NCBI GenBank assembly: GCA_947626515.1
Contig: CANQSL010000011.1
Coordinates: 1-32,565, forward strand
Reading direction: 5' to 3'
DNA: 32,565 bases
Source of the DNA: an uncultured Bacilli bacterium
GTDB taxonomy: Bacteria; Bacillota_I; Bacilli_A; RF39; UBA660
Below the pieces are notes generated by a model, which did not search any database, was not told where the DNA came from, and saw only the letters and a program-made list of their open reading frames with translations. Each line of letters starts with the position of its first letter. Within the stretch, counting starts at the first letter, position 1. Shown here piece by piece: positions 1 to 32,565 of this stretch. The position numbers and the translations under genes are program-made.

Positions 1-1
1 T

Positions 2-24
2 ACCGGCATAGCCGGTAGTTTTTT
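2..24 (+). terminator. Intrinsic terminator ACCGGC-ATA-GCCGGT followed by TTTTTT
   Basis: Perfect 6-bp GC-containing stem with a T6 tract at 19-24; probably ends a + strand gene outside the window. Confidence 0.8.
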
Positions 25-50
25 GTTTGACCTTAATGGTCAAACATAAT

Positions 51-86
51 AAAAAAGTATCATATTTTAATTTGATACTTTTTTTA
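51..86. terminator. Bidirectional terminator (A-run, AGTATCA...TGATACT, T-run)
   Basis: Inverted repeat flanked by A6 and T7, immediately downstream of the minus-strand gene ending at 111. Confidence 0.7.
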
Positions 87-110
87 AACATTCATTTTTA
101 GATTATATAA

Positions 111-1277
111 TTACTCTTCGTTATAGATAACTTGTGTTATATTCTTTCCAATTTCTACTAATAGTATGTACCCACTCATATCCATTGTACCAATAGATGG
201 CGCATTAATTTTATACGAAACTTCAAGAATGTTATTTTCCTCTATAATATTTTCTATAGAAACTGAATTACTTCCACTCGTTAGAGGTACATATATTAAT
301 GCTAAAGATTTATTATCAAAATAAAGAGATGAATAATTTTTTAATAAAATATCTAATGTACCTTCCGTTTTGTTTCCATAGCTGTCATATTTATAATTAT
401 TATATTTTTCTACATATTTAACCAAATCTTCATAATTATTAATTATTTTTGCTTTATCAATATCAGTCATATTAATATATTGTGAATAAATAATATCACT
501 TCTATATTTATTTGATTTGCTTAAATTAGTTAATACTTTTTCTATATCTCCATCCATAATTATGAAAGTGGATTCTGCATCTGATTTTAAATAACCAATT
601 TTAGAATTATAGATATACAAAGATACATTATTATCAAAATTTAAAGTATAAATATATCCGTCATCATAAGTTTCATAATCATCATTTATATTAACTTTTA
701 AATATTTTGTATTTGAAATTATTTCCTCTTTCTTAGCTTCATCAATTATATTAATATTTTCATTTTCTTTTAAAACACTTATATTATTAGTTTCAATTTT
801 ATTAAATATTTTATCATTATTAATCTTCTCTATATTAATAAGTTTATCATATAGTTCACTACTAATTTTAACAGGGAATTTATCATTATTAATTTCTACT
901 TCTCCCCAATCTGAACCTACTGTAATTTTATATGAATCATTAACAATTAATTCAAGTTCATCAAATATTATACAATCACAATCATAAAATGATTTATCTT
1001 CTTTTAAAGTTTTTATTATATTAGAAATTTCTACAAAATCATTATCGTTTAATTTTATAGTTTGAAAATTAATAAAGTTATTTGTACTATTTAAGGCATT
1101 AGCCGTACTAATATTATATAAAGGAGCATATCTAAGATCTATTGTTTCTATTTTGTCAGGTAATAAATAATCATTATTTTCCTTTATATTATAAAAATAT
1201 TTTAAACCAAATAAACATACTATACTTATACATATTATAATTAATACAATTATAAAAATAATGATTTTTTTCTTCAT
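111..1277 (-). CDS. Hypothetical protein with one N-terminal transmembrane/signal segment
   Basis: 388-aa ORF; N-terminus MKKKIIIFIIVLIIICISIVCLFGL is a hydrophobic anchor; AGGTGAT-type RBS. Confidence 0.75.
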   Translation of the reverse strand: MKKKIIIFIIVLIIICISIVCLFGLKYFYNIKENNDYLLPDKIETIDLRYAPLYNISTANALNSTNNFINFQTIKLNDNDFVEISNIIKTLKEDKSFYDCDCIIFDELELIVNDSYKITVGSDWGEVEINNDKFPVKISSELYDKLINIEKINNDKIFNKIETNNISVLKENENINIIDEAKKEEIISNTKYLKVNINDDYETYDDGYIYTLNFDNNVSLYIYNSKIGYLKSDAESTFIIMDGDIEKVLTNLSKSNKYRSDIIYSQYINMTDIDKAKIINNYEDLVKYVEKYNNYKYDSYGNKTEGTLDILLKNYSSLYFDNKSLALIYVPLTSGSNSVSIENIIEENNILEVSYKINAPSIGTMDMSGYILLVEIGKNITQVIYNEE

Positions 1278-1362
1278 AATATCACCTAAACCTCATTATA
1301 CATTATAACCAAATACGTTTTTACAAAAATTATAAATATAATGTAAAGAATGTAAATTTATT

Positions 1363-1404
1363 AAAAAAGTTAAATCTGTTCTATAATTTATGATTTAACT
1401 TTTT
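1363..1404. terminator. Bidirectional terminator (AAAAAAGTTAAATC ... GATTTAACTTTTT)
   Basis: Long inverted repeat with A/T tails, directly downstream of the acyltransferase stop. Confidence 0.75.
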
Positions 1405-1411
1405 ATTTAAA

Positions 1412-3616
1412 TTAAGAATTCAATTTTTCTTTTAATAATTTACTTAAAGCTTTATTTCCAAATTCATTTAAATGTACTTTATCAACCATTAAATAATCAT
1501 TATTTTTTACTTCTTCATAAAAATCTATCTTATTGATATCTAAATCATAAGTTTCTATTAAATCATTAATTGACACTAGATATATCTCATAATCTTTATA
1601 TAAATTTATTAAATCATTTAACTCATCTTTGCTTAAATTAATGTTATTATCAAAAGCAAAAACAATTCTATGGGTCATCGTTTTATCTTCTATTGATTTT
1701 TCTATACTATCTTTTATAAAATTATAATCCATTTCTTTATTCATAATAAATTTAGCATCATTAAAGTCTTTAGCTAAAAATTCATATGCATTTAATAGTA
1801 TATCATTTCCAATAAATGTAATTTTACTTAATTCCTTTTTTTCGTGCTCGTCTAATATACTTTGTTTATGTATATTAAACTTTTCTAAATAAACATTGTA
1901 AATACTATCATAAACTGCATTGGTATATGCTTTACTACCATAACCGGTTAAATGAATCTTATCAGATACAAAATATTCTTCGTGTCCTCTTGATACGTTA
2001 TACCAATCAATTATATGTAAATTGCTATATTTTTTAGATAGTGCAATTATATTTTGATTAGCATCAACATTATTAGTTGTAGTTATCCAAAATATATCTC
2101 TATCACCACATAATTTTATTATTTCTTCTTTACAAGATTTAGAGCAATCACCATTAGCACCTAAATTAAATACGATAACATCTTTCAATAAATTTTTAGC
2201 TTGTAAATCATTTATTATATCTTTAACCGCCCATGCTGTACGCGATATTTTTGCATCAAAATAACCATTTGGAAAAGTTTTATATAAGTCTGGAGTTGCC
2301 CCCAACATTACTGAATCTCCTATACCAACTATAGAAAGATTAGTTACTATATTTTTCAAATCTTCTTCCCCATTTTTTAATTCAGTTAATGTTTCACTCC
2401 AAGCATTTTCTTCTTCTTTCTTTTTTTCTATATATTCGTTTTGTTTTTGAATAACTAGTTCTTCATTTTTAGATAATTTATTTTCTAATTCCTTTATTTC
2501 TTTAGTATAATTTTTTGAAGTTATATATTTATAAAAACCAAATAGAGAAATTAGTAAGATTAAAAAACTAAATATATATCTTAATTCTTTAAATCCTTTT
2601 TTCTTATTAAATACATTGCTAAAATGCAATATGCAAGATAATAATAATGTAATAATAATAGTTAAAATTATCTTATACATAAAATTAAGTTTTGTTAACT
2701 GAAAAAAATAAATTACAGGATATTGAACTAAATATATTTCATAACTTATACTACATAAATAAGAAACTAATTTACTTTTTAAGTTATTAATTCTTTTTGT
2801 ATATATTGTTCCATAATCAATTAGTTTACAAGTAATTAAAGAAATTATTAGCATTGCTAAACACATATAATTAATATTACTATCTATAAAAACAAATAAA
2901 GTAATCATTATAATATTATAAATATAAAATAAACTTCGATTTATTAATTTATTTTTATAATAGAATTTGTCAAAATAATTATGAATAAAACCTAATAGCA
3001 TTCCTAAAAATAAAGGAAACATTCTTGTGAAAGTATTATAATACAATATCGTTATATTATTCTGTTTACTTACTTTATAAAAATATAAAAAAGAAACTAT
3101 TGTAGCTAATAATAAAATTATACATGGAAATATTTTATGCAACTTATTTCCTATTTTACGTAAGAACATAAAGATAAATGGAAAAATTAAGTCAAATTGT
3201 AATAATATTGATATATACCATAAATGCATAAATGGGGAACTTATATGTCTTGCAAAATAATCTAAATTTACTCCTATTTGCCAAAAATTATTAAAACCAA
3301 ATAATATAGAATTAACTTCTGCTTTTAAATTAAACCAAAGAGCGTTTGGAATAAATGATAATATTGCTATTGTTAAAAATACTACAATTATTAATGGCAA
3401 ATATATTTTTTTTAATAGATTTAAATAGTATTCTTTTAATGAAAATTTTTTCTTTTTAAAAGCTGATAAGCATGATAAATACGCACTTAAAATAAAAAAA
3501 GTGCATACAGCTAAATAGCCTCCTTTAAGTATATTTAAGTGATAAAATAATACTGAAATACATGCTATTAATCTAACTAAATTTAAATCATTATAAGTTA
3601 CTTTATTGGTTTTCAT
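1412..3616 (-). CDS. Acyltransferase-3 family membrane protein with C-terminal SGNH hydrolase domain(s) (OatA-like)
   Basis: 734 aa; multiple TM helices with N-terminal RLIACISVLFYH; C-terminal VGIGDSVMLGA, FNLGANG and DKIHLTGYG blocks typical of SGNH. Confidence 0.88.
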   Translation of the reverse strand: MKTNKVTYNDLNLVRLIACISVLFYHLNILKGGYLAVCTFFILSAYLSCLSAFKKKKFSLKEYYLNLLKKIYLPLIIVVFLTIAILSFIPNALWFNLKAEVNSILFGFNNFWQIGVNLDYFARHISSPFMHLWYISILLQFDLIFPFIFMFLRKIGNKLHKIFPCIILLLATIVSFLYFYKVSKQNNITILYYNTFTRMFPLFLGMLLGFIHNYFDKFYYKNKLINRSLFYIYNIIMITLFVFIDSNINYMCLAMLIISLITCKLIDYGTIYTKRINNLKSKLVSYLCSISYEIYLVQYPVIYFFQLTKLNFMYKIILTIIITLLLSCILHFSNVFNKKKGFKELRYIFSFLILLISLFGFYKYITSKNYTKEIKELENKLSKNEELVIQKQNEYIEKKKEEENAWSETLTELKNGEEDLKNIVTNLSIVGIGDSVMLGATPDLYKTFPNGYFDAKISRTAWAVKDIINDLQAKNLLKDVIVFNLGANGDCSKSCKEEIIKLCGDRDIFWITTTNNVDANQNIIALSKKYSNLHIIDWYNVSRGHEEYFVSDKIHLTGYGSKAYTNAVYDSIYNVYLEKFNIHKQSILDEHEKKELSKITFIGNDILLNAYEFLAKDFNDAKFIMNKEMDYNFIKDSIEKSIEDKTMTHRIVFAFDNNINLSKDELNDLINLYKDYEIYLVSINDLIETYDLDINKIDFYEEVKNNDYLMVDKVHLNEFGNKALSKLLKEKLNS

Positions 3617-3670
3617 TATTATCTACTATCCTACAATAAATTATATAAAATTCAAAAAAAAAGTCAATAT

Positions 3671-4804
3671 TTAAGACTTATTTTTATTAATTAATGCCAA
3701 ATTTTTTACCCAACTTTCACTCATTTTAGGACTTTCGATAAAATTTGCATCAACAGTATATCCAGTAAGCCATTTTATTAATCTAACATCTGATGTTGTA
3801 ATAAAATCCTTTATTTTTATTAATCTTCCATTTATATGCTTACAATCTATTGATGGAAATTCGCAAATTTTATTTTTACTTAAAATACATTCATGATCAT
3901 AGGTATCTACAAATTTATAATCAAAAGGAATGATATTGTGCAAATCTTTGTACTCTTTTAAACTATTTTTAAAGCTTATACACTTTTCTCTCATAATACA
4001 TTCAGAACAATTCATTTCACAAGGTCTATAATAATGAGCATTATAATCTCTATTCATATTATGAACATAACTTATTAAACAAGATGTTTTTCTAAATATC
4101 AATACGCCATATTTTTTAGCAAGCTTTTCAAATAATTCTATTATTTTTGGATCAATTATTTTTTTATGTCCAAAAGTATAACCTGGATATGGTTTTAAGT
4201 CTAATCCATTTTCATCCCATATCTTTACACTAGAAGGTTTTCCTTGCAAACCGGAATATCCTATAGGAAGATTATACTCTTTAGCAAGCCTAAAAACATT
4301 AGTAAAAGATTCTACTGTATCATTAACATTATATATAATCGGTCTAAATTCAATAGAATATTTGTAATTATTTTTTCTTCTTTTTATTTCTTTCAAATTA
4401 TTTTCAAATCTCTCCATTGTATTTCCATCTAAATAAGAATTTACTCCAAAGCATGAAAATGCTATATGTAAATCTAAATCAAATTTAATATCTGGAAATT
4501 TAGAATAATCACCTTTAGTAACAATAATTACTGGGCCTTTATGTTTAGCATTTTCTAAATCGTGTAATAATTTAATTGTATTATCTATTTGCAATAAAGG
4601 ATCTCCATAAAATAGATTAACAGCAACTGGTAAATTTATAAAATCTGGATTTATTTCACTAGGTAAAATATGATAATTCATATTTTCATGCTTTTCTCCA
4701 TTTAATCTACAATACTTACAATCAAAACAGTAATCTAATGAATCTCCTAATAAATAAAATGATTTTGCAAATAGTGCTAAATCTGTTACTTTTATATCCT
4801 TCAT
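3671..4804 (-). CDS. Radical SAM-like protein with Cys-rich C-terminus
   Basis: Cys cluster DYCFDCKYC, NLFYGDPLLQ (GGEP-like), strand patterns VIIVTKG / IAFSCFG / EFRPIIYN; C-terminal CEMNCSECIMREKC. Confidence 0.6.
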   Translation of the reverse strand: MKDIKVTDLALFAKSFYLLGDSLDYCFDCKYCRLNGEKHENMNYHILPSEINPDFINLPVAVNLFYGDPLLQIDNTIKLLHDLENAKHKGPVIIVTKGDYSKFPDIKFDLDLHIAFSCFGVNSYLDGNTMERFENNLKEIKRRKNNYKYSIEFRPIIYNVNDTVESFTNVFRLAKEYNLPIGYSGLQGKPSSVKIWDENGLDLKPYPGYTFGHKKIIDPKIIELFEKLAKKYGVLIFRKTSCLISYVHNMNRDYNAHYYRPCEMNCSECIMREKCISFKNSLKEYKDLHNIIPFDYKFVDTYDHECILSKNKICEFPSIDCKHINGRLIKIKDFITTSDVRLIKWLTGYTVDANFIESPKMSESWVKNLALINKNKS

Positions 4805-4881
4805 ACTATCACCATTTTCATCTTAGCATTATTTTTATATAAAAAAAAACATTAATTTTTTATATTATGTATAACTTTTTT

Positions 4882-5778
4882 TCATATATTAATATTTGAA
4901 TTAATGTATTTTTTTATAAAATATATCGGTGCTTTTGTTAAATAGTTTTTTATGTATACTAAATTAATTGTAATAGTTGGCAATTTTTCTTTTAATTCTA
5001 TTATTTCAAAATCTTTATTATCTTTTATTAAATCATATATTATATATCCTATACCTAAATTTTCTTTTATAGCGCTTATAATCATTTCACTAGTATGAAT
5101 GTTAATAACATTAGAGATATCCACATTATTTTCTTCTAATAATTTATCTAAATTAATTCTATTGCTAGTTCCTTTTATAGGTAAAATTAAAGGTAAGTCT
5201 TCTAAATCCTTTAAACTTTCTACTGGTTTATTTATTTTCAGATTTTTATTTTTCACAAAACAATTTTTTACTTTTTTTAAAGGTACTATACAAACATCAT
5301 TTAATTTTGTAAATATTGGTGAAGTATCAATAATAAAATCTATTTCATGACTTTCAAGTAATGTTAATAATTGTTCAGTAGATTTACTTATTATAGTTAT
5401 TTCTATATTTGGATACTCTTTATGGAAGTTCAGAATATTGTTAAATAAATAAAATGATCCTATTTGAGATGGAACTCCTATAGACAATTTTCCTTTTTCA
5501 AGAGATTCATCTTCTAGCATAATTCTTTCAGCTATTAAAAAATTATTATAAGCTCTTTCAATATAAAAAAGAAGCGTTTTCCCTTTTTCCGTTAATGTAA
5601 TTCCTTTAATATTTCTAAATACTAATTCACAATTTAAATCGTTTTCTAATTTTTTTATAGCTTTGCTTACAGCTGGTTGAGATATAAAATTTTTTTCCGC
5701 TGCTTTTGAAATACTTCCATATTTAGCAACTTCATAAAAAGTTTTATATAAATTAAGATTAATATTGCTTTTATACAT
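4882..5778 (-). CDS. LysR-family transcriptional regulator (start re-set from the ORF-track start at 5829)
   Basis: MYKSNINLNLYKTFYEVAKYGSISKAAEKNFISQPAVSKAIKKLE is a LysR HTH; ATG at 5778 is preceded by AGGTGT. Confidence 0.9.
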   Translation of the reverse strand: MYKSNINLNLYKTFYEVAKYGSISKAAEKNFISQPAVSKAIKKLENDLNCELVFRNIKGITLTEKGKTLLFYIERAYNNFLIAERIMLEDESLEKGKLSIGVPSQIGSFYLFNNILNFHKEYPNIEITIISKSTEQLLTLLESHEIDFIIDTSPIFTKLNDVCIVPLKKVKNCFVKNKNLKINKPVESLKDLEDLPLILPIKGTSNRINLDKLLEENNVDISNVINIHTSEMIISAIKENLGIGYIIYDLIKDNKDFEIIELKEKLPTITINLVYIKNYLTKAPIYFIKKYINSNINI

Positions 5779-5839
5779 TATAATACACCTTCGAATATAT
5801 ATTATAATAATGTTATTAAAGGATTTCAATAATTATTTC

Positions 5840-5868
5840 TTGATTTAATTACTTACTACTTATATAAT
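5840..5868 (+). promoter_or_regulatory. Putative sigma-A promoter TTGATT-N17-TATAAT
   Basis: Near-consensus hexamers with 17-nt spacing upstream of the + strand ORF at 5891. Confidence 0.6.
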
Positions 5869-5890
5869 ACGATATTAAAGGAGCAATAAT

Positions 5891-6412
5891 ATGAAAGCTT
5901 TTTTAAATAATTTTATGTGCATTGAAATAAATTATGAAGATACAATAATTATAATAGATAAAACAATAAACAACGATATTTGGTTCGAAAGTAATAAAAG
6001 TGATATTACTATAGAATTTAATATGTACTCACATAATACTGATGAATATTATTTATTTTTATCTTTTGAATACTTATTAAAAAACATACTAGGAAGATAT
6101 GTATTATATGAAGATAAGAAAAATAAACTTTTGCCTGTTGATTTTATTGATTTAAAAAATAAAACTATTACATTTCATTCTAATAGTGAATATGATAATA
6201 TTTTGAAAATAAAATTTGAAAATCAATCGATAATATTATCGCTTTCTAAATGTAACTATGCTGGAAAAAATATTAAAAATTGTATAAGAATTAAATCACA
6301 AGATTCAGATTATGGAATTTATTATCAAGATTTTTTAGGTTTTTATAGTTTTTTAGCTAAGAGAATAATAAATTTAAATGATAAGGTAAAAATTAAAGCA
6401 AAGACTATGTAA
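5891..6412 (+). CDS. Hypothetical protein
   Basis: 173-aa ORF with RBS aaaggag and an upstream promoter-like sequence. Confidence 0.7.
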   Translation: MKAFLNNFMCIEINYEDTIIIIDKTINNDIWFESNKSDITIEFNMYSHNTDEYYLFLSFEYLLKNILGRYVLYEDKKNKLLPVDFIDLKNKTITFHSNSEYDNILKIKFENQSIILSLSKCNYAGKNIKNCIRIKSQDSDYGIYYQDFLGFYSFLAKRIINLNDKVKIKAKTM

Positions 6413-6478
6413 ATAATTATTAAAAATAGTATATTTTAGTAATTATTATAATGTATAATATAATTATAGGAGGAAACT

Positions 6479-6850
6479 ATGAATTCTAATTTACAATCAT
6501 TTTTTAGATCAGGTGGGTATGGAAATATGAATGAAGAAATTTCAAATTTAAGAGATACATTTTTTAGTACTAATGGCGAGTATGAATATATTAAAAAATT
6601 AATGAGTACAAAACCAGAAGAATTAATAAGTTTAGTTAATTTATGTAAAAAATTGCCCGATGAATTAATAGCAGAAAAGGCTAAAGAACTTGTAGATAAA
6701 ATTGACTTTGGAGAAATACCGGATGAAGAAATGCAAAATGCTGAAAATAAATTAATTATATACTTTTTAGCATTACAAGATAAAATTCTTTTAAAAGATC
6801 TAATATTAATATCTGATATAGAAGAAAAAGAACCCACTAGAACAAGATAA
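6479..6850 (+). CDS. Hypothetical protein
   Basis: 123-aa ORF preceded by aggaggaaact; terminator at the stop codon. Confidence 0.75.
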   Translation: MNSNLQSFFRSGGYGNMNEEISNLRDTFFSTNGEYEYIKKLMSTKPEELISLVNLCKKLPDELIAEKAKELVDKIDFGEIPDEEMQNAENKLIIYFLALQDKILLKDLILISDIEEKEPTRTR

Positions 6851-6868
6851 TGCAAATTATCTTTTTTT
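6844..6868 (+). terminator. Terminator AAGATAAT-GCAA-ATTATCTT-TTTTT
   Basis: 8-bp stem; the stop codon of the 6479 ORF lies inside the stem. Confidence 0.75.
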
Positions 6869-6870
6869 AT

Positions 6871-6899
6871 TTGACATTTAAATATCATAATGATACTAT
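6871..6899 (+). promoter_or_regulatory. Putative sigma-A promoter TTGACA-N17-TACTAT
   Basis: Consensus -35 with 17-nt spacing ahead of the gene at 6926. Confidence 0.65.
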
Positions 6900-6925
6900 A
6901 AATTTCATTAAAAGAAGGAAAAATT

Positions 6926-8442
6926 ATGGCTGGAATAATACATATTAAAAATAAAGAGAGCAAGACTTTTTTGAAAGAATGCGATTATTTAATAGAACCT
7001 AGTGAATCTCCTATTTATTATTCAATTTCTATTTATACTCTATTAAATGAAAAATTTAATTCATTATATTCAAACAAACATTTAGATGAATTTAAAGATA
7101 GTATTAAATTTTATAAAGATGCATTAGATGAATTTGAAGAAGACAGTAAATATATTAATAAAATTTATACTGTTTTAGATAATTATAAAAATAAAGAAAT
7201 GGATTTAATAAAAAATGCAGAATATATTTCTTTAGATTTCAACATAAAAGAAATAGAAGAATATATAAAATATAATCCAGAAATTTTGTGTAAAAAATTT
7301 ATTTTTTATTTAGATGAAATTGATATTTCATATTTAATTAGATTAAAAGAAATATTTAAAAATACAAATAATTTATATTTTATGATAAAAGGAAATACTG
7401 CACTTATAAATTATAATGACTGTTTAAATACATTCAAATATATTGAAGATATAGCATTGGATTCAAAAAAATACAATTTTTCTCCTTTGGAACAAATAAT
7501 GTATATTTATGATAATATTAGAGATAGAATTTATAAATTGGAAAATGAGGATGAAGATAAAAATATTTCAAGAGATTTATCAAAAGTTATTTTAGGAAAT
7601 AAAATTGTATGCCAAGGTTATGCAAATATTTTTGATGCAGTATTACGAATTTTAAAGTTTAATACACAAATAGTATATCTTTTTAATGAAAAATTGGGAC
7701 ATGCACGAAATATGGTACAAATTATAGATAAAAAATATAATATTAACGGAGTTTATTATTTTGACACAACTTGGGATAGCAAAAAAATGAAAATGACATT
7801 GAATTTCTTTTATCATACAAATATTTTGCTCTAACAAAGTTGGAATTTGAAAAATATAATAAAAAATATATAGATAAAAGATTTAAATGTTTTAATGATA
7901 AATTTGCAGATGAATTTATTGACAATTTGAATAAGAACGGAATAACGAATATCGATTCAAATGTTATACACTCAATTAATTATATGTCTGAATTTTTATG
8001 TAGCGAATGTTTGATTAATCCTATATTTGTTAATAATAATCCTAAAATGTTTACTTTGAAAGAATTATTATTAAAAGATTTTGACTCTAAAAAGACAATA
8101 AAAAAAGTTAAAAAAATGGCAAAATACTTTAATAGTCCTATACCAACAGAAATATTATTAAAAGCATTAGTGAATGTTAGAAAAATACAATATTATAAAT
8201 ATCCACAAAAATATTTATTTGATATAGATACTCTTTGCGAAATTGCAAATAAATCAAAATGGGATCCTTTAGACATATTTGAATTATTTTTTTCATATTT
8301 TAAAAGTTATTCAAATTATAATACTGCTTTAAAAAGTCAAATAAAAAATTATTTAGAAAATAATAATATAGAAAAAGAAATAGAATTGGTAAAACTTACT
8401 AAAACATTGAGAAATATTTATGATAAAAAGAATACAGAATAG
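6926..8442 (+). pseudogene. Transglutaminase-like protein, reading frame interrupted at A7 (7781-7787); ORFs 6926-7834 and 7840-8442 are two halves of one protein
   Basis: Transglutaminase-like Cys/His/Asp blocks GNKIVCQGYANIFDAVLRIL ... GHARNMVQII ... YYFDTTWDS; a -1 shift at the A7 run continues as KKNENDIEFLLSYKYFALTKLEFEKYNKKYIDKRF into the second ORF, which lacks its own ATG and RBS. Confidence 0.75.
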
Positions 8443-8452
8443 TATTCTTTTT
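8425..8452. terminator. Bidirectional terminator AAAAAGAATAC-AGAATA-GTATTCTTTTT
   Basis: Inverted repeat between convergent genes, overlapping both gene ends. Confidence 0.8.
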
Positions 8453-9995
8453 AATATATATCATTTTGTATAGTTATTTTTTTATCTTCACTTTGTTCAT
8501 TTATGATTAAGCTATTTGTAGTTAAAAGCATCCCAGCAATAGAACATGCGTTAGCTAAAGAGTTAATTAAAACATCGGCAGGATCTAATATTTTTGTTTC
8601 ATTATTATTTTCAAATAAATCTGTATTTATGTTATATATTTTAGAACAATTAGAATTTTCAATTTCTTTTAATATATTTAAATTTAACCCCGCATTATAT
8701 AATATTTGTTTAATAGGATATTTTAATGCTTCTTTAAATATTTCATCGCCATTATTATTTATCATCATATCAGTACTAATTTTATAAAATATTAACCCAC
8801 TTCCTGGAACTATTCCATTTTCTAAGGAAGAAATAGAACACAATGCATCATCATATCTCATTTTTAATTCTCTTCTCTCAATATCTGTAATTGCACCTAC
8901 ACTAATATAGGCTATTCCATTTTCTAACATTGCTATCCTTTTATCTAAAAATTCAAGTTCATATTTTTCACATACATCTTTTCTTTGGTCTTTTAAGGCT
9001 TTTAATCGATTAGATATAGATTTATTTTTACCAATGAAAGTAGAACTGTTGTTATCTATTTTAATTTCATTACATATACCCATATTAGATATTTTAATAT
9101 CACTTATATTATCTACTATTTTACTATTAGTTATGAATGATATATCATTTAAAGCGTCAATTTTATTTTTACCAAATTCTGGATTTTTTAATAATATAAT
9201 ATTTAATTTATTATTTATATATAACGATAAAATATTATTTACAAATTCATCACTATAATCTTCAGCTAATATTACTAAACTAGAATTTAGTTTAACTATT
9301 TCATTTATAATATTAGCTATGTCATCTATATTTAAAAGTTCTATATTTGTTGTTAATACATAAGCATTATTTAATGTTATTTCTTTTTCTAAAAGAAAAT
9401 AAGGAGATGCTAAATTCGTATCTATACTATAACCAACTTTATAAATAACTCTTGTTTCTTTTGTATTATTTTCTATTATTTTAATTGCATTTACATTTTT
9501 TACATGCTTATATGCTTCCATAATTTTATTTCCAATATATTTAGAATTAGAAGAAATACTTGCAATATCTTTTATATCTTTTAATTTGCATTTTCTACTA
9601 CATTTTTTTATTTCACTTATTATATTATTAACTGATAGATCCAATTCTTGTTTTAGTATGATTGGATTAACCCCATTATCTATCTTCTTTAATCCTAGCG
9701 TATATATAGCTTGAAGCAATACTAGTGTAGTTGTCGTCCCATCACCTACAATATCATTAGTTTTTATAGATGCTTCTTTTACCAAAGTTAATATAGTGTT
9801 TATACATTCGTCTTCACTTTCTATATTAGAAGCTATAGTCACTCCATCATTTGTTATAAAAGGACTAAATGAAAAATGATCAATGATTGCATTACTTCCC
9901 TTTGGACCTAAAGTAGCTTTTACGGTATTACACATAATATCCACTGCTTCTTTTATTTTATTTTTTAATTCATTTCCACTCACAATTATTTTCAT
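8451..9995 (-). CDS. Divergent GroEL-like (group I) chaperonin
   Basis: ATLGPKGSNAI, NDGVTIA, VGDGTTTTLVL, YDDALCSISSLENGIVPGSG and DPADVLINSLANACSIAGMLLTT correspond to GroEL ATPase blocks; 514 aa. Confidence 0.9.
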   Translation of the reverse strand: MKIIVSGNELKNKIKEAVDIMCNTVKATLGPKGSNAIIDHFSFSPFITNDGVTIASNIESEDECINTILTLVKEASIKTNDIVGDGTTTTLVLLQAIYTLGLKKIDNGVNPIILKQELDLSVNNIISEIKKCSRKCKLKDIKDIASISSNSKYIGNKIMEAYKHVKNVNAIKIIENNTKETRVIYKVGYSIDTNLASPYFLLEKEITLNNAYVLTTNIELLNIDDIANIINEIVKLNSSLVILAEDYSDEFVNNILSLYINNKLNIILLKNPEFGKNKIDALNDISFITNSKIVDNISDIKISNMGICNEIKIDNNSSTFIGKNKSISNRLKALKDQRKDVCEKYELEFLDKRIAMLENGIAYISVGAITDIERRELKMRYDDALCSISSLENGIVPGSGLIFYKISTDMMINNNGDEIFKEALKYPIKQILYNAGLNLNILKEIENSNCSKIYNINTDLFENNNETKILDPADVLINSLANACSIAGMLLTTNSLIINEQSEDKKITIQNDIY

Positions 9996-10744
9996 ACTTT
10001 ATCACTCATTTCTATAATATATTTCCAATATCTTTTAGGCATAAAACTCATCCTACATCTATCATTTTTTCTAGCTTGTATCCCAATAGTATTGTAAAAC
10101 AATTTCCACATAGATTCTATATTAGTCTCTTCATCACTTAATTCATTCGTAATTAATTTAAATTCTCTTCCACTGACTAAATAAAACATTTTTTTATCAT
10201 AAATACTTAATATATTTCTACCAACATCTTTAATTATCCAATATTCATTTTTTAATCTTTTAGAAAAATGCCTAGATAATTTAAATAAGATATCATTTAC
10301 AGGTTCTATTTCGGCGTATAGTATTTTATTTTTCATTTCTTTAAATCGAACAAATCCTTTGTATTTATGATTTTCACTTGTAACATATTTAGATATTTTA
10401 ATTGATTCACTTACACATTTTAAATTTCTCATATAAATAACTTTATCTTTATATTTTAAAGCACTTTTAAAAAAATAATAAATAATTAATTCTTTTTTTT
10501 CATTATTAGAAATATATACGTTATACATAATATTAAATATATTATTTCCAAATTTTTTTACCAAACTATCTATAATGTTTTTATCTTCTATATTAAGTAA
10601 TATTGTCTGATCAAATAAATTAGCTTGATATTTAGTATCTTTTATATCATATGGAATTATTTTTTTGCTTAATAATATTATTATCAAATTTAGTAAACTT
10701 ATAAAACTATCGTTATATAAATATATATAGTTTTCTTTTCTCAT
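9992..10744 (-). CDS. DUF4130 / TIGR03915-type probable DNA metabolism protein
   Basis: ENHKYKGFVRFKEMKNKILYAEIEPVNDILFKLSRHFSKRL ... ARKNDRCRMSFMPKRYWKYIIEM matches the family pattern; next to the TIGR03916-type radical SAM gene. Confidence 0.85.
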   Translation of the reverse strand: MRKENYIYLYNDSFISLLNLIIILLSKKIIPYDIKDTKYQANLFDQTILLNIEDKNIIDSLVKKFGNNIFNIMYNVYISNNEKKELIIYYFFKSALKYKDKVIYMRNLKCVSESIKISKYVTSENHKYKGFVRFKEMKNKILYAEIEPVNDILFKLSRHFSKRLKNEYWIIKDVGRNILSIYDKKMFYLVSGREFKLITNELSDEETNIESMWKLFYNTIGIQARKNDRCRMSFMPKRYWKYIIEMSDKV

Positions 10745-11952
10745 TAAAATAATGTCAATTGTTCCTTATTGTTTAATTTTATTTCTTCATCTAATAATAC
10801 TAAATTTTTTTCAATAAAATTTGACTTAAAATAACTAATATCCATAAAATATTCTCCATTACATAATATAAAATATTTAGCTCTTTTTAAAACTACTCCC
10901 ATTTTTTTTAAATCATTAAAAGTAATTTTAAAATATCTTCTCGAATTAATTATTCTTTTTGCTGATTTAACTCCAATACCTGGTACTTTAAGTAAATCAT
11001 AATACGAAACTTTATTTACTTCTTTAGGGAACTCGTCTATATGATTTAACGCATAATTTGCTTTTGGATCTATTAATAGATTAAAATTTGGATTTTTTTC
11101 ATCTAATAAATCTTCTACTTTGAAATTATAAAATCTTAAAAGAAAATCTGCTTGATATAATCTATTTTCTCTAATTAGTGGAGGAATTTTTATACTCGGC
11201 AAGAGTTTATCTTTATTTACTGGTATATAAGCAGAATAAAATACTCTCTTTAAATTAAATTTATCGTACATATATTTACTTTTTTTAATAATATCAAAAT
11301 CAGTTTCATTTGTTGCACCTATTATCATTTGAGTACTTTGTCCTGCAGGAACAAACTTTCTCGATTTGTTTTCCTTTACATAGCCCATTATCTTGTTTAC
11401 TTTATTAATGTTTTTATTTGGAGCTAAAAGTCTTAACCCTTTTTCAGTTGGAAGTTCAATATTTGCACTCATTCGGTCAACTAATAATCCTAATTTTTTT
11501 ATTAATACCTCACTAGCACCAGGTATTGCTTTTGCATGTATATACCCTCCAAATTTATATTTCTTTCTTAAAAGTGAAATAGTTTCTATCATTAAATTCA
11601 TTGTATAATCTGGACTTTTTATAATTCCTGAACTTAAAAATAATCCCTCTATATAGTTTCTTCTATAAAAATTCATTGTTATAGTACATATTTCTTCTGG
11701 TGTGAATATCGCCCTTTTTACATTATTCGTTTTCCTATTTATACAATATTTGCAATCAAATATGCAACAATTTGTTAAAAGAATTTTTAAAAGAGATATA
11801 CATCTTCCATCACTAGAAAAAGAATGACAAATACCACTTATACTAGTATTTCCTATACCGTTAAAACTATTTCTATTTGATCCACTAGAAGAACATGAAG
11901 CATCGTATTTTGCACTATCAGATAAAATAGTTAATTTTTCTTTTAGTTCCAT
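10744..11952 (-). CDS. Putative DNA modification/repair radical SAM protein (TIGR03916-type)
   Basis: KLTILSDSAKYDASCSSSG, CIFDCKYC (CX3CX2C), SGIIKSPDYTMNLM, helix-hairpin-helix LLKVPGIGVKSAKRIINSRR. Confidence 0.9.
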   Translation of the reverse strand: MELKEKLTILSDSAKYDASCSSSGSNRNSFNGIGNTSISGICHSFSSDGRCISLLKILLTNCCIFDCKYCINRKTNNVKRAIFTPEEICTITMNFYRRNYIEGLFLSSGIIKSPDYTMNLMIETISLLRKKYKFGGYIHAKAIPGASEVLIKKLGLLVDRMSANIELPTEKGLRLLAPNKNINKVNKIMGYVKENKSRKFVPAGQSTQMIIGATNETDFDIIKKSKYMYDKFNLKRVFYSAYIPVNKDKLLPSIKIPPLIRENRLYQADFLLRFYNFKVEDLLDEKNPNFNLLIDPKANYALNHIDEFPKEVNKVSYYDLLKVPGIGVKSAKRIINSRRYFKITFNDLKKMGVVLKRAKYFILCNGEYFMDISYFKSNFIEKNLVLLDEEIKLNNKEQLTLF

Positions 11953-11967
11953 AAAATCACCAAATAC

Positions 11968-11996
11968 ATTATATAATAAAAAAATATGTATGTAAA
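11968..11996 (-). promoter_or_regulatory. Putative sigma-A promoter TTTACA-N17-TATAAT for the radical SAM/DUF4130/chaperonin operon
   Basis: Minus-strand hexamers with 17-nt spacing, just upstream of the GGTGAT RBS and ATG at 11952. Confidence 0.6.
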
Positions 11997-12038
11997 CATT
12001 TGTTCGTATATTTTACTTGGTAATTTTTGCTAAAAAAT

Positions 12039-12066
12039 AAAAATTGAACATTGTTCAATTTTTTTA
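12039..12066. terminator. Hairpin terminator AAAAATTGAACA-TTGTTCAATTTTTT
   Basis: Palindromic stem with A/T tails just downstream of the minus-strand gene ending at 12070. Confidence 0.7.
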
Positions 12067-12069
12067 AGA

Positions 12070-13593
12070 TTATTTAAATAATAATTTAAATAAAGTTGTA
12101 CCTGCAATTGTATTAGGCTTTAATGTAGAAAATATTAAATCTATTATATAAAATATAACTAATACAGTTGCAATTATTTTTTTAGATTTTAAACTTATTT
12201 TAGCATAAATATTATTTAAAAGTGGAGCTAGTATATATACAAATATTACCCCAGCTATTCCAAATATTAGTAATCCTTCTAAGCATATTCTACCCTTTAC
12301 GTTTAAAAAATAATCAGTATAATCCCACCACTTCATATGATGAAATGTTTCTAAATACCAACCAGTAAAATATTCTATTATTCCACAAAGACCTATAGAT
12401 GTAATAAATAAAATAAATGGATTATTTCTTAATTTTTTTAATAAAACTATAATCGCGACTGCTCCATAACCATAAATAGGAAGCCAAGGACCATACATTG
12501 ATCCTTTTTTTACAAAATAGCCACCTATTATATAATTTAAACTAATTTCCCAAATCCAACCAATTAATGCACATGTAAAAAAGAACAATATTAAAGTATT
12601 AATACTATACTTTGTATTATAATCTAGCCTCATCCATCTATTCTTTTTAGGCTCTTTAATAAAGTATTTATCACTTGGATAAAAATCATTTACAGAAGGA
12701 CCATCTAATAAAGTGTCTTTGAAATAATTTTTATATTTTTCATCATTTTTTAATAGTTTATTTCTAATATCAAAATAGAATTCTGCATATAAAGAATCTT
12801 TATAAATATTAAAGTAAAAAATGTTACTTAAATTAAATGTCAAAACCCCTAATATTTCCCATGGAAAAATATATATTTGTAACAACAATAATCTTAATTT
12901 ATTTTTATACATCATCTCTTTAGACAATTTAAAAGCATTTTTACAATTAATAGTTGGATTTTCTGCTAATATGTATGGAATCATAAAATATTCATAATAC
13001 TTATATATTCCTCCAAATACTGTTAAAAACCATAAAAAATTATGTATAAATTTTTTTAACATAATATAGGCTACATTTGATATTCTTCTTACTCGATAAA
13101 CAAAGAATAATTTATCCATATATATTTTTTTATATTTATGGTGTTCTAAATAATATCTGTTTTTTCCTACTATTATGAGGTTTTGTACAAAAACAAATAA
13201 AAGTAATACGAACAATAATCCTATAAGTTCTAATATAACATTTGGTAAAGCTAAATGACTAATAAAAATTAAAAATGTATTAATTATTCCTAAAACAATA
13301 TAGCCACTTCCTATTATCTGGTTAAAAAATATTGATAAAACCCCTTTAGTTGGATGATAAGATTTAGCTTTCTCGCCAATACTATTAAATGTTTTTTCTA
13401 TCTTATCATAATTAAATAAATTGCTATCTAATATTAAAACGTGATTTATATCTTTTATAGGTCTTTCTATAAATGTTCTATAATTATATCCACCATTGAC
13501 AACAATTAATACTATAAATGATACTATTAAACTACTCCAATAATAATTTTTAATAGTTTTTTTTGCTTTCTTCCTTATTTTTTTACTATCCAT
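12070..13593 (-). CDS. Multi-spanning membrane protein; C-terminal CmpB / 'putative ABC-transporter type IV' (PF06541-like) domain, N-terminal DUF975-like region
   Basis: FFFTCALIGWIWEISLNYIIGGYFVKKGSMYGPWLPIYGYGAVAII ... GWYLETFHHMKWWDYTDYFLNVKGRICLEGLLIFGIAG is the CmpB signature. Confidence 0.75.
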   Translation of the reverse strand: MDSKKIRKKAKKTIKNYYWSSLIVSFIVLIVVNGGYNYRTFIERPIKDINHVLILDSNLFNYDKIEKTFNSIGEKAKSYHPTKGVLSIFFNQIIGSGYIVLGIINTFLIFISHLALPNVILELIGLLFVLLLFVFVQNLIIVGKNRYYLEHHKYKKIYMDKLFFVYRVRRISNVAYIMLKKFIHNFLWFLTVFGGIYKYYEYFMIPYILAENPTINCKNAFKLSKEMMYKNKLRLLLLQIYIFPWEILGVLTFNLSNIFYFNIYKDSLYAEFYFDIRNKLLKNDEKYKNYFKDTLLDGPSVNDFYPSDKYFIKEPKKNRWMRLDYNTKYSINTLILFFFTCALIGWIWEISLNYIIGGYFVKKGSMYGPWLPIYGYGAVAIIVLLKKLRNNPFILFITSIGLCGIIEYFTGWYLETFHHMKWWDYTDYFLNVKGRICLEGLLIFGIAGVIFVYILAPLLNNIYAKISLKSKKIIATVLVIFYIIDLIFSTLKPNTIAGTTLFKLLFK

Positions 13594-13738
13594 TTTAACC
13601 TATACTTCCTTATAATAATATTACTATATTTATTTAATAAATTCAATAAATTAAAAACATGTGTTATTTATATCAAGACAAAAGCCAATAATATTAAAAA
13701 AAACAATCATAATATATATTGGAAAAGGATGAAAATAT

Positions 13739-14107
13739 ATGTTTGATGCTTTTTCTATAGATTTAATGTTAGGTGGCTTTGACTCACTTTTTAAAACTTT
13801 ACTATCTTTTATAATTATTGATTACATAACATTAATATTAAGGTCTTTTTATAGCAAAAATATAAATACTAAGTTAAGTATTAAAAGTATTATTAAAAAA
13901 TTTGGTTATATAATAATAATATTTTTAGCAGTACAATTAGATAAAATATTTGAAAGTAGTATAAATATTAGAAATATAATAATATTTGTATTTATATCTA
14001 ATGAAGGCTTAGCTATTATAGAAAATTGGTCAAAAATGGGAATAAAAATACCCAAAATATTAAAAAATAAATTAGATGAAATAAATAAATCTAATGATGA
14101 AAAATAA
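13739..14107 (+). CDS. Phage holin family protein (TIGR01593 / Phage_holin_4-like)
   Basis: 122 aa; DSLFKTLLSFIIIDYITLILRSF ... NIIIFVFISNEGLAIIENWSKMGIKIPKILKNKLDEI is characteristic. Confidence 0.8.
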   Translation: MFDAFSIDLMLGGFDSLFKTLLSFIIIDYITLILRSFYSKNINTKLSIKSIIKKFGYIIIIFLAVQLDKIFESSINIRNIIIFVFISNEGLAIIENWSKMGIKIPKILKNKLDEINKSNDEK

Positions 14108-14191
14108 TCATTATCTAAAAATTAAATATACATAAAATATATGGATCCTCCTCTTTAATATCCATTTAGTATCTAACATTAAATTTTATTA

Positions 14192-14213
14192 AAAGACTAC
14201 ACAAGTAGTCTTT
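14192..14213 (+). terminator. Hairpin AAAGACTAC-ACAA-GTAGTCTTT
   Basis: 9-bp perfect inverted repeat 85 nt downstream of the holin-like gene; weak T tail. Confidence 0.5.
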
Positions 14214-14264
14214 ATATTATTGATAAATATTAAAAATAAATTTATAATTATAATAGGTGATTAA

Positions 14265-14591
14265 ATGAAAAAATATTTGTATGATTATATAAAGTCGATC
14301 GATGAAGTTATAAGTAAAAATGAAAATAAAGAAGATATTGTAAAAGAACACTTAATAAAAATAGAGTTTTTTCAACATGAACGTTTAATACATTTATTAG
14401 TAACATTATTTTATTGTGTATTTATGCTTATATTTTTGATAGGTGGCATGTTCTTTTGGCCGTTTTATATAGCTGGAATAATGCTTTTAATATTTGTGTT
14501 ATTCTATATTGTACATTATTTTAGATTGGAAAACGGTGTACAATATCTTTATAAACAATACGATATATTAAAAAAGAATTCAAAAAAATGA
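14265..14591 (+). CDS. Small hypothetical membrane protein (about two TM helices)
   Basis: 108 aa; HLLVTLFYCVFMLIFLIGGMFFWPFYIAGIMLLIFVLFYIVHYF hydrophobic block. Confidence 0.7.
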   Translation: MKKYLYDYIKSIDEVISKNENKEDIVKEHLIKIEFFQHERLIHLLVTLFYCVFMLIFLIGGMFFWPFYIAGIMLLIFVLFYIVHYFRLENGVQYLYKQYDILKKNSKK

Positions 14592-14600
14592 ATTCTTTTA
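14575..14600. terminator. Bidirectional terminator AAGAATTC-AAAAAAAT-GAATTCTTTT
   Basis: Inverted repeat shared by convergent genes, overlapping the 14591 stop. Confidence 0.7.
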
Positions 14601-15149
14601 TTTTGCAGTTTGACTAATCGCATTATCTTCTTTAAGTAATACTTGCTCTTTTATATTTTTTATTATTTCAGTATTCTTTTTAATTATAGTAGATATCTCA
14701 TCTTCAATAGATTTATTTATTAGATTAACTAATTGAAATATTTCATTTTTGCTAATAGGCATAATATCATCATATGGTTTTAAATGTAATAAATTTGCAA
14801 CAAGAGTACATTTATCCTTCCAATCTAAATTTGAAAGAAAGTCATCTAACAGTCCTTTTCGATAAGATGATTTCAAAGACAAAATATTATTTTTAGAAAT
14901 AATTTGGTTAGCTTTTGATATTTTTATTGATAATTCATTATTATCTGAAAGAGAATATATATAAATAATATTTCTCTTGCTTTCTCCTAGACATTTTAAA
15001 TAATCAACTATTTCATCTAACGATAATTCTTTAGATTCATATACTGACTTTAAACTTTTATATACCATATCTTCAGGAATATCTTTTCTTTCTTCTTGCG
15101 ATAATTTTTTTATAGCTTCTAATAATAATTCGTCATATGTCTTTTCCAT
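14598..15149 (-). CDS. Hypothetical soluble protein (start re-set to ATG at 15149)
   Basis: MEKTYDELLLEAIKKLSQEERKDI... with AGGTGATTGT RBS; the ORF-track N-terminal extension has no RBS. Confidence 0.7.
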   Translation of the reverse strand: MEKTYDELLLEAIKKLSQEERKDIPEDMVYKSLKSVYESKELSLDEIVDYLKCLGESKRNIIYIYSLSDNNELSIKISKANQIISKNNILSLKSSYRKGLLDDFLSNLDWKDKCTLVANLLHLKPYDDIMPISKNEIFQLVNLINKSIEDEISTIIKKNTEIIKNIKEQVLLKEDNAISQTAK

Positions 15150-15270
15150 ACAATCACCTATTATTAGGTTATTAAATTTATTATTTTTTTTCAACAAAAA
15201 AGTATGCTGTTTACAAAAATTATACATTGTATTTCTACTTCTTTAACTTTTAATTATTTTAATAAATATA

Positions 15271-15298
15271 TTGTAATAAGTTTAAATAATGTTATAAT
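15271..15298 (+). promoter_or_regulatory. Putative sigma-A promoter TTGTAA-N16-TATAAT
   Basis: Hexamers upstream of the ORF at 15326 (RBS gaaagga). Confidence 0.5.
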
Positions 15299-15325
15299 AA
15301 ATCATGTTTTGAAAGGAATGTTTAT

Positions 15326-15850
15326 ATGATTAAAACTGAAATAATAAATCAAAGGATACTAGATAATAGAAAAGTAATTTTACAAACTATTAAAGAAACT
15401 GATGTTAATGGTTATGAGTATACCCATAATAAGATAATTTTACCTTATTTAACTGATGATGAGTTACTTGCCAGATACAAAAGAATTAAACCAATTGTAT
15501 CTATTGATAAACTTTATTATTATTTAAAAAAATATGATATTAATATGATGAGAAATCAAGCATATACATGGAATATTAATGAGGACATTAGAGGAAAAGT
15601 CGATATGACGGATGCAAAAACTTTAGATGAATTTTCGTGTTATCATACATATGATTATGCTGGATTTTTTAAACCAACAATAGCTGAAGTTCTTCAACAA
15701 TTTCCAGATGAACTTTTAAATGAAGCAAATGCTTTTTATATGACAAGTGCACCAGAAACAGTATTTGATTTAAATATGCAATCAGAAATAGTTAATGCTG
15801 GATGTCATCAATCTACAATAAAAGCACTAAAATTAAAAAATAATAAATAA
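15326..15850 (+). CDS. Hypothetical protein
   Basis: 174-aa ORF with upstream promoter-like sequence and RBS. Confidence 0.7.
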   Translation: MIKTEIINQRILDNRKVILQTIKETDVNGYEYTHNKIILPYLTDDELLARYKRIKPIVSIDKLYYYLKKYDINMMRNQAYTWNINEDIRGKVDMTDAKTLDEFSCYHTYDYAGFFKPTIAEVLQQFPDELLNEANAFYMTSAPETVFDLNMQSEIVNAGCHQSTIKALKLKNNK

Positions 15851-15898
15851 TTATTTTAAAGAATTACAATTATTATATTGTAGTTTTTTAATACTTTT

Positions 15899-15924
15899 AA
15901 AAAAAAGCTAACATTTCTGTTAGC
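15899..15924 (-). terminator. Minus-strand terminator GCTAAC-AGAAAT-GTTAGC-TTTTTTTT
   Basis: 6-bp stem with T tail on the minus strand, about 175 nt past the pentapeptide gene stop. Confidence 0.65.
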
Positions 15925-16098
15925 ATTTATTACTTTCGAAATAAATCAGTTCAAGTTTTTTATCATATTAGAGATTGAAATGAATAGAAAATTATTTCAA
16001 ACTTTTCTTTTTTTGTTTAATACATAATTTTTATTAATTTCAATTTAATAAGATAATTTAACTTTATATTAATGCACACTTTACAATTTTTTAAAAAC

Positions 16099-16980
16099 TT
16101 ATCTTGTTGTTTTATTTATTTTTTCAAAAATAGATTTAATTTTTTTCTTTGTCAATATATAATCATTAGCTCTAACTTCCCCTAATTCAACATTTTGTTT
16201 CTCTAATTGCTTTCTATTAAAAGCTTCATCAACTATAAGTGTTGTTCCTTCTAACTTACATCCCCATAATTTATCAATATTTAAGTATTGTAAATCTAAA
16301 ACAGCATTGGTATTTGTTAAATTACAATAACAAATTTCGCATCCGCTAAAATCTTTTCCACTCATATCTACGTTTTCCAAATTAGTTCCTTCTAAATTTT
16401 TACCAAGTACAGTTTGAGGATCTAAATTAATTTTAGCATTCTTAAAACTTGCACCTTCTACATAAACATTTGTAAAATCTGCATGTGATAAATCAAGGCC
16501 ATCACATTTAGTCTCTGATAAGTCTTTATCATAAACTTTTTGAGGATTAATTGAAGCGTTTGTGTAGCTTAAATTGGTACTATAAATTACACATTCGTCA
16601 AAGCATTTATCACTCAAATCTATTCCTTCAAAGTTTGCTCCTTCTATATTTTTATCTTCTACTGTCTGAGGATCTATATCTGCATTCGTACCACGAAAAT
16701 CAACTCTACGAACATTTCTGCCAGCAAAAGAAATTCCTTCTAAATCAATAAACTTCAAAACACGTTGATCTCCAACATCGTAATTCATAATACCGTCTAA
16801 AAGAATCTTTGTAGTTTCCTTTCCTAATTTTATTTTTTCCATAGCATTACAATTTTCAATTAACTCTTTTTCATCATTTATGTCTATTCCTTTATTTTTT
16901 GCATATTTATAAATTTCTTCGTTCAACATCTTTAATAAATCACGATATTGATTTCCATCCATATTTAGTTTTCTTCTCAT
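16099..16980 (-). CDS. Pentapeptide repeat-like protein
   Basis: A(D/N)F/L-type pentapeptides (GANFEGIDLSDKCF, GTNLENVDMSGKDFSG, GASFKNA) in three tandem 42-aa units plus a partial fourth; RBS GGGAGG. Confidence 0.8.
   Translation of the reverse strand: MRRKLNMDGNQYRDLLKMLNEEIYKYAKNKGIDINDEKELIENCNAMEKIKLGKETTKILLDGIMNYDVGDQRVLKFIDLEGISFAGRNVRRVDFRGTNADIDPQTVEDKNIEGANFEGIDLSDKCFDECVIYSTNLSYTNASINPQKVYDKDLSETKCDGLDLSHADFTNVYVEGASFKNAKINLDPQTVLGKNLEGTNLENVDMSGKDFSGCEICYCNLTNTNAVLDLQYLNIDKLWGCKLEGTTLIVDEAFNRKQLEKQNVELGEVRANDYILTKKKIKSIFEKINKTTR
16234..16674 (-). repeat. 42-aa (126-nt period) super-repeat within the pentapeptide protein
   Basis: DPQTV at residue 103, NPQKV at 145, DPQTV at 187, DLQYL at 229: spacing exactly 42 residues. 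Confidence 0.8.
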
Positions 16981-17053
16981 TTTTCAAAACCTCCCTTAAT
17001 TGTTTATTATAACATATTTACTTTTAAAAGCATCAATTTCTTTTATTAAAATC

Positions 17054-17143
17054 TCACTTATCATTAAAAGCATAGTATGATTTAGCTTTATCGATAAAAC
17101 CCATATCTCTTTTTAATATAATATCTTCAAAAGTAAGGTTTAA
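17054..17143 (-). pseudogene. Possible decayed ORF remnant
   Basis: Minus-strand open stretch LNLTFEDIILKRDMGFIDKAKSYYAFNDK* reads like protein but has no start or upstream continuity. Confidence 0.3.
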
Positions 17144-17233
17144 TTTATCTCATTGAATATCATTCGATAATATCTAAACCATTCAAAAATAAGTACTAGA
17201 TAAATTAAGTGTATTTAAATGTATTATAGCAAC

Positions 17234-17255
17234 AAAAAAAGCCCATTTAAGGGCA
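17234..17255 (-). terminator. Terminator GCCC-TTAAAT-GGGC-TTTTTTTG for tRNA-Cys
   Basis: GC stem plus T7 on the minus strand, 3' of the tRNA. Confidence 0.75.
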
Positions 17256-17268
17256 TTAAATAACTAAT

Positions 17269-17343
17269 TGGAGGGCCTAGTCGGATTTGAACCAACGAAT
17301 CGGGGAGTTGCAGTCCCATGCCTTACCACTTGGCTATAGACCC
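17269..17343 (-). tRNA. tRNA-Cys (anticodon GCA), CCA encoded
   Basis: GGGTCTA/TAGGCCC acceptor stem, U73 discriminator followed by CCA, anticodon loop CTGCAAC, T-arm GGTTCAAATCC. Confidence 0.95.
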
Positions 17344-17373
17344 AATTGTAAACAACAAGTTCACGTATTTATA

Positions 17374-17402
17374 ATTTTACACTACTTAAATTCTTTTGTC
17401 AA
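17374..17402 (-). promoter_or_regulatory. Putative tRNA promoter TTGACA-N17-TAAAAT
   Basis: Consensus -35 with 17-nt spacing, upstream of tRNA-Cys on the minus strand. Confidence 0.65.
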
Positions 17403-17438
17403 TTATGATAACTATTATATTTTATGTATCAATTAAAA

Positions 17439-17470
17439 AATAGAACTACTTTTAAGTAATTCTATTTTAA
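17439..17470. terminator. Terminator AATAGAA-CTACTTTTAAGTA-ATTCTATT
   Basis: Inverted repeat overlapping the stop of the 17462 gene. Confidence 0.65.
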
Positions 17471-19048
17471 TTTTATTTTAATTTCTGTATCTCTAAATAA
17501 TAATTCCATATTTAATTTAGTTGAATTTTTTAATTCATATGGAATAGAAATAAATAATTTATTATCAATTTTATTCAAAACTGTTATATCTTTTGCAGTC
17601 TTTACATTGCCATTTAATTCATATTCTATTTTAAAGAACGCTTTAAAAAAATCTATATCATTTTTATATACTTTACTTATATTTTTTTGACTATCTAAAG
17701 ATAAATTATAATCTAAAATAAGTAAAACATTATTAGCACTATTTGGAGTAATTAAACGAGTTCTTTCTATACAATCATTATCATCTTTACAGTCTTTTTC
17801 TGTATATGTATAACTATTACTTATTAAATAGCTATTTACTGTAATACTGGAACTTCCATAATTTTCACCAAATGTTACTTTTTCTTTCATATTATTATTT
17901 ACTTCTAATTTCTTTTTATCTATTTTTTTTGATTTAAATTTAACAATTTTATAAACTCCTTCCATTTCATCATCTTTGTATGAAATTTGATCATAAATTT
18001 TTATCTTATATGAATGTTTTTTATAACTTTTAGGGACTTCAAATATGAATAAGTAATTATATGTTTCTCCTGCATTTAAAAGAGTTTTATTATAAGGAAT
18101 ACCCATATCCATAAACTTATCATTAAAATAATTATTAGCATAAGAAAAATTGTCTCCAAATACTATTCTCATTTTGCTAAAATCAAACTTTTGAGATTCC
18201 GTTTTATTATTTTTAATATCTACATTAGCAATAATATATTTATAATCTTTTTTTACTATATTTTCATTTAAATCATATTCCGTTTCATAAACGTCATTTA
18301 TTTTAAAAGTAAAACCACCTGCTGAAAATTGTTTACCTAACTTATATGTATTGTGAGAAAAAGTAAATTTACTAATAGAGAATATTATTAAGATTCCTAT
18401 TAATACTAAACATACTGTATTAATTAATCCTCTATTTTCTATATAATAATATTTTAATTCTCTTATATATTTTCTGATACTTCTTTTATATTTATAAGTA
18501 TTTTTATTAAAAATGACCTCTACTTCTTCATTATCACTTTCTTCTTGTTTTAATTCTTCTATATCTTTTGAAAAATTAAACTTTTTTAAGTTGAATCCAA
18601 TAGTTGTAAAAGCAAACATAAAGATAAAATATAAAGCGGGAATTATTATCATTAACGATATATCAGAATATAAATTTAATGTTGTTTGTTCAATTGATGT
18701 TACTAATAAATCTCCAAATAAATTATTTACCAAAAACAAATATATTATTATAACAACAATGTAAAAAGCACAAAGAATATAATCCCTTAAAGGTTTCTTC
18801 TTTCTTATAAATAGTGAAATTATAGATGAAATTAATAATAAAATAAGAAAGATAGTTAACCCTAATTTAAAATTAATATAAGTAGATTTTAATACACCAT
18901 AGCTGGTATATGTTCCTAAATATATTTCACGTAACACTCCATGTAAATTATTTAAACTATAGGATAAGTAAATTAACAATATTGTTAAAATTAAATGAAT
19001 TAATCTAAAATATTTAATAAAAAATGCATAAGGTTTCTTAAATACCAT
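17462..19048 (-). CDS. Multi-TM protein with extracellular DUF4352-like beta domain(s)
   Basis: 528 aa; several TM helices then GKQFSAGGFTFKINDVYETEYDLNENIVKKDYKYIIANVDIKNNKTESQKFDFSKMRI, DUF4352-like. Confidence 0.6.
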   Translation of the reverse strand: MVFKKPYAFFIKYFRLIHLILTILLIYLSYSLNNLHGVLREIYLGTYTSYGVLKSTYINFKLGLTIFLILLLISSIISLFIRKKKPLRDYILCAFYIVVIIIYLFLVNNLFGDLLVTSIEQTTLNLYSDISLMIIIPALYFIFMFAFTTIGFNLKKFNFSKDIEELKQEESDNEEVEVIFNKNTYKYKRSIRKYIRELKYYYIENRGLINTVCLVLIGILIIFSISKFTFSHNTYKLGKQFSAGGFTFKINDVYETEYDLNENIVKKDYKYIIANVDIKNNKTESQKFDFSKMRIVFGDNFSYANNYFNDKFMDMGIPYNKTLLNAGETYNYLFIFEVPKSYKKHSYKIKIYDQISYKDDEMEGVYKIVKFKSKKIDKKKLEVNNNMKEKVTFGENYGSSSITVNSYLISNSYTYTEKDCKDDNDCIERTRLITPNSANNVLLILDYNLSLDSQKNISKVYKNDIDFFKAFFKIEYELNGNVKTAKDITVLNKIDNKLFISIPYELKNSTKLNMELLFRDTEIKIKLK

Positions 19049-19134
19049 AACTATAGTCTCCTATTCTTTATAAATTATACCATCTAAATTTTAATATGTA
19101 AAATAATTAATTTTAACAAATTTTTATTTATTAT

Positions 19135-19332
19135 TTTACTATATTTTTTTTATCATATAGGTTTTATTCTTATATTCTTTAATTACTTCTAAATCATATT
19201 TAATCCAATTTGTCCAATATAATTCCTGTTTTATCATAATAACCGTCATCAACAATAATAACTTTCACTAATGGATTTTTTACTAATTAATCATTCATAT
19301 TATAAGCTTGTATTATCGCGCTTACTTAAATT
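19135..19332 (-). pseudogene. Remnant of a family-2 glycosyltransferase
   Basis: Minus-strand VSAIIQAYNMND*LVKNPLVKVIIVDDGYYDKTGIILDKLD*, then after a frame change TNWIKYDLEVIKEYKNKTYMIKKNIVK*; resembles GT2 VSVIIPAYN...IIIVDDGSTDKTG. Confidence 0.55.
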
Positions 19333-19341
19333 AATCTCACT

Positions 19342-19366
19342 AAAAAAACCTATAAATAGGTTTTAA
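19342..19366 (-). terminator. Terminator AAAACCTA-TTTA-TAGGTTTTTTT
   Basis: Stem plus T tail on the minus strand, downstream of the LysM gene. Confidence 0.7.
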
Positions 19367-19413
19367 AAATAAAGAAAGGCATATCTAGAAAAAATAACTT
19401 TATGTCGAAATTA

Positions 19414-19716
19414 TTATCTCTTATATGCAAATAATTGGCCACTTTCTAATAAAATTCTATTATTTACTTTATTAAAATCACTATAGTCAACATTAAATAA
19501 ATTTAATATATCATTCAAATTATCACCACTTTGAGTTAAGTAATAGCTGTAACCACTTTTAGGAATTAAAATCTTCTGACCCTCATATATATAATCATTC
19601 ATATTTAATCCATTAATTAAAGCTAATAATTCTGGATTAATATTATATTTTTTACTTATAGCATAAAGAGTATCTCCTTTTTGTATGTTATAAGTGTCAT
19701 ATAATTCATTATTCAT
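19414..19716 (-). CDS. Small two-LysM protein without signal peptide
   Basis: YNIQKGDTLYAISKKYNINPELLALINGLNMNDYIYEGQKILIP is a LysM; the second half YYLTQSGDNLNDILNLFNVDYSDFNKVN is LysM-like. Confidence 0.85.
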   Translation of the reverse strand: MNNELYDTYNIQKGDTLYAISKKYNINPELLALINGLNMNDYIYEGQKILIPKSGYSYYLTQSGDNLNDILNLFNVDYSDFNKVNNRILLESGQLFAYKR

Positions 19717-19758
19717 ACTTATTCACCTATTACTAATATATTAAAATAATTTAAAAAA

Positions 19759-19780
19759 GTTCTATTTTTTCATAGAACTT
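19759..19780 (-). terminator. Terminator AAGTTCTA...TAGAACTT overlapping the stop codon
   Basis: Inverted repeat containing the TAG stop of the 19762 ORF, T-rich on the minus strand. Confidence 0.65.
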
Positions 19781-20217
19781 ATTTTCTTTTTATTTGGATA
19801 TAGTTTTTTTGCCTCTATCATATACATAGTTATAATTGTTTCAATTTCCTCAAGAGATTTCTTTGATAAATTAGAAAAATATATAACTTCTTTAGCTGTA
19901 TCTATAGTGATTCTTCCCCAAAATAGACCTGAGAAAACTTGCAAATCATTATATAATTCGGGAGTTACCGAATTTAATGAATATCCATATATGATATGAT
20001 CTTGAGCAATAAGTAATCTCTTAGATGTTACACATAATACTGCAGTATCAAAAAAATTAGTCCAACTATCATTTTTTTGTCCAGCACATGCATATAATAC
20101 TTCTTCATCTGGATTTAGATGTTTATCAATTATTGCACAATGTTTTTTCACTCTCCACATGATAGTACTAGGAAATCTTTTTTTAAATTGTTTAACACAT
20201 TGATATACATCTTTCAT
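19762..20217 (-). CDS. Hypothetical protein, possible bacterial PH-like domain
   Basis: 151 aa; LNPDEEVLYACAGQKN...AVLCVTSKRLLIAQ resembles PH-like domains. Confidence 0.55.
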   Translation of the reverse strand: MKDVYQCVKQFKKRFPSTIMWRVKKHCAIIDKHLNPDEEVLYACAGQKNDSWTNFFDTAVLCVTSKRLLIAQDHIIYGYSLNSVTPELYNDLQVFSGLFWGRITIDTAKEVIYFSNLSKKSLEEIETIITMYMIEAKKLYPNKKKISSMKK

Positions 20218-20235
20218 TTAAATCACTCTCTTATA

Positions 20236-21057
20236 TTATTCCTCTATCATTCCAACATTTTTTAATTTATCCATTAAACTTGCTCTATCGACATAGCCAC
20301 TTATACAATCAATAACTTTGTTATCCTTAGTAAATATTGTCAAAGGTGTACCAAAACCATCAGATAGTTTAAAGTCTTTTCCAGCATTATTAGTATCACT
20401 ATTACACTTTCCTGGAATTACTAATTTAGATTTTATAATTTTACTATATTCATCTGAATTATAACTGTCTGAATCAAAGAAATAAATATCTAAATCATAT
20501 TTTTCAGCTAAAGCATTATATACTGGCTTAAATAAATTGCAATAACCACATGTATCTCTACCAAAAACAAACATTGTAACTTCATCACTCTTTACAATTT
20601 CATTAAATTCACTTGAATCTTTTGCAACTTTATATGAGATATTTTTATCATTGAAATCTGCAATTAAAAATGCATCAACATCATCACTTAGCTCGTCTAT
20701 TTCATCTTCTTTATACTCTTTTTGTATATCTCCTTCAACTATTATTGCATATTTAGTATCTTCGCTAAATTTACTAGTTATTTCTTTGTCGTCTGAAGCA
20801 TTTATAACTTCATAATCAAAAGAATAATCATTTTTTTCTTTATTTTTTACTTCATTTAATATCTTAGTGCTAGCTTTATCTACATCACCAATTGATATTA
20901 CATATGATTCATTAGAATTTAATTTTTCAATTACTTTATCATTTTCTTGTATATCTATTTTTTGTGATTTTATATAGTCACTTATAATAGGAATAAACAA
21001 AATAATTAGCACAATAACAAAAATTATCCATCCAACATAATTCTTTTTATCTTTCAT
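20236..21057 (-). CDS. Membrane-anchored thioredoxin-like protein
   Basis: N-terminal TM WIIFVIVLIILFIPIISDYI; VTMFVFGRDTCGYCNLFKPVYNALAEKYDL (CGYC) and FGTPLTIF cis-Pro loop. Confidence 0.85.
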   Translation of the reverse strand: MKDKKNYVGWIIFVIVLIILFIPIISDYIKSQKIDIQENDKVIEKLNSNESYVISIGDVDKASTKILNEVKNKEKNDYSFDYEVINASDDKEITSKFSEDTKYAIIVEGDIQKEYKEDEIDELSDDVDAFLIADFNDKNISYKVAKDSSEFNEIVKSDEVTMFVFGRDTCGYCNLFKPVYNALAEKYDLDIYFFDSDSYNSDEYSKIIKSKLVIPGKCNSDTNNAGKDFKLSDGFGTPLTIFTKDNKVIDCISGYVDRASLMDKLKNVGMIEE

Positions 21058-21123
21058 TTTTAAAATACCTCCTTGATAATTGTATCAAAAAAAATAATCT
21101 TAGTCTATAACTAAAGAAATAAA

Positions 21124-21843
21124 TTAATATTTAACGTTATATAAATATAAACCATTTGCAGGTGCAGTAGTATAATTTATTTTCTTATTACTATTAAATG
21201 CATTACGATAATCATTATAGCTAATTTTATTTTTTCCTACTTCAATTAATGATCCAACTATATTTCTTACCATATATCTATAAAAACTTTTTCCTTCAAA
21301 AGTAAAAATTATATAATCATTTTTTTTAGTTATACTAATTTTATATATTTCACTATCATAGTTATCTCTAGTACCACTTACAAAATTTTTATAAGAGTGT
21401 TGCCCAAATAAAATTTTGCTAGCTTTTCTCATCGAATTTATATTTAAATTATGACAATAATTATAAATAAAATCATTTTTAATAGCATTGTACTTTCCTA
21501 CATTTATAACATACTTATATATTTTTCTCTTTACACTAAATCTTGCGTGAAATGATTCATCTACTATTTTGCAATTATTAACGTAAATAGAAGGTGGCAA
21601 TATTGAGTTCATTGCTTGCACTAATCTTTTAGTAGGAATATTGACATTTAAATCAAAATGACATTTTTGATTTAAAGCATGAACTCCTTTATCGGTTCTT
21701 CCACTCCCCTTTACAATAACTTTTGATTTATTAATTTTACTTAATGCATATTCTAATTCTTTTTGAATAGAGTCTAAATTATTTAATCTTTGAAATCCAA
21801 AATATTTACTTCCATCATATGAAATACTTATCAAATATCTCAT
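21124..21843 (-). CDS. truA: tRNA pseudouridine(38-40) synthase TruA
   Basis: ISYDGSKYFGFQRL, GSGRTDKGVHALNQKCHFD (catalytic Asp), FYRYMVRNIVGSLIEVG. Confidence 0.96.
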   Translation of the reverse strand: MRYLISISYDGSKYFGFQRLNNLDSIQKELEYALSKINKSKVIVKGSGRTDKGVHALNQKCHFDLNVNIPTKRLVQAMNSILPPSIYVNNCKIVDESFHARFSVKRKIYKYVINVGKYNAIKNDFIYNYCHNLNINSMRKASKILFGQHSYKNFVSGTRDNYDSEIYKISITKKNDYIIFTFEGKSFYRYMVRNIVGSLIEVGKNKISYNDYRNAFNSNKKINYTTAPANGLYLYNVKY

Positions 21844-22472
21844 TTTATACTCCTATAAATATCTTTTAATAACTCTTTATTATTTACTGTATATCCAAGT
21901 TTTGCTTTGTATTTATTTGCAAGTTTTATAAATTTAATTATCTCAGGATAATCTAAATTTATTCTACTTTTATATATTTTATTTATATCGTCCTGATAAA
22001 TTATTTTTCCATCTCTAAATACTATTAATTCTTGACATAATTCATTTAAGAAAACTAGGTCGTTGCTAATTGCAATCAATGTTTTTTTATAATTCCTTTT
22101 CAAATAATTTATTACTATCTTTTTATATTTATAATTTAAGCCTTTATCAAAATAATCTAATACTAAAATATTTTTATTATTTCTTAATGAATATATTAAT
22201 AATATTATTTTAAAAATACTTTTACTTACATTTTTTATTTTTTTATTTAATAAACTTTCTGGCATCTCAAATTCTTTTAAAAGATTTAATATATCATCAT
22301 CTAGCTTTAATTTATATCCATTCAAAAACCTTTTTATAGTCCATTCATCATCATAAGATATTCCTTCAAATTCTATACCGTAGTTAATTAAATCAATTTT
22401 ATCTTTATATACTGCAATAAATTTATTTTCCTTAAAAATATCCGATTTAGTATTTGTATACATTATTTCCAT
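21840..22472 (-). CDS. Degenerate EcfA-like ABC ATPase lacking Walker A
   Basis: GIEFEGISYDDEWTIKRF (Q-loop region), NVSKSIFKIILL (signature position), ILVLDYFDKGL (Walker B position), LIAISNDLVFLNELCQELIVFRDGKIIYQ; EcfA-like C-terminus PEIIKFIKLANKYKAKLGYTVNNKELLKDI; position between an ABC ATPase and truA. Confidence 0.65.
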   Translation of the reverse strand: MEIMYTNTKSDIFKENKFIAVYKDKIDLINYGIEFEGISYDDEWTIKRFLNGYKLKLDDDILNLLKEFEMPESLLNKKIKNVSKSIFKIILLIYSLRNNKNILVLDYFDKGLNYKYKKIVINYLKRNYKKTLIAISNDLVFLNELCQELIVFRDGKIIYQDDINKIYKSRINLDYPEIIKFIKLANKYKAKLGYTVNNKELLKDIYRSIK

Positions 22473-23209
22473 AGTAAATCAATTAACTCCTTATGCACAA
22501 TATGTAATTCATTTATTAAGCCATATTCTTTTAACATTATATTTAAATCATATATAAACGGCATATTTAACCCTAAATCTTTAAATAATTTTTCATTTTT
22601 CAATATATTTTTTGATAAATCAAAATCATATTTATAACCTTTATTCATAACTAGAATTTTATCATATAAAAATAATTCTTCCATATCAGAAGTTATATTT
22701 AATAAAGTTATCTCATTTGCTTTTATATAATTTAAAATATTTGTTTTTTTATCTCTATTAAGATAAGTTAATAAATCGTCAATACAAAAAATTGATGGTT
22801 TTATTATCAATAAAGAAAGAATTTTTATATAATTTCTATCTTCTAATGACATATCTTCAAAATCAGATTTTAAAATGTTATCTAATTTAAAAAAGTCTTT
22901 AAATTCTTTAATACGATAATCAATCTCTTTAATTTCCATTCCTATTTTATATAAGTAATATCTTAATTCGCTTAATGGTGTTGGTGTATTAAAAATATTA
23001 TTATTTGATACACATACTATATTTTTACGTTTATAATCTAATGTAAACTGTTTAAGAAGTTTATTATCTATTAGTATATCCGTATTTTTCTTTATTCCAG
23101 ATAATTTATTTAAAATGTTTGTTTTCCCAGAACCTATTGGACCAATTATTCCAATTAATTCACCACTATTAATTGTAATATCTAAATCTTTAAATCTAAT
23201 TGTTTCCAT
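22463..23209 (-). CDS. EcfA-like ABC ATPase with intact Walker A but altered signature, Walker B Glu and H-loop
   Basis: GELIGIIGPIGSGKTNILNKLSG (Walker A); MSLEDRNYIKI signature; IFCIDDL Walker B; NITSDMEELFLYDKILVMNKG. Confidence 0.8.
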   Translation of the reverse strand: METIRFKDLDITINSGELIGIIGPIGSGKTNILNKLSGIKKNTDILIDNKLLKQFTLDYKRKNIVCVSNNNIFNTPTPLSELRYYLYKIGMEIKEIDYRIKEFKDFFKLDNILKSDFEDMSLEDRNYIKILSLLIIKPSIFCIDDLLTYLNRDKKTNILNYIKANEITLLNITSDMEELFLYDKILVMNKGYKYDFDLSKNILKNEKLFKDLGLNMPFIYDLNIMLKEYGLINELHIVHKELIDLLWK

Positions 23210-23221
23210 AAATCTCCTATA

Positions 23222-24211
23222 TTATTCAAAATTTCTGTAAGGTATTAGTTTTTTTATTATCTGATTTTCTAATTCTTCTAAATTGTTAATATCTGGTTTC
23301 CCAGCTCCAGCAAAAAAATTACCTCCACCGTTAAATTGTCCCATTAATTCTCCAATATTAGTTTTACCATTGGATCTACCACTAATAGAAAGTTTGCCAT
23401 CTATCTTTCCTATCGCAAATGAGGCATCTGTCTGGTAATTGAGCATATAGTCTGCCGCTTTTGCTAATTCTTCTTTAGAGTATTCTTCATCTTGCCCATT
23501 TGCAATAGCAAATATAAAACTTACAAATTTTGTTTTTGAAACTAAGTCTTGTACTTTTCTATCGCTTAAAAAATTCAATTTAAAAAAATTATTTGCTATT
23601 TCTTGATTAGCGCCTTTCTCATATAAATATGCCACCGTTTTCATTGTTCTTGTATTATTATTTCTACTCAATCTGTTGGTATCTAAAAATATTCCTGCTA
23701 ATAAATAAGTAGCTATCTTAAAATCATATCTAATATTATATAATTTTAATAAATCTACCATTATTTCAGAAGCACTAGAGTAGCTAGTATCAATAAATTT
23801 ATTTTCTTCACTTGTTATTATAGTTTTATCATCTTCATTATGATGATCTATTAAAATAATGTTATTAAACGAATCCAATATGCTTTCACAACATACTAAA
23901 TTTTTCTTATTGACATCTAACGTAATCAATAAATCTTTATCTGTTTTAATACTGTTGTATGTATCTAAATTAATTATTGAAATAATATCTTTAGCTTCAT
24001 CAGAAATTTTTTTTGAAGCTGCTTCCATTTTTAATGGATCTTCATTAATTAAAATATGACATGGTACTCCTAACTTTTTTACAATTAAAGACATACTTAT
24101 ACAAGATGCTGTTGCATCACAATCTGCTCCAATATGGGGTGTTAAAATTACTTGATTACTTTCTAATATTAATTTAGTTAACTTTAATTTGAATTCACTT
24201 AATTTTTTCAT
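23222..24211 (-). CDS. DHH/DHHA1 phosphoesterase resembling the catalytic half of GdpP, or NrnA
   Basis: LTPHIGADCDATAS, LITLDVN, ILIDHHNEDD, DTSYSSASEIMVDLL, AGIFLDTNRLSRNNNTRTMKTVAYLYEKGAN, GQFNGGGNFFAGAG. Confidence 0.85.
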   Translation of the reverse strand: MKKLSEFKLKLTKLILESNQVILTPHIGADCDATASCISMSLIVKKLGVPCHILINEDPLKMEAASKKISDEAKDIISIINLDTYNSIKTDKDLLITLDVNKKNLVCCESILDSFNNIILIDHHNEDDKTIITSEENKFIDTSYSSASEIMVDLLKLYNIRYDFKIATYLLAGIFLDTNRLSRNNNTRTMKTVAYLYEKGANQEIANNFFKLNFLSDRKVQDLVSKTKFVSFIFAIANGQDEEYSKEELAKAADYMLNYQTDASFAIGKIDGKLSISGRSNGKTNIGELMGQFNGGGNFFAGAGKPDINNLEELENQIIKKLIPYRNFE

Positions 24212-24224
24212 TTTAGCCTATTTT

Positions 24225-24773
24225 CTAATCACTTTTTTTACCCTTTTTTATCTCTAAATATTTTTCATAATATTTATCAATTATTTTTTTATCAAAAGGA
24301 ACTGTGTTAGTTTGCTCCATTTCAATCAAATTAGATAATTCATTTTTTAATATTTTATCAATTTCTTTCGGATAGTGCATTATTTTGCTATGATAATTAT
24401 ATTCATTTCTATCTAACACTTTAAAAGCTCCATCTGGAAATACTCTTAAATCTAAATCATAATCTATATATTTTATTATTTTATCATCTATCAAAAATGG
24501 TGATGCAATATTACAATAATAAAATAATCCATATTTTTTTAATTGTGCAATTATATTAAACCATCTTTTTTTATAAAAAAACATAATTGCCGGTTCTTTT
24601 GTCTTATGAGTTGTTCCATTACTCTCAGTTACTTTAGTTTTGAAATTGCCACATACAATAAAGTCATCATTTATTTCTAATATAGTAGCTTCATCCCAAG
24701 TTCTATGTATTCTTTTATTATGTTTGTAACAGTGTATTTCTAGAACATCCCCTACTTTTATTTCTTCTTCCAT
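24225..24773 (-). CDS. DUF402 domain protein (nucleoside tri-/diphosphatase-like); start re-set to 24773
   Basis: IHCYKHNKRIHRTWDEATIL ... MFFYKKRWFNIIAQLKKYGLFYYCNIASP ... IKYIDYDLDLRVFPDG. Confidence 0.8.
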   Translation of the reverse strand: MEEEIKVGDVLEIHCYKHNKRIHRTWDEATILEINDDFIVCGNFKTKVTESNGTTHKTKEPAIMFFYKKRWFNIIAQLKKYGLFYYCNIASPFLIDDKIIKYIDYDLDLRVFPDGAFKVLDRNEYNYHSKIMHYPKEIDKILKNELSNLIEMEQTNTVPFDKKIIDKYYEKYLEIKKGKKSD

Positions 24774-24831
24774 AAAATCCACTCGCTTGTGTTTATTATA
24801 CATATAAATTATAAAAAAAACAAGTAACTAA

Positions 24832-24856
24832 AAAGTGTATCAAACTAATACACTTT
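24832..24856 (-). terminator. Terminator AAAGTGTAT-TAGTTTG-ATACACTTTTT
   Basis: 9-bp stem between the tpiA end and the DUF402 start. Confidence 0.75.
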
Positions 24857-24867
24857 GGCCATATTTA

Positions 24868-25536
24868 TTATTTTTTCAACATATTATATATTTTTAATAA
24901 GTTGTCTATATTTAAACTTTCTGTAGATAGCAATATCCCATCAATATCAAATTTTTTAATAACTTCAACATTAATTATATTGACTCCACCACCATATAGT
25001 AATTTTATATTATTTTTATCTTTAATATGACTTCTTATTATATTTATATTATCATTTATTAAATTCAAATCTATAGACTTAACACCAATATTTTCTTTAG
25101 GTTCATAAGCAATTATTACATTATTATCTTCAATAATATCTAAAACTTTATTTATCTCAGATATTATTTCATTAGCGTCACTGTTATCTTTATATCCAAT
25201 ACAATAAATTGGAATAATATTATTATCTAAACATATTTTCAATTTTTTAAACACTGATTCATCAGTTACATTTTTATAATTTCTTAAATCACTATGCCCT
25301 ATTAAAGAATATTTAACATTTAAACTTTTTAACTGTCGAGCATTTATTTCTCCAGTCATATTAGTATCCTTATATTCACTTATATCCTGACTTCCAAGTT
25401 TATATAAACCATTTTGAAATAAAGTCATATAACAAATAGAGGGCATAACTACTAAATCTAAATTTCTTATTTTTTCTTCATATCTTTTAATTTCTTCATA
25501 ATTTAAGTTAGCTTTATGGTTAACAAATATTTGCAT
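24868..25536 (-). CDS. tpiA: Triosephosphate isomerase, short and divergent
   Basis: VNHKANL (Lys site), LIGHSDLR (His site), IAYEPKENIG (Glu site), LYGGGV phosphate loop; directly follows pgk. Confidence 0.88.
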   Translation of the reverse strand: MQIFVNHKANLNYEEIKRYEEKIRNLDLVVMPSICYMTLFQNGLYKLGSQDISEYKDTNMTGEINARQLKSLNVKYSLIGHSDLRNYKNVTDESVFKKLKICLDNNIIPIYCIGYKDNSDANEIISEINKVLDIIEDNNVIIAYEPKENIGVKSIDLNLINDNINIIRSHIKDKNNIKLLYGGGVNIINVEVIKKFDIDGILLSTESLNIDNLLKIYNMLKK

Positions 25537-26694
25537 TTAATCCTCCATAGCTTGAAGTTTTCCATCTACTATATATTCTAATGTTGCACCTCCGCCTGTA
25601 GATTTATAATATAATTTATCTTGAAATCCAAGTTTATTAGTAGATGATACAGCATCTCCGCCACCAACAAATGTTTTTGCATTGCTTTCACTTAAAGCTT
25701 TCAATATACTTTCTGTGCCATTTTTAAATCTCTCATCTTCATATAAACCTATTGTTCCATTAATAAATACTGTCTTAGAATTATTTATTATATTTATATA
25801 TTTATCTATACTACTTTTTGAAATATCATAAATTACATCGTCTGATTTTAAATTATCAATTGTTCTTTCACAAACTGCATCATCATTAAGTACTTTAAAA
25901 TCAACTGGAAGTATAATTTTATCTGAATAGTTTTTTAATATTTCTTTAATTTCATCAATAGCTTCAATCGTGATTAAAGATTTCCCTACATTTATATCTT
26001 TAGCATAAAGAAAAGTATTCGCTATGCCACCACCAACTATCAAATAATCACATTTTTTAATTAATTCTTTTATCAATTTAATTTTATCGTCTACTTTTGC
26101 TCCACCCATAATTACTGTAAAAGGTCTTTCAGGGTTATTTATCAATTCATTTAACTTGGTTAACTCATAATCAATTAATAACCCATATGCACTAGGTATA
26201 TATTTTTTTATTCCATATGTTGATGCATGTTTTCTATGGCTTGATCCAAATGCATCATTTATAAATATGTCGGCTAATGATGCCCAATATTTTGATAATT
26301 CTATATCACAGGAACTTTCTAATTTTTCAGGATAATCTTCATATCTAGTATTTTCCATTAGTACTATTTCTTTATTTTTTAAATTTTTAATTAAATTTTC
26401 TAAGTTATTTCCTCTAGTTTCATTAGAAAAATATATATTAGTATTTAATAATTCTTTTAATTTTAAATATACCGGATATAAAGTATTCTTTTTTTTATCT
26501 TCTTCTGATTTAACTTTCCCCAAATGACTCATTAATATTATTTTGCAATTTTTTTCTAATAAATAATTAATAGTATCTAAACTTTTTATTATTTTAGTAT
26601 CATCTATTATTTCCCCATTTTTTATAGTAACATTTAAATCACTTCTCAAAATAACTGTTTTTTCTTTAACTTCTATATCTTTAATAAATTTCAT
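25537..26694 (-). CDS. pgk: Phosphoglycerate kinase
   Basis: RSDLNV, MSHLGK, FINDAFGSSHRKHAST, MGGAKVDDKI, GGGDAVSS. Confidence 0.97.
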   Translation of the reverse strand: MKFIKDIEVKEKTVILRSDLNVTIKNGEIIDDTKIIKSLDTINYLLEKNCKIILMSHLGKVKSEEDKKKNTLYPVYLKLKELLNTNIYFSNETRGNNLENLIKNLKNKEIVLMENTRYEDYPEKLESSCDIELSKYWASLADIFINDAFGSSHRKHASTYGIKKYIPSAYGLLIDYELTKLNELINNPERPFTVIMGGAKVDDKIKLIKELIKKCDYLIVGGGIANTFLYAKDINVGKSLITIEAIDEIKEILKNYSDKIILPVDFKVLNDDAVCERTIDNLKSDDVIYDISKSSIDKYINIINNSKTVFINGTIGLYEDERFKNGTESILKALSESNAKTFVGGGDAVSSTNKLGFQDKLYYKSTGGGATLEYIVDGKLQAMED

Positions 26695-26728
26695 ATTATC
26701 ACCAATTTAATTATAATGTATTAAAAAA

Positions 26729-26752
26729 AGAAATACAAGTTAAGTATTTCTA
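26729..26752 (-). terminator. Terminator AGAAATAC-AAGTTAA-GTATTTCT
   Basis: Inverted repeat at the stop codon of the 26750 gene; T7 on the minus strand. Confidence 0.7.
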
Positions 26753-27670
26753 ATAGTTTACAATATCATCAATTGTAATGTTTTGTGTATAATTTTCATA
26801 TTTATTTTTTGCTTTATTTACTAGGCTTATCCAATGACTGCTAGCAACTTTATTTCCATATTCATCATAAGTAGGACAATAAACTCTACCTATAGAATAT
26901 ACATCCGTTAATCCTTTATTAAAATAGCTATCATAAAGTAATCTAATATACTTTAATACTCCTATTTCAATATTATCATATACTATCAAACCATTGTTGC
27001 CCATACCACCATATACGTTATTTCTATTTAACATATATTTAACTTCATAGTAACCACTTTCTGCTGCACCTATACTTAATGCCAATACTCTATCGACACT
27101 AGTATATATATTTGTATAATACATTATTAATTTTTCTACATAATCACTGGAACCATTATATGGTATTTTATAATTTTTCCTCAATTCACTATTATTTTCA
27201 ACTAAATCGAGAAAATATTCGACTATTCCATATTCTACATTAGGATATTGCATAATCTTACCTTCTTTTTTTAAGCTTGCAATATTAGTAGGTTCTATAT
27301 TTTTTGTATTTGATGATCTACTTATTAAATCATCTTTTATAAAATCCATATCATATCCAAATGCTTTTGCAAAAAATAATAAAGTATTGTAATTTTGATT
27401 TATATAATAATTTATATCCTTGATTATTATTCTTGGTTTATCAAATTTTAAAGCAGTATATTTTACAACTTTATAATTTAATAAATCTCTATATCTATTC
27501 CCGAACTGCTTACGCAGCGGAACAATTTCCTCTACATCTGGTGTAGTAGGTTCTTCATTATTTGTTTCTGCATCTACATTAACTGTAATAGCAACAACAA
27601 AAATGACTAAAATAACAATACAGCACAAAACATGTTTTAAAGCTTTACTAGAAGCTTTCTCTTGTTTCAT
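26750..27670 (-). CDS. Secreted glucosaminidase/muramidase-like protein
   Basis: Signal/TM segment then VDRVLALSIGAAESGYYEVKYMLNRNNVYGGMGNNGLIVYDNIEIGVLKYIRLL, lysozyme-like. Confidence 0.65.
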   Translation of the reverse strand: MKQEKASSKALKHVLCCIVILVIFVVAITVNVDAETNNEEPTTPDVEEIVPLRKQFGNRYRDLLNYKVVKYTALKFDKPRIIIKDINYYINQNYNTLLFFAKAFGYDMDFIKDDLISRSSNTKNIEPTNIASLKKEGKIMQYPNVEYGIVEYFLDLVENNSELRKNYKIPYNGSSDYVEKLIMYYTNIYTSVDRVLALSIGAAESGYYEVKYMLNRNNVYGGMGNNGLIVYDNIEIGVLKYIRLLYDSYFNKGLTDVYSIGRVYCPTYDEYGNKVASSHWISLVNKAKNKYENYTQNITIDDIVNY

Positions 27671-27702
27671 AATTAGTTCTCCTCCTTAAGTCGAACTTCT
27701 AT

Positions 27703-27731
27703 ATAATACCATACATATTTTGTACTGTCAA
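27703..27731 (-). promoter_or_regulatory. Putative sigma-A promoter TTGACA-N17-TATTAT
   Basis: Near-perfect hexamers and 17-nt spacing upstream of the 27670 start (RBS AAGGAGGAG). Confidence 0.75.
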
Positions 27732-27764
27732 ATTTCAAATTATACCAATTTTAACCAAAAAATT

Positions 27765-27793
27765 AAAAAATATTGAAATAAATTCAATATTTT
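27765..27793 (-). terminator. Terminator AAAATATTGAA-TTTA-TTCAATATTTTT
   Basis: Inverted repeat abutting the stop of the 27793 gene. Confidence 0.7.
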
Positions 27794-29103
27794 TATGCTT
27801 TATAATTATAATCTGTTGGTATTTCTAACTTTATTCCTGCGAATATATTAGTGTCCTCAGCTAATGATTTTACTGTATCAAAATCAGTATTTATTCCATT
27901 AGAAATTAAATATTTATTTATTGCATCTTTGTTAAAATAATATATAGCTTCCCAATTATCTTTGCTTGGATAAACCTTTTCTGCAATATTTATTAATGAT
28001 TCTCCATCCGATAAAACATATGAAACAGATGCTACTTCATCCTCTACACTATTCTCAGTTTTTTCTTCTTCAGGCTCTTCTACTTTAGTTTCTTCTGAAG
28101 ATGTATCATCATTATTTTCTGTTTCAAAAGACTCATCATCCTTTGTTTCATCAACTTCTAAATTGCCTTCTTCTTGAAGTGTTTTTTCTTCACTATCTTC
28201 AGTTATAACTGGTTCAACTACTTCATCATCATTAAATAATGAAACTTCTGGTTCTTCTTTTTTAACTTCATTTTGAGTTTCTTCTTCAAATACATTTTTC
28301 GTATATTCTTCAGGAACTTTATCGTAATGTAAATTTAATTCTCCTAACAATTTATCTAATTGAGAATATGTATTACTTAAATCTAAACTTAATGCCTTAG
28401 GATAAGCGCTTAATACTTCATTCTTTTTAGAAGTATATTTTTCTATTTCTTTTTCTCTGTTGCTAATTTTCTTTTGACAGAATTCTATGTTTTCTCTTAC
28501 AGGTAAATCTAGTTCTTCTAAAGCTTTATTAAACTCATTATTAATTTTTTCTAAATCAGAAGACATTTCATCTATATCATGATTTGGTATATTCAAATCA
28601 TAATCATTATTTTTTGCTATTAAATATTCTTTTTCTATTAAAAGAGGTGTATTATTATTAATTAATTGATTTAAAATTTCATTTAAGTCATTTAATCTAA
28701 CATTACAATTCTCTATTTCATTTTGGCAATCAATAACTTTAGCTGGGTCATCTGTCTTAAATATTTCTTCTTTTAAAGTATTTAATCTTTCCTCTATATT
28801 CTTTATTTTAGATTCATATTCAGAAATCCTAGCTTCACTTTCAGATATAACATCATCTATATCTTTCATTCTTAAAGTATCTGATTCTTTTTTATTTATA
28901 AGACTTTTATATTTAGACATTTTTTCTATATAGCTTTCATCTATATTTTCGTCTTTCAATATATTAGACATTTCTTTGTTAAGTTCATTTATTTCTTCAG
29001 TATATTTTTCTATTTCTTTATCACACTTTTTTATCTGATTTAATGCTAAAAGGTTTTCTAATGCTTCTTTTTGTATAATATTTTCAAATAATAGTTCAAC
29101 CAT
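27793..29103 (-). CDS. Coiled-coil protein with acidic linker and C-terminal LysM-like domain, no signal peptide
   Basis: Heptad-rich EKIN/LEEL segments, Glu/Asp-rich VEPVITEDSEEKTLQEEGNLEVDETKDDESFETENND, C-terminal YVLSDGESLINIAEKVYPSKDNWEAIYYFNKDAI...GIKLEIP. Confidence 0.75.
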   Translation of the reverse strand: MVELLFENIIQKEALENLLALNQIKKCDKEIEKYTEEINELNKEMSNILKDENIDESYIEKMSKYKSLINKKESDTLRMKDIDDVISESEARISEYESKIKNIEERLNTLKEEIFKTDDPAKVIDCQNEIENCNVRLNDLNEILNQLINNNTPLLIEKEYLIAKNNDYDLNIPNHDIDEMSSDLEKINNEFNKALEELDLPVRENIEFCQKKISNREKEIEKYTSKKNEVLSAYPKALSLDLSNTYSQLDKLLGELNLHYDKVPEEYTKNVFEEETQNEVKKEEPEVSLFNDDEVVEPVITEDSEEKTLQEEGNLEVDETKDDESFETENNDDTSSEETKVEEPEEEKTENSVEDEVASVSYVLSDGESLINIAEKVYPSKDNWEAIYYFNKDAINKYLISNGINTDFDTVKSLAEDTNIFAGIKLEIPTDYNYKA

Positions 29104-29130
29104 ATTTAACTTCCTCTCTATTCTAAAAGT

Positions 29131-29158
29131 ATTATAACATAATTTGACACTTTTGCAA
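29131..29158 (-). promoter_or_regulatory. Putative promoter TTGCAA-N16-TATAAT
   Basis: Upstream of the 29103 start (RBS AGAGGAAG). Confidence 0.55.
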
Positions 29159-29331
29159 GAATAATATGTTAAGTTTTAAAAAAATGTTTGCAATTATCTT
29201 AATTTTGTGATTTTTGTATATTATTTTTTAATTGATTTTTTTCTTAAGTTTTCTTAATAAAATTAATACTAAATTATAATCATTAATTACTAATTTTTTT
29301 AAATATTTTGATTATATATTTCTATATAAAT

Positions 29332-29368
29332 AAAAAGAATTAAATATTATTTTCTTTTAATTCTTTTT
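29332..29368 (-). terminator. Terminator AAAAAGAATTAA ... TTAATTCTTTTT
   Basis: Inverted repeat at the stop codon of the 29367 gene. Confidence 0.7.
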
Positions 29369-30353
29369 ATAATGTATATTTAAGAATTTTAATATTTTCT
29401 TGTTCTTTATTTAATAAAAATAATAGATAGTCTTTAAAAGTTTCATTTATAAAATTAATTTCAGTATTTAACTTCTTCTTAAAAAAGTCTACATACTGAC
29501 ATTCAAATAAAGATTTATCAGATAATTTTATATTATCTTTAATATATTTATCAGCAATTTTTGATAAATTACTAGAAAACATCTTTAAACTAGACATTAA
29601 AGCTACCCATGTAGTTTCTAAATCAGTATTTGAATTCCCTATAGCTAGTTTATCTATATTAAAATCCAAATTCAAATCTTGCTTAAAAATATTATAAACT
29701 TTATTATTAAAATCTTGAACTAAATTTTTTATTTTATTAATTAGTTCTATTTTTTCTGTTTCATTACAATTTATAGTCATTGCTTTACTTATATTAATAA
29801 TGTTTTCATTTAAATAATTACATATTGGTTTTAATGAATTTAAATCAATACTTTGAAATTCTTTTTTCTCTAATGTATTTAGTATTTTTTCTAAATCTTC
29901 TAATTCATTTACGGGAATACTTGCAGGATCATCAATGATTTTCTTTTTAGGAACATAAATATTATGAGTTGGATAACATGCTGCTTCCGTATCTGCCCCT
30001 TCATCTGGAACTTCCACCCATTCTCCATAAGTAATTATTTTTGAAGGTGATCCTGGATAATATTCTGGATAATTACTTTGTAAATACTTCTTATAATTTA
30101 GTAAAATATCTAATTTTGTTTTATTATTATTTTTTATTAAATCAGTTACTAATTTAAACGAATTAATATAATGTTCATTAAAATAACAATACAATTTTTG
30201 ATATACAGAATTAATATAAACATAATTTTTTGCTAAATCAAATGATAACGGTTTAATATATTCTAATGTTATATTTTGTTCTTCTTTAGACAAAGAATTA
30301 AGAACTTTAAGATTTTTATTAAAAGTATTTATATTATTATAAAGTATAGACAT
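29367..30353 (-). CDS. Hypothetical helical protein
   Basis: 328-aa ORF; no recognised domain. Confidence 0.7.
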   Translation of the reverse strand: MSILYNNINTFNKNLKVLNSLSKEEQNITLEYIKPLSFDLAKNYVYINSVYQKLYCYFNEHYINSFKLVTDLIKNNNKTKLDILLNYKKYLQSNYPEYYPGSPSKIITYGEWVEVPDEGADTEAACYPTHNIYVPKKKIIDDPASIPVNELEDLEKILNTLEKKEFQSIDLNSLKPICNYLNENIINISKAMTINCNETEKIELINKIKNLVQDFNNKVYNIFKQDLNLDFNIDKLAIGNSNTDLETTWVALMSSLKMFSSNLSKIADKYIKDNIKLSDKSLFECQYVDFFKKKLNTEINFINETFKDYLLFLLNKEQENIKILKYTL

Positions 30354-30368
30354 AATATAAAGAGTATC

Positions 30369-30761
30369 CTAATCAATATTGGAATATTTTTTTAAATATT
30401 GATTTAGATTTATTTTAAAAATCAAACTTTTTGTAATAAATGAATAATCTTTTGGATAATTAGTCATTTTTTTATATACGTTTTCTATTTCGTTGTATAG
30501 AGTTTTAAATTTATTTACAAAGGCTTCATTAAATTTAAGGGTAAAAGGAATATTATTTTCATTAAAGAAAATAGCTTCATCTATATTAGTTGTGGCTACA
30601 ATATGACTATGCTTAATAAAAATCTGTATATTTTCTAACATACATTCTTGCATACATATAGGTAATTCTCCAAGATTATTATGAATTATATTTTTGTATA
30701 CTGTTTCTGCATAATTATAAGGATTATTAACATTTTTTAATTTTTCTAAATCTAATTTCAT
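30369..30761 (-). CDS. Hypothetical protein
   Basis: 130-aa ORF, tightly spaced between two co-directional ORFs. Confidence 0.7.
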   Translation of the reverse strand: MKLDLEKLKNVNNPYNYAETVYKNIIHNNLGELPICMQECMLENIQIFIKHSHIVATTNIDEAIFFNENNIPFTLKFNEAFVNKFKTLYNEIENVYKKMTNYPKDYSFITKSLIFKINLNQYLKKYSNID

Positions 30762-30764
30762 AAT

Positions 30765-31988
30765 TTAATTACCTTTCTTTAAAGTTTTTGATTTACTTTT
30801 CACTATATCATTTTGCAATAACATACTACTTATTTCAAATTCAATTTTTTCTAATTGCTCTTTGTTTTTAAAATACCTTTTATAACTTCTATTGTTAATT
30901 TGTGAAACTAGTTTAATTCCATATTTTTTAGTTTTATGTAAAATAATATGGCCTAAATCTTCTTCATAATATGGATACTGCTTTATTAAAAATTCTAACT
31001 GTTCTGCAGTTAATGTTCTTAATTCATCCAGATTAAAATATTTTTCAAATTCATCTTTTACAAAAGGTAAATTAAAATATGTTGTTTCTGCATTATTAAG
31101 ATTTATTACAAATATTTGGTTATCTTTTTGATATATAATATAATCATTAAAAAATAACAAAATATCAGCATCAATAGTCATTATTTTTTTCATTTTTGAA
31201 TCATATATATGTCTTTCATTATTATCAATACAATCCATACCATAAATCATATTTTTATTATTTACATATATATGTTTATAAATTGGTTCTAATAAAATAT
31301 TACCTTTTTTATTAATTAAACCTTTAAGTTCTCCATATTTATCGTTATGTACTGTAATTATATAATAAGGGAAATTTTTAGAAAGCTCTAATTTTAAAAT
31401 TTGTTTTTCAATATTAATTTTATTTAGCCCATATTTTTTTGAATAAATATAACTATTATTTTGCTTATCAGTTAAATAAACACTATAATCAGTTAATAAT
31501 TCTACTTTAACATATTCTTCAAAGTCTACTAAGAAATTCCCTTTTTCATCAATTACACCATATAAAACTTTATCTTTATCAGTCTTATAAACAACAAACA
31601 TTCCAAATTTGCGAGGACTACAACCTTCCCATAAGTTGCTTTTTAAACCGCTGCAATAAGTAGATTCACTAAGCATATCCGAAGTGCAAAAATTATAATT
31701 ATATATTTGTGAATATTCTCTTTTACGTTTTTCTATATGATAATAATTTGCTGACTCTTCATAAATTTCATTTAATTGCATAGGCTTGCCTGTTTTCAAA
31801 TTTATTACTTTAAATTTATTAATGTCTTTTTTGCTAATATAAAATAAGTCATTAAATTTTTTTGTAGTATTAGCTACAAAGAATCCTTCTTGAAATAAAA
31901 TAATTTTATCATTTAAATCATATAAAGATTCAATATAATTTTGCAAAATTTCTTTAGTTAATTTTTTTGTTTCAAATTCTTCCAACAT
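30765..31988 (-). CDS. WG-repeat-like protein (start re-set to 31988)
   Basis: YGVIDEKGNFLVDFEEYVKV and KGLINKKGNILLEPIYKHIYV resemble WG-type beta repeats; MLEEFETKKL preceded by AAGGAAA. Confidence 0.6.
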   Translation of the reverse strand: MLEEFETKKLTKEILQNYIESLYDLNDKIILFQEGFFVANTTKKFNDLFYISKKDINKFKVINLKTGKPMQLNEIYEESANYYHIEKRKREYSQIYNYNFCTSDMLSESTYCSGLKSNLWEGCSPRKFGMFVVYKTDKDKVLYGVIDEKGNFLVDFEEYVKVELLTDYSVYLTDKQNNSYIYSKKYGLNKINIEKQILKLELSKNFPYYIITVHNDKYGELKGLINKKGNILLEPIYKHIYVNNKNMIYGMDCIDNNERHIYDSKMKKIMTIDADILLFFNDYIIYQKDNQIFVINLNNAETTYFNLPFVKDEFEKYFNLDELRTLTAEQLEFLIKQYPYYEEDLGHIILHKTKKYGIKLVSQINNRSYKRYFKNKEQLEKIEFEISSMLLQNDIVKSKSKTLKKGN

Positions 31989-32121
31989 ATTATTTTCCTT
32001 TCTTAACTTAATTATATAAAGATTTATAATATAAATAAAATACATTTATTTTATAGAAGTCATTACTTTTATTTATGAATAATATTTTTTAAAAAACTCA
32101 TAATAATCTCGGAGGGATATT

Positions 32122-32319
32122 ATGAAGACAGTACCTAATATAATTAGTACAAAAGATTTATCTTATATTGAAGATATGTTAAATTGGAAATTCATTCTCA
32201 TTAAGAAAATGAATAATTATATGAATGTTATACAAGATAAAAATATTGTAAAAGTTTTACAAACAGCAAGTGAAGAACTTACAAAAGAATATGAAAAATA
32301 TGTCGATTATTTAAATTAG
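32122..32319 (+). CDS. Small CotF-locus protein, possibly spore coat associated
   Basis: 65 aa with RBS ggaggg; co-directional with and 9 nt from a CotF-like gene. Confidence 0.6.
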   Translation: MKTVPNIISTKDLSYIEDMLNWKFILIKKMNNYMNVIQDKNIVKVLQTASEELTKEYEKYVDYLN

Positions 32320-32328
32320 GAGGATAAA

Positions 32329-32565
32329 ATGGGAGAAACTATTAAAAATACGGAAACAAAAGTAAAAAAAGATTGTTATATGAACGATAAAGATATAATC
32401 AATGATATTCTTATATCTTATAAACATTTGGTATCAAGCTATGCAATTGCTTTAAATGAAGCTAGCAACAAAGATATATATAAATTATTTTTTGAAAGTT
32501 TTAAAAATATAAGCAGTATGCAAGCTAAAATTTTTGAATGTGCTTTTCAAAATGGGTGGTATCAA
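32329..32565 (+). CDS. CotF-family spore coat protein (partial, runs off the window)
   Basis: MGETIKNTETKVKKDCYMNDKDIINDILISYKHLVSSYAIALNEASNKDIYKLFFESFKNISSMQAKIFECAFQNGWYQ; RBS aggagg; absent from the supplied ORF track because it is truncated. Confidence 0.85.
   Translation, partial: MGETIKNTETKVKKDCYMNDKDIINDILISYKHLVSSYAIALNEASNKDIYKLFFESFKNISSMQAKIFECAFQNGWYQ

Follow-up and report, generated by a model that had tools for sequence, protein, structure and literature searches.

A GroES-less chaperonin co-inherited with a radical SAM-DUF4130 gene pair in a family of gut Bacilli

Introduction

GroE is described as near-universal in bacteria, with most Mollicutes excepted. What, then, is a GroEL-like gene doing at the end of a compact operon that begins with a radical SAM gene and a DUF4130 gene, in an uncultured Bacilli bacterium of the order RF39? 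The window, by which we mean the whole stretch of DNA that was analysed, comprises 32,565 nucleotides of contig CANQSL010000011.1 (assembly GCA_947626515.1). An earlier note, made from this DNA alone, had read the three genes as a translationally coupled unit with a paralogous-looking GroEL and no GroES. The papers on RF39 that we consulted make no mention of GroEL, and in the literature searched no paper names TIGR03916 or TIGR03915 and no characterised member of either was found; DUF4130 is mentioned once, as a predicted mutagenesis-related enzyme.

Results

The radical SAM, DUF4130 and GroEL-like genes form one tight co-directional unit (8451-11952), with open reading frames exactly as the earlier note had given them. 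The features of the locus are as follows.

10744..11952, minus strand: radical SAM protein, TIGR03916 (rSAM_link_UDG), 402 aa, from profile matches
9992..10744, minus strand: TIGR03915/DUF4130 protein (PF13566), 250 aa, from profile matches
8451..9995, minus strand: divergent GroES-less group I chaperonin, the genome's sole Cpn60, 514 aa
11968..11996, minus strand: promoter-like TTTACA-N17-TATAAT, 11/12 match, ~15 nt upstream of the radical SAM ATG
8422..8452, minus strand: terminator-like, A+T-rich 12-bp hairpin with a U run, from folding energy

The radical SAM stop and the DUF4130 start share one base (TAATG at 10744), and the DUF4130 stop overlaps the chaperonin start as ATGA (9992-9995); both junctions had been described previously. 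The terminator claimed for the far end of the unit is also real: the hairpin at 8422-8452, positioned between the chaperonin and a convergent ORF (7840-8442), has a folding energy of -12.6 kcal/mol (z = -6.4). Its stem is poor in G-C pairs, which is why a G+C-based terminator scan overlooked it. The claim of a promoter stands in part. The site (11996-11968) is present with its 11/12 match; across the region, however, promoter-like sites occur at chance level (63 found versus 65.9 in shuffled sequence). No CIRCE heat-shock operator was found within the window. Elsewhere in the window, a holin-like gene (TIGR01593 / PF05105) stands alone at 13739-14107; no lysin was recognised beside it.

The radical SAM protein matches TIGR03916 along its full length (608 bits against a cut-off of 343.5; profile positions 1-414 of 415). 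It carries a CX3CX2C cluster motif at residues 63-70, whose C63, C67 and C70 are invariant in 18 sequences, and a C-terminal helix-hairpin-helix-like stretch at residues ~312-339. The product of the DUF4130 gene, which directly adjoins the TIGR03916 gene in the operon, scores 198.5 bits against TIGR03915 (cut-off 112.25) and 145.7 bits against PF13566. Its AF2 model is confident (pLDDT 93) and has no significant match among solved folds; the best, to DHH phosphoesterases (E 1.5e-3, TM 0.31), is too weak to assign a function. The weak top matches were repeatedly to DHH phosphoesterases, namely PAP phosphatase, RecJ and family II PPase. Residues E124, R133, H159, R163, D173 and R225 are invariant in DUF4130, a pattern that suggests a catalytic or phosphate-binding site. 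The radical SAM protein is probably a DNA-modifying or DNA-repairing enzyme with a helix-hairpin-helix-like tail, and DUF4130 its partner.

We examined 193 genomes of the order, which form one family of 84 genera; most are metagenome-assembled genomes (MAGs) ~89-99% complete, and some negatives may be assembly gaps. PF00118 (Cpn60) was present in 44 of the 193, with no Cpn60 found in the other 149. Every one of the 44 Cpn60-positive genomes also carries TIGR03916, and 148 genomes have neither (44/44 versus 0/148; Fisher p ~2e-44, phylogeny ignored). TIGR03916 was found, full-length or split, in these same 44 genomes and in one more (G170), where a 5.6-kb contig ends within the radical SAM gene. 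In all 42 loci with the radical SAM and chaperonin genes on one contig, the order was radical SAM-DUF4130-chaperonin on one strand, with overlaps or with gaps of at most 35 nt; taking the longest ORF, spacing ran from -41 to +15 nt at the first junction and from -67 to +35 nt at the second. The earlier note had proposed counting how often a chaperonin of this clade stands third beside the pair: it does so in 42 of 42 loci, across 15 genera, a spread that rules out an adjacency private to the source genome or its immediate relatives. A second genome collection gave the same picture, with all three genes in 21/21 family loci, some of them from the same genomes (MAGs labelled uncultured Bacilli, Tenericutes or Erysipelotrichaceae, and one Clostridiales). 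Across the class (395 genomes searched), this family alone yielded TIGR03916. Flanking genes differ between loci and are common to close relatives at most, and a search for a fourth conserved cassette gene found none: the recurrent flank clusters occur at a handful of loci or consist of antisense ORFs. We regard the linkage of the chaperonin with the pair as close to certain. At one locus (G040, L052 6066-7615) the chaperonin is split into two ORFs and a near-identical copy in G056 is intact; the split is an assembly error or a fresh frameshift.

The source genome (1.37 Mb, 95.6% complete) has a single Cpn60, the cassette chaperonin itself. GroES (PF00166) was not found in it by a model that was positive in 11 of 14 controls, and 0 of the 193 genomes of the order exceeded the cut-off. 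The absence of GroES is thereby confirmed, and of the earlier reading the coupled unit and the constant third-place chaperonin stand with it. What does not survive is the description of the GroEL as paralogous-looking, with a normal GroE implied alongside: as the only Cpn60 in a genome without detected GroES, the chaperonin is no paralogue of a housekeeping GroEL.

The pair itself is not confined to this family. At 59 outside loci (Clostridia, Bacteroidota and others), DUF4130 lies beside TIGR03916 in 57, and none has a chaperonin within ~6 kb, ruling out the chaperonin linkage beyond the family. All 20 of the outside pair-bearing genomes tested carry Cpn60 elsewhere. The gene trees, which contain eight outside sequences, set the radical SAM and DUF4130 proteins of the family clearly apart from these (support 86 and 93).

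The chaperonin scores 159 bits against PF00118 (Cpn60) and 337.5 bits against the GroEL equivalog TIGR02348, so far under the cut-off of 582.1 that we class it as a divergent group I chaperonin. Its AF2 model is a confident, full three-domain GroEL fold (pLDDT 90), which Foldseek matches to GroEL at E ~1e-43. By sequence it scores 243 bits against E. coli GroEL and 79 bits against the phage EL chaperonin (6tmt). We compared 41 cassette chaperonins with 29 ordinary GroELs, using E. coli residue numbers from a sequence whose correctness was judged only by how well it aligned. The ATPase-site residues D52, D87 and D398, together with D495, are invariant in 41/41 cassette chaperonins, and T30-P33, the GDGTTT loop and hinge glycine 192 are also retained. 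Residues of the GroES/peptide groove (Y199, L234, V264, E238, N265 and R268) are replaced, often consistently: E238 has become N in 39/41, and N265 is hydrophobic in nearly all. Y199, L234, V264 and E238, as well as R197 and E386, are replaced in most or all of the 41. The inter-subunit salt bridges R197-E386 and E409-R501 are lost, as is the GGM tail. Identity in the apical domain is 32% within the cassette clade versus 58% in ordinary GroEL, and in the N-terminal equatorial part 58% versus 65%. A dN/dS of 0.09-0.26, similar to that of DUF4130 and ~3 times that of the radical SAM gene, marks the chaperonin as constrained by purifying selection yet faster-evolving than the enzyme.

Such remodelling would also be expected if the GroEL-derived ring were no folding machine at all but had become a structural or enzymatic component, powered by ATP, of a radical SAM-DUF4130 complex, for example a scaffold presenting DNA or gathering enzyme copies. 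The consistent rewriting of the apical groove, the loss of the folding-cycle salt bridges and GGM tail, and the fact that the chaperonin was never seen without the pair are in keeping with this idea. We nonetheless judge it unlikely, because all ATPase residues, the hinge glycine and the full three-domain fold have been kept, and because the pair exists elsewhere without a chaperonin, so that its chemistry needs no essential structural role.

The cassette chaperonins form one clade (support 100/100) on a long branch, which joins the tree next to the GroEL of f5, a reduced family of the class. Native descent is plausible from this placement; long-branch attraction is also possible. At four f5 loci (L196 5490-5732; L197 5881-6132; L199 5626-5865; L200 7559-7810, minus strand) a GroES-like mini-ORF of ~80 aa lies directly upstream of a GGM-less GroEL, and at L198 this ORF is missing and GroEL comes after tsaD. 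The f5 loci look like stepwise GroES erosion.

Mapped onto an RpoB tree of 116 genomes, the cassette falls in three separate regions, and its distribution needs 14 changes, 12 of them forced by well-supported branches. Within genus g18, the cassette of genome G052 sits at a native site (ZnuA-like ... RecD2-like), and the same site is empty in G177, G179 and G035, in each case on a single contig, which rules out assembly gaps as the sole cause of negatives in this genus; some within-genus absences in other single genomes could be MAG gaps. The cassette that G035 does have lies elsewhere in its genome, and each of the three genes in it clusters with genus g58. All three gene trees likewise share the same conflict with the species tree for G101, for G118/G092 and for two g53 genomes. 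Partial Mantel correlations given RpoB were 0.735 for chaperonin-radical SAM and 0.765 for chaperonin-DUF4130 (p = 0.001), compared with a correlation with RpoB of only 0.44. These shared conflicts and empty sites show that the cassette moves as a unit, its three genes being inherited, lost and transferred together. Because no partial cassette was found over such divergence, we infer that selection, and not operon compactness alone, keeps it whole. One bin (G086) holds two rpoB genes, on contigs C13 and C14 (L229, L306), and may therefore be contaminated.

It might still be argued that the chaperonin is a general one, left over from the GroEL once native to the family and hitchhiking in a compact operon. 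It is, after all, the only Cpn60 in the genome, its clade adjoins f5 GroEL so that native descent is possible, and the genes of an operon move and vanish jointly anyway. We think this improbable: 149 of the 193 relatives get by with no Cpn60 that could be found, the chaperonin was never retained upon loss of the pair through at least 12 joint changes, and the fast evolution of its apical domain is unlike that of a generalist.

Patchy distribution, variable flanks, intergenus transfer and empty sites would likewise suit a mobile defence or selfish cassette, whose chaperonin would support an effector that modifies DNA and acts against phage or plasmids, but this is very improbable given that PADLOC models match none of the three proteins, that no conserved integrase or repair island lies beside the cassette, and that a search for a mobile-element carrier found none. 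In that search, two viral-contig matches showed neither DUF4130 nor the chaperonin and the plasmid matches were below 60% identity, which speaks against carriage on phage or plasmid.

Discussion

We consider it probable that the locus is a transferable repair-type cassette that brings its own GroES-independent, client-dedicated chaperonin. The stricter statement, that a cellular group I chaperonin working without GroES has turned into an obligate subunit of a DNA-repair-type enzyme cassette, is transferred with it and serves that one client, we hold to be evenly balanced between true and false. We infer a folding role for the chaperonin, and we propose a lid-less hold-and-release model because the ATPase is kept, the GroES surface is lost, GroES is absent and the linkage is obligate. 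The remodelled apical surface of the chaperonin rings would capture DUF4130, radical SAM protein or both in their non-native state and keep them from aggregating. Coupled translation would deliver these clients beside the rings, and ATP cycling without a GroES lid would release them, as in the phage EL chaperonin. Elsewhere, the pair could rely on the host's GroEL/GroES. With GroE gone in this family, the pair would have come with, or kept, a chaperonin of its own; the pair would persist only with that chaperonin, which would be useless without the pair.

Which of the two proteins would be the client? Radical SAM enzymes have a partial barrel related to the TIM barrel. TIM-barrel proteins feature strongly among the obligate clients of GroE (PMC10068320). 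Branch-rate covariation was higher between chaperonin and DUF4130 (partial r 0.72) than between chaperonin and radical SAM (0.29), with an interval on the difference of 0.003 to 0.909. DUF4130, rather than the Fe-S radical SAM protein, is slightly favoured. Four points weigh against a folding dependence: genes in compact operons get lost and transferred jointly even without one, the pair outside the family does without a chaperonin next to it, the relatives that lack GroE presumably fold other radical SAM enzymes, and the DUF4130-chaperonin covariation is only marginally above the radical SAM-chaperonin value.

Comparison with known systems helps to place the cassette. The TIGR03916/TIGR03915 pair of Clostridia, Bacteroidota and Proteobacteria is like it in both protein families, their order and their adjacency, but differs in having no chaperonin within ~6 kb and, in the hosts tested, an ordinary GroEL elsewhere. 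With GroEL/Hsp60, the cassette chaperonin has in common the full-length three-domain fold and D52, D87 and D398; it differs in that its genome has no detected GroES, in its lost groove residues, salt bridges and GGM tail, in its sub-cut-off TIGR02348 score, in its restriction to 44/193 genomes and in its fixed operon partner.

The phage EL chaperonin is GroES-independent, has lost R197-E386 and, without encapsulating its substrates, prevents their aggregation through ATP cycling (PMC7185714). Like the phage EL, OBP and AR9 chaperonins (PDB 6tmt; PMC7185714, PMC9598537), the cassette chaperonin keeps the ATP site, does not conserve R197-E386, has a divergent apical domain and is predicted to be GroES-independent. 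Unlike it, these chaperonins are phage-encoded and have no link to the radical SAM pair, and the sequence match to 6tmt is weak. Close sequence kinship to the EL type was not found (79 versus 243 bits for E. coli GroEL).

For the gbu enzyme cluster, three strains have a GroEL-like gene close by, and the cluster needs native GroES/GroEL-like proteins to function at 37 °C (PMC10653785). The proximity of chaperonin and enzyme genes resembles the cassette, but the gbu-linked protein was tested with a GroES-like partner, ordinary GroE is expected in those genomes, and three strains contrast with co-inheritance across a family. In the Mollicutes, a related Bacilli lineage, GroE is mostly absent (PMC5810989, PMC13245659). 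In that lineage GroEL and GroES form a general system and persist or disappear jointly, whereas the family studied here has only a GroES-less, cassette-bound GroEL.

We are thus presented with a family of gut Bacilli in which the majority are chaperonin-less and the remainder keep a chaperonin solely inside a three-gene cassette. If the chaperonin is indeed a natural one-client machine, its service to a single client is directly testable, and the cassette points to a hard-to-fold step in the uncharacterised TIGR03915/16 pathway. A search of GroE-less genomes for gene pairs reliant on a private chaperonin could uncover further hidden GroE clients.

Other unusual chaperonin loci came to light in the same analysis. 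Very divergent, shortened Cpn60-like proteins occur in two other families of the class (L191 6688-8136, 482 aa; L193 2599-3810, 403 aa), encoded just downstream of tsaE-tsaB-rimI-tsaD-like genes, with further genes between in L191. A divergent Cpn60 of 516 aa (L189 6350-7900) lies amid apparent phage or mobile-element genes. At two further loci (L194 5578-7569; L195 5978-8079), GroEL and a short GroES-like ORF stand amid phage-like structural genes, and these chaperonins are apparently prophage-borne.
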